Translations under genes and position numbers: made by a program
Source: Desulfovibrio sp. DV
GTDB lineage: Bacteria > Desulfobacterota > Desulfovibrionia > Desulfovibrionales > Desulfovibrionaceae
Reading direction: 5' to 3'
Assembly (NCBI RefSeq): GCF_001936595.1
Contig: NZ_MLBG01000007.1
Coordinates: forward strand, 1 to 64,000
DNA: 64,000 nt
Part shown: piece after piece, positions 1 to 64,000 of the stretch
How positions within the stretch are numbered: the stretch's first letter is position 1
Layout: the number at the start of each line of letters is the position of its first letter
The notes under the pieces: generated by a model
What the model was told of the DNA's origin: nothing
What the model saw: the letters and a program-made list of their open reading frames with translations, nothing else
Databases searched by the model: none

Positions 1-10
1 CGGGGGGGGG

Positions 11-521
11 TTATCTGGTCTTGTCCGATTGGACGGTCACGGCCACGGACAGGTCGGCGTCAACGCCGCCTTTCTGGGACGGCTGCAAGACGAGCTGTCG
101 GATGCGGATGCCGCGTCCCGGCGATTCCACCTGCTGCACAAAGGCCAGGAACTGGTTCATGCCAAGACCGGTCAGGCGCAGATCGACGGCCATCTCCCGA
201 CGTCCGCCGCCAAGTTCGCGATTGGCCGGGCGCATGAATTCGACATTGTTCTTGACGTTTTCCCTGGTGGCCACGTTTTCGACCAGGGAAAAACAGCGAA
301 AATCCTTCCGGCAGCGTCTCGCCGGCCGGGGTTTGGCCGGCGGCAGCCAGTTGTCCGGCCAGTCTTCCGGCTTCATCCCGGGCGCGCCGGGCCTCGGCCA
401 GTCGTTTTTCCCGCACAGCCAGCCCGTCGGCCAGGGGGACGGCCACCCACAGGTACAGCCCCAGGACCAGGGCTGCCCCGCCAGCGGCCAGGAGCAGGGG
501 ATGGGGCAACGGCCGCTTCAT
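11..521 (-). CDS. gspM: T2SS inner-membrane assembly protein GspM (frameshifted as sequenced)
   Basis: GspM is a bitopic inner-membrane protein that pairs with GspL to anchor the secretion ATPase. The first ~76 residues show a short cytoplasmic end, one membrane segment (about residues 8-28) and a helical linker. The reading frame then breaks at a run of five T (minus strand, 293-289). Removing one T joins it to a frame that continues to the TAA at 11-13 and carries the expected periplasmic ferredoxin-like part (FMRPANRE, GLGMNQFLAFVQQ), for ~169 residues, normal for GspM. The ATG overlaps the gspL stop as ATGA, so the two are translationally coupled. The gene is either a pseudogene or carries a sequencing error. 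It is the last T2SS gene visible; gspN and gspO are not in the window. The first ten bases (C followed by nine G) hold nothing identifiable. Confidence 0.8.
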
Positions 522-1981
522 GGGGCCTGCTCCCGTCCGCCGGCCAGCCGCAGGTCGAGCTGGAATTCCACCTGCTTTTTATCCGGCAGGTTCTTGGCTC
601 CCTTGATCTCCACGGAACGAAACACAGGCACGGCGGACAGACGGCGTTTGACCGCGTCAACCGTGGTGTAGTCGTCGGCCACGGCGTCGATGGTCACCCG
701 GGTGTCGTCGGCGGCAATGCGGCGGGCCTGCACCGTGCCGTTTGCGCCAAGCTCCTGGTGGATGGCGGCCAGCACTTCCAGGATGGAGCCTGTCCCGGTT
801 TGGCCCTGTTCACGGGCCGATGCCGTCAGTTCGGCCAGCCGGCCGCGAAGGACCGAGAGTTTCTGGGAGAGTGTCAGGCCCGCAGCCAGTTCCGGCGCAG
901 CCGCAGCCACGATGGCGCTGGTTTCGTCCAGGGTCCTGGTCAGGGCGGCGTCGAGTCGCCAGTAGGCGGCAACCAGGGCCACAACGCCGCAAAGGGCCAA
1001 GAGAACCAGGGAGCCGCCGGCCAGGCCGATGGCCCGGCGCAGGGACGAACGCGACAGGGCCGGGGTCAGGGCGCCGCGCAGAAAATTGGCCGTTCCCGGA
1101 CCCTTGGCAGCCAACAGGGCCAGACCGTAGGCCGCGGCATAGGCATCGGGCAGGGGCTCGCCCCCGGGCAGGAGCGGCCAGCCGGCACAGGCGGCCAACC
1201 GGGTGGGCGGCACGGCCAGAGCCTGTTCCAGGGCGCTGGCGTGGCTTTCGAGGCAGGCTTCGCCGACAAGGGCCAGGGACAGCCCGGCCGGGGATTGCGA
1301 GGCCATGGCCGACAGTGTCAGGGCCGCTTCCCGGGCCAGAAACGCGCTGACGCCGGCCGTATCGCCAGCGACGGCCATGGGGGCAGGCAGGCTGCGCCAG
1401 GCCAGGGAAGCGCCGTGCAGGCGGCAGACGAAATCGGCCCGGCCATTGAGCAGGCTGACGCACAGGGCGGCCTCGGCTCCGGGCAGCAGGCTGGCCAGGA
1501 GGGTGTCGAGGCCGGCCAGATCGAGGCAGGCGGCGCTTGGCGGCAACCCGTGGGCGGTCAGGGCGGCCGTTTGGGCAGTCAGGGCGCTGAGGGGAACGGC
1601 CGCAGCCAGGGTCACGGCAGCCGGGGGTGTGGCCAGGGCCGTCGGGGTCCAGCTCAGGGCGGCTTCGGGCAGGGGAGTGGCCAGATAGGGCTCGAATTCC
1701 GGGCCAAGGACCAGATCGATCTTGTTTGGCGCTGTAAAGGGAAAGGGCAGGCGGCGCAGGACGGCGTTAGCCCCGTCAAGGCCCAGGATGGTCTGGTCGG
1801 CGGGCTGCGCCCCGTCCGGGAGCAGGGAGGCGGCCTGGGCGGCCATGGCCTCGGGAGAAGCGCCTGGCGGCAGGGCGGCACTTGCCGCCAGGGTGACGGC
1901 AAGGCGCCCCCGAGTGCGTTCCAGACGCAAAACGTCGAGTGATTCCGGCCGTTGGCACACAGCCAGGATGAATTCCCGCAT
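518..1981 (-). CDS. gspL: T2SS inner-membrane protein GspL
   Basis: At 487 residues this has the GspL layout: a cytoplasmic actin-like (PilM-type) domain over about residues 1-295, one membrane helix near 300-325 (SLVLLALCGVVALVAA), then a coiled segment and a periplasmic PilN/ferredoxin-like domain ending in FQLDLRLAGG. In T2SS systems GspL recruits the GspE ATPase and binds GspM. The start at 1981 (MREFILAVCQ) is chosen over longer upstream possibilities because it leaves a 26-nt gap after gspK and begins directly with the actin-like domain. The sequence is alanine-rich and poorly conserved, so the assignment rests on architecture and position between gspK and gspM. Confidence 0.85.
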   Translation of the reverse strand: MREFILAVCQRPESLDVLRLERTRGRLAVTLAASAALPPGASPEAMAAQAASLLPDGAQPADQTILGLDGANAVLRRLPFPFTAPNKIDLVLGPEFEPYLATPLPEAALSWTPTALATPPAAVTLAAAVPLSALTAQTAALTAHGLPPSAACLDLAGLDTLLASLLPGAEAALCVSLLNGRADFVCRLHGASLAWRSLPAPMAVAGDTAGVSAFLAREAALTLSAMASQSPAGLSLALVGEACLESHASALEQALAVPPTRLAACAGWPLLPGGEPLPDAYAAAYGLALLAAKGPGTANFLRGALTPALSRSSLRRAIGLAGGSLVLLALCGVVALVAAYWRLDAALTRTLDETSAIVAAAAPELAAGLTLSQKLSVLRGRLAELTASAREQGQTGTGSILEVLAAIHQELGANGTVQARRIAADDTRVTIDAVADDYTTVDAVKRRLSAVPVFRSVEIKGAKNLPDKKQVEFQLDLRLAGGREQAP

Positions 1982-2007
1982 ACAGTCCTTGTGGCACGCC
2001 AGGGGCC

Positions 2008-3015
2008 TTAACGCAACTCCCGATAGAGCACCTTGCAGTTGGGCGTTTGGGCCGACTGCCGGCCCTGGTCCCGCTTGAGCACCGCGTAAAGACGTCTTTG
2101 GGCCGCGCCGGAACGTCCCGTGAGTAGCACGGAGAAATACAGGCTCCGGGTGGTCAGGGCTCCCCGGGGCCACTCGACGCCGAGATCCCCGCCGGACTTG
2201 CCAAGCCAGCCAAGCGTGTTCAACTCGTCGCGGCGCACCGGATCCCGGCGGTAGGTGTCCAGGGATGCGGCCAGAGAGGCGGCCCGGGCCGAGTCGAGGT
2301 TGATGGGCAGGGCGGCCAGGACGGGCAAGGGGGCGGTATTGACGTTGATGAGCCCGCTGCCCCAGATCGTGACCATGGAGAGCAGGCCGGGGCGCGAGTC
2401 CCGGCCGTAGAGCAGATCACGGGAAAATCCCCGGACAAGCAGCAGCTCGGCCAGGGTGTCCAGGGAGTTGTTGCGCACGCGGTAGGGCAGGAGGGCTGCG
2501 GCGTAGGCGGCATCCTCGCCGCCGCCGTCGCCGGGATTGTCGTCAGGGTCGAGCCAGTCGATCAAGGCGGCGAGGAGGGCTTTGGCTTTGTCGCCTGGCA
2601 GGGAAAAGGGTGGGGCGCAGAGCAGGCGCAGGAAAATGCCCTCGAAGACGGCATGGTCCGACAGGCCGGGGTGGAGGCTGTTGACCGGGAATTTGCCGCT
2701 TTCATCCTCGATGCGGCCGTCAAGGTGGCCGTCCAGGAACCAGATGCCCGGGTAGGCGGCCAGATCGGGAAAATAGGCCCAGTCCTCGGTCAGATTGTCG
2801 GTTTCAAGTTTCTGGCCATCCTGGATGAGAACGGCGGCAGCGGCCAGCAGGCCGGATTCGGCGATGGCCTGGGCCTGCCTGGAGTAGATGCCGCCGTAGG
2901 CGCCAAACACTTCGATCTGGGCCGTACGGATGGTCGAAACCGCCAGGGAGGCCAGGAGCGCCACCAGGGCCAGCACAAAAAGGAGCACCGCACCCTGGGG
3001 CCCGGACGGCTTCAT
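2008..3015 (-). CDS. gspK: T2SS minor pseudopilin GspK
   Basis: GspK caps the tip of the T2SS pseudopilus with GspI and GspJ. The 335-residue product opens with a short leader, a Gly processing site and a hydrophobic helix (AVLLFVLALVALLASLAV). It lacks the Glu at +5 found in other pilins, which is a known GspK trait. The large globular domain includes the helix-hairpin-helix-like region (LIDWLDPDDNPGDGGGEDAAY, residues ~175-195) and a NVNTAPLPVL motif typical of GspK. The ATG at 3015 overlaps the gspJ stop (ATGA). A longer in-frame reading to 3213 would run into gspJ and lacks a leader. Confidence 0.92.
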   Translation of the reverse strand: MKPSGPQGAVLLFVLALVALLASLAVSTIRTAQIEVFGAYGGIYSRQAQAIAESGLLAAAAVLIQDGQKLETDNLTEDWAYFPDLAAYPGIWFLDGHLDGRIEDESGKFPVNSLHPGLSDHAVFEGIFLRLLCAPPFSLPGDKAKALLAALIDWLDPDDNPGDGGGEDAAYAAALLPYRVRNNSLDTLAELLLVRGFSRDLLYGRDSRPGLLSMVTIWGSGLINVNTAPLPVLAALPINLDSARAASLAASLDTYRRDPVRRDELNTLGWLGKSGGDLGVEWPRGALTTRSLYFSVLLTGRSGAAQRRLYAVLKRDQGRQSAQTPNCKVLYRELR

Positions 3016-3737
3016 GACCCCGCTCCCGTCGCATAGGTTTGCGGGGGGAGGGGGAAGCGCAGATCCATGGTCCGGCGTTTGCCGGAAAAGACCGCCGTCC
3101 CGGTGAGACGCACCTGGGCGGGCAGGGGGGAGAGGCGGGCGGCATGCCGGGTGCGGCTGTCCCAGGCCGTCTGGGGGGCGGTGGCGGCGCTTTCCAGGAA
3201 CCGGATGGCGCACTGTTCCAGGGCTCCGATCAGGATGGTTTCGGCTACGGGCATGTGGTCCCGGTCACGCCAACTGAGCGTTGCCAGGGGAATTTCCCGG
3301 CGGACAAGCTGGCGGACGTTCCGGTTGGCCCGATCGTTTTCCGGGGGCATACGCAGCACGTACTCCACCCGGTTAAAGGCCTGGGAGGGAAACGGCGCGC
3401 CCGGGTCCAGGCTGGCGGCCGTGGCCAGGGAGAGCAGGAGCTGGTCGGACTGCGACGACAGCGAAGCGGCGTCCTGGCCGCCGTAAAAGGCCATGGTTTC
3501 GGCCACGTCTTTTTTCTGTACATCGGTCCAGATGGCCGACCCCAGGTCGTTGCCAAGGGCCAGACGCATGATGTCCAGGGTGTCTTCAGCGGCCAGACCG
3601 GTCTGGACATCTTCCGACAGGCCCATGACCTGGGTGGTGACGGAATAGGACCCGACCATGACCAGGGCGGCAATGAGCAGGGCCAGGAGCACCTCGACCA
3701 GGGTGAACCCGGCCGGCTGGTTGAAACGGGCCGTCAC
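3012..3737 (-). CDS. gspJ: T2SS minor pseudopilin GspJ
   Basis: This 241-residue prepilin-like protein has a type III signal at its N-terminus: a short basic leader, then the G/FTLVEVLLALLIAAL cleavage and methylation motif with Glu at +5. GspJ joins GspI and GspK in the pseudopilus tip complex in the periplasm. The start codon is GTG at 3737-3735, overlapping the gspI TGA as GTGA, so translation is coupled. Neighbours on both sides are other pseudopilins in the standard G-H-I-J-K order. Confidence 0.9.
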   Translation of the reverse strand: MTARFNQPAGFTLVEVLLALLIAALVMVGSYSVTTQVMGLSEDVQTGLAAEDTLDIMRLALGNDLGSAIWTDVQKKDVAETMAFYGGQDAASLSSQSDQLLLSLATAASLDPGAPFPSQAFNRVEYVLRMPPENDRANRNVRQLVRREIPLATLSWRDRDHMPVAETILIGALEQCAIRFLESAATAPQTAWDSRTRHAARLSPLPAQVRLTGTAVFSGKRRTMDLRFPLPPQTYATGAGS

Positions 3738-4105
3738 GGCCTGGGCTCCAGCCGCGACAGGCGAACGCTCACGCGCTCAGAACCGACCGGACGCACGGTC
3801 ACGGAAATCTCTTGCAGCACGGCCCCGGCCGGGCCGGTCACTTCCACGGCAAAGGTGTAGCTTTCGTCCGGGGCGGGGAACGTGCCGTTCCCGCTTTTGA
3901 GGTTGCCGCTGCCGGCCAGGAGCAGATCGGCCATCTTGTCCTCGGCCAGCCAGGCGGCGTGTCTGGCCCGGGCCGCCTCCAGGCGCTGGTCCTGCAGGCG
4001 CACGAGCCCGGCCAGAATCGAGACCAGGGCAATGGCCAGGATGGCCACGGCCACCAGGGTTTCAAGCAGGGCCTGGCCGCTTGGAGTTCGGGATGGGCGG
4101 GGCAT
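3734..4105 (-). CDS. gspI: T2SS minor pseudopilin GspI
   Basis: The 123-residue product matches GspI in size. It has a prepilin leader, the cleavage/methylation motif G/QALLETLVAVAIL with Glu at +5, and a short C-terminal domain. GspI nucleates the pseudopilus tip. The first residue after the cleavage site is Gln rather than Phe, a tolerated variant. The gene sits 3 nt after the gspH stop and overlaps the start of gspJ. Confidence 0.88.
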   Translation of the reverse strand: MPRPSRTPSGQALLETLVAVAILAIALVSILAGLVRLQDQRLEAARARHAAWLAEDKMADLLLAGSGNLKSGNGTFPAPDESYTFAVEVTGPAGAVLQEISVTVRPVGSERVSVRLSRLEPRP

Positions 4106-4108
4106 GGC

Positions 4109-4807
4109 TCAGCGTCCCTCCCCGACGGCGGTATCGGCCCAGGGCGGATCGGCCAGTCCCTGTTTCTTTTCAAACCGCGCCTGAGCTGCGTCCAGATCGG
4201 CAGTGACCATCTCCACCCGGCAGCCCACCGGGGAAACAGTCAGGGCCGCGTCTGTGCCGTCAGAGCCGGGCAGGCGGATAAAGGCCGGCTGGCACAGGCC
4301 TTCGGGGCGCACCACGATGGAGACAACGGCCGGATGGTCAATGGTCCTGCCCCTGGTCACGGCCAGCCGCGGGCGGACGCTCCCGGGCAGCTTTACGGCC
4401 GGGATCGTCGGTGCCGCCTTGGGCGTCATGGCCGCGTCAATGGTCGCAGAGGCCGAGGGTGAAGCTGGTTTGGGGCTGTTTGCAGCGGTTTTTTCCCTGG
4501 AGACCGGCGTCCGGGCCAGAGGCTTTTGCGGGGCGGTTGGCCCGAGCCGGCATTCCCCCTTGTCCCAGTCGATGTCCACCCGCCAGGGCTGGCCGGTGAG
4601 GATGGCCTCGCTCCTGGCCCGGCGCAGCACCCCGGTCAGGATGCGGGCCGCGGATTTTTCCCCTTCCCGGGCCAGCAGCCCGGACAGGCCCGGGAGGGCC
4701 AGACCGGCCGATATGCCAAGCACCACCAGGACGATGGTCAGCTCCACCAGGGTGAATCCGGCATGATGACGGGCGGGCAAGGGGAGACGGGTCCTTTTAG
4801 CCGCCAA
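4109..4807 (-). CDS. gspH: T2SS minor pseudopilin GspH
   Basis: The protein has a prepilin signal ([24 protein letters not shown], with Glu +5) and a β-rich C-terminal domain, as expected for the minor pseudopilin that links the major pilus to the tip complex. At 232 residues it is longer than typical GspH (~170). The excess is a Pro/Ala/Thr-rich stretch around residues 95-140 that looks like a low-complexity linker. The best start is TTG at 4807-4805, overlapping the end of gspG by 11 nt; no ATG precedes the leader in frame. Translational coupling to gspG is likely. Confidence 0.85.
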
Positions 4808-5276
4808 GATCCCAGCTTTTCACGTCGGCATCGACGCCCTCGCCGCCTTCCTGGCTGTCGGCCCCAAGCGAAATAAGATCAAAATCACCGTGTTCACCCG
4901 GACAGATGTAGACGTAGTCCTTGCCCCAGGGGTCCTTGGGCATGGTGTCGAGGTAGCCCTTGGCCGGATAGTTCTGCGGCACGCGGCCGATGCTGGGCTT
5001 TTCCCGCAAGGCGCGCAGACCCTGCTCGGTGGTGGGGTAGACGCCGTTGTCGAGCTTGTACTGTTTAAGCGCCATGGACAGGCTTTCGATCTGCATCTTG
5101 GCCTTGACCACCCGGGCCTTGTCGGGCTGGTCCACGATGCGCGGCAGCACCAGCCCGGCCAGGACGCCGAGGATGACGATGACCACCATGAGTTCGATCA
5201 GGGTGAAGCCGGCGCTGGCTGCGCCCCGGCCCGTTGCGGCGGCGCGGCCGCAAGCTCGTATGGCACATGTGGACAT
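4797..5276 (-). CDS. gspG: T2SS major pseudopilin GspG
   Basis: GspG polymerises into the periplasmic pseudopilus that pushes substrates through the secretin. The 159-residue product has a long leader (~24 residues), the cleavage/methylation motif [21 protein letters not shown], and the conserved GspG core ([42 protein letters not shown]). The Asp-rich C-terminus holds the calcium-binding residues known from the family. The ATG at 5276 is preceded by a strong AAGGAG ribosome site, the best in the operon, fitting the most abundant subunit. Confidence 0.97.
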
Positions 5277-5296
5277 GGGGTCTCCTTGGGCGGCAT

Positions 5297-6526
5297 TTAG
5301 CCAATTAAGCTGCTCATTTCGAAGATGGGCAGGAGCACGGCCAACACCATAAGGCCCACCATGCCGCCAAGCAACAGGATCATGATGGGTTCAAACAGGG
5401 AACTGGCGCTTTTGATGCGGGTGCTGACGTCGTTTTCGAGCATCCGGGCCAGACCGATGAGCAGCTCGCCCAGCCGGCCGCTCTGTTCGCCGGCAGAAAC
5501 GAGCTGGATGGTGATGGGCGGAAAGATGTCGGCCTCGCGCATGGGATCGGTCAGGCCGCCGCCCTGGCTGGCTTCGTCGCGGATGCGTTCCATGGCCTGC
5601 TCAAAGACCACGTTGCCGGATACGGACCCGGCGATGCGCAGGGCAGCCAGCATGGTCACCCCCTGGTTGAGGCAGGTGCCAAGGGTGCGGGCCATGCGGG
5701 CGGTGGCCGCGTTTCGGGCGATGGTCCCGACCACGGGCAGGGCCAGGGTCAGGCGGTCCTTTACGGCCCGGCCCCGGCGGGTGCGCAGCAGCCGGTTGGC
5801 GCCAAAGGCCAGGCCGGCCATGGCCCCAAGGAGCACCGGCCACCAGGATCGGAAGAAATCGCTGACCGCAATGAGGATGACGGTCGGCAGCGGCAAGGCC
5901 CGGCGCAGGTCCACGAAGATGCGGGTGACCTCGGGGATGACGTAGACGAGCAGCAGGCCCATGACCACGATGCCAAACAGGAACATGAAGGCCGGATAGG
6001 CCAGGGCGGCCTGGAGCGTCCGGGTCAGGGCCATCTGCCGGTCGAGGTATTCGGCCAGATTGGCCAAAACGATGGGCAACATGCCGGTGGCCTCGGCCGA
6101 ACGCACCATGCTCACGTAGGTGGGCGGAAAAACCGTCGGGTAGGCGGCCAGGGCGGTGGAAAAGTCCTGGCCCTCGCGGATGCGCTCCAGAATATGGGAA
6201 AAGACCCATTTGGCCCGGCCTGAGCGCATCTGTTCAATGAGCGAACCCAGGGCCTTGTCCAGGGGCAGGCCGGCCTCCAGGAGAGTGGCCAGGACCTGGG
6301 TCGCGGTCAACAACTCTGCCCGGCCCACCCGGCGGGCAAACAGCGGCACGGACGACGCGGCAGCGGTGCGGGCCGAGGCTCCGGCCCCGGCCGCTTCGGC
6401 CAGGGTGCTGACAAACAGGCGCTTGGCCCGCAGAAGCTGTCTGGCCGCCTGGGTGCTCTCGGCCGAGATGATGCCCTGTCTGGTGCGCCCCTTGGCGTCA
6501 ACGGCGGTGTATTCGTAGACGGGCAT
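5297..6526 (-). CDS. gspF: T2SS inner-membrane platform protein GspF
   Basis: The 409-residue protein has the duplicated GspF/PilC domain structure: a cytoplasmic N-terminal region ([20 protein letters not shown]), a first T2SSF domain (about 75-200), a membrane segment near 170-195 ([22 protein letters not shown]), a second T2SSF domain, and a last transmembrane helix at the C-terminus ([21 protein letters not shown]). GspF forms the inner-membrane platform that couples GspE to pseudopilus assembly. It starts 6 nt after gspC and is followed by gspG. Confidence 0.97.
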
Positions 6527-6532
6527 GGCGAC

Positions 6533-7006
6533 CTAGGGTTTCATGGACAGGATTTCCTCGCGGCCCTGCCGTTCGAGGATGACGAAATTCCTGCCGATGC
6601 TCTTGATCCGGGCGTCCTTGACCGTGGCTCCGACGGCGTAGGGCTTTTGGACCTTGGTGCCCTTGTCGCGCAAAAAGGCCGAACTCAACCGGCCGTCGGC
6701 GGACACCACGGTGCCGGCCAGCTCCATGTCGATCTCGGCCGGTTTGGGTGGTTCCTTGGGCTTGTCCTGGCTGCCGGGCAGGGGCTTGAGGCCGAAAACA
6801 TCATTGGAGAGGATGGTGCGGGTCAGGTCGGCCGGCGTGGCCGGCTTGGCCGCAGGGGGGGGAGCCGTCGCCGTTGCCGCGGTCGAAGACACCGGAGGCG
6901 CAGGGGCGGTCGGAAAGATGAAGGTGTGGGCCACAAGCCAAAGCGCCCCGGCCAGGGCGGCAGCGCTTGTCAGCGCCACGAGGCGTTTGAGTCCGGATTC
7001 GGTCAT
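6533..7006 (-). CDS. gspC: T2SS inner-membrane protein GspC (HR domain only)
   Basis: GspC bridges the inner-membrane platform and the secretin. This 157-residue form has a short cytoplasmic tail, a membrane helix (about residues 10-32), a Pro/Ala/Thr-rich linker, and a C-terminal homology region with repeated β-strands (MELAGTVVSADGRLSSAFL, ILERQGREEIL). The C-terminal PDZ or coiled-coil domain of enterobacterial GspC (~270 residues) is absent, so this is the minimal type. It lies directly before gspF, and the assignment rests on architecture and context. Confidence 0.8.
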   Translation of the reverse strand: MTESGLKRLVALTSAAALAGALWLVAHTFIFPTAPAPPVSSTAATATAPPPAAKPATPADLTRTILSNDVFGLKPLPGSQDKPKEPPKPAEIDMELAGTVVSADGRLSSAFLRDKGTKVQKPYAVGATVKDARIKSIGRNFVILERQGREEILSMKP

Positions 7007-7031
7007 AACGTCCGGGGGTGGCCTCTCGGGG

Positions 7032-8012
7032 TTACTGGCACAGGCCGAAATTGCGGGCTTTTTCCAGATGTCCGCACAGGCCGAGCTGGCAGGCCAGGGC
7101 CAGATCGCCGCACCCGTCGCGGGTCATCTGCTGGCGAAGGCGCAGCACGCCCCGGTTGCGGTAGGCCTGGGCAAAGTTGGAACGCAGTCTGGCGGCCCGA
7201 TCGTAGTCTTCCATGGCCTGGGGATACTGGCCGAGTTTTTCCCGGGCGAGCGCCCGGTTGTAGTAGAGGTCGGCGTCGCTGGGGGACAGGCGCACGGCGG
7301 CATCGAGCACCATGGCGGCTTCCTCGTAGCGGCGCAGGGTGATGAGGATGTCGGCCTTGTTGTTGAGCGCCGCAGCGTTGGCCGGGTCCATGGCCACGAC
7401 CTTGTCGTAATCGGCCATGGCCCGGTCGAATTCGTTTTGGGCCTGATAGGCCAGGGCGCGGTTGAAAAGCGAGGCAACCCCATTTGGCCCGGCCAGTTTG
7501 GCGGCAGCGGAAAAATCCGCGCCGGCCTTGTCGTAGTGGCCAAGCGCATAGGAGGCCACGCCCCGGTTGTTGTAGGCCTGGGCCATGCCGGCGTCGATGG
7601 TGAGGGCTTCGGTGAAAAGGACCACGGCCTTGTCATAGTCCTGGCGCATGTAGGCGGCAGCGCCGAGGTCGTAGGCGGTCTGGGCGCTTTTGCCGTTGCC
7701 GGACCGGGCCTGTTCGAAATCCTTCTGGGCCAGTTCGTATTGGCCCATGCGGTAGTAGGCCTCGCCGCGTTCCTGATAGGCGGCGGACGAGGCATTGCCG
7801 GCGGCGATAGCCGGGGAGGTTTTGTGGATGACGTCTGCCGGGTTTTCACCAGCCGATTCCGGGGCGAGGCGCACCGGGGTGACTGGTGGTTTGGCGGTGC
7901 ATCCGGCCAGCAGGGCGGCCAGAACCGAGGCGGCAGCCAGACCCATACGACAACGGCGCAGCCCATGGCGCATTCGGCGACCCGACAGAAACGGCAAGAA
8001 ACGATTGGGCAT
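7032..8012 (-). CDS. TPR-repeat lipoprotein, candidate secretin pilotin
   Basis: The 326-residue product has a lipoprotein signal peptide ending in the lipobox LLAGC and about six tandem TPR units from about residue 90 on (repeats such as AYNNRGVASYALGHYDKAGADF and LYYNRALAREKLGQYPQAMEDYDRA). The C-terminal tail carries several Cys (CGDLALACQLGLCGHL). It ends 25 nt before gspC on the same strand. TPR lipoproteins of the PilF/PilW type act as pilotins for type IV pilus secretins, so a role in bringing GspD to the outer membrane is a reasonable inference, but no specific pilotin signature is visible. The ATG at 8012 has a weak ribosome site; an internal ATG at 7973 is the alternative. Confidence 0.7.
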   Translation of the reverse strand: MPNRFLPFLSGRRMRHGLRRCRMGLAAASVLAALLAGCTAKPPVTPVRLAPESAGENPADVIHKTSPAIAAGNASSAAYQERGEAYYRMGQYELAQKDFEQARSGNGKSAQTAYDLGAAAYMRQDYDKAVVLFTEALTIDAGMAQAYNNRGVASYALGHYDKAGADFSAAAKLAGPNGVASLFNRALAYQAQNEFDRAMADYDKVVAMDPANAAALNNKADILITLRRYEEAAMVLDAAVRLSPSDADLYYNRALAREKLGQYPQAMEDYDRAARLRSNFAQAYRNRGVLRLRQQMTRDGCGDLALACQLGLCGHLEKARNFGLCQ

Positions 8013-8152
8013 AGTGAATGATTGCCGGCGGGAGGCAGGACCACGGCCGGTATCGTAAGGGGTTGGGGCCAACTGATGCGCCGATGGCAGAATCGTTGTC
8101 AGTATGCCCCAAAGCCCGGGGATGGACAAGGCGGTTTTTCCCCGGTGTCCGG

Positions 8153-8602
8153 CTACAGGCGTTCAAGCATGGTTTTAAGGACCTGGCGGGTGGTCTCCAG
8201 GTCCCGGGGGGAGATGCCCCGGGTCAGTTCGCTGCTCAGTTCAAGGCCGGCCCGCAGGGACGCGTCCCAGTTCGGCCGGGCTGTTTCGGTCAGTTCCACC
8301 CTTTTAATGCGGCGATCGCTCGGATCGGAGACCCGCCGGGCGATGCCGCATTGTTCCAGCCGATCAAGCAGGCGAACCAGGGTCGGGCCCTCGATGCCCA
8401 CGGCATCGGCCAGCTCGCGCTGGGTCAGGGCCGCAGGGCCTGCGTCCAGGCGACGGATGACGGCCCACATGGCGCAGGACAACCCCAAGGGGCGCAGCCG
8501 TTCATCCAGGCGGGATCGCCAAGCCCTGGCCACGTCGTTAAGGGCCACAGGGATGGATTCGGGAGCACTGTCGGGAGCGGCGGCTGAAGGAGAATGGGCC
8601 AT
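8153..8602 (-). CDS. MarR-family transcriptional regulator
   Basis: This 149-residue winged-helix protein shows the MarR DNA-binding core (LTQRELADAVGIEGPTLVRL, then the wing DPSDRRIKRVELTE). The start at 8602 (MAHSPSAAAP) is fixed by an AAGGAG site immediately upstream. An in-frame extension to 8653 has no ribosome site. The gene lies 69 nt downstream of the RND pump gene on the same strand, so it probably belongs to the efflux transcript and may respond to pump substrates. The ligand cannot be read from sequence. Confidence 0.88.
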   Translation of the reverse strand: MAHSPSAAAPDSAPESIPVALNDVARAWRSRLDERLRPLGLSCAMWAVIRRLDAGPAALTQRELADAVGIEGPTLVRLLDRLEQCGIARRVSDPSDRRIKRVELTETARPNWDASLRAGLELSSELTRGISPRDLETTRQVLKTMLERL

Positions 8603-8671
8603 GATGGAAACTCCTTGCACGACGCGCGTCGCGACATACCGCGCGCTTGGCATGTATCAGATATGCAATGA

Positions 8672-11600
8672 TTAGCCTGCTTTTGTCTCCTTAGCAATAC
8701 GTTTTCCCATAAAACGACTCAATCCTGCTCCCGCGCCCATGATGAGCTTGAAAAAGACCGGGATGAAAAAGGGCGCGATAATGGTGGCCCCGAGCATCCC
8801 GCCGATGACGCCGGTACCGATGGCGTGGCGGCTGTTGGCCCCGGCTCCGGTGGAGATGGCCAGCGGCAGACAGCCGAGGATAAAGGCCAGGGAGGTCATG
8901 ATGATGGGGCGAAAGCGCAGCATCGAGGCCGACAGGGCCGCCTCGGCCAGGGTTTTGCCGGCCTTGACCTCAAGCACGGCGAATTCCACGATGAGGATGG
9001 CGTTTTTGGCTGCCAGGCCAATCAGCGTCACCAGGGCGATCTGGAAGTAGATGTCGTTACTGAGCGCGCGGCCGTAGACGGCGGCAATGGCTCCGAACAG
9101 GGCAAAGGGCACGGCCAGGACCACGGCAAAGGGCAGGCTCCAGCGTTCGTACTGGGCGGCCAGGATCAGGATGACCATGACGATGCCCATGGCAAAGACC
9201 ACGGTCGATGAGCCTTGGGCTGCTTTTTCCTGGTAGGCCGAGCCGGTCCAGGCCAGGGTGTAGTCCGAGGGCAGCACCTTGGCCGCCGCCTGCTCCATGG
9301 CGGCCAGGGCCTCGCCCGAGGTATGGCCCGGGGCGGGCTGGCCCATGATCTTGGCCGCCGGGAACACGTTGAAGCGCTCCATGACCTCGGGGCCGGTGGA
9401 CTTTTCGATGGTGGCCAGGGCGGTTAGGGGAATCATTTCGCCTTTGCTGGAGCGCACGAATACGTCGCGCAGATCCTCGGGGCGGTCGCGGAAATCCGCT
9501 TCGGACTGGATCTGGACCTTGAAGGTCCGGCCGAATTTATTGAAGTCGTTGACGTAGTAGGCACCGAACGTGGCCTGCATGGCGTCATAGACGTCGCTTA
9601 TGGCGACGCCCAGCGCCTTGGCCTTGGCGCGGTCGAGGTCGATGCGAAGCTGGGGCACGTTGGCCCCGAAGGTGGTGGCCACGCGGCCGAGCACCGGGTT
9701 TTTTGAGGCCTCGGCCACCAGCTTGTCGGTCATGGCGGCCAGGGCCTTGACGTCGCCTTCGCCACGGCTTTGCAGATAGGCGTCGAAGCCGCCGGTATTG
9801 GACATGCCGGAGATGGCCGGCGGATTAAAGGCCAGCGTCAGGCTCTTGGGCAGGGCCATGCCCCGGCCGAAGATGCGCTTGACCACGTCAAAGGAGGACA
9901 GTCCCGGGGCCTCGCGTTCGCCCCAGGGTTTGAGCGGCATAAAGGTTGTGCCGTAGTTGGAGCGGTAGGTGAAGCTCAAGAGATCCAGACCGTTGATGGC
10001 GATGACGTCTTTGGTCGAAGGATCCTTCATGTTCATCGCGTCCATGGCGTCGCCAATGGCTTCGGTGGCGCGAAGCGACGTGCCGTCGGGCAGGATGTTG
10101 ACGGCAATGACATAGCCCTGGTCTTCGTCCGGGACAAGTCCGCCCGGCACCTGCTTAAACAGCCAGCCCGTGGCCAGGCACAGTCCGGCAAAGAGCAGAA
10201 TGGCGACAAAGCTGCGGCGCAGCAAAAAGGCCACGCCGGCGCCATAGACCCGGGTCAGGCCGTCAAAGGCCCGGTTAAAGGCCCGAAACAGGCGATTGGG
10301 CTCCTGGTGGCCGGCTTTGAGCAGGCTCGCGCACAAGGCCGGCGTCAGGGTCAGGGCCACCAGGCCGGAGATGGCCACGGAGACGGCGATGGTGATGGCG
10401 AACTGCTTGTACATCTGGCCGGTGAGTCCGCCGAGGAAGGCGACAGGGATGAACACGGCGCAAAGGACCAGCACAATGGCCACAATCGGTCCGGTCACTT
10501 CCTCCATGGCCTTGGCCGTGGCTTCCTTGGGCGGGAGCTTCTGGGTGGTCATGATGCGTTCGACGTTTTCAAGCACCACGATGGCATCGTCCACGACGAT
10601 GCCGATGGCCAGGACCATGCCAAAGAGCGTCAGGGTGTTGATGGTAAAGCCGAGCGCCTGCATTCCGGCAAAGGTGCCGATGATCGACACCGGCACGGCC
10701 AGACAGGGGATGAGCGTGGCCCGGAAGTTTTGCAGGAAGATATAAACCACCAGAAAGACCAGGACCATGGCTTCGACGAGGGTATGGATGACCTCCTTGA
10801 TGGAGACGCGCACAAAGGTGGTGGTATCAAGTGGCACCGAATAGGTGACGCCGTCGGGGAACCGTTTGGACAGTTCGGCCAGCTTGGCTGTCACCAGATC
10901 GGCCGTGTCCAGCGCGTTGGCCCCTGGGGCAAGGAAGATGCCGATGTTGACGGTCGGGCTGCCGTTGCGTTTGGAAATGGAGTTATAGTCTTTGGCCCCC
11001 AGTTCGACGCGGGCCACATCTTTTAAGTGCAGGAGCGACCCGTCGGGCAGGGCGCGCAAAATGATGTCGCCAAAATCCTCAGGGGTCATGAGCCGCCCCT
11101 GGGTGGTCACCATATAGTTGAGCGCCACAGGGTGATCGGGGTTTGTCGGCTCGGCCCCGACACGGCCGGCGGCGAACTGGGCGTTTTGTTCGGTGATGGC
11201 TGCGGCCACGTCCGCCGGCGTCAGCTTGACCTGGGCCAGCTTGTCCGGGCGCAGCCACACCCGCATGGAATAGTCCTTGGCTCCGAAGATGGAGGCATCA
11301 CCGACGCCGGGCAGGCGCTTGAGCTCATCTAAGACGTTGACCAGGACGTAGTTGCTGATAAAGACCGAATCGTACCGGCCGGTGGGTGAGTCGAAACCAA
11401 CGATCTGGAGGATGTTGGAGGATTTCTTGGTAACGGTAACGCCCTGGCGTCGGACCTCGGCGGGCAGGGTGGTCTGGGCGGCCTGGACGCGGTTGTTGAC
11501 GTTGATCGTGTTCTGGTCGGGGTTGGTGCCCACGGCAAAGGTCACGGTGATTGACAGCGAGCCGTCGCCGGAACTCGTCGAGCGCATGTAGAGCATGTTG

Positions 11601-11821
11601 TCGACGCCGTTTATCTGCTGCTCAAGCGGCGCGGCCACGGTTGCGGCGATGACCTCGGGGCTGGCCCCGGGGTAGACGGCCGTGACGTTGACTTCCGGCG
11701 GAATGATGTCGGGAAATTGGGCAATGGGCAGGTTTCGAATCGCCGCCAGACCCGCCAGCACGATGACCAGCGAGATGACGATGGAGAAAACCGGACGGCC
11801 CAGGAAGAAGCGTGAAATCAT
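8672..11821 (-). CDS. RND efflux transporter, HAE1 family (AcrB-like)
   Basis: The 1049-residue inner-membrane proton antiporter has a full AcrB-type layout: twelve membrane helices and two large periplasmic loops. TM4 contains the paired acidic proton-relay residues ([18 protein letters not shown]), and TM10 the conserved Lys ([15 protein letters not shown]). The N-terminus [17 protein letters not shown] is typical of HAE1 pumps. It exports hydrophobic or amphiphilic compounds with a fusion protein and an outer-membrane channel. The ATG overlaps the stop of the fusion-protein gene (ATGA). No TolC-type gene is adjacent, so the outer-membrane partner must be encoded elsewhere. Confidence 0.96.
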
Positions 11822-13086
11822 GAACGGGCCTCCTTGCCCTCGACCTTTGCAGCCTCGCCGGTCTTGGTAGTGGCGTCGGAAGCCCCGCCGCCGGCCGGCT
11901 CGGCCTTGGCCGCCGGGGCCGGGGTGTCGCCGCGCACCGTGACGGTCATGCCGGGACGGACCTTGATGACCCCTTCGGCCACGATGCGCTCACCCGGCTC
12001 CAGACCTTTTTCAACAAGATAGGTGTTGCCGACCGTCTCGCCGAGGACCACCGGACGCGGGGCAATCTGGTTCTTGTCGTCCACGGTCCAGACCATGGCC
12101 CCCTGCTGGGTGTTGAGCACAGCCCCCTGGGGAATGGCCAGCACGTCCTTGTAGCGAGCCCCTTCCAGGCGCACCCGCACGAACTGCCCGGGCAGCACCA
12201 GCCCGTCGGGGTTGGCGAACTCGGCCCGGACCTTGACCACGCCCGTGGTGGAATCCACTTGCGTGTCGGTGAAGTTGATGCGGCCGGTGTCCGGATAATC
12301 CACGCCGTCAGGCATGGTCAGGCGCACGCCGAAGTCGTTGCCGCCAGTGATGACCACCTTGCCCTCGGCCCGCAGCTTGCGCAGCTTCATCATCTCCGGA
12401 CCGGACATGGAGAAGTTGACGTAGATCGGATCGACCCGGGAAATGGTGGTCAAAAGGCTGGCGTCGGTGTTGGTGGTGACCAGGCTGCCCTCGGACCGGG
12501 TTTCCTTGCTGGTCATGCCGGAAATGGGGGCCGTGACCTTGGTCCATTCGAGGTTGAGCGAGGCTTCCCGGAGCTTGCCCCGGGCCGTTTCCACGGCGGA
12601 AGTGGTGGATTCCAGGGTGGTCTTGGCGTCGTCGTTGTCCTTTTTGGCCACCACATCGCCCTTGTAGAGCGTCGCCATGCGTTCGGCATCGCGCTTGGCC
12701 TGGGCCAAACTGGCCTCAGCCTGGCCAAGGGCCCCCTTGGCCTGCTCCAGGGCGGCCTGATAGGGTGCCGGGTCGATCTCGAACATGAGTTCGCCCTGGC
12801 GCACCCGGGAACCTTCCTCATAGTTGCGGCGCAGCAAAATGCCGCCAACCCGGGCCCGCACCTCGACCTCGCGCGAACCGGCGGTCTGGCCCATGTAGGC
12901 CATCTCCAGGGGGATGTCGGCCCGGGCCACGGTGTGGGCCACGATCTCGGGCGGTGGCGGTGCGCCAGCCCCGGCCTCCTGGCCGGAACTGTCCGTGGCG
13001 CAGCCGGACAGGGCGGCCACAAGGGCCAGGGGAAGGCAAAGGGCCGCAGTGCGGCGGAGTGTCTGGGCTAAAACGGATGCGGACAT
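11818..13086 (-). CDS. RND efflux membrane-fusion lipoprotein (AcrA-like)
   Basis: The 422-residue adaptor has a lipoprotein signal (ALVAALSGC), a lipoyl/barrel-sandwich half ([20 protein letters not shown]), a long α-helical hairpin (about residues 105-175), the second lipoyl half ([15 protein letters not shown]) and a β-barrel plus membrane-proximal domain. The Ala/Lys/Glu-rich C-terminal tail is probably disordered. The start at 13086 is set by a GGAGG site 7 nt upstream. It is translationally coupled to the downstream pump gene, with which it forms a periplasm-spanning exporter. Confidence 0.93.
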
Positions 13087-13154
13087 GGCAACCTCCAAAA
13101 CAGGTAGCCGCTCCGAATGTCGGAGCGGGAATGCGGCACAATCGCGGCCAGTGT

Positions 13155-14165
13155 TCATTGCACCACCTGGCCCGGGCCGTCGCCCCGGGCCAGAAGCGGC
13201 ATCCAGGCGGCGGCAAAACGGTCAGCGGCCTTGGCGGTGAAATGGTAGCCGTCGTTGCGGTCAAACCAGGGGACGAGCAAATCGGTGTTGGGTCCGGAAA
13301 AGACGTTCCGGGCCGGGTTGGCAACCTCGGTCTGGGCCGCGGTCAGGGCCGGGCAGGACCGGTAGCAGGCCGGATCGCTGTGGTCGGAACACCCGGGGTC
13401 GAGATACAGCGAGGCCCTGGCCACGAGAATGTCGCTGGCCTCGCCGACGCGCTGGCGTATCTGGGCGATCACGGCCTCAAGCAGGGCGCGGTAGTCGCGC
13501 GCGTCCAGGCCCAGGGCGCAGTCAGCCTCGCCCTGGTGGAAAAGGATATGGGTGGGGGGCAGGCCCTGGGCGATGAGGTCGTCCAGGGTGGCCAGGAGCA
13601 AGGGGTTGAGCGTGCCGCCCGGTCCCCAGTTGAGGATGGAGGAACCACCCCGGGCGATGTCGGCGAAAACGACGGTGTCGTACAGGCCGCTGGCCACCAC
13701 CCGGTCACCCAGACGCGGCCAGGTGCTGCCCTTGGTTCCGGTTGCACCGGGCAGGGCGTCATGGGCCTTCTGGCAGGTCCCGCCGAAAAAGGCGTAGACC
13801 GGCTGTCTGGAATCATAGCCCGGGTCAACCGTGTTGGAGGCGTTGGACTGGCCAAAGACCAGGGCCACCATGGTGCGCCCCACGGCCAGGGTGGCGCAGT
13901 CTCCGGCCGGCTCCCCGGCCGGTCCGGGGAAGACGGCCAATTCGCCGGTTTCGGGCAACACCGGCACGCGCCCGGCATAGCGGGCCTGGATGGCGTCCGG
14001 CGAAAGGACTTCAAGGGCCCCCGCCCCGTCTGCAGAAGGATGCACGGCCAAAAGCGCCAGGGCCGCCAGACCGGCAACACTCAGCGTCAGGCGGTGCACC
14101 CGGTTGGAGGGAGGGGTTAACGGCTGTTCACTTGCAGGGCCAAGAAAATTACGCGGCAACGGCAT
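13155..14165 (-). CDS. Secreted SGNH-type carbohydrate esterase (sialate O-acetylesterase-like)
   Basis: This 336-residue protein has an N-terminal signal peptide (hydrophobic LTLSVAGLAALALLA) and two SGNH/CE6-type blocks. ALVFGQSNASN holds the nucleophile Ser in a GQSN motif, and ILFHQGEADC is the block III variant of WHQGE. The C-terminal WFDRNDGYHFT supplies a plausible catalytic Asp/His pair. Such enzymes remove acetyl groups from sugars in the periplasm or outside the cell; the actual substrate is not inferable. The ATG at 14165, with GGGAG upstream, is preferred to a TTG at 14171. It overlaps the tetR end by 17 nt and lies 68 nt before the fusion-protein gene, an unusual location in an efflux operon. 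Confidence 0.75.
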   Translation of the reverse strand: MPLPRNFLGPASEQPLTPPSNRVHRLTLSVAGLAALALLAVHPSADGAGALEVLSPDAIQARYAGRVPVLPETGELAVFPGPAGEPAGDCATLAVGRTMVALVFGQSNASNTVDPGYDSRQPVYAFFGGTCQKAHDALPGATGTKGSTWPRLGDRVVASGLYDTVVFADIARGGSSILNWGPGGTLNPLLLATLDDLIAQGLPPTHILFHQGEADCALGLDARDYRALLEAVIAQIRQRVGEASDILVARASLYLDPGCSDHSDPACYRSCPALTAAQTEVANPARNVFSGPNTDLLVPWFDRNDGYHFTAKAADRFAAAWMPLLARGDGPGQVVQ

Positions 14166-14742
14166 GGGCAAACAACTCCCAATTGGCTGTGGTCTGGCGG
14201 GGCATATCCAGGTCTTCCGGCGTTCTGGCCTGGATCATCGCTGGCATGGCAATGAGGCCGATAAAGTTCACAAATATTTCTTCAGGCCGTACATCGGTGC
14301 GTATCTCACCACTTTTTTGGGCTGCATGAATGAGGTCGATGATTATCTCACGCAAAAGCTTGTGGTGTTTGAGCTTCAGGTCGCGGAGTTGCGTTTCTTC
14401 AAACCACAGGACATCGGATAAAAAGACGACTGGCAGTGCACAATAACGATTGACCAGGGCCATAGAGGAAAAATAAAGGCGGCGTATGGCATCCAAGGGG
14501 CTTGATGCTTCAGCTTTTGCCTGGCGTATATTGGCCATGAAGAATTCCTGGTGTTCTTCAATAATGGCCTTGAGGATTGCAGCCTTGTTTTTATAATGCC
14601 GGTACAGGGCGGCGGCCGAGATGCCGACGGCGTCGGCCACCCGGCGCACGGTAACAGCACCGATCCCCTGGCTGACGACAATGGCCAGGGCGGCTTCGGC
14701 GATCTGTTCGCGGCGCAGGGGGGAATCAAGGCGTTCAGTCAT
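14149..14742 (-). CDS. TetR-family transcriptional regulator
   Basis: This 197-residue one-domain repressor has an N-terminal helix-turn-helix (TVRRVADAVGISAAALYRHY, about residues 31-50) followed by an all-helical ligand domain. It is the first gene of the efflux cassette and likely represses its own transcript and the pump. There is no ribosome site before the ATG at 14742. A promoter-like pair with an internal dyad lies only 8 nt upstream, compatible with a leaderless mRNA and autoregulation. Its codon use and lower-GC patches (14280-14600) differ from neighbouring genes, hinting at separate ancestry. Confidence 0.92.
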   Translation of the reverse strand: MTERLDSPLRREQIAEAALAIVVSQGIGAVTVRRVADAVGISAAALYRHYKNKAAILKAIIEEHQEFFMANIRQAKAEASSPLDAIRRLYFSSMALVNRYCALPVVFLSDVLWFEETQLRDLKLKHHKLLREIIIDLIHAAQKSGEIRTDVRPEEIFVNFIGLIAMPAMIQARTPEDLDMPRQTTANWELFAHAVAA

Positions 14743-14749
14743 GGGGAGG

Positions 14750-14777
14750 AAGTTAACACCGGTTTACAAACTGTCAA
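14750..14777 (-). promoter_or_regulatory. Candidate tetR promoter with overlapping operator dyad
   Basis: The minus strand reads TTGACA (14777-14772), a 16-nt spacer, then TAACTT (14755-14750) as a weak -10. The spacer contains GTTTGTAAAC, which has GTTT/AAAC arms that a TetR dimer could bind. The -10 ends 8 nt before the tetR ATG, so transcription would start at or next to the codon. This is a pattern reading only, with no expression data. Confidence 0.45.
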
Positions 14778-14842
14778 GAAGGATGCCTCGGCTGGCGGCG
14801 GGAGATAAAACGGGCTGGCTGCGCTGTCAAGAGGCTTGGCCG

Positions 14843-16664
14843 TCAGACCACCGTGGCCCGAATGACTTCTTCGATAGTCGTGATTCCGTTGAGGATTTTT
14901 TCCAGCCCGTCCTCACGCAGGGTGGTCATGCCCGACGCGATGGCCTTGGCCCGGAGCCGGCCGGCCTCGGAACTGTGCAGGATAAGATCGGCCATGGCTT
15001 CGTCGATGACCAGCAATTCGTGGATGGAGGTGCGGCCGCGAAAGCCGGTGTGGATACACTGGGGACAGCCCTTGGCCCGCCAGATGGTGCGCCCGGCCAG
15101 TCGGGCGGCGGCCGGGCCGAAGGGGAGCAGATCGTCGTCGCTTGGGACAAAGGCCTCCCGGCAATGCGGGCACAGGACGCGCACCAGCCGCTGGGCCACA
15201 AGCGCCCGCACCACCGAACAGACCATGTAGGCTTCGATGCCCATATCGACCATGCGGGTGATGGCCGAGGCGGCGTCGTTGGTGTGCAGGGTGGAAAAGA
15301 CGAGGTGGCCGGTCAGCGCCGCCTGGCAGGCGATCTGGGCGGTTTCGGCATCGCGGATTTCGCCGACCAGGATGACATCCGGGTCCTGGCGCAAAATCGA
15401 GCGCAGCCCGCCGGCAAAGGTCAGGTCGATCTTGGCGTTGACCTGCATCTGGCCGACACCTTCGATCTGGTATTCCACCGGGTCCTCAATGGTCAGGATG
15501 TTTTTGTCCGAGGAATTGATGTGGTTGATGATGGCGTAGAGGGTGGTGGATTTGCCGGAGCCGGTCGGGCCGGTAACCAAAATGATGCCGTGGGGCAGGG
15601 TGACCAGGGTTTTAAGCCGGGTAAAGTGGGCCGGCGACAGGCCCAGTTCCTCAAGGCTCAAGATGCGGCTGATTTTTTTCGAGCAGGCGCAGCACCAACC
15701 GCTCGCCGAACTTGGTGGGAAAGACCGAGACGCGGATGTCCACGTTGCGGTTGCCAAGCCGGATGTCGAAACTGCCGTCCTGGGGCAGGCGGCGTTCGGC
15801 GATGTCGAGCTTGGAGCGGATCTTGACGTGGGAAACCACCGGCGGATGCCAGCGCTTGTCCAGGGTCTTGATGTCGTAGAGCACGCCGTCGAGGCGAAAG
15901 CGGATCTTGAGCGAATTTTGGTACGGCTCGATATGGATGTCGCTGCACAGGTCGCGCACGGCCTGGGTGAGGAGCTGGTTGACGAGCCGGATGACCGGGG
16001 CGTTGGAGGTCTCGTCCAGGAGATCCTCGGTGGACATGTTCTCCGGCGGCGGCCCCATGAAATCATCCAGGCTGACGTCGCCCAGCCGCGTTTCCCCATC
16101 GGCCTCGGCCTGGCCAAAGGCGTGGTTGATGGCGGCCAGGATGGTCTCGGGCAGGGCCAGGGCCGGTTCGAGGTCGGGCGCGCCAAGCATCCGGCGCACG
16201 TCGTCGGCCAGTTCCGGGGAAAAGGGATCGGCCAGGGCCAGGACAAGCCGGCCGTTGTTGTCGGTGAAGGGCACGGCCAGATTGCGCTTGAGATAGGCAA
16301 AGGGCAGGGCGCGCAGCCGTTCGGCGTCGGCATCGCTGACGGGTATGGTTTCGAGATAGGGCAGGCCAAGCGCCTTGGCCAGGGCACAGGCCGCCAGGGC
16401 CGGGTCGGCCTTGTGCACTTCGGCCAGCCGGCGAAAGGGGTTGTGGCCGCTTCGGGCGGCTTCGGCAAAGACGTCTTCCAGGGCGGCCACGGTGAGCCCC
16501 AGGGTTTCGGCCACCGGTTCCAGGAGCACCGGGCGCGGCAGGCAGGGAGCCGGGGCCAGGCCCGGACCGCGCTCGCGGCCGGTGCCGGCCGGCAGGCGGC
16601 ACAGGGCGGCCAGACGGTCCCCGATGCGTTTGGGGACAAGGCTCCCGGGCAGGGTCAGGGCCAT
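14843..16664 (-). CDS. gspE: T2SS cytoplasmic ATPase GspE (frameshifted as sequenced)
   Basis: GspE is the hexameric ATPase that drives pseudopilus assembly. From the ATG at 16664 the frame encodes the N1E/N2E domains and the start of the ATPase core ([16 protein letters not shown]), then stops at 15651. The rest of the protein, from [11 protein letters not shown] on, lies in the next frame and ends at 14843. It carries Walker A ([10 protein letters not shown]), the Asp box and Walker B ([20 protein letters not shown]), and the tetra-Cys zinc module (CPHC, CPQC). The break is at seven A (minus strand 15679-15673); dropping one A restores ~606 residues, the normal length. Both halves look under normal constraint, so sequencing error or recoding is as plausible as decay. 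The gene begins 4 nt after the gspD stop. Confidence 0.85.
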
Positions 16665-16668
16665 GGAA

Positions 16669-18705
16669 TCAGCTGCCGGCTCCGGCGGCAAAAAAGACAG
16701 GGGCCTTGCGGATCGGTTTGGACAGCTCTTCCTCGTTGAATTCGATCTGGCGTTCGATCTCCATCTTCTTGGCGTGCAGGATCTGGCTGCTCTCAACTCC
16801 CGGCGAGGTGATGCGCGGGGTGATGAAGACATAGAGATTGGTGCGTTGGTCGTTGACCGACTTGTTTTTAAAAAGCCAGCCGAGGACCGGGACGTCGCCC
16901 AGGCCCGGGACCTTGCTGTTGCCTTCGCTGCGGCTTTTGCCGATGAGCCCGGAGAGCACGATGGTCTCGGCGTTTTGGCACATCACCGTGGTCTCGGTGA
17001 CGCGCTTGCGGGTGGTCGGCTGCAGGGTACCCGTTTCCTGGGTCACGGTTTCATCGATGCGGCTGGTTTCCTGCTTGATCTTGAGCTTGATGGAGTCGCC
17101 TTCGTTTATCTGCGGCGTGACCTTGAGGGTTGTGCCGACGTCTTTGTAGTCAAAGCGCTGGTAGGGGCGGTCGGTGGTGGACTGGCCCACATCCTGGCTG
17201 GTCAGGTAGGGCCGGTTCTCGGCCACGGTGATAGTGGCTTCCTCGTTGTCGAGGGTCATCAACTGGGGCGTGGCGATGATGTTGAAGCTGTTGTCGGACT
17301 TGGAGGCGTTGACCATGGCCTGGAGGTTGGAATAGACGACCTCGCCGATCTTGACCGGGAAGGCCAGTGCGCCAAGCGATCCGCCGGCCGGGGGGACAAA
17401 GGCCCCGGAGGAATTGTACAGGGATTCGTAGCCGGACGGATTGGACGAACCGTAAATGAGGCCGCCGTACTTGCTGTCGCCAAGACCGGACTGCTTGTTG
17501 GCCACGTTTAAGTTGACGCCAAAAGACACGGACTTGTCGGTGGAGACTTCCATGATCAGGGCCTCGACGTAGACCTGCTTGCGTGGGGCGTCGAGCTTTT
17601 TGACCACCTGGTCGACAAAGGCGAAATCTTCCGGGGCAGCGGTGACGAGGAGGCTGTTGGTGGATTTGTCGGCCACGAAATTAAAGCCACCGGAGATGGT
17701 GGGGGCCTGCGCCTTGGCCGCGTCTCCCGAGGCGCTGCTGCCCTTGGTGAACAGTTCGTTTAAGACCTTGCTCAGGTTTTCCGAGTCGGCGTGCTGGAGC
17801 TTGTAGACGTGCAGATTGCCCTGTTCCATGGGATTGGGCACGTCCAGGCGGGTCAGCAGCGATTTGATCTGGGTGACGTACTGCGGTTCGGCCAGAACGA
17901 TGACCGCGTTGGTGCGTTCTTCGGGGACCACGCTGATCTTGGCTCCGCCGCCTTCCTTGGTGGCGGCCTGGGTCAGCAGCTTTTCGATCTTTTGGGACAG
18001 TTTGGCGGCCGAGGCGTGCTTGAGGGGAAAGAGATAGAGGGAGGCCTTGGCCGAGGCCAGATCGAGCTGGTCCACGATGCCGATGACGCGCTGGATGTTG
18101 GGGCGGTAGTCGGTGATGATGAGCGTATTGGTGTCGGGAAAATCGGCCAACATGCCGTCCGGGGAGACCAGCGGGGCGAGGACCTTGCGCAGTTCCGGGG
18201 AGCGGATGTTTTTGAGCGGCACAATCTGCGTCATCATGCTGTCGTTGGGCGAGGCCACGGTTTCGCGGCCCTCGATAAGCGGCATGCTACGGGCCCGGCT
18301 GGTCTTGGCCGGCACGATCTTGACGAAGTTCTCGGTGGGCAGGGCGGTGTAGCCGTTGACCTCGAGCACCGACTCGAAAACCCTGTAGACCTCGGGCACG
18401 GACAAGGGTTTGGGGGAAATGACCGTGACATTGCCCTTGACCGCGTCGTCGATGACGAAATTTTTGCCGGTAACCTGGCTTATGTATTTGATAAAAGCGC
18501 GCAGATCCACGCCGTCGAAATTGATGCTGATGGTCTTGGCCGATTCGTCTTCCGGAGTTGCCTCAGGCGCGTTCGGGACTGCAGCCTGGGCCGATGCCGG
18601 CCGGGCCTGCCCCAGGAGGGCCAGCCAGAGGAAACAACCGGCCAGGAGCAGGGCCAGGGCGCATCCGGCCGGTGCCGGGAACGGGAAAGAGCGGGGACGC
18701 GTCAT
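16669..18705 (-). CDS. gspD: T2SS outer-membrane secretin GspD
   Basis: GspD forms the outer-membrane gate. The 678-residue product has a signal peptide (LALLLAGCFLWLALLGQARPASA), then N0 (about 55-130, TISINFDGVDLRAFIKYISQ), three KH-like N1-N3 repeats (MMTQIVPLKNIRSPEL, LYLFPLKHASAAKLSQ, LHVYKLQHADSENLS) and the secretin β-barrel domain (VYVEALIMEVSTDKSVSFGV; GSLGALAFPV gate region; LSGLIGKSRSEGNSKVPGLG). A C-terminal helical tail may serve as pilotin-binding S-domain. The ATG at 18705 is preceded by CCAAGG. Frames extending to 19050 have no signal sequence and overlap the porin gene. gspE follows 4 nt later. Confidence 0.95.
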   Translation of the reverse strand: MTRPRSFPFPAPAGCALALLLAGCFLWLALLGQARPASAQAAVPNAPEATPEDESAKTISINFDGVDLRAFIKYISQVTGKNFVIDDAVKGNVTVISPKPLSVPEVYRVFESVLEVNGYTALPTENFVKIVPAKTSRARSMPLIEGRETVASPNDSMMTQIVPLKNIRSPELRKVLAPLVSPDGMLADFPDTNTLIITDYRPNIQRVIGIVDQLDLASAKASLYLFPLKHASAAKLSQKIEKLLTQAATKEGGGAKISVVPEERTNAVIVLAEPQYVTQIKSLLTRLDVPNPMEQGNLHVYKLQHADSENLSKVLNELFTKGSSASGDAAKAQAPTISGGFNFVADKSTNSLLVTAAPEDFAFVDQVVKKLDAPRKQVYVEALIMEVSTDKSVSFGVNLNVANKQSGLGDSKYGGLIYGSSNPSGYESLYNSSGAFVPPAGGSLGALAFPVKIGEVVYSNLQAMVNASKSDNSFNIIATPQLMTLDNEEATITVAENRPYLTSQDVGQSTTDRPYQRFDYKDVGTTLKVTPQINEGDSIKLKIKQETSRIDETVTQETGTLQPTTRKRVTETTVMCQNAETIVLSGLIGKSRSEGNSKVPGLGDVPVLGWLFKNKSVNDQRTNLYVFITPRITSPGVESSQILHAKKMEIERQIEFNEEELSKPIRKAPVFFAAGAGS

Positions 18706-18811
18706 GGCGGCACCTTGGAGATGGCGGTCATTGATGGACAGGCGGGGGCGGGAGGCCGGAGAACCGAGGCAACACACCCAGCAGCTCTGGGTGGCCGGCG
18801 CGCCCTGGATG

Positions 18812-18851
18812 CCTGGACGCTTCATAGCACGGCGGCTGTGAAGCGTCCAGG
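18812..18851 (-). terminator. Hairpin 3' of the porin gene (no U-tract)
   Basis: Perfect 13-bp arms (CCTGGACGCTTCA at 18812-18824, its complement at 18839-18851) enclose a 14-nt loop that can pair AGC/GCT internally. It sits 22 nt after the porin stop and ~107 nt before gspD. No run of U follows on the minus strand, so it may be a 3'-stabilising or partial-termination structure rather than a strong terminator. Confidence 0.5.
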
Positions 18852-18872
18852 GCGGGTCTCGGTCAGGCCGGC

Positions 18873-20303
18873 CTAGAAGGTATACAGGAAGCCAAGGGAG
18901 GTCATCCAGGCGTCGTTGGCCTGATTGGTCATGCGATGGCCCCAGATGCTGGTCTTGAGGCCCTGGGGCGAGGCAAAGCCGGTCTGGAGCGTCAGGGACA
19001 GGGCTTCGGTGATGGCGTAGCTGTGGTCGAAGTTGACGCCGAGCACCCATTCGCCCTCGGCCAGATTGCGGCCCATGGTGACGTACTCGCCCGGACCGCC
19101 GGTTGCGGCCACGGCTTTGCGCAGGCCGGCCGGGCTGTTGCGTCCGGCAATGGCAGCCAGGGTCAGCCGGCTCTTGAGCGCTTCGATAAAGGAAATGTCG
19201 CGGATGGCGATGGTCGCGCCCCAGGTGCCGGTGGGGTCGATGGCCATGGAGTTGTTGGCGAATTCCTGGTCGCAGTCAAACAGGAACGAGGTGCCGGGCC
19301 CCCACTTGGGCGTGATGACCGGCAGGCGCTCGCTGCCGTTGGACAGGCTCGAATCCTCGCCGCTGGCAAACCAGCCGAACAGGCCGGGCGTGGCCCAGTC
19401 AAGGCCGGTGTAAGTCAGGCCGGCGTCGAAGAAGTAGCCCTCGCGACGGTTGCGGGAGCGGTCGGAACCGGCGGCGTTGCCGTAGATGCCGTCGAAATAG
19501 AGGTTCACCGGGTCCAGGGCCGTGACGGACAGGGCCAGGCCGGTCCACCACATGGGATTCTGGTTGTCCTTGTAGCCGGTGGGATCGAGATAGCTGCCGG
19601 CCGAGCGCAGTCCGGTGGCGAAATAGCCTTCGGGATCGGAATCCTTGCCGTAGACGCCGACCAGGGCCCAGGGGGCGACGTCAAAGCCTTCGACCGTGAT
19701 GGGCAGGGCCAGACGGTAGACGTCGAAGGTGTCCCCGACCTGGGTGGTGGTGGGCTGGTAGGTGCGGTAGGCGTCAAGCAGCCGGCCGTAGGCGGCCTCA
19801 ATGGCCAGGGTGTCCTCGATGATCGGGAGTTTCACGAACAGGGCGGCGCTGGACTGGTCGCCGTCGTCGGCGGCCAGCACGATGCTGTCGTAAAAGACCG
19901 AGGCATGGGGCACGGAAAAGGGCTGGTAGCCGGCGGTCACTTCGATGTCGGTGCCGGGCCATTTGAACTGGAGATAGGCCAGATAGGGTTCGATGGCCAC
20001 TTGCGGGTTGGCGGCAGTGAGATAGCCCGACCCCCAGGTTTCATCATCAACGCGCATCCCGAAGCGGAATTTGAGGTTTTCGTTGGCCACAAAATCTGTG
20101 CGCAGCCGCAGCCGCTGCCAGATGGTGGTGCGGTCTTCGGTCTGGGTTCCGGTTTCATTCCAGCCGGTAAAGTTGCGGTTGGCGAAAAAAACGCCGTACA
20201 CCCGGGCGTCTCCGGCCATTTTCACTTCAGTGGCCGCGTGGGTCGGGACTGCCGCAGTGGCCAGCACGACCAGGGCCAGCAGCAGTAAAACCGTTTTTCG
20301 CAT
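18873..20303 (-). CDS. Outer-membrane porin, Desulfovibrio homotrimeric type
   Basis: The 476-residue product has a clean signal peptide (KTVLLLLALVVLATAAVPTHA/ATEV) and alternating amphipathic β-strands throughout. It ends in an aromatic C-terminal residue after a strand (SLGFLYTF), the Bam recognition pattern for outer-membrane barrels. Its overall look matches the abundant homotrimeric porins described from Desulfovibrio, a call made from memory of the family. The ATG at 20303 is preceded by AAGGAAGGAG, a very strong site that suits an abundant protein. The leader also has a GGCGCC/GGCGCC hairpin (20341-20361). It is transcribed toward gspD but probably separately. Confidence 0.85.
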   Translation of the reverse strand: MRKTVLLLLALVVLATAAVPTHAATEVKMAGDARVYGVFFANRNFTGWNETGTQTEDRTTIWQRLRLRTDFVANENLKFRFGMRVDDETWGSGYLTAANPQVAIEPYLAYLQFKWPGTDIEVTAGYQPFSVPHASVFYDSIVLAADDGDQSSAALFVKLPIIEDTLAIEAAYGRLLDAYRTYQPTTTQVGDTFDVYRLALPITVEGFDVAPWALVGVYGKDSDPEGYFATGLRSAGSYLDPTGYKDNQNPMWWTGLALSVTALDPVNLYFDGIYGNAAGSDRSRNRREGYFFDAGLTYTGLDWATPGLFGWFASGEDSSLSNGSERLPVITPKWGPGTSFLFDCDQEFANNSMAIDPTGTWGATIAIRDISFIEALKSRLTLAAIAGRNSPAGLRKAVAATGGPGEYVTMGRNLAEGEWVLGVNFDHSYAITEALSLTLQTGFASPQGLKTSIWGHRMTNQANDAWMTSLGFLYTF

Positions 20304-20420
20304 GATCCGTTACTCCTTCCTTTGCTCCGCGAGGGTTATAGGCGCCTTGGCTCAGGGCGCCTGCCTGTCTTTGTTCGTTTCCGGTAATGAATGCTAAAAT
20401 CAATCTCAATAGAAGGACCG

Positions 20421-21116
20421 TCAAGGCATCAGACTGCCGCCCCGACAGGAGCCGAAGAGCCGGTAGACATCCCCGGCCACGGCAGCGAAGGCCGCAACCA
20501 CATCAGGGTCGAACTGGCTGCCGCCGCAGCGCATGATTTCCCGGCCGGCCTCGGCAAAGCCCATGGCCGGGCGGTAGGGCCGGGCCTGCAGCATGGCGGA
20601 CAGGCTGTCGGCTACGCTGATGATGCGGGCCCCAAGCGGAATACGCTGGCCGCAAAGCCCCAGGGGATAGCCGCTGCCGTCAAAGCGCTCGTGGTGGGCC
20701 TGAACCATCTCAACGATGCCGGTCTGGGCAAAACAGGTCAGCGGCAGGAGGATTTCCGCGCCGATGGCCGGATGGGCCTTCATTTTTTTCCATTCATCCG
20801 GGCTCAGGCTGCCGGGTTTGCCAAGCACGGCGTCGGGCACGCCGATCTTGCCGATGTCGTGGAGATGGCCGGCCACATGGATGCAGGCGACCACGTCCCG
20901 GGGCAGGCCCAGGACAGTGGCCAGGAAGTTGGCCACTTCGGCCACCTCCTCGGAATGGGCCAGGGTATGCGGGTCCTTGGCGTCAATGGCTCTTCCGAGG
21001 GAGGCGGCCAACTCGTGGACCAGGGCCATGAGGGCGTCCGGGGCGTGGCCGGCGGTTGCGGTCAGGACCTCAAAGACCCCGGGCGAGGCGAGAAGCGGGC
21101 TTGTAGGCATGGTCAT
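20421..21116 (-). CDS. Stand-alone HD-GYP domain protein (cyclic-di-GMP phosphodiesterase type)
   Basis: The 231-residue product is almost entirely an HD-GYP domain. It shows HSEEVAEVANFLA (metal His), HVAGHLHDIGKIGVPDAVL (HD pair), MKAHPAIGAEIL, and VQAHHERFDGSGYPLGLCGQ, with the GYP triplet intact. ARIISVADSLSAM supplies the remaining metal-site Asp. Such enzymes cleave c-di-GMP. There is no receiver or sensor domain, so control must come from expression or partners; the N-terminal ~55 residues are unassigned. The start at 21116 (MTMPTSP) has a weak ribosome site. It lies 22 nt downstream of the HMA-type gene and may share its transcript. Confidence 0.88.
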   Translation of the reverse strand: MTMPTSPLLASPGVFEVLTATAGHAPDALMALVHELAASLGRAIDAKDPHTLAHSEEVAEVANFLATVLGLPRDVVACIHVAGHLHDIGKIGVPDAVLGKPGSLSPDEWKKMKAHPAIGAEILLPLTCFAQTGIVEMVQAHHERFDGSGYPLGLCGQRIPLGARIISVADSLSAMLQARPYRPAMGFAEAGREIMRCGGSQFDPDVVAAFAAVAGDVYRLFGSCRGGSLMP

Positions 21117-21138
21117 GCGTGCAACAACCGGTTGGGCA

Positions 21139-21579
21139 TCAAGCCAAAAAGCGGCGGCGGTACATGTACAGATGCCAGGCGGCAAACCCGGCCAGGGCGA
21201 AACCGAAGGTCAGGTGGGCGGCCTTGGTGTCGGCCAGGCCGGTGACCAGGGTGGCGGCCATGCAGCTGGCCAGTCCGACTTTCTGGGTGCGGCGTTTGAG
21301 CTGGGCCGTGGTCATCTTTTTCCTGGGCGGGGCGGCCGGCGCACTGGCGGCCAGGGCCTCGGCATGGGTGGCGGCCAGGGCTTCGGCCATGGCCACCAGA
21401 TCGTCGGTGGCCACGGACGCGTCATGGGTCACGAGCACGCTGCCGGTCCGGGGATTGGCCTCGATGGCGGTGATGCCGGGCATCTCGGCCAACTGGGTGG
21501 CAACGATTCGAAGCAGGTCGGGGTCGGTCAGGGCCGGATGCCGGAACCGGATACGGCCTTCAATGCAGCTGGCTATCAT
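21139..21579 (-). CDS. HMA-like membrane protein, partner of the P-type ATPase
   Basis: The 146-residue product has an N-terminal ferredoxin-like HMA-2 fold (EGRIRFRHPALTD, MPGITAIEANPRTGSVLV) lacking the CxxC metal pair, an Ala-rich linker, and two C-terminal membrane helices (about residues 107-122 and 124-141). Its start (21579, GGAGG upstream) lies inside the ATPase gene, overlapping by 20 nt, so the two are coupled. The N-terminal fold resembles that of the ATPase itself, suggesting a satellite subunit or regulatory partner. Its function is not established. Confidence 0.7.
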   Translation of the reverse strand: MIASCIEGRIRFRHPALTDPDLLRIVATQLAEMPGITAIEANPRTGSVLVTHDASVATDDLVAMAEALAATHAEALAASAPAAPPRKKMTTAQLKRRTQKVGLASCMAATLVTGLADTKAAHLTFGFALAGFAAWHLYMYRRRFLA

Positions 21580-23791
21580 GGGCGACGCCTCCGCGTGGCA
21601 ATTGTTTGGGGAGATAGGGACGCAGGCTGGCCAGGGCAACGCCCACGGTGGCCAGGTTGTGGGCCAGGGCGGAAACGCCCGGGGTGACCCGGCCGAACAG
21701 TCCCAGACCCAGGATCACGGAGTTGATGATGCAGATGGTGCGGAAGTTGGAGCGCAGCCGGCCCATGAGGCCGCTTGCGATGTCGCGCAGGGCGACCACG
21801 CTCTCCAGGCTTCCTTCGGCCAGCAGGATGTCGGCGGCGGCCTGGGCAATGTCTGCGCCGTGGCGCGGGGCAATGCCGACGTTGGCCGCAGACAGGGCCG
21901 GCGAATCGTTGATGCCGTCGCCGACCATGGCCACGACATGTCCGGCGTCGCGCAGTTCGCGCACGATGCGGGTTTTGTCTTCGGGCAGGACCTGGGCATG
22001 GTAGTCGGTGATGCCGAGTTCCCGGGCGGCAATGGCGGCCGGAGCGGCGGCGTCGCCGGTGAGCATGACCAGACGGGTCACGCCCCGGGCGGTCAGTTCG
22101 CGAAGGACGTGCTTGGCTTCGGGCACGAGCGGGTCCTCGATGGCCAGCACGCCGGCCACGGCGTCGCCGATGGCCAGATACAGGGTGGACAGGCCGCCCA
22201 GCCCCCGGGCTTCGATGGCGGCGTCGGCCTCGGCGATGTCGAGGCCCTCGTCCTCGCCGATGAAGTGGCGGCTGCCCAGGCGGACCCGGTCGGTCCCGAC
22301 CATGGAGGACAGGCCGTGGGCCAGGATGTAGTCCACGTCGGCGTGGAATTCCTGGTGTTCGACCCCTTCCGTTTCGGCCTGACGCACCACGGCCCGGGCC
22401 ACGGGATGGGGGAAGTGTTCTTCCAGGCAGGCGGCCAGTTTGAGGACATCGTAGCGGGTGTAGCCGTTTAAGGGTTCAACGGCCGCCACCTTGGGCCGGG
22501 CCTGGGTGAGCGTGCCGGTCTTGTCGAACACAAAGGCGTCGGCCGAGGACACGCCTTCCAGGAACTTGCCGCCCTTGACCAGGACGCCGCCTGTGGCAGC
22601 CTCCCGCATGGCGGCCAAAACGGCCAGGGGAGCGGAGAGCTTGATGGCGCAGGAGAAGTCGACGAGCAGTACGGCCGAGGCCAGGCGCGGGTTGCGGGTG
22701 ACGAGAAAGACCCCGAGCGCGCCAAGCAGGGTCCAGGGCACCACGGCGTCGGCGAAGCGTTCGGCCAGATCCTGGGCCTTGGCCTTGTAGTTTTCCGATT
22801 CCTCAATGACCGCCACCATTTTCTGGATGCGCGTCTCGCCGCCGGATTTTTCCACCCGGACAACGATCTCGCCTTCCTCGACCACGGTGCCGGCAAAGAC
22901 CGTGTGGCCCACCCGTTTGTGGGCGGGCAGGGGTTCGCCGGTCATGGAGGCTTGGTTGACGAGTCCCTCGCCCTCGGCCACCACGCCGTCGACGGGAATG
23001 GCGTTGCCCATGGTGACGATGGCCAGATCGCCGGGCACGACCTCGGAGGCCGGGATGTGCACCGGACCGCCCTCGCGGCGGACCCAGACGGTGTCGAAGG
23101 TGGCGGCCAGGGTTTCGGCCAGACTGTCGCGGGAGCGCTTGCGGGTGTAGCTTTCCAGCACTTCGCCAAGGCCGAGCAGGATGGCGATGCCGGTGGCGGC
23201 CCGGTAGTCCCGGCGGGCGATGGACACGCCGATGGCCAGGGCGTCGAGGACCTCGACGTTGATTTTGCCGCGCAACAGGGCGGCCGCCCCGCGCTTGATA
23301 AACGGCAGCACCCTTTTAAGCAGAAACAGCGGGCGAAACGCCGGCGGCAGGATCGAACGCAACAGGAACATGCCGGTTTCGCGCGCCATGGACTGCATCG
23401 GGGTGGTGACCGGGGCTTCGGCCGGGGCCCCAAGCCTGTCTCCGGCTGCCCGGGCATGGCGCTTAGCCGTGGCCAGGGCGGTTTGGGCCGTTTTTTTGGC
23501 GCTTGTAGCGGCCCGGGCCACCAGAGCTGGTTTGCGGGAACGGGGAACGGCCCGGGCGGCCTTGGCTGAATTGCCGTTTCGGGCCATGGCCTGGAGGGCC
23601 AGTCGCGCCGGCGCTCCGTCGTACAGGACCAGAAGGCCGCTGGTACGGGCCGAGGCAATCACCTCGGCCACGCCGGAAAGGGCCGCGGCGGCCGCGGCCA
23701 CGGCCGGGGCCTCGGCCGAAAAGGCTTCGGCCGAGGCGAACCGCAGGCGCATACGGCCCGGGATGTCGTGAACAATGGCGCAGTGCGTCAT
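21560..23791 (-). CDS. P1B-type heavy-metal ATPase with SCAIK membrane motif
   Basis: The 743-residue pump has an N-terminal HMA-2 domain without CxxC (HDIPGRMRLRF), then a long Ala/Lys/Arg-rich linker (~70-130). Actuator TGEP is at 284-287, the phosphorylation loop DKTGT at 423-427, the nucleotide-site HP motif in HFPHPVARAV, and the hinge MVGDGINDSPAL near the end. The metal-selecting motif in the sixth membrane segment is SCAIK (380-384) rather than CPC, CPH, SPC or TPC, so substrate cannot be assigned by the usual subclass rules. Relatives with SCxxK or SCxxG motifs exist, but their metals are debated. The start at 23791 has GGAG 10 nt upstream. It is coupled to the HMA-like gene downstream. 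Confidence 0.9.
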   Translation of the reverse strand: MTHCAIVHDIPGRMRLRFASAEAFSAEAPAVAAAAAALSGVAEVIASARTSGLLVLYDGAPARLALQAMARNGNSAKAARAVPRSRKPALVARAATSAKKTAQTALATAKRHARAAGDRLGAPAEAPVTTPMQSMARETGMFLLRSILPPAFRPLFLLKRVLPFIKRGAAALLRGKINVEVLDALAIGVSIARRDYRAATGIAILLGLGEVLESYTRKRSRDSLAETLAATFDTVWVRREGGPVHIPASEVVPGDLAIVTMGNAIPVDGVVAEGEGLVNQASMTGEPLPAHKRVGHTVFAGTVVEEGEIVVRVEKSGGETRIQKMVAVIEESENYKAKAQDLAERFADAVVPWTLLGALGVFLVTRNPRLASAVLLVDFSCAIKLSAPLAVLAAMREAATGGVLVKGGKFLEGVSSADAFVFDKTGTLTQARPKVAAVEPLNGYTRYDVLKLAACLEEHFPHPVARAVVRQAETEGVEHQEFHADVDYILAHGLSSMVGTDRVRLGSRHFIGEDEGLDIAEADAAIEARGLGGLSTLYLAIGDAVAGVLAIEDPLVPEAKHVLRELTARGVTRLVMLTGDAAAPAAIAARELGITDYHAQVLPEDKTRIVRELRDAGHVVAMVGDGINDSPALSAANVGIAPRHGADIAQAAADILLAEGSLESVVALRDIASGLMGRLRSNFRTICIINSVILGLGLFGRVTPGVSALAHNLATVGVALASLRPYLPKQLPRGGVAHDSQLH

Positions 23792-23819
23792 GCGTAAAAA
23801 CTCCAGCTGAAGGCCCGGG

Positions 23820-24080
23820 TTAGGCCGACTCGCCTTCAGTGACGGGCTTGCCCTCGCGGGTTTCCTTGGCGTGCTTGGCTTCGGCCATCAGGTCTTCAAT
23901 GTTTTCTTTGGCCCGCTCCAGGACGGAAGCGGTTTTTTCCTTGAGATCCATGCCGTGGGACAACAGATCGGTCATGGCCGGGCGAATCGAGAATTTGCCC
24001 TTGCCCAGGGCCACCGCGCCCAGAGCGCCGATGGCCACGCCGGCCGCCAGAAACAGTCCGTTCTTCAGATACTCATTCAT
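23820..24080 (-). CDS. Small single-pass membrane protein, first gene of the metal-ATPase unit
   Basis: The 86-residue product has one N-terminal membrane helix (about residues 7-27, LFLAAGVAIGALGAVALG) and a charged helical tail rich in Lys/Glu (KTASVLERAKENIEDLMAEA). It resembles YtxH-like or other tail-coiled small proteins. The start at 24080 has GAAGGAG 6 nt upstream; a longer start at 24095 would overlap that site. It lies 28 nt before the P-type ATPase and probably acts with it, for example as an assembly or metal-sensing factor, but that is inference from position. Confidence 0.75.
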   Translation of the reverse strand: MNEYLKNGLFLAAGVAIGALGAVALGKGKFSIRPAMTDLLSHGMDLKEKTASVLERAKENIEDLMAEAKHAKETREGKPVTEGESA

Positions 24081-24111
24081 GTCACGCTCCTTCACTACCA
24101 GTGCAATTTGC

Positions 24112-24203
24112 GAACAGTTTTCTGTTCATGTCAGGGAATGTGACAATTCAGTAACATTCGCAAGACGAAAACTGTTGGTACTGAATTTGATAGTCGTTGT
24201 CAA
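24112..24203 (-). promoter_or_regulatory. Control region of the metal-ATPase unit with two dyads
   Basis: On the minus strand a TTGACA (24203-24198) is followed after 17 nt by TACCAA (24180-24175), a weak promoter pair. Downstream, in the presumed leader, lie two inverted repeats: GAATGT/ACATTC (24136-24159, 12-nt gap) and the perfect GAACAG-TTTT-CTGTTC (24112-24127). The region is much richer in A+T than its surroundings. It could bind a metal-responsive repressor; none is encoded next to it. Confidence 0.4.
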
Positions 24204-24249
24204 CAAAGAAGTACTGCGTTTCCGTTGGGTCAGCACCCGCGTGGGGGCG

Positions 24250-24284
24250 AAAAAAATGCCGGCGAAGCTGACTTCGCCGGCATT
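24250..24284 (-). terminator. Rho-independent terminator of cydAB
   Basis: A perfect 13-bp stem (AATGCCGGCGAAG, 24255-24267 with 24272-24284) with a 4-nt loop is followed on the minus strand by a run of U (A tract 24250-24256 on plus). It lies 21 nt after the cydB stop. Confidence 0.95.
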
Positions 24285-24304
24285 TGATAATGAAAATGAA
24301 GATC

Positions 24305-25333
24305 TTAGTAAGCCTCGTCGTACTCCAGGTCCGCCTTCGTCACCGGGTGGCGGAAGGTGCGGATGGTCCAGATCTGGTAGGCGATGACCACGGGCACGAA
24401 CACCAGGGCCACGCCCAGCATGATGGCCAGGGTCAGGGGCGTGGACGAGGAGTTTTCGATGGTCAGGGAGAAGGCCGGGTTGAGGCTTGAGGGGAGCAGG
24501 GCCGGGAAGATGCCGACCACGCCAAACAGGGCCGTGGTGCCGATCAGCACGGCTGACGCGCCCCAGGAGGCCAGGATGCGGCCGTCCCGACGGTACTTGC
24601 AGGTGAGCAGCAGGCCGGCCACGGCGATCAACAGGATGACAAACAGGATGGGGTTGACCAGATAGTTGGTGAACAGTTTGGTCATGGCAAAGCTCATAAC
24701 GAGAAACAGCACAACGACGCCGGCCAGGATGGGCCAGAGCTTGCCGGCCAGGGCCACGGCCCGGTCGTGGACATCGCCCACGGACTTGTACGCCAGCCAA
24801 AGCGCCCCATGGTGGGCGAAAAGCAGCACGAAGAGGACGCCGCCGGCCAGGCCGTAGGGGTTGAGCAGGGTGAGCAGGTTGCCGTGCAGGATGCCTTCCC
24901 CGTCGATGGGGATGCCCTTGAAGATGTTGGCAAAGGCCACGCCAAGGAGGAGCGCCGGCAGGAAGCTGCCCAGGAAGTTGCAGGTGTCCCAGATCTTGCG
25001 CCAGCCCGGGCTGTCGATCTTGGAGCGGAATTCAAAGGACACGCCGCGCAGGATCAGGGCGAAAAGGAGCAGCATAAGCGGCGTATAGAGGGCCGAGAAC
25101 ATGACGGCGTAGGTTCTGGGGAAGGCGGCGAAGGTCACGCCGCCGGCCGTTATGAGCCACACCTCGTTGCCGTCCCAAAACGGCCCCATGGCGTTGTACA
25201 GGATGCGTTTTTCTTCATCGTTTTTGGCGAAAAAGGGCATGATGCTGCCGATGCCGAAATCAAATCCGTCCAGGATGAAATAGACGGCCCAAAGTACGCC
25301 CCACAGGATAAACCAGATGGTTCCGAGATCCAT
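24305..25333 (-). CDS. cydB: Cytochrome bd ubiquinol/menaquinol oxidase subunit II
   Basis: CydB is the haem-free second subunit of cytochrome bd oxidase, which reduces oxygen to water at the inner membrane and in anaerobes mainly protects against oxygen. The 342-residue product has the signature N-terminus (IWFILWGVLWAVYFILDGFDFGIG), the GPFWDGNEVWLITAGGVTFAAFP block and eight or more membrane helices. Two ATGs compete: 25339 is only 1 nt after AAGGAG, while 25333 (MDLGTIWF) is spaced 7 nt, so 25333 is chosen. It lies 80 nt after cydA and ends in a clear terminator. Confidence 0.95.
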   Translation of the reverse strand: MDLGTIWFILWGVLWAVYFILDGFDFGIGSIMPFFAKNDEEKRILYNAMGPFWDGNEVWLITAGGVTFAAFPRTYAVMFSALYTPLMLLLFALILRGVSFEFRSKIDSPGWRKIWDTCNFLGSFLPALLLGVAFANIFKGIPIDGEGILHGNLLTLLNPYGLAGGVLFVLLFAHHGALWLAYKSVGDVHDRAVALAGKLWPILAGVVVLFLVMSFAMTKLFTNYLVNPILFVILLIAVAGLLLTCKYRRDGRILASWGASAVLIGTTALFGVVGIFPALLPSSLNPAFSLTIENSSSTPLTLAIMLGVALVFVPVVIAYQIWTIRTFRHPVTKADLEYDEAY

Positions 25334-25413
25334 GGCCATTCTCCTTCGATTAACAACCGGCCGGGCCGGGTTGAGTCATGCGCATTGCCACACCGTCACA
25401 GGGCTGCCCGGGG

Positions 25414-26716
25414 CTAGTGCGGCTGGGAGCGGGCGTATTTGGCCAAAAGGAAGATGTCCAGGGCGGCGAGCAGGATGTAGACCACGAAAAAGGCCGCCAG
25501 ACTGATGGCCACCTGGGAGGTTTCGATGGGCGAGACCGCGTCCTTGGTGCGCATGATGCCGTAGACGATCCAGGGCTGGCGGCCGACTTCGGCCACGGCC
25601 CAACCGGCCTGCAGGGCGAGGTAGGGCAGGGGAATGGCCCAGATGAAGAGCTTCAAAAGCCGGGGCGAGCTTTCAGCCGGCTGGTGGCGGGCGATAAAGG
25701 CCAGGATGCCCAGGACCAGCATGGCCGTGCCCAGTCCCACCATGATGCGGAAGGCGGAGAAGGTCAGGGTGACGGGCGGGCGGTCTTCCTTGGGGAAGTC
25801 CTTGAGTCCTTTGACCACGGCCGACGGGTCGTTGAAGGCCATGAGGCTCAGGACGCTCGGGATGCGGCCGATCTCGATGCTGTTCTTTTCATTCTCCGGA
25901 TCAGGCAGGGAAAAAAGATACATGGGGGCGTTTTTCTGGGTGTCCCAGTGGGATTCCATGGCCGCCAGCTTGGCCGGCTGGACCTCGGCCACGATGTTGC
26001 CCTGGCGGTGTCCCACGGCCGCCACGACCAGGGAGAAGACCAGGGCGAAGCCGGCGCCGATGCGGAAGGACTTGGTGAAAAAGTCGATGTTTTGCTTGCG
26101 AAGCAGATGCCAGGCTGACACGCCGACCACGAAAAAGCCGCCCAGGGCCCAGCCGCCGGTGACGGTGTGCAGGAAGGCGTTCCAGCCATAGGGGTTGGTG
26201 ACGACGTCAACGAAGCTGGCCAGTTCGGCCCGGCCGTTTTGGATCACATACCCGACCGGATGCTGCATGAAGCCGTTGGCCAGGATGATCCACAGGGCGG
26301 AAAAGTTGGCGGCAAAGGCCACCAGCCAGATGGAGAGCAGGTGGACTTTGGGCGAAAGCTTGTTCCAGCCAAAGACCCAGACGGCCAGGAAGGTGGATTC
26401 CAGGGAAAAAAGCGGCCGTGGCCTCGATGGCGAGCAGCGAGCCGAAAATGTCGCCGACAAAGGTCGAATAGCGCGACCAGTTGGTGCCGAACTGAAATTC
26501 CAGGGTGATGCCGGTGACCACACCCAGGGCGAAATTGATGAGAAACAGCTTGCCCCAGAATTTGGCCATCCGTTTGTACGTCTCGTCCCCGGTGCGCACG
26601 TACTTGGTCTCCATGATCGCAATGAGCACGGATAGCCCCAGGGTAAGCGGGACAAAGATGAAGTGGATGAAAGTCGCAAAGGCGAACTGCAGTCGCGAAA
26701 GCATGAGCGTGTCCAT
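25414..26716 (-). CDS. cydA: Cytochrome bd oxidase subunit I (frameshifted as sequenced)
   Basis: CydA carries the quinol site and haems b558, b595 and d. The frame from 26716 reads [19 protein letters not shown] (the His of the b595 site) to [11 protein letters not shown], then breaks at six T (minus strand 26411-26406). The next frame continues [19 protein letters not shown] to the TAG at 25414, including [25 protein letters not shown] and the C-terminal [19 protein letters not shown]. Dropping one T gives ~433 residues, matching short-Q-loop CydA proteins rather than the 522-residue E. coli form. A conserved downstream frame and an intact cydB argue against an old pseudogene. AAGGAG precedes the ATG. 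Confidence 0.88.
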
Positions 26717-26854
26717 GATCTGTCTCCTTTTCCTCCGTGTTGACCGTAAACCCGTATCGCACTTTCCCCGTCACGGGGCCTCGCGGCATCCTTGCGGTCT
26801 GCCCCCACTCTAGCACCGGGCCAGGGAAAATGCACCAACCCCCATCACAAAACC

Positions 26855-27310
26855 TCAACTATGTCGCGCAGCGTCCGGCTTGGGTGAACGCCCCTGGCAG
26901 GTCCGTTTCTCCATGGCCGCCAGTTCGGCCAGGGTCGTGCCGCCGAGGGTGCTTCGCAGCTGCCGCCGCGCCTGTTCCCAGACATGATGCACCGAACAGA
27001 TGGCCTGCCGGTCGCAGCTCTCGGGACGATGGATGCAGTCGTTTAAAAAAATCTCGCCATCAATGGCCTCGATGACGGTCAAAAGCGTGACGTCCTCGGG
27101 ACGCCGGGCCAGCTCGTAGCCGCCCTGGGAGCCCTGGCGGATGCTGATGATTCCGGCCCGGGCCAGTTGCTGGGCCACCTTGCCGAGGAACTGGGCCGGC
27201 ACGTCCATGGCCTCGGCGATCTCCTTGCGCCCGATAAGCGCCCTGTCGCTGTGCATGGCCAGATACAGGACACAGCGGATGGCATATTCGCCGGCTCTGG
27301 TTAAACGCAT
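26855..27310 (-). CDS. Rrf2-family iron-sulfur transcriptional regulator
   Basis: The 151-residue product has the Rrf2 winged helix (MRLTRAGEYAIRCVLYLA; IGRKEIAEAMDVPAQFLGKV; GSQGGYELARRPEDVTLLTV) and three Cys in the family spacing (CIHRPESCDRQAIC: C-x6-C-x5-C). These bind an Fe-S cluster in IscR/NsrR-type relatives. It is therefore probably a redox, iron or NO sensor. It lies 138 nt upstream of cydA on the same strand, making cydAB a likely target. The ATG at 27310 with GAGGGG upstream is preferred over a TTG at 27322. Two perfect dyads in its own promoter suggest autoregulation. Confidence 0.9.
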   Translation of the reverse strand: MRLTRAGEYAIRCVLYLAMHSDRALIGRKEIAEAMDVPAQFLGKVAQQLARAGIISIRQGSQGGYELARRPEDVTLLTVIEAIDGEIFLNDCIHRPESCDRQAICSVHHVWEQARRQLRSTLGGTTLAELAAMEKRTCQGRSPKPDAARHS

Positions 27311-27331
27311 GTCGCCCCTCAAATTTGGAGT

Positions 27332-27377
27332 AATCGGACACGATTGATCCTATATAGGACCGGGCCGGGCCTGTCAA
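27332..27377 (-). promoter_or_regulatory. Candidate rrf2 promoter with two operator dyads
   Basis: The minus strand has TTGACA (27377-27372) and, 17 nt on, TATAGG (27354-27349); TATATA at 15 nt is an alternative -10. Two perfect inverted repeats overlap this core: TCCTATATAGGA (27348-27359) across the -10, and AATCG-TGTC-CGATT (27332-27345) just downstream. Both are well placed for repression by the Rrf2 protein encoded next. Neither matches a consensus I know. Confidence 0.5.
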
Positions 27378-27404
27378 CGGATACCCGCAGCCGCCGGCTC
27401 CATT

Positions 27405-28283
27405 TTATGGATTTTCGATAGCGCCGCCGAGGCCCGGGGCGAAGCGGTCGATGAGGGCCCGGGCGATGCTGGCCCGGGGCGGCAGGACCGGCGGCAGGCG
27501 TTCGGCGGAAAACCAGGCCGCGGCTTCCAGTTCGGCCGTGTCCAGCACCAGTTCGCCGCCGGCGCAGGTTGCGGCAAACCCGGCCATGAGCTGGCTTGGG
27601 AAGGGCCAGCTCTGGCTGGCCAGATAGCGCACGTCGGTGACGGCGAGGCCTGTTTCCTCCATGACTTCGCGGACCACGCACTCTTCCAGGGTCTCGCAGA
27701 ATTCCACATAGCCGGCCACCAGCCCATACTGGCCGGCCGGCCAGTCGGCCTTGCGCACCAGCAGAAATTCCTCGCCCCGGGTGATGAGCACGATCACGGC
27801 CGGGTGGATGCGCGGGTAATACTCCCGGGTGCAGGACGGACAGCGCGCCCCGAAGCTGCCGGCGATTTCTCCGGGCGAGCCGCCGCAGGCCGGGCAGATG
27901 CGGCTGCGGTCCCGCCAGTGGAGCACCTGCCTGGCCAGTCCGGCCAGGGTGATGAGGCGGTCGTCCAGGGCCTGGTTGCGGTAGGAGGCGCTCACAGCCA
28001 TCAGTCCGGCCGGCAGGCCGGCCTCGGGTTCCAGCCGGGCCGCCCGAAGCGGCCGGCCCTGCCAGAAGCCGACCAGCACCGGCGGCACGGCAAAAGGTCC
28101 GGCTACGGGCAGGACGCCGTCGGGCAGGCCGAGTCCGTCACGGCATAGGACGAGCCCGTTTTCCCGCAGGATGATCCAGCAGCCCGGCGTGCCCGGACTG
28201 TCCCGGTCCGGGGTGGCCGGGGCGAAATCGTGGCCCAGGGCGGCGAGCGAAAACGGCAGATGGGTCGGGTCGGGCTGGCGCAT
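27405..28283 (-). CDS. nudC: NAD+ diphosphatase / NADH pyrophosphatase (Nudix)
   Basis: NudC hydrolyses NADH/NAD+ to NMN and AMP and can remove NAD caps from RNA. The 292-residue product shows all NudC marks in order: an N-terminal β domain, a four-Cys zinc site (CPACGG and CPSCTREYYPRIHP), a complete Nudix box (GYVEFCETLEECVVREVMEE) and the NudC-specific SQSWPFPSQLM motif just after. The start at 28283 (MRQPDPTH) has no clear ribosome site. It faces away from the glycerate kinase gene, with 209 nt between them that must hold both promoters. Confidence 0.95.
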   Translation of the reverse strand: MRQPDPTHLPFSLAALGHDFAPATPDRDSPGTPGCWIILRENGLVLCRDGLGLPDGVLPVAGPFAVPPVLVGFWQGRPLRAARLEPEAGLPAGLMAVSASYRNQALDDRLITLAGLARQVLHWRDRSRICPACGGSPGEIAGSFGARCPSCTREYYPRIHPAVIVLITRGEEFLLVRKADWPAGQYGLVAGYVEFCETLEECVVREVMEETGLAVTDVRYLASQSWPFPSQLMAGFAATCAGGELVLDTAELEAAAWFSAERLPPVLPPRASIARALIDRFAPGLGGAIENP

Positions 28284-28492
28284 GGCGTTAAAACTGCTCT
28301 CGTTTGCCGGCTGGCGGCGTTGGCGAAGGGGAGGCCGTGTGCCGCCCATGCTACGCCGGCCGGCGGCGTTTGGCTATCCCGGGGTCCGGTGAAGCGGGCC
28401 AAAAGGCCAGACCGCCTTGACGCGCCGTGCCCTGGCTGGCACTCCCTGGCAACAGCCAACCGGGGCCAGATGCCCCGCCACGGAGGACGACC

Positions 28493-29851
28493 ATGGGCCG
28501 CAGCCTTGCCGATGCCGAAACGATTTTCCGGGCCGGGCTTGCCCGCGTCGATCCCCTGGCCATGATGCAGCGGGTGCTGACCCTGACCGGGGACGTCCTT
28601 CGGGTCACCACGGAAACCGAGTGCCACGCCTACGACCTGTCGGGCTACAAACGCATTTTCGTGCTCGGCATGGGCAAGGCCTCGGCCCGCATGGCCCTTG
28701 GTCTGGAGCGCCTTCTGGGCGAGCGCATCACGGCCGGGGTGGTGGCGGTCAAGGAAGGCTATCTGGAGACGCTTTCCCGCATCCGGCTTCTGGAGGCGGC
28801 CCATCCCGTGCCGGACGAACGCGGCGCTTTCGCCGCTCGGGAGGTCCTGGCCATGGCCGAGGCGGCCGGGGCGGGGGATCTGGTCATCGTGCTGGTTTCC
28901 GGCGGCGGGTCGGCCATCCTGGCCGCGCCCCTGGCCGTGCCCGGACGCCGGCTGACGCTGGCCGACAAGCAGGCCACCACCCGGGCGCTTCTCGCTTGCG
29001 GGGCCACCATCAACGAAATAAACTGCGTTCGAAAAAAGCTTTCGGCAGTCAAAGGCGGCCGGCTGGCCGCGGCCATCGCCCCGGCCGACTGCCTGGGCCT
29101 GCTCCTGTCCGACGTGGTCGGCGACGACCTCGACGTCATTGCCAGCGGCCCGACCGTGCCGGATTCCACCGACGCCGCCGATGCCCTGGCCGTGCTTGAC
29201 CGCTACGCCGTGCGCGACACCGTGGCCCCCGAGGCCCTGGCCGTGCTGACCGACGTGGCTGCCGGGCGCGCCCCGGAAACCCCCAAGGCCGGCGACCCGG
29301 TCTTCGACACCACCCGCACGGTGCTTATCGGCACCAATTTCCAGGCCCTTTTGGCCGCCCGGGACAAGGCGGCCACCCTGGGCTACGCCACGCTGGTCCT
29401 GACCTCGCACCTGATCGGCGAAGCCCGGGAGATGGCCAACCTTTTTCTTGGCATGGCCAAGGATATCGCCGAATACGCCGTGCCCCTGCCGCGGCCGGCC
29501 TGCGTCATTGCCGGCGGCGAGACCACCGTGACCCTGCGCGGTCCGGGCAAGGGCGGGCGCAACCAGGAAATGGCCCTGGCCTTTCTGGCCGGGTTGACCG
29601 GCGAGGCCAAAAACGCCGAGGAAGCCGTGTTCCTGGCCGCCTCCACCGATGGTTCCGATGGTCCGACGGATGCTACCGGTGCGTTTGCCAGCCTGGAGAT
29701 TTTGCGCCAGGGGCGCGCCCTTGGCCTCGATGCCCGGGCCTATCTGGCGGCCAATGATGCCTACCACTATTTTGAAGCGGTCGGACAACTCCTCAAAACC
29801 GGTCCCACCAATACCAATGTCTGCGACATCAAGGTGCTGCTGGTGCCCTAG
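28493..29851 (+). CDS. Glycerate 2-kinase (MOFRL / DUF4147 family)
   Basis: This family phosphorylates D-glycerate to 2-phosphoglycerate with ATP; some members were formerly annotated as hydroxypyruvate reductase TtuD. The 452-residue protein shows the N-terminal GckA domain (VLGMGKASARMALGLE, VLVSGGGSAILAAPL, INCVRKKLSAVKGGRLA, SDVVGDDLDVIASGPTVPD) and the C-terminal MOFRL domain (GETTVTLRGPGKGGRNQEMA, STDGSDGPTDATGAFA). The ATG at 28493 follows a GGAGG site. It feeds a lower-glycolysis intermediate and is divergent from nudC. Confidence 0.93.
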   Translation: MGRSLADAETIFRAGLARVDPLAMMQRVLTLTGDVLRVTTETECHAYDLSGYKRIFVLGMGKASARMALGLERLLGERITAGVVAVKEGYLETLSRIRLLEAAHPVPDERGAFAAREVLAMAEAAGAGDLVIVLVSGGGSAILAAPLAVPGRRLTLADKQATTRALLACGATINEINCVRKKLSAVKGGRLAAAIAPADCLGLLLSDVVGDDLDVIASGPTVPDSTDAADALAVLDRYAVRDTVAPEALAVLTDVAAGRAPETPKAGDPVFDTTRTVLIGTNFQALLAARDKAATLGYATLVLTSHLIGEAREMANLFLGMAKDIAEYAVPLPRPACVIAGGETTVTLRGPGKGGRNQEMALAFLAGLTGEAKNAEEAVFLAASTDGSDGPTDATGAFASLEILRQGRALGLDARAYLAANDAYHYFEAVGQLLKTGPTNTNVCDIKVLLVP

Positions 29852-30015
29852 CCTGCCGACGACGCACAAAGTGGCCCGGAGGTTGCATTTCCCGAAGCGG
29901 TTGGGGTAGAGTGTTTGAATGCGGTTTCCCCGGATCGGTCTGCCGGCCGGGTGAGAACGCGCAGGAATGGCCCGCCTGCCATGGACTGGGGCCGCAATCG
30001 CATCGGGGGGACGTC

Positions 30016-31455
30016 TTGCCATTTGCATCCAGACAGGGAGCCATTACCTGGCTTCGCGCCCTAGACCTGGCTTTGGCCGCAGTTGCACTGGTTGTTGCGG
30101 CGGCCTTCTCCACAACACTGACCCCGGAAACGGCTTCCGCCGCCCATCTGCATCTTGATGCAGTCAGTGTGGCCCTGCTTCTGAGCGTGCTCGTTGGGAC
30201 GGTCAGCGTGTTTCCGCTGTTTGGCCTGTACACCGAAATGGCGCTCTACAACCGGCGCGAAACACTCAAGGCAACCATCAAGGCCGTCACCGGCGTCCTG
30301 CTTGTGCTGCTTGTGGCCGCCGCCGTGTTGCGCCCGCCCCTGGCCACCCCCGCCTTTCTGGCCGCCTACTGGTTCCTGGCCGCCGCCGGCGGCGTGGTCG
30401 TCCGCTTCATGACCCGGCGTCTGCTTTTTCTGGGCGAGGCCCAGGGGCTCCTGCGCCGTCGCACCCTGGTGGTGGGCACCGGGGCGCGGGCCCAGGAAAT
30501 CGCCCGGGATATGCTGGCCCATCCCGAACACGGCTACCGGTTCCTGGGTTTTGTGGCCGATGCCTGGGAAGCCGCCCCGCCCGCCGGGCCGCTTCCCGAA
30601 GCCATGCAACTGGCGGCCGGCCTTGATGGGCTGACCGACTATCTGCGCCAGCATGTGGTGGACGAGGTGGTCATCTGCCTGTCCCTGGAGCAGTTGTGCC
30701 ACAGGGCCACGGCCCTGGTGTCGGCCTGCGAGGAGCAGGGGGTGTCGGTGACCGTGGTGACGCGGCTTTTCGAGCTGAAAAACCCGCATAGCCGCCCGGG
30801 GGGCCATGGCGGCGAAGTGGCGGTGACCATCTCCAACACCCTGGCCGATGAGCGTGAGCGCATTATCAAACGCTTTCTCGACGTGGCCGTGTCCCTGGCC
30901 GCGCTTATCGTTTTGTCGCCGCTTTTGGCCGCCGCCTGGGGGCTCATTCGGCTCACCTCGCCCGGGCCGGCTCTCTTTGCCCAGGACCGGGTTGGGCTTG
31001 GCAAGCGGATTTTCAAGTTTTACAAGTTTCGCACCATGGTGCAAAACGCTGCCTCCATGCAGGAGGAGCTTGAGGCCCAAAACGAGATGGACGGGGCGAT
31101 CTTTAAAATCAAAAATGATCCCCGCATCACGCCGCTTGGCCGATGGCTGCGGCGCACGAGCATTGATGAGCTGCCTCAGCTCGTCAATGTGCTGCGCGGC
31201 GACATGAGTCTTGTGGGGCCGCGTCCGCTGCCGCTTCGGGATGTTGAGCGCATTGAAAAAGACTGGCCCAGGCGGCGCTTTGGGGTCAAACCCGGCATCA
31301 CCTGCCTGTGGCAGATCAGTGGCCGCAACGATACGCCCTTTGAGCGCATGATGGAACTGGACATCGAATACGTCGATACCTGGTCCGTGGCCATGGACAT
31401 TCGGATACTGCTGCGCACCATTCCGGTGGTGCTGAGTATGCGCGGGGCCTACTAG
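30016..31455 (+). CDS. Polyprenyl-phosphate glycosyl-1-phosphate transferase (WcaJ/EpsZ type)
   Basis: This integral membrane enzyme moves a sugar-phosphate onto undecaprenyl phosphate to start exopolysaccharide or O-antigen repeat synthesis. It has four or five N-terminal membrane helices, a nucleotide-fold central domain (TLVVGTGARAQEIARDML), another membrane helix (KRFLDVAVSLAALIVLSPLL), then the catalytic bacterial-sugar-transferase domain (SPGPALFAQDRVGLGKRIF, FYKFRTM, RRTSIDELPQLVNVLRGDMS, GPRPLPLRDVE). I chose TTG at 30016, 5 nt after a G-rich site, giving 479 residues with the first helix close to the N-terminus; a GTG at 29911 is the alternative. No other polysaccharide gene is adjacent. 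Confidence 0.9.
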   Translation: MPFASRQGAITWLRALDLALAAVALVVAAAFSTTLTPETASAAHLHLDAVSVALLLSVLVGTVSVFPLFGLYTEMALYNRRETLKATIKAVTGVLLVLLVAAAVLRPPLATPAFLAAYWFLAAAGGVVVRFMTRRLLFLGEAQGLLRRRTLVVGTGARAQEIARDMLAHPEHGYRFLGFVADAWEAAPPAGPLPEAMQLAAGLDGLTDYLRQHVVDEVVICLSLEQLCHRATALVSACEEQGVSVTVVTRLFELKNPHSRPGGHGGEVAVTISNTLADERERIIKRFLDVAVSLAALIVLSPLLAAAWGLIRLTSPGPALFAQDRVGLGKRIFKFYKFRTMVQNAASMQEELEAQNEMDGAIFKIKNDPRITPLGRWLRRTSIDELPQLVNVLRGDMSLVGPRPLPLRDVERIEKDWPRRRFGVKPGITCLWQISGRNDTPFERMMELDIEYVDTWSVAMDIRILLRTIPVVLSMRGAY

Positions 31456-31467
31456 CCGGCCCGGGAT

Positions 31468-32022
31468 TCAGTCGAGAACCACGACATCCAGGTTCTGGAC
31501 GCCAAAGTCCAGGGCTTGGCGTTTGCCTGGCAGGCACAGGTCCATGCGGCCGGCAAAGCGCGGGTGCATGAGGTCCTCGACCACCCGCACCCCGAATCCT
31601 TCGATATAGACCGTGCGGCCAAGCAGCCGGCGCAGGTCGCGCGAGACGGCCACCGTGCGTCCGGCCCGCACCGGCGCGCCCAGGGCCGAGAGCTGGGGGC
31701 CGTCCTCGTCGGCCAGACAGTCCGGGCAATAGGCCGTGGCCGTCAGGCGAAGGCGTCGACGCTCATCCGGGTCGATGGAAAAAAGCGAGGCCGCAAGCTT
31801 GGCTTCGCCCGCCTGCATGGCCGCGTTCTGGGTCAGCCAGATGGTTTCGTGGCGAAGGGCGGCCGTACGCTCCGCCAACCAGTCGGCGGCACTGCCCAGG
31901 CACAGGGCGGCAACGGCCAGCGAGGCCGCGGCCGCCGGCCCGGCCAGGGAACGCCGTCTGTCCGGGGCCGGGGACAGGGAAGCCGGCGCCGCCGGGGGCG
32001 TTGTTGCATTGTCAGTGGTCAT
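31468..32022 (-). CDS. Membrane-anchored 3D-domain protein (double-psi barrel)
   Basis: The 184-residue product has a Pro/Ala-rich cytoplasmic end, one membrane helix (about residues 29-47) and a C-terminal 3D domain like that of YuiC/MltA-type lytic enzymes. It reads LTATAYCPDCLADEDG, VRAGRTVAVSRDLRRLLG, VYIEGFGVRVVEDLMHP and FAGRMDLCLPGKRQALDFG. The conserved Asp residues in EDL and RMDL are present; the first (VAVD) is replaced by VAVS-R-D. It may act on peptidoglycan in the periplasm. The start at 32022 has CGGAGG 6 nt upstream. It is convergent with the sugar transferase and divergent from the LytM-like gene. Confidence 0.8.
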   Translation of the reverse strand: MTTDNATTPPAAPASLSPAPDRRRSLAGPAAAASLAVAALCLGSAADWLAERTAALRHETIWLTQNAAMQAGEAKLAASLFSIDPDERRRLRLTATAYCPDCLADEDGPQLSALGAPVRAGRTVAVSRDLRRLLGRTVYIEGFGVRVVEDLMHPRFAGRMDLCLPGKRQALDFGVQNLDVVVLD

Positions 32023-32123
32023 GGAAAACCTCCGTTGTCATCCCGGGCGGCACGATGCGGCTTGCCCGGGGCTCTGGCCTCACCTATACTGTCGTCATCC
32101 GGCAGACAGGGGATACGTTTGAC

Positions 32124-33500
32124 ATGCGCATCAGAAAGCCGTTTAAAAAACGCGGCGCAACCGGCCCGATATTCTGGTTTGTCGCCCTGGGATTGCTCGC
32201 ATCCCCGTTGGCTGTGGCCGGTTTTGCCGGCTATTATCTGTTTCTCAAGGACGCGGAAAAGCCGCAGGTGACGCTCTCGCCCGAGGCCGAAGCCGCATCC
32301 ATGAAGCGCCCCTTCGTTGTCTCGGCCTCCGACGACCAGTCCGGCATCCGCTCCCTCACGGTCACCGTGGCCCAGGGCCAGCGCCGGGTGGACGTCCTGC
32401 GCAAAAACTACGATCCGCCCCGCGACCGCGTCTCCGAGCGCTTCTCCCTGGAATCCTCGGAACTGCGCGGCGGGACCTTCGAGATGCAGATTGCCGCCTT
32501 TGACGGCTCCCATGCCAATCTCGGCGCCGGCAACGCCGCCCGCGTCTCCAAGCGGATGCACCTTGATCCCGTGCCGCCCACGATCAAGGCTCTCACCCCG
32601 GCCCATTACATGCGCCAGGGCGGTGCCGGTCTGGTCGTCTACGAGGTCAACAAGGATGTTGCCCGAAGCGGGGTGATGGTGGGCGACAGGTTCTATCCGG
32701 GCTATAAGCAAAAAAGCGGCCAATACGTCTGCCTCTTTGCCTTTCCGAGCGACATGGAACCCGACGCCTACAAACCCAGGCTCTTTGTCGAGGATGCCGC
32801 CGGCAACGAAAAAACCGGATTTTTCGTCAATATGGCCATTAAAAGGCGCTTTCGCGAGGAGCGGGTGGAGATCACCGACGAATTCCTGGCGGCCCGCCTG
32901 CCGGCCTTTGCCGGCCTGTTCCCCCAGGAGCGCGATCCGGTTGAGCGTTTCAAAAAATTAAACAGCGAACTGCGCCGGCAAAATGCCGACTTCATCGCCT
33001 CCCTGGCTGCCAAGTCCGGACCGGAGCCGCTTTGGGAGGGCGGGTTCATCTACCTGCCCCGGTCGGTTGTGCGCGGCTCCTTTGGGGCGCAGCGGGTCTA
33101 TGTCGCCAACGGCCAGGAGATCGGCCGGGAGGTGAGCAACGGCATCGGTCTTGCCTCGGTTCCCGGAGCCCAGGTGCCGGCGGCAAATTCCGGCAACGTC
33201 GTTTTTGCCGGCCCGCTTGGCGTCTACGGCAACACCGTGGTCATCGACCACGGCCTGGGCCTGTCCACGGTCTACGCCAACCTGTCCTCAATGGCCGTGG
33301 CCGCGGGCGACGCCGTCAAAAAGGGCGACCCGGTGGGCGCGACCGGCACCACGGGGCTGACCCCGGGCGATCAGGTGCTGTTTGCCGTGTACCTCTCCGG
33401 CCAGCCGGTCATTCCCATCGAGTGGTGGGACGCCCACTGGATCGAAGACAATGTGACAACGAAAATGCGGCGTTATGCCGCCGAGACCCCGCAGCAGTAA
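32124..33500 (+). CDS. Catalytically dead LytM/M23-like membrane protein
   Basis: The 458-residue product has an N-terminal membrane anchor (about residues 14-40), an Ig-like or bacterial β domain and a C-terminal LytM fold. It is a clear paralogue of the minus-strand gene at 56950-58248: both share DVxR...V(M/V)VGDxFYP, NSELRRQNxxF, GLGLxTVYAxL and PIEWWDxHWI. All four zinc/catalytic positions are lost here. Aligned to the active copy, H322, D326, H370 and the HLH pair become S338, G342, N386 and QVL. Degenerate LytM proteins such as EnvC and NlpD activate amidases instead of cutting peptidoglycan, so a regulatory or scaffolding role is likely. The ATG at 32124 has a weak ribosome site. Confidence 0.85.
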   Translation: MRIRKPFKKRGATGPIFWFVALGLLASPLAVAGFAGYYLFLKDAEKPQVTLSPEAEAASMKRPFVVSASDDQSGIRSLTVTVAQGQRRVDVLRKNYDPPRDRVSERFSLESSELRGGTFEMQIAAFDGSHANLGAGNAARVSKRMHLDPVPPTIKALTPAHYMRQGGAGLVVYEVNKDVARSGVMVGDRFYPGYKQKSGQYVCLFAFPSDMEPDAYKPRLFVEDAAGNEKTGFFVNMAIKRRFREERVEITDEFLAARLPAFAGLFPQERDPVERFKKLNSELRRQNADFIASLAAKSGPEPLWEGGFIYLPRSVVRGSFGAQRVYVANGQEIGREVSNGIGLASVPGAQVPAANSGNVVFAGPLGVYGNTVVIDHGLGLSTVYANLSSMAVAAGDAVKKGDPVGATGTTGLTPGDQVLFAVYLSGQPVIPIEWWDAHWIEDNVTTKMRRYAAETPQQ

Positions 33501-33503
33501 CGG

Positions 33504-33617
33504 GCGGGATGTCTTCCAAACCCGCGTCTGCCAGCCAGGGCTGCCCCTGGCTGGGCGCGGCTGCCGGGAGGCGTCGGGAGCCGTACGCTGCTTTATGCCG
33601 CATACGGGACATCCCGC
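33504..33617 (+). other. Structured leader / possible three-way-junction RNA element
   Basis: This intergenic block can fold into a closed outer stem and two arms. The outer stem is GCGGGATGTC (33504-33513) with GACATCCCGC (33608-33617). Arm 1 is CCAGCCAGGG (33531-33540) with CCCTGGCTGG (33545-33554) over a 4-nt loop, extended by CCGCG/CGCGG (33522-33526, 33556-33560). Arm 2 is CCGTACGCTGC (33581-33591) with GCCGCATACGG (33597-33607), 9 of 11 paired, and directly abuts the outer stem. It ends 21 nt before the next start codon. No U-tract follows. It matches no riboswitch class I can name; it could be a 5' leader, a 3' end of the preceding gene or a small RNA. Confidence 0.5.
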
Positions 33618-33638
33618 GCGCTCCGGCCGGGGACGTCC

Positions 33639-34049
33639 ATGGATCGCAAGCCTCTTGTTCCCCTCGCATTCCTTGCCTTGGCCGGGCTGCTTTTCGGCCT
33701 GCAGCACATCGTGCCCAAACCGGTGTTCCCCTTGTTTGAACATGTCCGGCTCGGGGGCCGGTATGCGCCCGGACCCGGGGGCGGGCCGGATGTCCGGGCC
33801 AAGGCGGAGGTCCCTGCCCCCCGGCGCTACGTCGAAGCCTGCCGCAGCGAGGCGGCCAGGCGCATGGCCCGACAGGACTGGTCCGGGCTTGACCGGGAGG
33901 GGCGGGAGGCGGCCCTTGCCCAGGTCCTTATCCTGTGCGGGGCCGACGCCGAATACTGGACCATGTCCGAGGTGCACCAGAAACGGGTGGCCCGGGAATT
34001 TGCCGAGGCTTTTCTTGACCCCGTGGCGGCAGGGTCGGTTGACAAATGA
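33639..34049 (+). CDS. Small membrane-anchored protein of unknown function
   Basis: The 136-residue product has an N-terminal signal/anchor helix (VPLAFLALAGLLFGL) and a soluble remainder with two Cys (EACRSEAA, LILCGADAEYW) flanking a helical Arg/Glu-rich region. I do not recognise the family. The ATG at 33639 follows GGGGACGTCC. It sits between the folded element at 33504-33617 and icd, 56 nt before icd, so it could be co-transcribed with it. Confidence 0.6.
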   Translation: MDRKPLVPLAFLALAGLLFGLQHIVPKPVFPLFEHVRLGGRYAPGPGGGPDVRAKAEVPAPRRYVEACRSEAARRMARQDWSGLDREGREAALAQVLILCGADAEYWTMSEVHQKRVAREFAEAFLDPVAAGSVDK

Positions 34050-34105
34050 CCGACTCCCTTTTTACCGTAGTGTTTGTTCAAAATTTCCCAGAGGAGTCAA
34101 GGCGC

Positions 34106-35257
<1,152 letters not shown>

Positions 35258-35284
35258 AACTTCCGTTTTTTGCCGATCTGGTGA

Positions 35285-35421
35285 CAACGCCGTTCCATCC
35301 TTTCGGTGGGGCGGCGTTGCCCCTTGAAAAAAAACGGAAACCCGCGATAGTGGGCGTATCCCGGATGAGGCCCGTCCTCTCGCGTCCGGAATTGCGGCCC
35401 GTGTTTCCTCCGGGGACACGG
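35285..35421 (+). other. Cluster of inverted repeats between icd and hyuA
   Basis: The 259-nt gap holds three consecutive hairpins: CAACGCCG/CGGCGTTG (35285-35292, 35312-35319), CCGGA-t-GAGG/CCTC...TCCGG (35361-35389), and CCGTGT/ACACGG (35399-35421). The first is itself flanked by longer arms TTCCGTTTTTT (35261-35271) and its complement (35329-35339). None is followed by a U-tract on plus. They could end the icd transcript inefficiently or form a leader for hyuA. No coding potential is evident here. Confidence 0.4.
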
Positions 35422-35516
35422 TCCGTTCCATTTCTACGGCGCAGGGCTTCGTTGCGCAGCCGTTATTTAACCGAGCATTACCGCATCCCTTCGCAGCAAG
35501 GGAGAAAGGGGGCGCG

Positions 35517-37493
35517 ATGGCCGTTGTCGGCGTGGATACCGGCGGCACCTTTACCGATATTATCTGTCGGACGGAGCAGGGCTTTGTCGTGGTCAAGCTG
35601 CCCTCCAGTCCGGACAACCCCTCAAGAGCCATCCTGGAGGGCCTTGGCCGTTTGCCCCTTGTCCCCGGCCAGGTCATGCACGGCTCCACCGTGGCCACCA
35701 ATGCCCTGCTCGAACGCCGGGGTGCTGTGACGGCCTTTGTGGCCAATGCCGGTTTTGAAGACATCATCGCCATAGGCCGTCAGGATCGTCTCGAATTGTA
35801 CGATCTGTCCAGCCGCAAGGAAGCGTGTCTGGTGCCCCAGGCGCTTCGGTTCGGTGCACCGGGCCGGGTTGACGCCGAGGGCCGCGTCCGTGAGGAGCTG
35901 ACTCCTGAGGCCGCCCGCGAGTTGGCCATGCGCGTGGCCGCCGCCGGGGCCGATTCCGTGGCTGTCTGCCTGCTTTTTTCCTTTCTTAAGCCCGAACACG
36001 AGTTGCTGCTTGGCGAAGCCCTGGCTGAAGCCGGGCTTTCGGTCTCGCTTTCCTCCGACATCCTGGCTGAATTTCGCGAGTATGAACGCGCCGCCACCAC
36101 CGTGGTCAACGCCTATGTTGCCCCGGCCATGCGCGCCTATCTGGGCGATCTGGCCGCCGGGCTGCCGGACGGGACGGCCCTTTGCGTCATGCAGTCCAGC
36201 GGCGGGCTCATTGCCGCCGATACCGCCCGGCGCGAACCCGTGCGCACGGTGCTTTCCGGCCCGGCCGGCGGGGTCGTGGCCGCTTTGGCCGTTGGCAAGG
36301 CCGCCGGCTTTGACCGGCTCATCACCTTTGACATGGGTGGCACGTCAACCGATGTGTCCCTGCTCGACGGCAGCCTGTCCATGGCCACCGAGACGGTGCT
36401 GGCTGGCATGCCCATCAAAACGCCCATGCTCGACATCCACACGGTCGGGGCCGGTGGCGGGTCGTTGGCGGCCATCGATGCCGGCGGGGCGCTTCGGGTC
36501 GGGCCGCAGAGCGCCGGGGCCGTGCCCGGTCCGGCCTGCTACGGCCGGGGTGAGGGCCTCACCGTCACCGACGCCAACCTGTTTTTGGGGCGTCTGGCCC
36601 CGGACCACTTTTTAGGCGGGGCCATGCCGCTTTTCCCGGAGCGGCTGCCGGAACTGTTTGCAGCCCTTGGAGCCTCGGCCGGGCTTTCGGCCATTGAAGC
36701 GGCCGAGGGCGTCGTGGCCGTGGCCGAGTCGGCCATGGAGCGGGCCATCCGGGTCATCTCTGTCGAGCGCGGCCATGATCCGGCCGAGTTCGCCTTGCTG
36801 TCCTACGGCGGGGCCGGCGGGCTTCATGCCGTGTCCCTGGCCCGGCTTCTTGGCGTCGAAACGGTCGTGGTGCCGCGCCATCCCGGGCTTTTTTCCGCCC
36901 TGGGCATGCTTTTTGCCGATGTTGTCCGGGACTTTTCCGAGACGGTCATGGCCGCCTCGGACAAAACCGACCTCATCGAGGTGGCCGGGCTTTTCGGCAC
37001 CCTGGAAACCCGGGCCCGGCAGGTCATGGCCGAGGAAGCGCCCGGAGCGCGCATCGTCCTCGAACGCCAGCTCGACATGCGTTATAAGGGCCAGTCCCAC
37101 GAACTGCCCATCCGTTTCGTGGCCGACCCGTTCCTGGCCTTCCACAACCGCCACGAGGCCATCTTCGGCTTCAAGCATCCCAAGGCCGTCATCGAGGTGG
37201 TGACCCTGCGTATCCGGGCCAAGGTCGTAACCGACAAACCGGAGTTGGTGGAGGCCGAGCATCTCGTCGCTGCCGTGCCGGCAGAAGCGAAACTCGGGGA
37301 ACGCCCGCTCATCTGGCGCGGTCGGGAGCTGGCCGCCATGTGGTATGACCGGGCCAATCTGTTGCCCGGCAACCGCTTCGACGGCCCGGCGCTGGTGGCC
37401 GAGACTTCGGCCACCACCTTTGTGCCGCCGCGGGCCACGGCCCATGTGGACGGGTTTGGCAATATCATCATCGCCACGGGCGGACAGGCCTAG
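35517..37493 (+). CDS. hyuA: Hydantoinase/oxoprolinase family protein, subunit A
   Basis: The 658-residue product belongs to the ATP-dependent hydantoinase A / 5-oxoprolinase N-terminal family. It has the ASKHA-type start (VVGVDTGGTFTDIICRTEQG), HGSTVATNALLERRGA, the second phosphate motif (LITFDMGGTSTDVSLLDG) and VGAGGGSLAAID. Family members cleave cyclic amides (hydantoins, 5-oxoproline) or carboxylate ketones, usually together with the B subunit encoded at 38407. The exact substrate is not inferable. The ATG at 35517 is preceded by GGGAGAAAGGGGG. The B subunit is separated by an unrelated glycosyltransferase-like gene. Confidence 0.9.
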   Translation: MAVVGVDTGGTFTDIICRTEQGFVVVKLPSSPDNPSRAILEGLGRLPLVPGQVMHGSTVATNALLERRGAVTAFVANAGFEDIIAIGRQDRLELYDLSSRKEACLVPQALRFGAPGRVDAEGRVREELTPEAARELAMRVAAAGADSVAVCLLFSFLKPEHELLLGEALAEAGLSVSLSSDILAEFREYERAATTVVNAYVAPAMRAYLGDLAAGLPDGTALCVMQSSGGLIAADTARREPVRTVLSGPAGGVVAALAVGKAAGFDRLITFDMGGTSTDVSLLDGSLSMATETVLAGMPIKTPMLDIHTVGAGGGSLAAIDAGGALRVGPQSAGAVPGPACYGRGEGLTVTDANLFLGRLAPDHFLGGAMPLFPERLPELFAALGASAGLSAIEAAEGVVAVAESAMERAIRVISVERGHDPAEFALLSYGGAGGLHAVSLARLLGVETVVVPRHPGLFSALGMLFADVVRDFSETVMAASDKTDLIEVAGLFGTLETRARQVMAEEAPGARIVLERQLDMRYKGQSHELPIRFVADPFLAFHNRHEAIFGFKHPKAVIEVVTLRIRAKVVTDKPELVEAEHLVAAVPAEAKLGERPLIWRGRELAAMWYDRANLLPGNRFDGPALVAETSATTFVPPRATAHVDGFGNIIIATGGQA

Positions 37494-37646
37494 ACGGCGT
37501 GCGGCCGGGCGGATTTTTCCCCTCGGTGGCGGCGGCATGGTGACCGGGCAGCTTGGCCCTGGCCGTCGTCGCCTGAGCCAGCCTGCTCCCGGTACGGCCC
37601 CTGGCTTGGCGTTGCGGCCTTTGGGCCGGGGCAGGGGAGAGGTGTA

Positions 37647-38390
37647 ATGCTTGTCATCGGCACGCCGTGTTTCGGCGGCATGGTCACCGTGCCCTATATG
37701 CTGTCCATGCTGGCGCTCAAAGACGTGCTCAATCGGGCGAAAGTCCCCTTTCGTCTGCTCACCCCCTGCCACGAGAGCCTCATCACCCGGGCGCGAAACT
37801 CCATTGTAAGTGAGTTTTTACGCGACGAGCGGGCCACGCATCTGCTTTTTATCGACGCGGACATCGAATTCGACCCCCGCATGGTCACGCGGCTTTTGGG
37901 CGCGGACAAGGATGTTGTCTGCGGCGTCTATCCGGTCAAGGGACTCTCCGTGGAGCGGGTCATGGCCCAACCGGCCGGCACGCCGCCGGCCGTGGCCGAG
38001 GCGGCCAGCCTCGATTACGCGGTCAAGGTCAAGCCCGGCTGCAAGATGGACGAGCAGGGCTTTTTGGAAGTGGAATACGCCGCCACCGGCTTCATGCTGA
38101 TCCGTCGGAACGTGTTTGCCCGCCTTGTGGACGCCTACCCGGCATTGCGCTACCGTTTTGCCTGCACCAACGAGGCCGCGGCCGAGAACTACGCTTTTTT
38201 CGATACGATGATTGATCCCGAGACGCGCGACTATCTGCCCGAGGATTACGCCTTTTGCAGGCGCTGGCGCGACATCGGCGGACAGGTGCACGTCAGTGTG
38301 CCGGGGCGATTTACGCACATTGGTGCGAAGGCCTATGCCGGGGATTTTGCGGCATTTCTGTCGCAGCACGGCGCGAAGCAAAACAGTTGA
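37647..38390 (+). CDS. Glycosyltransferase-like protein (GT-A, DxD motif)
   Basis: The 247-residue soluble protein begins with a nucleotide-sugar-like fold (MLVIGTPCFGGMVTVPY). It has ITRARNSIVSEFL, a DxD-type metal motif (LLFIDADIEFDPRMV), and a second conserved patch (EDYAFCRRWRDIGGQVHV) near the C-terminus. This resembles GT-A enzymes of the Anp1/Mnn9-like and phage-associated kind, but the family is tentative. The ATG at 37647 follows GGGGAGAGG. It lies 153 nt after hyuA and 16 nt before hyuB, so it interrupts the usual hyuA-hyuB pair. Confidence 0.65.
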   Translation: MLVIGTPCFGGMVTVPYMLSMLALKDVLNRAKVPFRLLTPCHESLITRARNSIVSEFLRDERATHLLFIDADIEFDPRMVTRLLGADKDVVCGVYPVKGLSVERVMAQPAGTPPAVAEAASLDYAVKVKPGCKMDEQGFLEVEYAATGFMLIRRNVFARLVDAYPALRYRFACTNEAAAENYAFFDTMIDPETRDYLPEDYAFCRRWRDIGGQVHVSVPGRFTHIGAKAYAGDFAAFLSQHGAKQNS

Positions 38391-38406
38391 CGGACGGCGC
38401 AGGTAC

Positions 38407-39972
38407 ATGAACATCACCCCCATCACCCTTGAGGTGTTTAAGAACAAGTTCGCTTCGGTGGCCGAGGAAATGGGCGTTGCCCTGACCCGGACCGCTTATT
38501 CGCCCAATATCAAAGAACGCCGCGATTTCTCCTGCGCCGTGTTCAATGCCGCCGGCGATATGGTGGCCCAGGCTGCCCACATACCGGTGCATCTCGGCTC
38601 CATGCCGCTGTCCGTGCGCGCCGCCATCGACGCCGTGGACATGGCCCCGGGCGATATGGTCATGCTCAATGATCCGTTTCAGGGCGGCACCCATCTGCCC
38701 GACATAACGCTGGTGGCCCCGGTCTATGCCGGCGGCAGCACACCGCTTTTTTACGTGGCCAGCCGCGCCCACCACGCCGACGTCGGTGGCATGGCCGCCG
38801 GCTCCATGCCGCTTTCCACTTCCATCTACCAGGAAGGCCTTATCATACCGCCGGTCAAGGTGGTGGCCGGGGGCGAAATCGTCGCCGACGTCATGGGCCT
38901 TTTCCTGGCCAACGTGCGCACGCCGCAAGAACGGCAAGGCGATTTCTCGGCCCAGATCATGGCCAACCGCACCGGTGTTGCCCGTCTGGAAGCCCTGGTC
39001 GCGGCCCACGGTCCGGACGCGGTGACGGCCATGGCCGGGGCGCTGCTCGACTATGCCGAGCGGCTCATGGCCGCCGCCATAGCGGCCATACCCGACGGCA
39101 TCTATACAGCCGAAGACAGCCTGGATGACGACGGGGTCGGCGGCGGGGAAGTGGCCGTGCGCCTGACGCTTACCATCGAAGGCGGCGAGGCCGAGCTGGA
39201 TTTCCGGGCCAGCGACCCCCAGTCCGGCGGTTGCATCAATGCCGTGCGGGCCATAGCCGTGTCGGCCGCGCTCTACGTTTTCCGCGCCCTGGCCGGCGAG
39301 GCCGTACCGGCCAATGCCGGCTGCCTGCGCCCGCTGACCATACGCACCAAACCGGGAACGGTGGTGCACGCGCTGTCGCCGGCCGCAGTGGCCGGCGGCA
39401 ACGTGGAAACCTCCCAGCGCATCGTGGACGTGATTTTGCGCGCCCTGGCTCCGGCCCTGCCCGGACGCATCCCCGCGGCCTCCCAGGGCACCATGAACAA
39501 TCTGGCCATGGGCGGGGTCGATCCCCGGACCGGCGCGGCCTTTACCTATTATGAAACCCTGGCCGGCGGGGCCGGGGCCGATGCTGCCGGCAACGGGCAA
39601 TCGGCTGTCCATTCCCACATGACCAATACGCTCAATACCCCGATTGAAGCCCTGGAATACGCCTATCCGCTGCGGGTGACGCGCTACGCCCTGCGGCACG
39701 GCTCTGGCGGGGCCGGGCGGCATGCAGGCGGCGAGGGCCTGGTGCGGGAAATCGAGGCCCTGGCCGTGATGGAGGCGACGGTGCTCTCGGATCGACGGTT
39801 GCGCGGGCCGTGGGGCCTGGACGGCGGCGGCGAGGGGGCGGCAGGCGTCAATGTAGTGACGCGCCGGACCGGCGAGATGGTCATGCCGGGCAAATTTCAC
39901 GTGCGGCTGCGCCCGGGCGACCGGCTTCGCATCGAAACGCCGGGCGGCGGGGGCTTTGGCTGCGCATCCTGA
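38407..39972 (+). CDS. hyuB: Hydantoinase/oxoprolinase family protein, subunit B
   Basis: The 521-residue HyuB partner shows family blocks [68 protein letters not shown], the AHHADVGG motif, [10 protein letters not shown] and the Gly-rich end GGGGFGCAS. Together with the A subunit it should form a cyclic-amide hydrolase or carboxylase. The chosen ATG at 38407 has only a short AGG upstream; the longer in-frame extension overlaps the preceding gene and lacks conserved sequence. Confidence 0.9.
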
Positions 39973-40016
39973 TTGCCTTTTTCCCCGGAGTCACATAATG
40001 CGGGGCTTCGCGGCGC

Positions 40017-40035
40017 TCCGGGGGTCCCGGATTTT
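40017..40035 (+). terminator. Weak terminator-like hairpin after hyuB
   Basis: A 6-bp stem (TCCGGG/CCCGGA, 3-nt loop) is followed by four T at 40032-40035. It lies 45 nt after the hyuB stop. The short stem and T-run make it a weak candidate; the rest of the 188-nt gap before tig shows nothing clear. Confidence 0.3.
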
Positions 40036-40160
40036 GGCGCTTTCCTTTTCCCGTGCCATCCTGTAGCATATCCCATTTCGTATCATAGTCCTGATTTACC
40101 CGACACGACCCACAATCCGCTGCGCCCACGAGGGCTTCGGCGAACATCTTGGAGGAAGCC

Positions 40161-41483
40161 TTGGAATATACCGTCACTCAGATTTCCCCTGTCAAAACGC
40201 AGGTTAACGTGAGCGTTCCGGCCGAAGAAGCCACCGCCGCCCTGTCCACCGCCGTAGCGCTTTTTCGCTCCAAGGCCGACATAAAGGGCTTTCGCAAAGG
40301 CAAAGTGCCGTCGAGCGTCATTGAACAGCGTTTCAAGAAGGAAGTCGTCGGCGAAGCCACCACCGACCTGATCAACGTCCACATCAACGACATCATGGGC
40401 GAACTCAAGCTCTCCCCGTTGTCGGGCCTGGACGTGAGCGAGGCCGCCCTGGCCAAGGGCGAACCGCTGGAATACACCTTCAGCTTCGAGCACGCCCCGG
40501 CCTTTGACCTGCCCGAATACAAGGGCCAGGCCATCGAGGAAGAGGATGTCGTGGTCTCGGAAGCCGACATCGAGTCCGTCATCGAGCGCGTGCGCAAGAA
40601 TCTGGCCGAAGTCGCGCCCATAAGCGACAACCGCACCCCGGCCGACGGCGACGTGGTTTCCGTCACCTTCGAGGCCTTTGAAAACGGCCAGGCCATTCCC
40701 GGCGTACGGGCCGAGAATTTCGAGATGACCCTTGGCGAGGGCCAGTCCCTGGCCGACTTCGAAGCCCTGGTCAAGACCGTGCCCGCCGGCTCCGAAGGCG
40801 AGGGCGAGATCACCTTCCCGGCCGATTTCATCAATACCGATCTGGCCGGCCGTACCGTGACCATGAAGATCGCCGTCCATGTCATCAAGGTCCGCACCCT
40901 GCCGCCGGTCGACGACGAGCTGGCCAAGAAGGCCGGCAACTTCGAAGACCTGGACAAGATGCGCGAAGCCATTACCATGTCCTACAAGAAATCGCGCGAA
41001 GACCTGCACCGCTCGTCGGCCCAGAAAAAGCTGATCGACAAGTTGCTGGCCGCTGTTGATTTCCCGCTGCCGCCGGCTACCGTCGAGCAGCAGCTTGGCC
41101 AGATGGTCCAGGAGTTCGTCACCCAGTTGGAGCGCCGGGGCAAGAGCCTGGAGTCCACGGGCAAGTCCCTGGCCGATATCGAAGTCGAGATGAAGCCCCG
41201 GGCCGAGGAACTGGTCAAGACCCAGATTTTCCTCGCCGCCGTGGCCCTCAAGGAAGAACTTGCCGTCACCCCCCAGGAGATGGATGCGTTTTTCTACCGC
41301 CTCTCGACCCAGGTCGGACAGGACGTCGTGTTGCTCAAGCGCTACTACGAGGACAACGGCATGATGATCATGGTGCGCGACAAACTGCTGTGCGACAAGG
41401 CAGCCGATTTGATCTACGCCAGCGCCATGGTGACCAAGGTGGCCCCGGTCGAGTCGGCCGACGCTGCCGAGGGAACGGCCTAG
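40161..41483 (+). CDS. tig: Trigger factor (ribosome-associated chaperone, PPIase)
   Basis: Trigger factor meets nascent chains at the ribosome exit. The 440-residue product has the ribosome-binding domain with signature GFRKGKVP (about residues 41-48), the FKBP-type prolyl isomerase domain (DGDVVSVTFEAFENGQAI to TVTMKIAVHVIKVRTL) and the C-terminal helical arms. The start is TTG at 40161 behind TTGGAGGAAGCC; no ATG is available in frame near the conserved EYTVTQISP. An upstream TTG at 40149 would overlap the ribosome site. It heads the tig-clpP-clpX-lon quality-control cluster. Confidence 0.95.
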   Translation: MEYTVTQISPVKTQVNVSVPAEEATAALSTAVALFRSKADIKGFRKGKVPSSVIEQRFKKEVVGEATTDLINVHINDIMGELKLSPLSGLDVSEAALAKGEPLEYTFSFEHAPAFDLPEYKGQAIEEEDVVVSEADIESVIERVRKNLAEVAPISDNRTPADGDVVSVTFEAFENGQAIPGVRAENFEMTLGEGQSLADFEALVKTVPAGSEGEGEITFPADFINTDLAGRTVTMKIAVHVIKVRTLPPVDDELAKKAGNFEDLDKMREAITMSYKKSREDLHRSSAQKKLIDKLLAAVDFPLPPATVEQQLGQMVQEFVTQLERRGKSLESTGKSLADIEVEMKPRAEELVKTQIFLAAVALKEELAVTPQEMDAFFYRLSTQVGQDVVLLKRYYEDNGMMIMVRDKLLCDKAADLIYASAMVTKVAPVESADAAEGTA

Positions 41484-41521
41484 ACATCGAGGCCTGTTTC
41501 TTGCATTTAAAATGAAACCCG

Positions 41522-41555
41522 GACGAAGCAGCCCCGTCACACCGGCTGCTTCGTC
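41522..41555 (+). other. Strong hairpin between tig and clpP
   Basis: A perfect 12-bp stem (GACGAAGCAGCC, 41522-41533, with 41544-41555) and 10-nt loop lie 38 nt after the tig stop. No U-run follows, so readthrough into clpP is expected. It may stabilise the tig 3' end or tune clpP expression. Confidence 0.55.
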
Positions 41556-41644
41556 TGCCAAACAAAGCCGGGCGGTCGTGGCGGTCGCGGTTTGCGGACA
41601 AAACCGTCGCAAGCCGTCGCCCCCGGCATACCAAAGGGAACGTG

Positions 41645-42259
41645 ATGGCCACCATCCCCATAGTCATCGAAACGACCGGTCGCACCGAACGTGCCTATGA
41701 CATTTATTCGCGGCTGCTTCGGGACCGCATCATCCTGCTTGGCGACGCTGTCGACGACCACATTGCCAACCTGATCTGCGCCCAGCTGCTCTTTCTCGAA
41801 TCCGAGGATCCCGAGAAGGAAATTTTCATGTACATCAATTCCCCGGGCGGCGTTGTCTCGTCGGGGCTGGCCATCTACGACACCATGCGCTACGTGCTGC
41901 CGCCGGTTTCCACCCTGTGCCTGGGACAGGCCGCCAGCATGGGAGCCCTGCTCCTTTGCGCCGGGGCCACGGGAATGCGCTACGCCCTGCCGCACAGCCG
42001 CATCATGATCCACCAGCCCTCTGGCGGATACCAGGGACAGGCCACGGATATCGAGATCCATGCCAAGGAAACCAGGCGCACCCGTGACACCTTAAACGAG
42101 ATCATGGCCCACCATACCGGCCAGGATATCGAGAAAATCAGGGTGGACACCGAGCGCGACAATTTCATGAGCGCCGAGGAAGCCGTGGCGTACGGCCTTA
42201 TCGACAAGGTGTTGACCACCAGGGAACCGCTTGGAAAAAAGGAACCCGAACAGGCCTAG
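41645..42259 (+). CDS. clpP: ATP-dependent Clp protease proteolytic subunit
   Basis: ClpP forms the 14-subunit peptidase chamber used by ClpX. The 204-residue product has the complete catalytic triad in family context: Ser98 ([11 protein letters not shown]), His123 ([10 protein letters not shown]) and Asp172 ([11 protein letters not shown]), plus [23 protein letters not shown] immediately before (41642) is possible, but ATG at 41645 gives the usual N-terminus. It is followed 54 nt later by clpX. Confidence 0.98.
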
Positions 42260-42313
42260 GACTGGTTGGCGGTTAAAATGGCCCGGAATGCCGGGCAGGG
42301 TGGGTTTTCCCGT

Positions 42314-43567
<1,254 letters not shown>

Positions 43568-43700
43568 CACCCCTGTCTCCTCTCGTTTGACAACGGGTTA
43601 TCCGGCCTTACCTCACTTTCTGCCGCCTTGCCGCCGGATCGGGTGACACCCGGTCCGACGGTGGCGCGAGCCGAAATAAACCCCGTGAGCGGGAGGTTGC

Positions 43701-46160
43701 ATGACTGGATTTACCTTCGATAACAACCGGTTCGCCGCCGAGACCATACGTCTGCCCATGATGAGCCTGCGGGAAGTCGTGATGTTTCCGCGTTCCATAG
43801 CCCCCCTTTTCGTCGGCCGCGAGGCTTCGATCAAAGCCATCGAACAGGCCGTCGCCGCCCATGACAAGAAAATTTTTCTGGTCGCCCAGCGTTCGCCGGA
43901 AACCGAAAAGCCCACCTCCGAAGACCTCTTCGAGATGGGCACGGTGAGCAAGATTCTGCAGATGCTGCGCCTGCCCGACGGCACCATCAAGGTGCTTTTC
44001 GAGGGCCTGTACCGGGCCGAGTGGGAATCCGAGACCATGACCATGGGCGAGGACGCCAATTATCCCATGGTCACGGTGCGCCGGGTGCCGGAAGAGGAGA
44101 CCCATGGTCCCGAATCCGATGCGCTGATCCGGGCCACCCAGGAGTCGCTCGAGCACTACGGCCGCATCAACAAGAAGCTGGCCCCGGAAACCATTCTGGC
44201 CATCAATTCCATCACCTCCCCGGGCCGTCTGGCCGATGCGGTGATGCCGCACCTCAAGGTGGACTACATCAAGAAGCAGGGCGTGCTCGAAGAGCTCGAA
44301 CCCATGCGCCGCCTGGAAGAGACCTATGCCTTTCTCCAGGGCGAAATCGAAATATCCTCCATCGAAAAGCGGATCAAAAACCGCGTCAAGCAGCAGATGG
44401 AGAAGAACCAGAAAGAGTACTATTTAAACGAACAGATAAAGGCCATCAACAAAGAGATGGGCCGCGAGGACGATCCTGCTGCCGAGGCCGTTGAATTCGA
44501 AAAGCGCCTCGAAGAAAAGAACATGCCTGAGGAGGCGCGGGAAAAGACCCTGCGCGAGATTAAAAAGCTGCGCCAGATCCCGCCGTCTTCGGCCGAATAC
44601 ACGGTTGTGCGCAACTACGTGGAATGGATTCTGGATCTGCCCTGGCAGGTCTACCAGGACACCGATCTCGACATCCTGGCGGCCGAGGCCATCCTCAACA
44701 CCGACCACTATGGCCTGGACAAGCCCAAGGAACGTATCCTTGAGTTTCTGGCCGTGCAAAAGCTCGTGGACCGCATCAAGGGACCCATCCTGTGTCTGGT
44801 CGGCCCTCCGGGCGTCGGCAAGACGTCTCTGGCCAAGTCCATTGCCCGGGCCATGGGCCGGGAATTCGTCCGCCTGTCCCTTGGCGGCGTGCGCGACGAG
44901 GCCGAGATTCGCGGCCACAGGCGCACCTATGTCGGGGCGCTGCCGGGCAAGATCATCCAGTCGCTCAAACGCGTGAAGTTCAACAACCCGGTCTTTTGCC
45001 TGGACGAAGTGGACAAGATGAGCACGGATTTCAGGGGCGATCCCTCTTCGGCCCTGCTCGAAGTGCTCGATCCCGAACAGAACTACGCCTACAACGACCA
45101 TTATCTCGATCTGGACTACGACCTGTCCAAGATCTTTTTCATCACCACGGCCAACTCCCTGCACTCGATCCCGCTGCCCCTGCAGGACCGCATGGAGATC
45201 ATCCGCATTCCGGGCTATCTCGAAACCGAGAAGGCGCAGATCGGCAGCCGTTTTCTGTTGCCCAAAAACATCGAACAGCACGGCCTGTCCGGGGACAACA
45301 TCACCCTGACCGACGACGCCCTGGTGACCATCATCCGCCGCTATACCCGCGAGGCCGGCGTGCGCAATCTTGAACGCGAGATCGCCAGTGTCTGCCGCAA
45401 GGTGGCCCGAAAGCTGGTCGAGGGCAAGGAATCGGAAGGGGGCTTTGAGATCAGCTCGGCCAACCTCGAATCCTACCTCGGCGTGCCCAAGCATCGCCAC
45501 GGCGAGATGGAGCCTTCGCCCAAGGTCGGGTTGTGCACCGGCATGGCCTACACCGAGGTCGGCGGCGAACTGCTCATGGTCGAAGCGGCCATCATGCCCG
45601 GCACGGGCAAGGTGGAGATCACCGGCAAGCTTGGCGACGTCATGCAGGAGTCGGCCCGGGCGGCGCTGTCCTACCTGCGCTCGCGCTCGGGGCTGTATGG
45701 CCTCAAGTCGGATTTCCATAAGGAAATCGACATGCACATCCACGTGCCCGAGGGCGCCATTCCCAAAGACGGCCCGTCGGCCGGCATTACCCTGGCCACC
45801 ACGGTCATTTCGGCCCTGCTCAACATTCCGGTGCGAAACGACATCGCCATGACCGGCGAGATCACCCTGCGCGGCCGGGTGCTGCCCATCGGCGGCCTTC
45901 GCGAGAAGCTTCTGGCCGCCCACCGGGGCCTTATCCGTACGGTGCTCATCCCGTCCGAGAACGAAAAAGACCTGAAAGACGTGCCCGAGCCGATCCTCAA
46001 GGACATGGAGATCATCAAGGTCGAGAGCATGGACGAGGTGCTCTCCAACGCCCTGGTGTGCGAGGGGCAGGCCCGCCTTTTTTGCGGCCGCGACGAAAAC
46101 GCCGCGCCCCTGTCCGAATCGCTGCTCAAGGAAGAATACCGCCTGGAGCATCGCCACTAG
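43701..46160 (+). CDS. lon: ATP-dependent protease Lon
   Basis: Lon degrades misfolded and regulatory proteins. The 819-residue product has the N-terminal LON substrate domain ([20 protein letters not shown]), a coiled linker, AAA+ Walker A (GPPGVGKT, 368-375), Walker B ([11 protein letters not shown]) and the C-terminal peptidase with the Ser693/Lys736 dyad ([20 protein letters not shown]), the same 43-residue spacing as E. coli Lon. The ATG at 43701 follows GGGAGG. A TTGACA at 43587 with weak TACCTC 16 nt on may be its own promoter. It ends at a strong terminator. Confidence 0.98.
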
Positions 46161-46210
46161 GCCGACTCCGGGGCTGGCCGCAACACTGCGGCATCCAAAA
46201 GCTATCCACT

Positions 46211-46242
46211 GCCGGGACGGTTCGCCGTCCCGGCTTTTTTTT
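46211..46242 (+). terminator. Rho-independent terminator of lon
   Basis: A perfect 10-bp stem (GCCGGGACGG, 46211-46220 with 46225-46234), a stable TTCG loop and eight T (46235-46242) lie 50 nt after the lon stop. Confidence 0.97.
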
Positions 46243-46266
46243 ATGGACCAAGGCAGGGGGGCAGAG

Positions 46267-46566
46267 TCAGGCCGGGAAAACCGGGACGCAACAGGCGTCA
46301 ATTCTGTGGCGAAAGGCCGGTGAGACGGCGTTGTAGTCCACAACATCAACGAGAAAGGGCAGGTCGGAGGCGGCAAAGGCGTCGCGCAGGGCCTCCAGGC
46401 GGGAAAGCGGCAGCGGGGCGGCGGCACACAGGGCCACATCGAGGTCGGAGAAGGGGCGGGCCGTGCCCCGGACCCGCGAACCATAGGCCAAAGCGCCCAC
46501 TCCCGGCAGGTGTTCGGCCAGAATGCGCCGGACTTCGGCCAGATGTCCGGGGTCAAGGTCAATCAT
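46267..46566 (-). CDS. mntA: MntA-type nucleotidyltransferase antitoxin
   Basis: The 99-residue minimal nucleotidyltransferase has the full GS-x10-D-x-D motif (GSRVRGTARPFSDLD, residues 29-43) and a further acidic strand (LVDVVDY). In characterised pairs MntA inactivates HepT by adding AMP units to its conserved Tyr. It starts 8 nt inside the end of the hepT gene, so the two are coupled. It lies next to the lon terminator on the opposite strand. Confidence 0.9.
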   Translation of the reverse strand: MIDLDPGHLAEVRRILAEHLPGVGALAYGSRVRGTARPFSDLDVALCAAAPLPLSRLEALRDAFAASDLPFLVDVVDYNAVSPAFRHRIDACCVPVFPA

Positions 46567-46978
46567 TGCGCTCGGCCAGCCGGGCCAGCAGGGTGCGGGC
46601 GTGGGGCAGGAACTGCCGGGCCACGGCGTACACGTCCAGAGCTGTGGCTCCATCATAGGTGTGGGAGGTCTGATTTCGGGCCTCGCCAAAGGAAAACCAG
46701 GGCAGGGGATCGTCCAGGAGTCCGTACCGGGCGGCCTGTCGAAACAGGTCCTTGCGGGACCTGGGAAAATCCGCTGCGTCAGGCGCGGCGTTTTCCCGAA
46801 GCCATCGTTGGAGATATTTCCAGCTCTGCTCGTAAGCGACTTCGAAATGTTGAATAATTCCTGCCTGAACGGTGTCTCGCAAGGCCTCGTCGATGGCATC
46901 GAGGCCGCTTGCTGTGGCGTCGAGGGACCGGGCCAGGGCATCAATGGCCTTGGCCAGGCTTGTCAGGTCGAGGGCCAC
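46559..46978 (-). CDS. hepT: HepT-type HEPN ribonuclease toxin
   Basis: The 139-residue HEPN protein (HI0074/nucleotidyltransferase-substrate-binding family) is all-helical and carries the toxin motif R-x4-H-x-Y as RNQTSHTY (R101, H106, Y108): the RNase pair and the Tyr that is AMPylated by MntA. The start is GTG at 46978-46976 behind an ideal AAGGAGG, giving MALDLTSLAK. The pair is a type VII-like toxin-antitoxin module. Its operator is not evident upstream (46979-47045). Confidence 0.92.
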   Translation of the reverse strand: MALDLTSLAKAIDALARSLDATASGLDAIDEALRDTVQAGIIQHFEVAYEQSWKYLQRWLRENAAPDAADFPRSRKDLFRQAARYGLLDDPLPWFSFGEARNQTSHTYDGATALDVYAVARQFLPHARTLLARLAERND

Positions 46979-47045
46979 GGAAACCTCCTTGGCGGCGAAG
47001 AGTCACCGTATCCTGTCACGGCGTAAACACCTTTTGCCCACGCTA

Positions 47046-48230
47046 TCAGTCGCCCGGCAATTCCAGCGGGGCGTCGCTGTCCCCGTGTCCTTCGGGAGAG
47101 CGGCCCTGGGACTTGTCGTGCTCGGCCAGTTTCTGGCAGCGCAGGTTGCGCAGCCGCTCGCCCGAGATCGGCCCGCGCTGGCGCTGGCGGCCGGGCAGAT
47201 GCACCGAGAGCATGACCTTGAGGTCGCGCTTGGCCAGGGGAAAGATGTCATGGCCGCTGTCGGCCTGGACCAACGCGAAAAGCGGTTCCACCATCTCATG
47301 CTTGTGCAGCCAGCTGAGCATGTCCACCCGGGTGCCGGCCCGCAGTTCCTGGTAGCGCGCCGCCTTCATGTGCAGCTTGGCCGCCGCCACCCCGGCCTCG
47401 CGCACGCGGTTGGGAAGCTTGAGCCGGCGGCCGACTTCCTCGGCAATGGCCACACCCCGGTCGTCATGGCCGTGATGGCGCGGCCATTCGCACTGGGGCG
47501 TGGTGATCTTGCCCAGATCGTGGCAAACGGCCATCCAGCCGGCCAGCGGTTCTCCGGCCAGCTTGTCCACCACCTTGAGCATGTGGGCAAAAATGCTGCC
47601 GTCATGGAATTCGGGCGGCCCGGCCGGAATGTGGCGGGCGGCCTCGAGTTCGGGCAGCCAGGGCAGCAGACAGCCGGTTTCGGCCAGAAGCGAGAAAAAT
47701 CGCGACGGCATGGGCGCATCCAGGGCCTTGCGCACTTCCTGGGCCACCCGCTCGGCAAAAACATCGGACAGCGCGCCGCAGGCCGCAACCGCCCGCATCT
47801 GGGCAATAAGCTCGGGATGGGGCGAGAAATCCGGCAACGAGGCGGCAAACCGGGCCGCCCGGTAGACCCGCAGCGGATCGTCGAACATCGACATCTCGCC
47901 GCACGGGCGCAGCAGCCGGTCGCGCAGATCGGCCAGGGCCAGGGGATGGAAATGCAGCCGCCCGGCAATGTGCCGGGAATCGCCCATGGCCATGGCGTTT
48001 ATGGTGAGGTCTCTGGCCAGCAGATCCTCGTTGATGTCATCCCCACGCGGCCAGGCATACTGGGCGCTGCCCAGCATGAAAACCGGAAAGGTCTTGCCGA
48101 CTTGCCGTGCCCTTCGATACCGTCGGACAAACGCCTCGGGCGTTGCGTCGACAATGAGGTAATCCTGGTCCACAACCGGTCGGCCGAGAAGAATATCGCG
48201 GACCGCGCCGCCTACGAGATACCGTTTCAT
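47046..48230 (-). CDS. cca: tRNA nucleotidyltransferase (CCA-adding / poly(A) polymerase family)
   Basis: The enzyme adds or repairs the 3' CCA of tRNAs. The 394-residue product begins with the class II core (VGGAVRDILLGRPVVDQDYLI), then ARDLTINAMAMGDSRH and DPLRVYRAARFAA, and includes an HD-domain half (FHDGSIFAHMLKVVD, VCHDLGKITTP, HHGHDDRG) as in bacterial multifunctional CCA proteins. The start at 48230 has GGAG 6 nt upstream; the much longer upstream reading is antisense to birA. It is divergent from birA, with 64 nt between starts. Confidence 0.93.
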   Translation of the reverse strand: MKRYLVGGAVRDILLGRPVVDQDYLIVDATPEAFVRRYRRARQVGKTFPVFMLGSAQYAWPRGDDINEDLLARDLTINAMAMGDSRHIAGRLHFHPLALADLRDRLLRPCGEMSMFDDPLRVYRAARFAASLPDFSPHPELIAQMRAVAACGALSDVFAERVAQEVRKALDAPMPSRFFSLLAETGCLLPWLPELEAARHIPAGPPEFHDGSIFAHMLKVVDKLAGEPLAGWMAVCHDLGKITTPQCEWPRHHGHDDRGVAIAEEVGRRLKLPNRVREAGVAAAKLHMKAARYQELRAGTRVDMLSWLHKHEMVEPLFALVQADSGHDIFPLAKRDLKVMLSVHLPGRQRQRGPISGERLRNLRCQKLAEHDKSQGRSPEGHGDSDAPLELPGD

Positions 48231-48294
48231 GCTTAACTCCGGGGCGGACATTGGCCCAAAACCCTTGAAAAATCCAGGGGCACAGACAAAGGGA

Positions 48295-49242
48295 ATGCAA
48301 AACCCCTTCGCCGGCGGCGGCATCTGGCTGCGAACCTCGGGGGACGAGGCTCTGGCCGGACAGATTTCGCCTGAAATATTGGCTAGTTGCCATCCGATCT
48401 GGGCAGCCGATGCCGCTCGCCTGGCTCCCTGGCGCGAAGTGGTCCTTGGCCCGCAGTACGGGCCGGCGGCCGGGCGCTGGCTTGAGGCTCTGGGGCCGGG
48501 CGGGGCTGCGGCCGACGCCGTGTTGCTTGTCGGCCCGTGCGCGTCGAGCCTGGATGTGGCCTGGGAGTTGGCCGCAGCCGGGTGTCTGCCGCCTTTTGCC
48601 TCGGTGGTGGCCGTGTCCCAGACCCGGGGCCGGGGCCAGATGCGCCGGGACTGGGTTTCGCCCCCGGGAAATTTGTACGCCGCCCTGGCCTGGCCCGTGG
48701 CCAGCGGCAATCTGGCGGCCATGGCCCCGGTGGTGGTGGGGGCCTGCCTGTCGGATGCCCTGTATGACCGGGGGTTTCCCACCCAGGTGAAATGGCCAAA
48801 CGATCTGCTGGTATGCGACCGGAAAATCGGCGGCATCCTGCTGGAAGAGCGGGGTGGACGGATCCTGGCCGGAATCGGTATAAATTTCGCCAGCGCGCCC
48901 GATGCGGCGTTGCTTCGTCGGGATCACGCCGCCCCGGCCGCCAGTTTGCAGGTGTTTGGCGAGGTCCCGGGCGCGGTTACGCTGTGGAGCGACCTTGTGA
49001 AGTCCGGGCAAACCTGCTACCTCCAGTGCGTTGCGCTATCAGACTCAAATGCCTTATCCCGTTTTGTCGAGCAGCGCCTAGCATGGCTTGGCCGGGAAGT
49101 GTTTGTGCGCGAGAGCGGGACGGATGGTTTTCGGGCGCGGATCATTGGTTTGGCCGAGGACGGGGGACTTCGGCTGAGACGTATTGATTCCGGCCCAGGG
49201 CAGGATTTGACGCTTCATAGCGGGAGTATATCCCTCCTTTGA
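48295..49242 (+). CDS. birA: Biotin-protein ligase (catalytic type, no DNA-binding domain)
   Basis: BirA activates biotin and attaches it to a Lys of biotin-dependent enzymes. The 315-residue product has the BPL motifs SQTRGRGQMRRDWVSPPG, KWPNDLLVCDRKIGGILLE and AGIGINFASAP, and a C-terminal SH3-like cap. The N-terminal ~75 residues are not a helix-turn-helix, so it should not repress transcription. The ATG at 48295 follows AAAGGGA. It lies 69 nt upstream of the pyruvate carboxylase gene, its most obvious substrate. Confidence 0.93.
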   Translation: MQNPFAGGGIWLRTSGDEALAGQISPEILASCHPIWAADAARLAPWREVVLGPQYGPAAGRWLEALGPGGAAADAVLLVGPCASSLDVAWELAAAGCLPPFASVVAVSQTRGRGQMRRDWVSPPGNLYAALAWPVASGNLAAMAPVVVGACLSDALYDRGFPTQVKWPNDLLVCDRKIGGILLEERGGRILAGIGINFASAPDAALLRRDHAAPAASLQVFGEVPGAVTLWSDLVKSGQTCYLQCVALSDSNALSRFVEQRLAWLGREVFVRESGTDGFRARIIGLAEDGGLRLRRIDSGPGQDLTLHSGSISLL

Positions 49243-49311
49243 TGCCGGCCCCCGCCGGATCGTCACTCTTTAAGCGAATGGACAGGTCGCCCCCAGGGGT
49301 CAGAGGACAGC

Positions 49312-52300
49312 ATGATCGCCAAGACGTTTCAGGAAGTGCTTTCCGAAGTTGAAGGAAAGAAGATTCTGGTCGCCAACCGGGGCATTTCCGCCCGGCGGGT
49401 TCTGCGTTCCATCCGTGAACGGCTTCGCGCCATCCCCGTGCTCACCGTCACCGATGTGGACATGACGTCCCCGGCGACGGCCGGAGCCCATGAGCTTATC
49501 ACCCTGGGCCCTGATCCCAGAGCCTACCTGGATATCGACGGCATCATCAAGAAAGCCAAGGCCCGCGGCGTCGTGGCCATCCATCCGGGATGGGGATTTG
49601 CCTCGGAAGATTGCGAATTCCCCCGCAAATGCGCCGAAGCCGGCATTATTTTCATCGGCTCTTCGGCCGAGGCCATGAAGAGCCTTGGCAACAAGGTCGA
49701 GGCCCGTCGGCTGGCCATGAATCTGGGCATCCCGGTCGTGCCCGGCTCCGAAGGCTCGGTAACTATTCCCGAAGCCCGGGAAATTGCCAAAAAAATCGGC
49801 TTCCCCATCATGCTCAAGGCCGAGGGCGGCGGCGGCGGCCGGGGCATCTACGAAATTTATTCCGAGGCCCAGCTCGAGTCCGCCTTTTCCAAGGCCTCGG
49901 CCATGGCCCAGGCCTCGTTCGGCAACCCGCACCTGTTTGTCGAAAAGCTTTTGACCAGCGTGCGCCACATCGAAATCCAGGTGGCCGGCGACCGCTTCGG
50001 CAATGTCTTCGCCTTTGACGAGCGCGACTGTTCCGTGCAGCGCAACCACCAAAAGCTCGTGGAGATCACCCCGTCGCCCTGGCGCGGCATGACCGAAGAA
50101 CTGCGCCAGCGCCTCAAGGACTACGGCGAGCGCCTTGTGCGCGAGACCGGATATTATTCCCTGGCCACGGTGGAATTTCTGGTCGATGCCGACGGCGAAC
50201 CGTACATGATCGAGGTCAACACCCGGCTCCAGGTGGAGCACGGCATCACCGAATGCCGCTACGGCGTGGATCTGGTCGAAGAGCAGATCAACATCGCCTT
50301 TGGCGGCAAGCTGCGCTTTAACTGCGCTGATACGCGCCCGCTGCTCCAGGCCATGCAGCTGCGCATCAACTGCGAAGACCCCAAGCAGAATTTTGCTCCC
50401 AACGCCGGGACCGTCACCCGCTACCTGTCCCCGGGCGGCCAGGGCATCCGGCTCGACTCCTGCCTGACGGCGGGTTACGAATTCCCCACCCAGTATGATT
50501 CGGCCGGGGCGCTTTTGATTTCCTACGGCCGCAACTGGCCCAAGGTCGTTTCGGTCATGGAACGGGCCTTGCGCGAGTACATCATCGGCGGCCTCAAGAC
50601 GACCATTCCGTTTCATCGCCAGATTCTGCGCCATCCGGAATTTATCAAGGGCGACTTCGACACCAAGTTCATCAACCAGAATCCCTATCTGCTCAATTAC
50701 CTGGACGAGGAGCCCGAAGCCCTGCGCCTGTCCTGGCTCGTGGCCGAAATCGCGGCCCGTGGCTACAACCCCCACGTCCAGCTCGGCAAATACCGGGGCC
50801 GTGAAGACTACCGCCTGGGCCGGTTTACCCCCCATCTGCCCGAGGTGGACCTGCGCAGCCCGGAAAGCCCCTACCCGCGCGGCGACCGGCAGGCCGCCCT
50901 GGACATGGTGCGCGACTCCGGCAAGGTCCATTTTGTGGACACCACCACCCGGGACATCACCCAGTCCAACAGCGGCAACCGTTTCCGGCTGGCCGAGGAC
51001 GAACTGGTCGGGCCGTATCTCGACAACTGCGGCTTTTTCTCGCTCGAAAACGGCGGCGGCGCGCACTTCCACGTGGCCATGATGGCCAACATGACCTACC
51101 CGTTTACCGAGGCGGCCAAGTGGAACGAGTTTGCGCCCAAGACCATGAAGCAGCTGCTCATCCGCTCGACCAACGTGCTTGGTTACAAGCCCCAGCCGCG
51201 AAACCTCATGCGGCTGACGGGCGAGATGATCTGCGAGCATTACGACATCATCCGCTGCTTTGATTTCCTCAATCACATCGACAATATGTATCCGTTTGCC
51301 GAGGTCGCCCTGTCCCGGCCCGGCATCATCTTCGAACCGGCCATCTCCCTGTCCTATGCCCGGGGCTTTGACGTGCCCCATTACCTGGGTGTGCTGGAGG
51401 CCATTCTCGACCAGACAGCCAAGGCCGGCGGCATGACCAAGGCCAAGGCCGCCAAAAGCATTATCCTGTGCCTCAAGGACATGGCCGGCATGTGTCCGCC
51501 GCGTTTCGTCAAGGCACTTATTACCGCCATCCGCAAGGCCTATCCCGAACTGGTCATCGACTACCATCGCCACTACACCGACGGCCTGTTCGTTCCGGCC
51601 GTGGGCGCGGCGGCCGAGGCCGGCTGCCACATCGTGGACACGGCCATCGGCGCATCCGTGCGCTGGTACGGCCAGGGCGAGGTGCTCTCCACCGCGGCCT
51701 ACATCGGCGAAGACCTCGGTGTGCCCGTGGCCCTGACCAATGAAAATAAGGATATGATCCGGGCCGCCAACTTCGTGCTCAAGCAGATCATGCCCTATTA
51801 CGACCGTTATACCGCTCCGTACTTCCAGGGGATCGATTACGACGTCGTGGAGCACGCCATGCCCGGCGGGGCCACCAGCTCGTCCCAGGAAGGGGCCATG
51901 AAGCAGGGCTACATCCACTTGCTGCCCTATATGCTCAAGTTCCTGGCCGGCACCCGCAAGATCGTTCGCTACCATGACGTCACGCCCGGTTCCCAGATCA
52001 CCTGGAATACCGCCTTCCTGGCCGTCACCAGCGCCTACAAGGTCGGCGGCGAGCGGGCGGTCAAGGACATGCTCGAAGTCCTCGAGGTTGTGTCCGAACA
52101 TCCTGACGAGTGCCTGACCCCGGCGGCCAAGCACGACCGGCTCCTGCTTTACGCCAACTGCAACGACGCCTTCCGCAATCTGCTTCTCGGCAAGTTCGGC
52201 AAGATGCCGCTCGGGTTCCCGCCGGACTGGGTCTACGAAAGCGCTTTCGGGGCCGACTGGAAGGGGGCCATCGAGGCACGCACCGAGGAGTCGCCGCTGG

Positions 52301-53007
52301 ATGCCCTGGGCGAGATCGACATGGACGCCGAGATGGCGGCGCTCACCAAGCAGCTTGGCCGGGAACCCTCCAATGAGGAGTTCGTGCTCTATCTCAACCA
52401 TCCGGGCGATGCGCTCAAGACCATGGAATTTCGCAAGAAATTTGGTGATGCCAACCGCCTGCCCCTGGATGTCTGGTTCGAGGGCCTGGAGCAGGGTGAA
52501 GAGCTGACGTTCTCGGACAGCCAGGACAAGCCGCACCACCTCTCGCTCCTTGACATTTCGCGTCCCGACGTCAGCGGCATGGCCACCGTGCGGTATGTCC
52601 TGGATTCGGAAATCCTCAGCCACCAGGTCCCGGTGGCTGCCGCCCAGGGCGGCCCGGCCAGCCAGGTCGAGATGGCCGATCCCAGCAATCCCTACCATGT
52701 GGGTGCGCCGGTCTCCGGCGACCTGTGGGTCATGCACGTCTCGCCCAACGACTACGTGAAGACCGGTGAGGAGCTCTTCAACATCTCCGTCATGAAGCAG
52801 GAAAAGACCGTGGCCGCGCCCTTGGACGGCATTATCAAGCGGGTGATCAAGAATGCTGATTACGCCAATGACCGCAAGATGGTTCCGGTCAAGGAAGGGG
52901 AGCTTTTGGTCGAACTGGGACCCGTCACCAAGGACTGCCCGACCTGCCATCAACCTGTAGGCGAAGAGCATTACAAATTCTGTCCCAACTGCGGCCAGCA
53001 GGTGTAA
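49312..53007 (+). CDS. pyc: Pyruvate carboxylase with C-terminal zinc ribbon
   Basis: PYC carboxylates pyruvate to oxaloacetate. The 1231-residue product carries, in order, a biotin carboxylase domain (ILVANRGISARRVLRSIRE; ATP-grasp MLKAEGGGGGRGIYEI; VEVNTRLQVEHGITE), a carboxyltransferase TIM barrel (residues ~540-1030; FVDTTTRDITQSNSGN, VDTAIGASVRWYG) and a biotin carrier domain with the acceptor Lys at ~1162 (SVMKQEKT instead of the usual AMKM). Beyond it is an unusual CxxC-x11-CxxC tail (C1209, 1212, 1224, 1227), a probable zinc ribbon. It is ~80 residues longer than common PYC. The ATG at 49312 follows AGAGGA. PEP synthase is 77 nt downstream. Confidence 0.96.
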   Translation: MIAKTFQEVLSEVEGKKILVANRGISARRVLRSIRERLRAIPVLTVTDVDMTSPATAGAHELITLGPDPRAYLDIDGIIKKAKARGVVAIHPGWGFASEDCEFPRKCAEAGIIFIGSSAEAMKSLGNKVEARRLAMNLGIPVVPGSEGSVTIPEAREIAKKIGFPIMLKAEGGGGGRGIYEIYSEAQLESAFSKASAMAQASFGNPHLFVEKLLTSVRHIEIQVAGDRFGNVFAFDERDCSVQRNHQKLVEITPSPWRGMTEELRQRLKDYGERLVRETGYYSLATVEFLVDADGEPYMIEVNTRLQVEHGITECRYGVDLVEEQINIAFGGKLRFNCADTRPLLQAMQLRINCEDPKQNFAPNAGTVTRYLSPGGQGIRLDSCLTAGYEFPTQYDSAGALLISYGRNWPKVVSVMERALREYIIGGLKTTIPFHRQILRHPEFIKGDFDTKFINQNPYLLNYLDEEPEALRLSWLVAEIAARGYNPHVQLGKYRGREDYRLGRFTPHLPEVDLRSPESPYPRGDRQAALDMVRDSGKVHFVDTTTRDITQSNSGNRFRLAEDELVGPYLDNCGFFSLENGGGAHFHVAMMANMTYPFTEAAKWNEFAPKTMKQLLIRSTNVLGYKPQPRNLMRLTGEMICEHYDIIRCFDFLNHIDNMYPFAEVALSRPGIIFEPAISLSYARGFDVPHYLGVLEAILDQTAKAGGMTKAKAAKSIILCLKDMAGMCPPRFVKALITAIRKAYPELVIDYHRHYTDGLFVPAVGAAAEAGCHIVDTAIGASVRWYGQGEVLSTAAYIGEDLGVPVALTNENKDMIRAANFVLKQIMPYYDRYTAPYFQGIDYDVVEHAMPGGATSSSQEGAMKQGYIHLLPYMLKFLAGTRKIVRYHDVTPGSQITWNTAFLAVTSAYKVGGERAVKDMLEVLEVVSEHPDECLTPAAKHDRLLLYANCNDAFRNLLLGKFGKMPLGFPPDWVYESAFGADWKGAIEARTEESPLDALGEIDMDAEMAALTKQLGREPSNEEFVLYLNHPGDALKTMEFRKKFGDANRLPLDVWFEGLEQGEELTFSDSQDKPHHLSLLDISRPDVSGMATVRYVLDSEILSHQVPVAAAQGGPASQVEMADPSNPYHVGAPVSGDLWVMHVSPNDYVKTGEELFNISVMKQEKTVAAPLDGIIKRVIKNADYANDRKMVPVKEGELLVELGPVTKDCPTCHQPVGEEHYKFCPNCGQQV

Positions 53008-53084
53008 ATTTCACCACGAACGTGTTAACGGTGGCCGGCCAAGACGATCCGGACCACCGAGCCTGGAGAGACAAGGAGGGGAGA

Positions 53085-56000
53085 ATGGCCAAGACCCAAG
53101 CCAACGATAAACCGCGCCAGGACGACAATGCGTCCGCTCCGGGACAGGACGCGGCTTTCGATACTGCCAAGACGCTCATCCTGATGGGAGCCGACATTGT
53201 CGGCATCGGCGAAGAAGCCGAAATCCTGGTCGGTGGGAAGAATTATAATACGGCGCTCATCAGCCAGATCCAGGGCATCCGGGCGCCCCAGTTCCGGGCT
53301 GTGTCCTCGGTGGCCTTCCACCGCGTTCTCGACGAGACCAAGGTCAATGCGGCCCTTATCCGGGAAGTCGTCAACGACGGTTACCGCCGGGTCAACTGGA
53401 CCGACGAGGAAGTCAACAGCGATCCGGAATACATGAAAAACCTCGTGCGCGATCTGGCCGAGGAAGTGCGTTCCAAGACCGCCGACGCCCCGGGTTCGTC
53501 GATTAAGTTGCGCACGTTTATAAACAACGTGGTCGAAGGCTTCGCCACCTCCCCCGAAGGCATCGACCAGCTGCGCAAACGCTCCGTCCTGGTCCAGGTG
53601 GCCATCTTGTCCGTGGATATGCCGGCCGAAGTCCGCGAGGCCGTATCCAACGGCTACAACGACATCTGCCGCGAGGCCGGCCTGGAAGACGTGCCCGTGG
53701 CCGTGCGTTCCTCGGCCGCCGGCGAGGACAGCCGCAAAAAGGCCTTTGCCGGACTCCAGGACACCTATCTCAATATCGTCGGCGCGGCCCAGTGCGTGCG
53801 TGCCTACCAGTGGGACTGCGCCTCGGCCTACAACCTGCGTTCCATGACCTACCGCCGCGAGGCCATCCTCGACGCCGTGGCCCTGGCCGAGCGCACCGGC
53901 GACGATTCCATCGCCGAACAGGCCAAGCTCGAATGGGCCATTGAGAACACCTCGCTGTCCGTGTGCATCATGCGCATGATCAACCCGGTGATCTCCGGCA
54001 CGGCCTTTGCCGCCGATACCGCCACCGGCTGCCGGGGCACCTCGCGAAACGACCTCGTCTCCATCGACGCCAGCTACGGCCTGGGCGAAGCGGTTGTCGG
54101 CGGCATGGTCACCCCGGACAAGCTCTACGTGTTCCAGCGCGACGACGGCTCGGAAGTCGTCATCCGCAACATGGGCTACAAGGATAAAAAGATCGTCTAC
54201 GACGACCAGGAAGGCGGCACCAAGCTGGTCAAGGTTTCCGAAGAGGAAGCCTACCGCTGGGCGCTGTCCCTGGCCCAGGCCGAGGAAGTGGCCCGGGGCG
54301 TGCGCGCCATCTCGGTCGCCTACGGCAACTGCATCATGGATACGGAATTTTGCATCGATGAGTCCGACCGCCTGTGGTTTGTCCAGGCTCGGCCGGAAAC
54401 CCGCTGGAACGACGAACTGGAGTTGCATCCCCACACCATTTTCATGCGCCGCATGGAAGTGGAGAAGCGGGCGGCCCTGGCCGCCGAGGTCATCCTCGAA
54501 GGCAACGGCGCGTCGCGCGGGGCCGGGCAGGGCATGGTGCGCTTTTTGCGCTCGGCCCTGGAGCTCAACAAGATCCAGAAGGGCGACATCCTGGCTGCCG
54601 AGCGCACCGACCCGGACATGGTGCCTGGAATGCGCGTGGCCTCGGCCATCCTGGCCGATGCCGGCGGCGACACCAGCCACGCCGCCATCACCTCCCGCGA
54701 GCTGGGTATCCCGGCCATCATCGGCATCCAGCGCGCCGAGACCCTGCGCTCCCTGGACGGCCAGTATGTGACGGTTGACGGTTCGCGCGGCTGTGTCTAC
54801 CGCGGCCTGCTGCCGCTGGTCGAAGTCGGCGGCGAGATGGATCTGGCCAAGCTGCCCGACACCAAGACCAAGGTCGGCCTGATCCTGGCCGACGTCGGGC
54901 AGGCGCTCTTTCTGTCACGTCTGCGCAGCGTCGGGGACTTTGAAGTGGGGCTGCTTCGGGCCGAATTCATGCTCGGCAATATCGGCGTGCATCCCCAGGC
55001 CCTTGAAGCCTATGACAACGGCACGCTGCCAACCCTCATTGACACCAAGGTCAAGGAACTCGACGCCAAGCTGACCAAGATCGTGCGCGACCAGCTCGGA
55101 GCCGGGTTCATAAACGTCCAGATCAAGCTGCGCAGCTACGTCGGCCTGGTAACGGGCCTGTCGGCTGAACTGGAAACCCTGGCCGACCATTCCGGCGCCC
55201 GCGGCACCGACGAAGTCATGGCGGTCCATCGCCGCATTCGGGAGTTCGAGAAAAAGCTCGACCACCATCTCGAAGAAGTCACCCGCCGGCTCGATCTGCT
55301 CAAAACTTCGGCCGACCTGGAAACCCATGTGGCCATTATTCTCGGCTACTGGGACGAGATGCAGCATAAGGCTGTCGATCCCGACGCCATCAAGCGCCGC
55401 TACGAGATCAAGGCCCGCATCGAAGACCGTGTGGCAGCCGTGGCCGAAGAACCCATGGTCAAGGACACCCTGGCCAAGATTGCGGCCATGCGCCAGGAAG
55501 TGGCCCGGCAGATCGGCATCAAGAGCCAGCTCGACGATCTGACCGCGCTTTTGGGCAAAATTCGCAAGCAGCTCACTTCGCGCGGGTTCCGCAGCGGCAA
55601 GGAGCTCTACGTCCAGACCCTGTCCCAGGGCCTGGGCCTTTTTGCCATGGCCTTCCACGGCAAGCCGATCCTGTACCGCACCACGGATTTCAAATCCAAC
55701 GAATACCGGAACCTGCTTGGCGGCAACCTGTTCGAGGCGCTGGAAGACAACCCCATGCTCGGCTACCGGGGCGTGTCACGCAACATCCACGACTGGGAAA
55801 TCGAGTCGTTTAAGCTGGCGCGCGGCATCTACGGCGGGAAAAACCTCCACATCATGCTGCCGTTCGTGCGCACGGTGGAGGAAGCCACTTCCATGAAGCG
55901 CTATCTTGAGCGGGTGCACAAGCTCCAGTCCGGCGATGATGGGCTCAAAATGTTCATCATGTCGGAAATCCCGAGCAACGCCATCCTGGCCAAGCAGTTC

Positions 56001-56672
56001 ATCCAGGAGTTCGACGGCTTCTCCATCGGCTCCAACGACATGACCCAGATGGTGCTTGGCACCGACCGCGACAACCCGGCCCTGCGCCACATCTATGACG
56101 AAGAAGACCCGGCCGTGGTCTGGGCGCTTTTGGTCACCATCTTTGCCGGCCAGAAGTACGGCAAGAAGGTCGGTTTCTGCGGCCAGGGCGTGTCCAACAG
56201 CGTCATCCTGCGGGGGCTGGTCGCCATTGCCGGCATCGTGTGCGCGTCGGTCGTGCCCGATACCTACTATCAGACCAAGTTCGACATGGCCCATGTCGAG
56301 TCCGAGGGCATTGCCGTGGACGGCCTTGGCAAGTGGCTTGGCGAGCAGCATCTGGCCCGGCTCAAAGTGGTGCTCCAGGACAATAAATACGAACACATCG
56401 CTAAAAAATACGACACCGCTGCGGACATCAAGGACTGGTACGACGGCGAGTTGACGCGCCTTGGCGAGCAGTTGCGCGAAAACCTGGAAACGGCCAAGGC
56501 CAATTTCTACCGCCAGGAGATGGAGAACTTCCGCCGTCTGTTCCACAAGCCGGCCCTGTATGCCACCTGGGACTGGACCGGAACGGTGTTTGACGCCCTG
56601 CGCCAGGCCGGTTTTGACAGCTACGAGGAGCAGGCCACGGCCCTGGCCGCCCAGCGCGCCAAGAAGTGGTAG
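53085..56672 (+). CDS. ppsA: Phosphoenolpyruvate synthase, large form with helical insertion
   Basis: PpsA converts pyruvate and ATP to PEP, AMP and phosphate. The 1195-residue product has the N-terminal nucleotide-binding domain (VPVAVRSSAAGEDS at ~204-217, LWFVQARPETRW), the phosphohistidine domain with His532 (AGGDTSHAAITSRELGIPAIIG) and the C-terminal pyruvate barrel (TTDFKSNEYRNLLGGN, ENPML-type EDNPMLGYRGVSRN, active-site Cys in GFCGQGVSNS). Between the last two, about residues 645-835 form an extra coiled-coil-rich insertion absent from the ~790-residue enterobacterial enzyme; a ~70-residue N-extension and ~100-residue C-extension are also extra. The ATG at 53085 follows AAGGAGGGG. With pyc it forms a gluconeogenic node from pyruvate. 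Confidence 0.93.
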   Translation: MAKTQANDKPRQDDNASAPGQDAAFDTAKTLILMGADIVGIGEEAEILVGGKNYNTALISQIQGIRAPQFRAVSSVAFHRVLDETKVNAALIREVVNDGYRRVNWTDEEVNSDPEYMKNLVRDLAEEVRSKTADAPGSSIKLRTFINNVVEGFATSPEGIDQLRKRSVLVQVAILSVDMPAEVREAVSNGYNDICREAGLEDVPVAVRSSAAGEDSRKKAFAGLQDTYLNIVGAAQCVRAYQWDCASAYNLRSMTYRREAILDAVALAERTGDDSIAEQAKLEWAIENTSLSVCIMRMINPVISGTAFAADTATGCRGTSRNDLVSIDASYGLGEAVVGGMVTPDKLYVFQRDDGSEVVIRNMGYKDKKIVYDDQEGGTKLVKVSEEEAYRWALSLAQAEEVARGVRAISVAYGNCIMDTEFCIDESDRLWFVQARPETRWNDELELHPHTIFMRRMEVEKRAALAAEVILEGNGASRGAGQGMVRFLRSALELNKIQKGDILAAERTDPDMVPGMRVASAILADAGGDTSHAAITSRELGIPAIIGIQRAETLRSLDGQYVTVDGSRGCVYRGLLPLVEVGGEMDLAKLPDTKTKVGLILADVGQALFLSRLRSVGDFEVGLLRAEFMLGNIGVHPQALEAYDNGTLPTLIDTKVKELDAKLTKIVRDQLGAGFINVQIKLRSYVGLVTGLSAELETLADHSGARGTDEVMAVHRRIREFEKKLDHHLEEVTRRLDLLKTSADLETHVAIILGYWDEMQHKAVDPDAIKRRYEIKARIEDRVAAVAEEPMVKDTLAKIAAMRQEVARQIGIKSQLDDLTALLGKIRKQLTSRGFRSGKELYVQTLSQGLGLFAMAFHGKPILYRTTDFKSNEYRNLLGGNLFEALEDNPMLGYRGVSRNIHDWEIESFKLARGIYGGKNLHIMLPFVRTVEEATSMKRYLERVHKLQSGDDGLKMFIMSEIPSNAILAKQFIQEFDGFSIGSNDMTQMVLGTDRDNPALRHIYDEEDPAVVWALLVTIFAGQKYGKKVGFCGQGVSNSVILRGLVAIAGIVCASVVPDTYYQTKFDMAHVESEGIAVDGLGKWLGEQHLARLKVVLQDNKYEHIAKKYDTAADIKDWYDGELTRLGEQLRENLETAKANFYRQEMENFRRLFHKPALYATWDWTGTVFDALRQAGFDSYEEQATALAAQRAKKW

Positions 56673-56692
56673 GCCGCTTCAAGCCTTCAAGG

Positions 56693-56726
56693 AAAAGGCC
56701 TCCCGGTTCGCCGGGAGGCCTTTTTT
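56693..56726 (+). terminator. Rho-independent terminator of the birA-pyc-ppsA cluster
   Basis: A long stem (AAAAGGCCTCCCGG at 56693-56706 with its complement at 56711-56724), a TTCG loop and six T lie 20 nt after the ppsA stop. The A-rich 5' side could also make it bidirectional. The 223 nt that follow (to 56949) show no gene. Confidence 0.97.
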
Positions 56727-56911
56727 ATGGTCCGGGGCTGGGGCCTGGGACGGGCAGGGTGGACGGGCACCTGTCGGGAGTGGAAGGCGCTTGGCGATTG
56801 GGGGGGAACTGCCGGGCGCATGGACCGGACCTGGATGTCGGGATGGGGTAGCCTGCACTCCGGGGCAGGGCAACGGCGCGCGTGTTGCCGGCGGTCGGGT
56901 ACGCGGGGAGG

Positions 56912-56938
56912 CCGGGGCCGGGCGGAAGCCGGCCCCGG
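56912..56938 (-). terminator. GC-rich hairpin 3' of the M23 gene (no U-tract)
   Basis: Ten-base-pair arms CCGGGGCCGG (56912-56921) and CCGGCCCCGG (56929-56938) with a 7-nt loop lie 12 nt after the M23 stop on minus. No U-run follows. A 12-nt palindrome GGCACGCGTGCC (56939-56950) touches the stop codon. Confidence 0.4.
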
Positions 56939-56949
56939 GGCACGCGTGC

Positions 56950-58248
56950 CTACAGCTTGCTTAAGATGTTGTCGTCGATCCAGTGCTGGTCCCACCACTC
57001 GATGGGCGAGGTTTCCTGGCCATCGACCAGGACGCCAAAATGGAGGTGGTCGCCGGCGGCCAGGCCGGACACGCCGGTTTTGCCGAGAACTTCCCCTTTC
57101 TTGATGTCCTGGCCGACCTTGACGTCGATCTGGCGCAAGTGGGCGTAGAGGGTCTGCAGGCCCAGGCCGTGGTCGATGATCACGGTTTCGCCGTAGATGC
57201 CGAGAAATCCGGCAAAGACCACCTTGCCGGTATTGGCCGCCGGCACCGGCGCGCCCTCAAGCGAAGCCAGATCCACGCCCATGTGGGTCTGTTGGTCGAT
57301 CTCCCGGTTCTGGTACATATACGTCCGATGGTCGCCGAAACCGGCCCGGGGGGCGGCATTGGGCAGGCGCAGGAAGGCTTTTTTGTCCCAGAGCATGGTC
57401 GGGGCGCTTTTTTTGGCCAGCTCTTTGAGAAACACGCTGTTTTGCCGGCGGATGTCGTTGTTGACCTTGAGGTAAATCTGCAAATTGTCCCGGGTGTCGG
57501 TAATGATGTCGTAGTACTGCGGCATCTTCGAATCAAGGAAGTTGTCGGAGATATTGAGCTTGTCCTGGCGAAACTTCCTGGGGATGGCTTGATAGCGGAA
57601 AGAGGCCACGCCGATGTTGCCGGCCTTGTCCGTCACTTTGACTTTGGGCACGAAGTTTTTGGGGTCCATGTTGTACGGGAACACGTAGAAGCCGAAGTAC
57701 TTGCCGTTCTCAAGCTTGTAGGCCGGGTAAAAGTCGTCGCCAACCACCACGCCGGCGCTTTCCGGGGCTTCGCTGACCGAGAAGGAGACGGCTCCGACCC
57801 CGCCCTGGCGCACGTTGTGGGCCAGGCTGGTCACATCCACCCGGGGCGGCGTGGTGTCCAGGGTGTATTGCCGGGTCACGGAGGTGGTGTTGCCGGCGCC
57901 GAAATTGGCAATGGAGCGGTCGGTGGCGGTGATGGCCAGGGTGAAGGGGCCATCGCGCAGCCCGGCCGGCTCCAGGGTGAATTTTTCCACGGCGTCCCGC
58001 ACGGGATTGGCATAGGTGGTATCGAGCAGGGTGATCTGCTTGTCGGCCTGGGTGACCACGACCTTGGCGCTTTTAAGCCCGGAGCTGGCATCACGAAGGG
58101 TCAGGGTGAATTCGCGCTTGGGCGCGGCCACATCGCTTTCCGGAGAAAGGGCGATTTCCGGTTTGCCCCGGTCGGTGAGCAGCAGATAGCCGGCTGCACC
58201 GCCAGCCAGGGCCAGGATCAGGAAAACGCCGAAAACAAGTCTTTTCAT
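56950..58248 (-). CDS. M23-family metallopeptidase (LytM, active-site residues intact)
   Basis: The 432-residue product has an N-terminal membrane anchor (about residues 3-24), Ig-like β domains and a C-terminal LytM domain with the complete zinc and catalytic set: HMGVD (H322, D326), YAHL (H370) and HLHF (H401, H403). Such enzymes cut peptide cross-links of peptidoglycan in the periplasm. It is the active paralogue of the dead copy at 32124-33500. The start at 58248 is set by GAGAGG 6 nt upstream; an in-frame ATG at 58263 precedes that site. Confidence 0.94.
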   Translation of the reverse strand: MKRLVFGVFLILALAGGAAGYLLLTDRGKPEIALSPESDVAAPKREFTLTLRDASSGLKSAKVVVTQADKQITLLDTTYANPVRDAVEKFTLEPAGLRDGPFTLAITATDRSIANFGAGNTTSVTRQYTLDTTPPRVDVTSLAHNVRQGGVGAVSFSVSEAPESAGVVVGDDFYPAYKLENGKYFGFYVFPYNMDPKNFVPKVKVTDKAGNIGVASFRYQAIPRKFRQDKLNISDNFLDSKMPQYYDIITDTRDNLQIYLKVNNDIRRQNSVFLKELAKKSAPTMLWDKKAFLRLPNAAPRAGFGDHRTYMYQNREIDQQTHMGVDLASLEGAPVPAANTGKVVFAGFLGIYGETVIIDHGLGLQTLYAHLRQIDVKVGQDIKKGEVLGKTGVSGLAAGDHLHFGVLVDGQETSPIEWWDQHWIDDNILSKL

Positions 58249-58303
58249 CTTTATCCTCTCCATCAATTGGGCAGGTCACTCCATACCGGCCCGGTCCTGG
58301 CAG

Positions 58304-58339
58304 CGCAAGCCCGGACGATGCGCCGGAGCGGGGCTTGCG
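58304..58339. other. Inverted repeat in the divergent M23 / MscS intergenic region
   Basis: Perfect 9-nt arms CGCAAGCCC (58304-58312) and GGGCTTGCG (58331-58339) flank 18 nt. It is centred between the divergent starts at 58248 and 58403, so it could be an operator shared by both genes or a leader structure. Confidence 0.4.
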
Positions 58340-58402
58340 TCGGATGCGCCGGACGCGCTAGGGTTTTTTGGCTGAAACTATCCAGATGGCGGGAGCATAC
58401 CA

Positions 58403-60754
58403 ATGGGGCGAAGGCAGGCAGGATGGCACAGACTTGGCATTTTTGCATTGTTCCTGGTTCTTGTCTCCGGCCAGGGAACCTTGGCGGCAACGCCGGGCGA
58501 GGATGACCTTTGGCGTTCCATTGCCGAGGGACTGAGCCAGAATATCGCGATCAAGCGCCAGGAGCTGGACCGGATGCAGCAGGATCTGCCCGGGCAGAAG
58601 CTCCTGTGGGCCGAGCACCTGTCCCGGATCAGCAGCCGCCTGGACCAGTTGCTCCTGCTGCGGGGCGTGGCCGGGGACACCCCCTGGGCCTCCAGGACAC
58701 TCCTGCTCCAGTTGGCCGAATTGTCCCATGCCGTCAGCGCCGCCCGCAGTCCCTTGGAGGACATGCAGGACACCCTGGCCCGCACCAAGCAGGAGTACAC
58801 CACCCTGCGCCAGATACGCGCCCAAAATGCCAGCCGGGAGTATGCCGAGCTCGTCAGCGAGGAACTGGCCGGCCCCGGGCATGCCTTTAAGGAACTCAAG
58901 CACGATGTGGACGCGGTCAAGGTCGAGGTGGACGAGGCCCTGGGGCAGGCCGCGGCCTTGTCGACGGATATTGCGGCTGCCCGCACGGATGAGGTCGCCC
59001 GTTTCATCGAGGTGTTTGGCCGAACCTATTTTGCCTCGTCGGGTTCGCTGCTGCGTCCGGCCAATTTGAATGGGATGCTTGATGATCTCAAGGAGTGGGC
59101 CGATGCCGGGCCGCGTTTCTGGGGACCGATTCTGGCCACCATGCCCTGGGGCGCGTTTATCGGCCTGACACTCCTCGACAGTGCCGTGGCCCTGGGGTTT
59201 TTCCGGTTGCTGTTGCGCCGTCGTCCGGACACCTGGCTGCAACTGCGACCGGGGCTCCTCTGGATGGCCCTGGCCCTTGGTCTGTTGGCGGCCCGCTACA
59301 CGCTCCTTTATACCGCCAGCCAGTTCGTTGCCCTGGCCTGGGTCACGGTTCTGTCCTACGGCCTGTTCCGGCTGGCCTCCGGCGGCCGGGTCCTGCCGGT
59401 GCTGTTTGCCTGTTTTCTGGCCAGCGTCGTTTTGGACATGTTCAATGTGCCGGCTTCGCTGGTGTGTGCGCTGTGGATGGCGGTTGCCGGACTTGGAGCC
59501 TGGTGGCTGACCCGGGGCGAGAGTTGCCGTTGTCCGACCTTGTGGCTGCTTGCCGGCGCTGCCGGGGCCAGCCTGTGCGGTTTCGGACCCCAGGCGGTGG
59601 TTGTGGTGCAGGCCTTGTTCATGCTGCATCTGGCCGTGTACATCTCCGGAGCCGTGCAACGGGGCCTTGGCATCCTGGCCGGCGGCCGGGAACGGTCCCT
59701 GGCCCATTTGGCCGAGCCCCTGGCCGCGACCCTGCTGGTGGCCCTCTACATTGCCTGGATGCTCGTATTCATGGGCGGGCCGGGACTGGTGGAATATGTT
59801 TTCACCCTGCATTTCTCCATCGGCAAGGCGGTTGTTTCCCTGGATGCCGTGGCCTGGCTGATCATCAGTTTTTTCCTGCTGCGTCTCATCCAGGCCTGGT
59901 TTCAAGAGGCTCTGGCCTTTGTCAATTTTCGCGGCAAACCCATGGATACGGGACTGGCCCATACCGTTGGCGCGGCCTTTGCCTATGTGACCTGGACGTT
60001 TTTTATCCTGTTCGCCCTGCGCCTGTTTGAAGTGCCGCTCGGGGCGCTGACCTGGATCGCCAGCGGCCTGTCTGTCGGCATAGGCTTTGGCCTTAAGGAT
60101 ATCGTCAACAATTTCATAAGCGGCCTGATCATCATGTTCGGCGGGACGGTCAAGAAGGGCGACATCATCCAGCAGGGCAAAAACCTTGGCGAGGTGGTGG
60201 ATCTGTCGGTGCGAAACACCATCGTGCGCACGCTCGACAACACGACGGTCATCATTCCCAATTCGAGTTTTCTGCGCGGCGAAATCGTCAACCTGTCCTA
60301 CCACGGCACCACCATGCGCCTGACCATTCCGGTGACGGTGGCTCCCGGCACCAAGATCAAGAAGGTCAAAAAGCTCCTGCTGTCCATTGCCAAGGACCAT
60401 CAGGACGTGCTCAAAAACCCGGGTCCGGAGGTCTTGCTGCGTTCGCTTGGCCGGTATGGGCTGGAGTTTGATCTGCAGGTGTGGATCGACAACTTCATCA
60501 AAAAGTTTGCGGTCCAGTCCGAACTGGGCATCATCATTGACCAGACGTTTCAAGAAAATAAAATCCTCGTGCCGTTTCAGGGCGTCAAGGTCAAATACAA
60601 GCCCAAGGGTACCGAGGAGATGCAACTGGAGGCCAGCCGGGAGGCCTTGCGGCAAAAGCGGGGTCAGGTGTTTGGCCGGGTGCGGCTGTTGCGCCGGGTC
60701 CATGCCAGACGCCGCTGGCCGGTGGCGGCGGCAGTGGCCGCAGGGGAGGAATGA
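58403..60754 (+). CDS. MscS-family mechanosensitive channel, large form
   Basis: The 783-residue product has a signal peptide, a long helical periplasmic domain (about residues 35-215), about ten membrane helices, and a C-terminal MscS core. The core reads GFGLKDIVNNFISGLIIMFGG (pore helix TM3 and the conserved β-domain start) followed by RNTIVRTLDNTTVIIPNSSF and the α/β cap. It resembles the KefA/MscK-like multidomain channels rather than minimal MscS. It opens under membrane tension to release solutes on osmotic downshock. The ATG at 58403 follows GGGAG. Its TGA overlaps the start of the ligand-gated channel gene downstream (ATGA). Confidence 0.93.
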   Translation: MGRRQAGWHRLGIFALFLVLVSGQGTLAATPGEDDLWRSIAEGLSQNIAIKRQELDRMQQDLPGQKLLWAEHLSRISSRLDQLLLLRGVAGDTPWASRTLLLQLAELSHAVSAARSPLEDMQDTLARTKQEYTTLRQIRAQNASREYAELVSEELAGPGHAFKELKHDVDAVKVEVDEALGQAAALSTDIAAARTDEVARFIEVFGRTYFASSGSLLRPANLNGMLDDLKEWADAGPRFWGPILATMPWGAFIGLTLLDSAVALGFFRLLLRRRPDTWLQLRPGLLWMALALGLLAARYTLLYTASQFVALAWVTVLSYGLFRLASGGRVLPVLFACFLASVVLDMFNVPASLVCALWMAVAGLGAWWLTRGESCRCPTLWLLAGAAGASLCGFGPQAVVVVQALFMLHLAVYISGAVQRGLGILAGGRERSLAHLAEPLAATLLVALYIAWMLVFMGGPGLVEYVFTLHFSIGKAVVSLDAVAWLIISFFLLRLIQAWFQEALAFVNFRGKPMDTGLAHTVGAAFAYVTWTFFILFALRLFEVPLGALTWIASGLSVGIGFGLKDIVNNFISGLIIMFGGTVKKGDIIQQGKNLGEVVDLSVRNTIVRTLDNTTVIIPNSSFLRGEIVNLSYHGTTMRLTIPVTVAPGTKIKKVKKLLLSIAKDHQDVLKNPGPEVLLRSLGRYGLEFDLQVWIDNFIKKFAVQSELGIIIDQTFQENKILVPFQGVKVKYKPKGTEEMQLEASREALRQKRGQVFGRVRLLRRVHARRRWPVAAAVAAGEE

Positions 60755-61872
60755 TGCGGCGATTGGTCGGGATACTGGTCCTTTGGGGAGTATTGTGTTT
60801 CGCGGTGCTGGCCGGGCAGGGGCGCTGCGAGACGGTTTTGCCCTTGCCTGACCCCTCCCCGGCCGGCAGGAACCTGACGGTGGGCGTCTGTCTTGCCCCG
60901 CCGTTTCTGGAAAAGGACGCCAATGGCCGGTATTTCGGCGTGGCCTATGACCTGTGGACCGATGTGGCCCGGGATATCGGCCTCACCTTCAGCGTCCGGG
61001 AATATAACCTGGAAGGGCTGCTTGAGGCCGTGCGCCTGGGCGCGGTCGATGTAGGCGTCTCGGCCCTGTCGCTTACGCCCGACCGCGAGACGGCGATGGA
61101 TTTCTCCCAGCCCTTTTACTATTCGGGCCTGGGCATCGCTGTGCCGCTCCAGACGGAATCCCTGTTTATGCGGGTGGTTGAGGTCGTTTTTTCCGAGCAG
61201 TTGTTGCTCTACGTCGGATCCTTGGCAGCGCTGTTGCTCGCTGTTGGGGTTTTGATCTGGGCGGTCGAGCGCCGCCGCAATCCCGGCCATTTCCGGCCCG
61301 GCGGCAAGGGCATCGGCGACGGCATGTGGTGGTCGGCGGTCACCATGACCTCCGTCGGCTATGGCGATGCCACGCCCAAGACCCTGGTTGGCCGGGTGCT
61401 GGCCATGATCTGGATGTTCGCCTCGGTCGCCCTGCTGGCCTCGTTTACGGCCGGCGTCACCTCCTCGCTGACCGTTGGGCACCTGCTTGGCCGGGTGCAG
61501 GGACCAGATGACCTGCACAAGGTGCGCGCCGGCGTTTTGACGGACAGTTCGGCCGAAGAAGAACTCGTGGCCAGCCACATCGGCATCCGGCGGTATCCGT
61601 CGGTGGAAGCGGGCTTGACCGCTCTGGTGGATGGCGATCTCGACGCCTTTGTCCACGACCAGCCCATCCTCCATTATTACCAGTACAAGGCTTTCTCCGG
61701 CGATGTCCGCATCCTGCCCGGTTTTTTCGATCCCCAACTCTATGGCTTCGCCTTTCCACGCGGGTCGGCGCTGCGTAAATCCGTCAATGTGGCCATTTTG
61801 CGCCGGCTGGAAAATACTGATTACCGCACCCGGCTGTTCGGGGCGTATTTGGGCAAGCAGGCCGTTCAATAG
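60751..61872 (+). CDS. GluR0-like ligand-gated potassium channel
   Basis: The 373-residue product has the prokaryotic ionotropic glutamate receptor layout: a signal peptide; the first half of a periplasmic solute-binding domain (LTVGVCLAPPFLEKDANG to LSLTPDRETAMDFSQPFYYSG); helix M1 (about 150-171); a pore with the K+ selectivity filter SVGYGD (201-206); helix M3 (212-235); then the second binding-domain half (TDSSAEEELVASHIGI, DAFVHDQPILHYY). Size is close to GluR0 (397). The ligand is probably an amino acid but not readable. It starts at the ATG overlapping the MscS stop (a second ATG follows at 60754), so both channels are made from one mRNA with coupled translation. Confidence 0.92.
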   Translation: MMRRLVGILVLWGVLCFAVLAGQGRCETVLPLPDPSPAGRNLTVGVCLAPPFLEKDANGRYFGVAYDLWTDVARDIGLTFSVREYNLEGLLEAVRLGAVDVGVSALSLTPDRETAMDFSQPFYYSGLGIAVPLQTESLFMRVVEVVFSEQLLLYVGSLAALLLAVGVLIWAVERRRNPGHFRPGGKGIGDGMWWSAVTMTSVGYGDATPKTLVGRVLAMIWMFASVALLASFTAGVTSSLTVGHLLGRVQGPDDLHKVRAGVLTDSSAEEELVASHIGIRRYPSVEAGLTALVDGDLDAFVHDQPILHYYQYKAFSGDVRILPGFFDPQLYGFAFPRGSALRKSVNVAILRRLENTDYRTRLFGAYLGKQAVQ

Positions 61873-62070
61873 CCCTTTTTGGGGAGTGGCGGGCGCTTTG
61901 GGCCAACGCAGCGAATGCCGGCGTTACATCTTGGCGTGTGGGTGGTTAACATCTTGACTTTCAGTGATAACTGGTGGAAACGAACAGTATTTGCCAAGTG
62001 CCTTCATGACGGATGCGCTGCTTGGCGTCTCGCGTCAGGAGTGTGTTTCAAACGAGAGGAGACCGCATCC

Positions 62071-63288
62071 ATGCCTTTTTCCAATTTCCGTCCAGCCGCC
62101 CGGTCCGTTGCCTCCCTTGCCGTCCCTCTGGCCTTGGCCCTGCTGGCGACCGTGGCCGGATGCGATCGACCCAAGCCCCAGGCCGAGAAACCCACTCCGG
62201 TTGAAGTGACCGTCATCGAGGCCAAGCCCGTCACCGCGCCGCTCAATGTCGACGGCATCGGCCATGTCTATGCCGTGCGCACGGTGAGTGTGCGTTCCCA
62301 GGTCACGGGTGTCCTGCAAAAGACGCTTTTTGCCGAAGGCAACGTGGTCAAGGAAGGCGAGTTGCTTCTCGTTATCAATCCCGATTCCTACAAGGCCAAG
62401 CTGGACGAGGCCAAGAGCACCCTGGCTCGCGACAAGGCCACGGCCGCCCAGGCCAAACGCGAGTGGCTGCGCTATAAAGACCTCGTGGCCAAGGCCGTCA
62501 TCAGCCAGGAAGACTATGAGCAAAAGCGCACGGCCTGGCAGCAGGACGAAGAGCAGGTGAAGGTGGACGAGGCGGCCGTGGTCAATGCCAAGGTCAATCT
62601 CGACTATTGCTATATTTATGCCCCCTGTACCGGCGTTGTCGGTTTGCAGCAGTACAAGACCGGCAACCTGATCGAGGCTAATAGCGACATCATCGTCACC
62701 CTCAATCAGATCGAACCGATCAATGTCCAGTTCTCGGTGGCGGAAAAGTATCTGCCCGACATCCGCAGCCACGCCGCCAAGGCGACTCTGGCTGTGGAGG
62801 CCCGCTATCCCGGCCGGCAGGAAGTGGCTGCCAAGGGCACACTCAACGTGATTAACAACACCGTGGACACCAATACCGGCACCATCACGTTGCAGGGTGT
62901 GTTCCCCAATACCGACCGCACCCTGTGGCCGGGCCAGTTCGTGGACGCCACCGTGGTCCTGGCCGACACCGTCGACACCCTGCTTGTGCCCTCAAGCGCC
63001 GTGGCCAACACCCAAAACGGCGTTTCGCTTTTTATCGCCAAGCCGGACAACACCGTGGAAATCCGTCCGGTGACGGCAGGCCGCAAGATCGGGGCCGAGA
63101 CGGTCATCGAAAAGGGCCTGGCCCCGGGCGAGCGGGTCATCACCTCGGGACAGATCAAGCTTTTTCCGGGCGTGCCGCTGACCATTGTCCAGCCGGCCAC
63201 CTACAAGGAAGGCCCGGTTTCTCCGGCTGCCGTGGCCGACAGGGATAAAAACAAGGCCAAGCCTTCCGGGGAAGGTCAGGGGAACTAG
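62071..63288 (+). CDS. RND efflux membrane-fusion lipoprotein (MdtA-like)
   Basis: The 405-residue adaptor has a lipoprotein signal (LALLATVAGC), barrel-sandwich halves (VRSQVTGVLQKTLFAEGNVV; LDYCYIYAPCTGVVGL), a helical hairpin (about residues 105-165) and a β-barrel domain typical of the MdtA/AcrA family (TLWPGQFVDATVVL). The ATG at 62071 follows GAGAGGAG. The 198-nt gap after the channel gene shows GCCAAG/CTTGGC arms (61993-62025) but no clear promoter or operator. It is followed 2 nt after its stop by the pump gene. Confidence 0.92.
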   Translation: MPFSNFRPAARSVASLAVPLALALLATVAGCDRPKPQAEKPTPVEVTVIEAKPVTAPLNVDGIGHVYAVRTVSVRSQVTGVLQKTLFAEGNVVKEGELLLVINPDSYKAKLDEAKSTLARDKATAAQAKREWLRYKDLVAKAVISQEDYEQKRTAWQQDEEQVKVDEAAVVNAKVNLDYCYIYAPCTGVVGLQQYKTGNLIEANSDIIVTLNQIEPINVQFSVAEKYLPDIRSHAAKATLAVEARYPGRQEVAAKGTLNVINNTVDTNTGTITLQGVFPNTDRTLWPGQFVDATVVLADTVDTLLVPSSAVANTQNGVSLFIAKPDNTVEIRPVTAGRKIGAETVIEKGLAPGERVITSGQIKLFPGVPLTIVQPATYKEGPVSPAAVADRDKNKAKPSGEGQGN

Positions 63289-63290
63289 CC

Positions 63291-64000
63291 ATGACCGACC
63301 TTTTCATCAAGCGGCCGGTAGCCACGACGCTGCTGATGGCCGCGCTTATCTTCTTTGGCATTGTCTCCTATTTTTCGCTGCCGATCAGCGAAATGCCGAG
63401 CATCGACTTTCCCACCATCCAGGTGACGGCCTCGCTGCCCGGCGCTGACCCCGAAACCATGGCCTCGGCCGTGGCCACGCCGCTTGAGCGGCAGTTCACG
63501 TCCATTTCCGGCCTGCAGTCCATGAGTTCGTCGAACTCCCTGGGCACAACCACCATTACCCTCCAGTTCGACCTGTCGCGCAACATCGACGGCGCCGGCA
63601 CGGACGTCCTGACCTACATCAACGCCGCCCAGGGCAGCCTTCCCACCAATATGCCGAGTCCCCCGACCTTCCAGAAGGTCAACCCGGCAGACATGCCCAT
63701 CATCTATATCCGCGTCTCCAGCGACACCATGCCGCTGTACAAGGTCACCAACTACGCCAAGGTCTACATCGCCCAGCGCATTTCCATGATCAACGGCGTG
63801 GCCCAGGTGGCGGTCTACGGCGATCAGACCTATTCGCCCCGGGTCCAGGTCAACCCCGACAAACTCGCGGCGCTGTCCATTGGCATCGACGAAGTGGCCA
63901 CCGCCTTCAACAGTGAGACCGTCCTCCAGCCCACCGGCTCGCTCTATGGCGTGGACAAGCTTTTCACCATCAAGGCCCAGGGCCAGCTGACCAGCGCCAC
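63291..64000 (+). CDS. RND efflux transporter (MdtB/MdtC-like), truncated by window end
   Basis: The first 236 residues are present: N-terminus MTDLFIKRPVATTLLMAAL, the first membrane helix, PISEMPSIDFPTIQVTA, DPETMASAVATPLERQF and the first periplasmic porter subdomain (TYINAAQGSLPTNMPSPP). These match the multidrug RND group of MdtB/MdtC rather than the HAE1 pump at 8672. The reading frame is open to the last base, so the gene continues beyond the window. With the adaptor it forms a second, independent efflux system in this region. Confidence 0.93.
   Translation, partial: MTDLFIKRPVATTLLMAALIFFGIVSYFSLPISEMPSIDFPTIQVTASLPGADPETMASAVATPLERQFTSISGLQSMSSSNSLGTTTITLQFDLSRNIDGAGTDVLTYINAAQGSLPTNMPSPPTFQKVNPADMPIIYIRVSSDTMPLYKVTNYAKVYIAQRISMINGVAQVAVYGDQTYSPRVQVNPDKLAALSIGIDEVATAFNSETVLQPTGSLYGVDKLFTIKAQGQLTSA

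Follow-up and report, generated by a model that had tools for sequence, protein, structure and literature searches.

The closest described relatives of the receptor studied here, Synechocystis GluR0 and the prokaryotic glutamate-receptor channels of Group 1, combine a split solute-binding domain with two transmembrane helices, a P-loop and a GYGD filter in the excerpts of PMC2950845 and PMC13099474. According to the excerpt of PMC13099474, GluR0 slows the shrinkage of Synechocystis cells upon KCl upshock, affects cell volume and restores the uptake of K+ when present in E. coli; the authors of that paper suggest that it is activated by effluxed glutamate. On the mechanosensitive side, the excerpt of PMC12541555 describes the export of glutamate by MscS channels, the MscCG/MscS exporters, in other bacteria. 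The role and the ligand source of bacterial glutamate receptors are still largely open in the field, the link between GluR0 and cell volume in the excerpt of PMC13099474 notwithstanding. A pairing of MscS and receptor is not mentioned in the excerpts of PMC2950845 and PMC13099474, and no report of such a neighbourhood was found among the matches listed in open-licence PMC papers.

In the window, i.e., the 64,000 nucleotides of Desulfovibrio sp. DV analysed here, the two families are encoded side by side on the forward strand, and Pfam confirms the assignment of both reading frames in the sequence-only reading. The first gene (58403–60754, 783 residues) encodes an MscS-family mechanosensitive channel with a long helical N-terminus, numerous predicted membrane helices and a C-terminal MscS core (mean pLDDT of the AlphaFold2 model 75.5). 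The core, i.e., TM3, the beta domain and the C-terminal domain, is present above cut-off (PF00924 62.4 bits, PF21082 44.1 bits; MS_channel_2nd 4.5e-17 and MS_channel_3rd 2.8e-11, both exceeding the curated cut-offs), while PF21088, covering TM2/3, scores 20.0 bits, under its cut-off of 23.1. The best NCBIfam and PDB matches are MscK and MscM, in the C-terminal part only, and MscK is the closest solved structure (1.6e-33 across residues 522–741). These proteins share the long helical N-terminus, the many membrane helices and the core with the window protein; however, they are about 1100 residues long. Assignment as an equivalog was rejected for both MscK (162.6 bits against an NCBIfam cut-off of 991) and MscM (105.3 against 809). 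The MscCG/MscS exporters belong to the same family, and their glutamate efflux, known from the excerpt of PMC12541555, is the step required by the relay proposed below; what the window protein shares with them is family membership, as judged from its sequence.

The second gene (60754–61872, forward strand, 372 residues) encodes a GluR0-type K+ channel. SBP_bac_3 (2.8e-18) is split across residues 42–358, and Lig_chan (8.9e-15) and Ion_trans_2 (9e-14) match at residues 159–259; this is the Group 1 layout, with two glutamate-type binding-domain halves around two transmembrane helices and a pore loop. In the predicted structure (mean pLDDT 91.8) helices are found at residues 148–172, 184–198 and 211–242, and a further modelled helix at residues 2–21 may represent a signal peptide or N-terminus-outside feature. 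Foldseek matched AMPA receptors over its full length (lowest E 1.7e-23; the top match has a TM-score of 0.58), i.e., the iGluR fold is predicted for the entire protein, as in the GluR0 and Group 1 channels. The K+ selectivity filter SVGYGD lies at residues 200–205 (61351–61368, forward strand); V201–D205 does not vary among the 20 proteins aligned, and GYGD is present in all 20 rows of alignment A1. R111 and D302 were located by alignment with the GluR ligand-binding domain 2pyy. Each is retained in 41 of the 42 receptors of alignment A2. We take R111 to be the arginine that binds the alpha-amino-acid carboxylate and D302 to be the acid for the amino group. Gating by amino acids, as first proposed, thus fits the sequence of the window protein; it fits less well three receptors of a second genus, g41, which lack the arginine though their mscS pair is retained. 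Unlike the described GluR0 and Group 1 genes, the window gene lies downstream of mscS and overlaps it, and for its product the ligand and the conductance are predictions.

The stop codon of mscS (TGA, 60752–60754) offers two candidate receptor starts, ATG at 60751 and ATG at 60754, giving at 60751–60754 on the forward strand either a 4-bp overlap (ATGA) or a 1-bp overlap (TGATG). The first would yield a reading frame of 60751–61872 and 373 residues. The second is likelier, since in the nearest relative GTG occupies the first of these sites and ATG the other. The original observation of an operon-like junction is confirmed, with the start codon as its sole correction: the ATG of the proposed ATGA is present, while a 1-bp overlap is the likelier form. 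A stretch resembling a ribosome-binding site, GGGGAGG (60743–60749, forward strand), lies within the final mscS codons and probably serves the receptor gene, and comparable stretches can be recognised at other Solidesulfovibrio junctions. A terminator scan of 60600–62100 gave 3 candidates against 2.2 expected. Both genes are under purifying selection, with dN/dS of about 0.19 for mscS and 0.17 for the receptor between the window and the genome G009.

We suggest, with a probability of roughly 40% for the explanation as a whole, that the two genes form a co-transcribed operon encoding two separate channels in one osmotic response, where MscS would release K+ and amino acids and the receptor would respond to the amino acid in the periplasm by opening to K+. 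MscS would be opened by rising membrane tension, and cytoplasmic K+ and amino acids would exit through it to the periplasm. If the receptor's binding domain faces this compartment, it could then capture the released amino acid, and opening of the K+-selective path would prolong the exit of K+ and draw back the membrane potential after the non-selective opening of MscS. Against this relay counts the phenotype of Synechocystis GluR0, which in the excerpt of PMC13099474 is K+ influx on KCl upshock and not efflux on downshock.

The pair is conserved outside this strain. It is present at 12 of 13 receptor loci in Solidesulfovibrio (including G010, where just the 3' end of mscS is on the contig) and at 3/3 loci of g41; in Solidesulfovibrio the frames overlap in ten of the twelve pairs and abut in the other two. 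This junction would be expected if the two proteins built a physical hetero-complex, a combined sensor of turgor and chemistry made in fixed ratio, as the sequence-only reading had it. Such a complex is nevertheless very improbable. The receptor survives the loss of mscS in one species, G012, the MscS orthologue occurs without an adjacent receptor in genera g8 and g10, receptor genes lack an MscS neighbour in g16 and g31, and partners elsewhere come from distinct MscS subfamilies; obligatory joint travel is thereby ruled out. MscS heptamers and GluR tetramers are moreover separate assemblies, and overlapping reading frames do not set a protein ratio. Since each gene occurs without the other and G012 has lost mscS, the fixed-ratio unit is unsupported, and the earlier interpretation as a whole is partly supported.

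Beyond the family group of the window, 16 of 93 receptor loci have MscS in their flanks (up to 6 kb per side), where 1.2 would be expected; such receptors thus have MscS close by in other phyla at a rate exceeding chance. The expected figure derives from the density of MscS in 50 of the receptor genomes, 265 genes over 204.3 Mb. It was computed on the bases actually present, as many of the flanks stop at the end of a contig; the 50 genomes were hand-chosen and contain all the MscS-bearing loci except three from Pseudidiomarina, and the HMM applied to the loci also detects weaker MscS members that escape the Pfam count behind the density. Excluded from the 93 are the window-family loci L036–L054 as well as L056–L060, among which L056, L057 and L060 are paired while L058 (193 bases upstream only) and L059 are not; L069, a duplicate of L068, was retained. 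Grouped by hand on the receptor tree, from which the fragment L168 was omitted, the 16 loci form 12 lineages, with four Pseudidiomarina loci counted as one and L080 and L100 as one (Poisson 7e-9, an excess of about tenfold relative to how densely MscS genes occur in the genomes). If L080 and L100, with Pfam E values of 1.5e-5 and 2.4e-5, are set aside, 11 lineages remain, and the Poisson probability is 7e-8. The partners, checked by Pfam for all but four Pseudidiomarina and two Thiocapsa-family MscS, represent several distinct subfamilies; a single MscS subfamily as the partner is ruled out, and the neighbourhood therefore arose repeatedly. Mg2+ transporters are likewise found at some receptor loci.

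The neighbourhood is recurrent yet labile, and the majority of loci, 77 of 93, lack it. No MscS was found in the flanks of 18 receptor loci from the phylum of the window outside its family, nor at four loci of a last additional sample, which covered the phylum to which the Methylomirabilis locus belongs and the class that includes the Thermodesulfovibrionia locus. L297 lies in another genome of the Methylomirabilis phylum; its receptor gene shows 96% DNA identity over 1.2 kb, yet no MscS is nearby, and L116 and L089 have no MscS neighbour while being sisters of L098 and L100 on the receptor tree. The absence at most loci and this lability, together with G012 and the arginine-less receptors of g41, count against our relay explanation. 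The lability and the absence at most loci would be accounted for if the receptor moved as a single gene and landed by abundant genes, the gene order in Solidesulfovibrio, where the entire surrounding block is conserved and not just the pair, being simply inherited; overlaps of 1–4 bp are also common in bacterial operons. We consider such a neutral neighbourhood unlikely in view of the roughly tenfold excess in 12 lineages. RND pumps, which are more abundant than MscS, show a weaker excess (7 receptor loci against 2.0–2.6 expected), and among the control K+ channels listed for the receptor-bearing genomes, 1 of 46 loci has MscS nearby. These controls are the first 60 such matches less 14 removed for a receptor-type reading frame, two of which had MscS (L235 and L247); the lineage-collapsed comparison with these listed controls is modest (Fisher p 0.03).

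A possible alternative, which we would put below even odds, is a shared osmotic regulon with no relay, in which MscS would act in hypoosmotic shock, the receptor would serve K+ entry or volume in high-KCl or hyperosmotic conditions, and one promoter would suit both. The upshock and K+ uptake phenotypes of Synechocystis GluR0 in the excerpt of PMC13099474 agree with it, as do the occurrence of each gene alone and the Mg2+ transporters. However, a shared regulon alone leaves unexplained that MscS is the most recurrent family when the neighbours of the receptors are clustered by BLAST. It is tempting, though doubtful, to generalise the relay and speculate that bacterial glutamate-receptor channels are a chemical second stage of mechanosensitive channels, a partnership assembled many times with distinct MscS. 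If so, the amino acid released by MscS would be the natural ligand source of these receptors, which would turn this signal into a K+-selective current. The repeated genomic tie hints at receptor function, and it makes the proposition that MscS activity opens the receptor cheaply testable. In the Thiocapsa family, an additional sample had MscS at 2 of 15 new loci; one of these shows the arrangement of Thiocapsa itself, and in the other MscS is on the opposite strand.

Upstream of the pair, the dyad CGCAAGCCC...GGGCTTGCG (58304–58339, no strand assigned) lies between divergent genes. The dyad is real, with perfect 9-bp arms at 58304–58312 and 58331–58339; as the control element first proposed it is better read as divergent promoters. 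It likely consists of two opposed -35 boxes, TTGCGC for an M23 peptidase gene and TTGCGT for mscS, because the cores of the arms are conserved in the genus while the spacing between them varies. The putative promoter of the pair would then be TTGCGT-18-TAGGGT (58335–58364, forward strand), as suggested by its sequence and the genus blocks. Scanning the intergenic sequence with strict sigma-70 criteria found no promoter, so that the proposal derives from the conserved blocks, and as RNA the dyad folds no better than shuffled sequences (z 0.27). The divergent gene (56950–58266, reverse strand), Pgp6-like by its Pfam and NCBIfam matches, adjoins the pair across the genus wherever the contig reaches and at two of the three g41 loci.

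The MscS-family gene (58403-60754, forward strand) is followed on the same strand by a GluR0-type K+ channel gene ending at 61872, here called the receptor. The ORFs and their Pfam domains bear out this pair as read from the sequence alone: the first product scores above the cut-offs for the beta and C-terminal MscS domains, and the second for SBP_bac_3, Lig_chan and Ion_trans_2. Both families are already known. The best solved relative of the MscS-family protein is MscK, over the C-terminal core only (1.6e-33), and the protein scores far below both the MscK and MscM equivalog cut-offs. Its model (mean pLDDT 75.5) has a long helical N-terminus, many helices of membrane-spanning length and an MscS core. 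The top match of the receptor is the ligand-binding domain 2pyy, from a bacterial homologue of glutamate receptors (1.2e-23), followed by glutamine-binding proteins and animal glutamate receptors. In a Foldseek search with its AlphaFold2 model (42 sequences, mean pLDDT 91.8), AMPA receptors align over the entire chain (best E 1.7e-23, 21% identity, TM-score 0.58). Both genes are under purifying selection.

R111 and D302, which we take to be the counterparts of the residues holding the amino-acid carboxylate and amino group, are each conserved in 41 of the 42 aligned receptors, including that of the window. The window receptor has Ser-Ser at the position where animal glutamate receptors have Ser-Thr. 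Judged from these residues, the ligand is likely an alpha-amino acid, possibly glutamate. In three receptors of g41, another genus of the family (L048, L049 and L050), the carboxylate-binding arginine is replaced by L, S or N while the filter and the MscS neighbour are kept; the ligand may have changed there.

The mscS stop TGA (60752-60754, forward strand) overlaps the candidate receptor start codons ATG at 60751 and 60754. Of the 12 readable pairs of the genus, 10 have frames overlapping by 4 or 1 bp and in two the frames abut; in g41 there are 57 to 153 bp between the end of the mscS frame and the first HMM-matched receptor residue. This is ordinary operon anatomy. The sequence-only reading had proposed a translationally coupled pair made at a fixed ratio; the junction is compatible with coupling but sets no ratio.

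Within the genus, called Solidesulfovibrio because two members match S. magneticus MBC34 and S. alcoholivorans (identical receptor sequences), 14 genomes were searched by sequence and 13 contain the receptor, these two among them. mscS lies immediately upstream at 12 of the 13 loci, counting one (G010) whose contig carries only the mscS 3' end. Wherever the contig is long enough, these 12 also have the divergent M23 gene, and an AcrB-type gene lies downstream. At the thirteenth locus, in the MAG G012, mscS is lost and the receptor retained; this natural deletion (L042, 7371-8700) reads promoter blocks, mscS 3' tail, TGATG and then an intact receptor gene. In the fourteenth genome (G008, 89% complete) neither receptor nor MscS orthologue was found. 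In the window, RND efflux genes (adaptor, AcrB-type pump) follow the receptor at 61879-63998, and the AcrB-type gene is conserved both within the genus and in g41.

A search of 247 genomes of the family found full-length receptors outside the genus in g41 (3 genomes), g31 (1) and g16 (2), and one divergent receptor in g25. With matches taken up to E 1e-80, the MscS orthologue occurs in 36 of the 247, in five genera: g1 (that of the window), g41, g8, g10 and g25; nine of its regions from g8, g10 and g25 gave no receptor, M23 or AcrB match. The pairing expected among relatives holds in the genus and in g41 (3/3), but not in g31 and g16 (0/3), nor at 18 receptor loci added from 395 sampled genomes of the phylum (0/18). 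Family-wide it is seen in two genera only, and since the receptor is unpaired in g31 and g16 and the MscS orthologue stands alone in the nine regions from g8, g10 and g25, each gene is able to stand alone.

The dyad at 58304-58339, between the M23 gene and mscS, had been proposed as a control element. Across 11 aligned sequences its arms are conserved (CAA 11/11, CAAG 9/11, CTTG 10/11). The spacing from the first arm to CATA, towards the M23 gene, is constant and that from the second arm to a TA block, towards mscS, nearly so, while the inter-arm distance varies. We therefore infer that two back-to-back promoters fit better than one protein-binding palindrome. The candidates in the window are TTGCGC-17-TATGGA (M23 side) and TTGCGT-18-TAGGGT (mscS side); a strict promoter scan of the intergenic region called neither.

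The association recurs beyond the family. A species-genome collection was scanned with a 20-protein receptor alignment and the best 80 of a larger number of candidate loci were used; with the phylum sample, and the top group excluded, the count base is 93 receptor loci. The MscS HMM finds an MscS gene within flanks of up to 6 kb a side at 16 of them, all from the best 80 of the scan (L063, L064, L071, L074, L080, L088, L092, L098, L100, L103, L104, L114, L119, L123, L127 and L128), and all 12 of the genes checked against Pfam pass the PF00924 cut-off. On the same strand, the receptor is the next long ORF after MscS in L071 and L123, MscS is the next after the receptor in L098, L080 and L100, and the two are adjacent across a 0.6-kb gap in L114. 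The density of MscS genes, taken from 50 of the genomes, predicts 1.2 such loci (Poisson P = 7e-9 when counted as 12 lineages), and other PF07885 K+ channels of the same genomes have MscS at only 1 of 46 loci (Fisher 0.007; lineage-collapsed 0.03). With 19 later loci the count is 18/112, against 1.5 expected. Blind BLAST clustering of neighbours, omitting the receptor and overlapping frames by cluster-representative coordinates, also puts MscS first (12 loci), above DEAD helicases (11 loci, four lineages by our count), RND pumps (7) and CorA (5). The same 50 genomes hold 450 RND and 265 MscS copies. RND pumps may be slightly enriched too: their 7 loci compare with an expectation of 2.0-2.6 (P 0.02; 0.13 when counted as five lineages). 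Among the open-licence PMC papers listed by our searches, we found no report of a repeated MscS/receptor pairing.

The safest reading is that of two separate channels serving one osmotic response. A relay could also be envisaged, in which MscS would pass K+ and amino acid outward, the receptor would detect the released amino acid in the periplasm, and it would then open to K+. This combines the export of glutamate by MscS channels (PMC12541555) with the suggestion in PMC13099474, which cites papers on MscCG and MscS efflux, that effluxed glutamate activates GluR0. The genome evidence is new support for that suggestion, though not proof. Against the relay, the phenotype described in PMC13099474 concerns K+ entry under high KCl.

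The MscS partners are 12-33% identical over the core, except for a few more similar pairs (43-84%), and form several separate groups in a tree. The association thus looks to have been made repeatedly, not inherited from a single event, although the tree has long branches and weak inner forks. It is also easily lost: in the phylum of Methylomirabilis, L297 and L071 have only 1.2 kb of receptor gene in common, at 96% DNA identity, and no MscS lies near the receptor gene of L297. The receptor gene thus appears to move alone.

Mg2+ transporter genes occur at receptor loci (L098, L104, L128, L068 and L069), in a cluster represented by the CorA gene of L104 and, in L128, as MgtE and CNNM; the first three hold MscS as well, and such loci are possibly ion-channel islands. 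Cytochrome bd oxidase genes lie near the receptor in L083, L087, L091, L113 and L173 (Pfam-checked in L087 and L113 only), and tandem pairs of receptor genes are found in L169 (5983-8279) and L293 (5983-8323).
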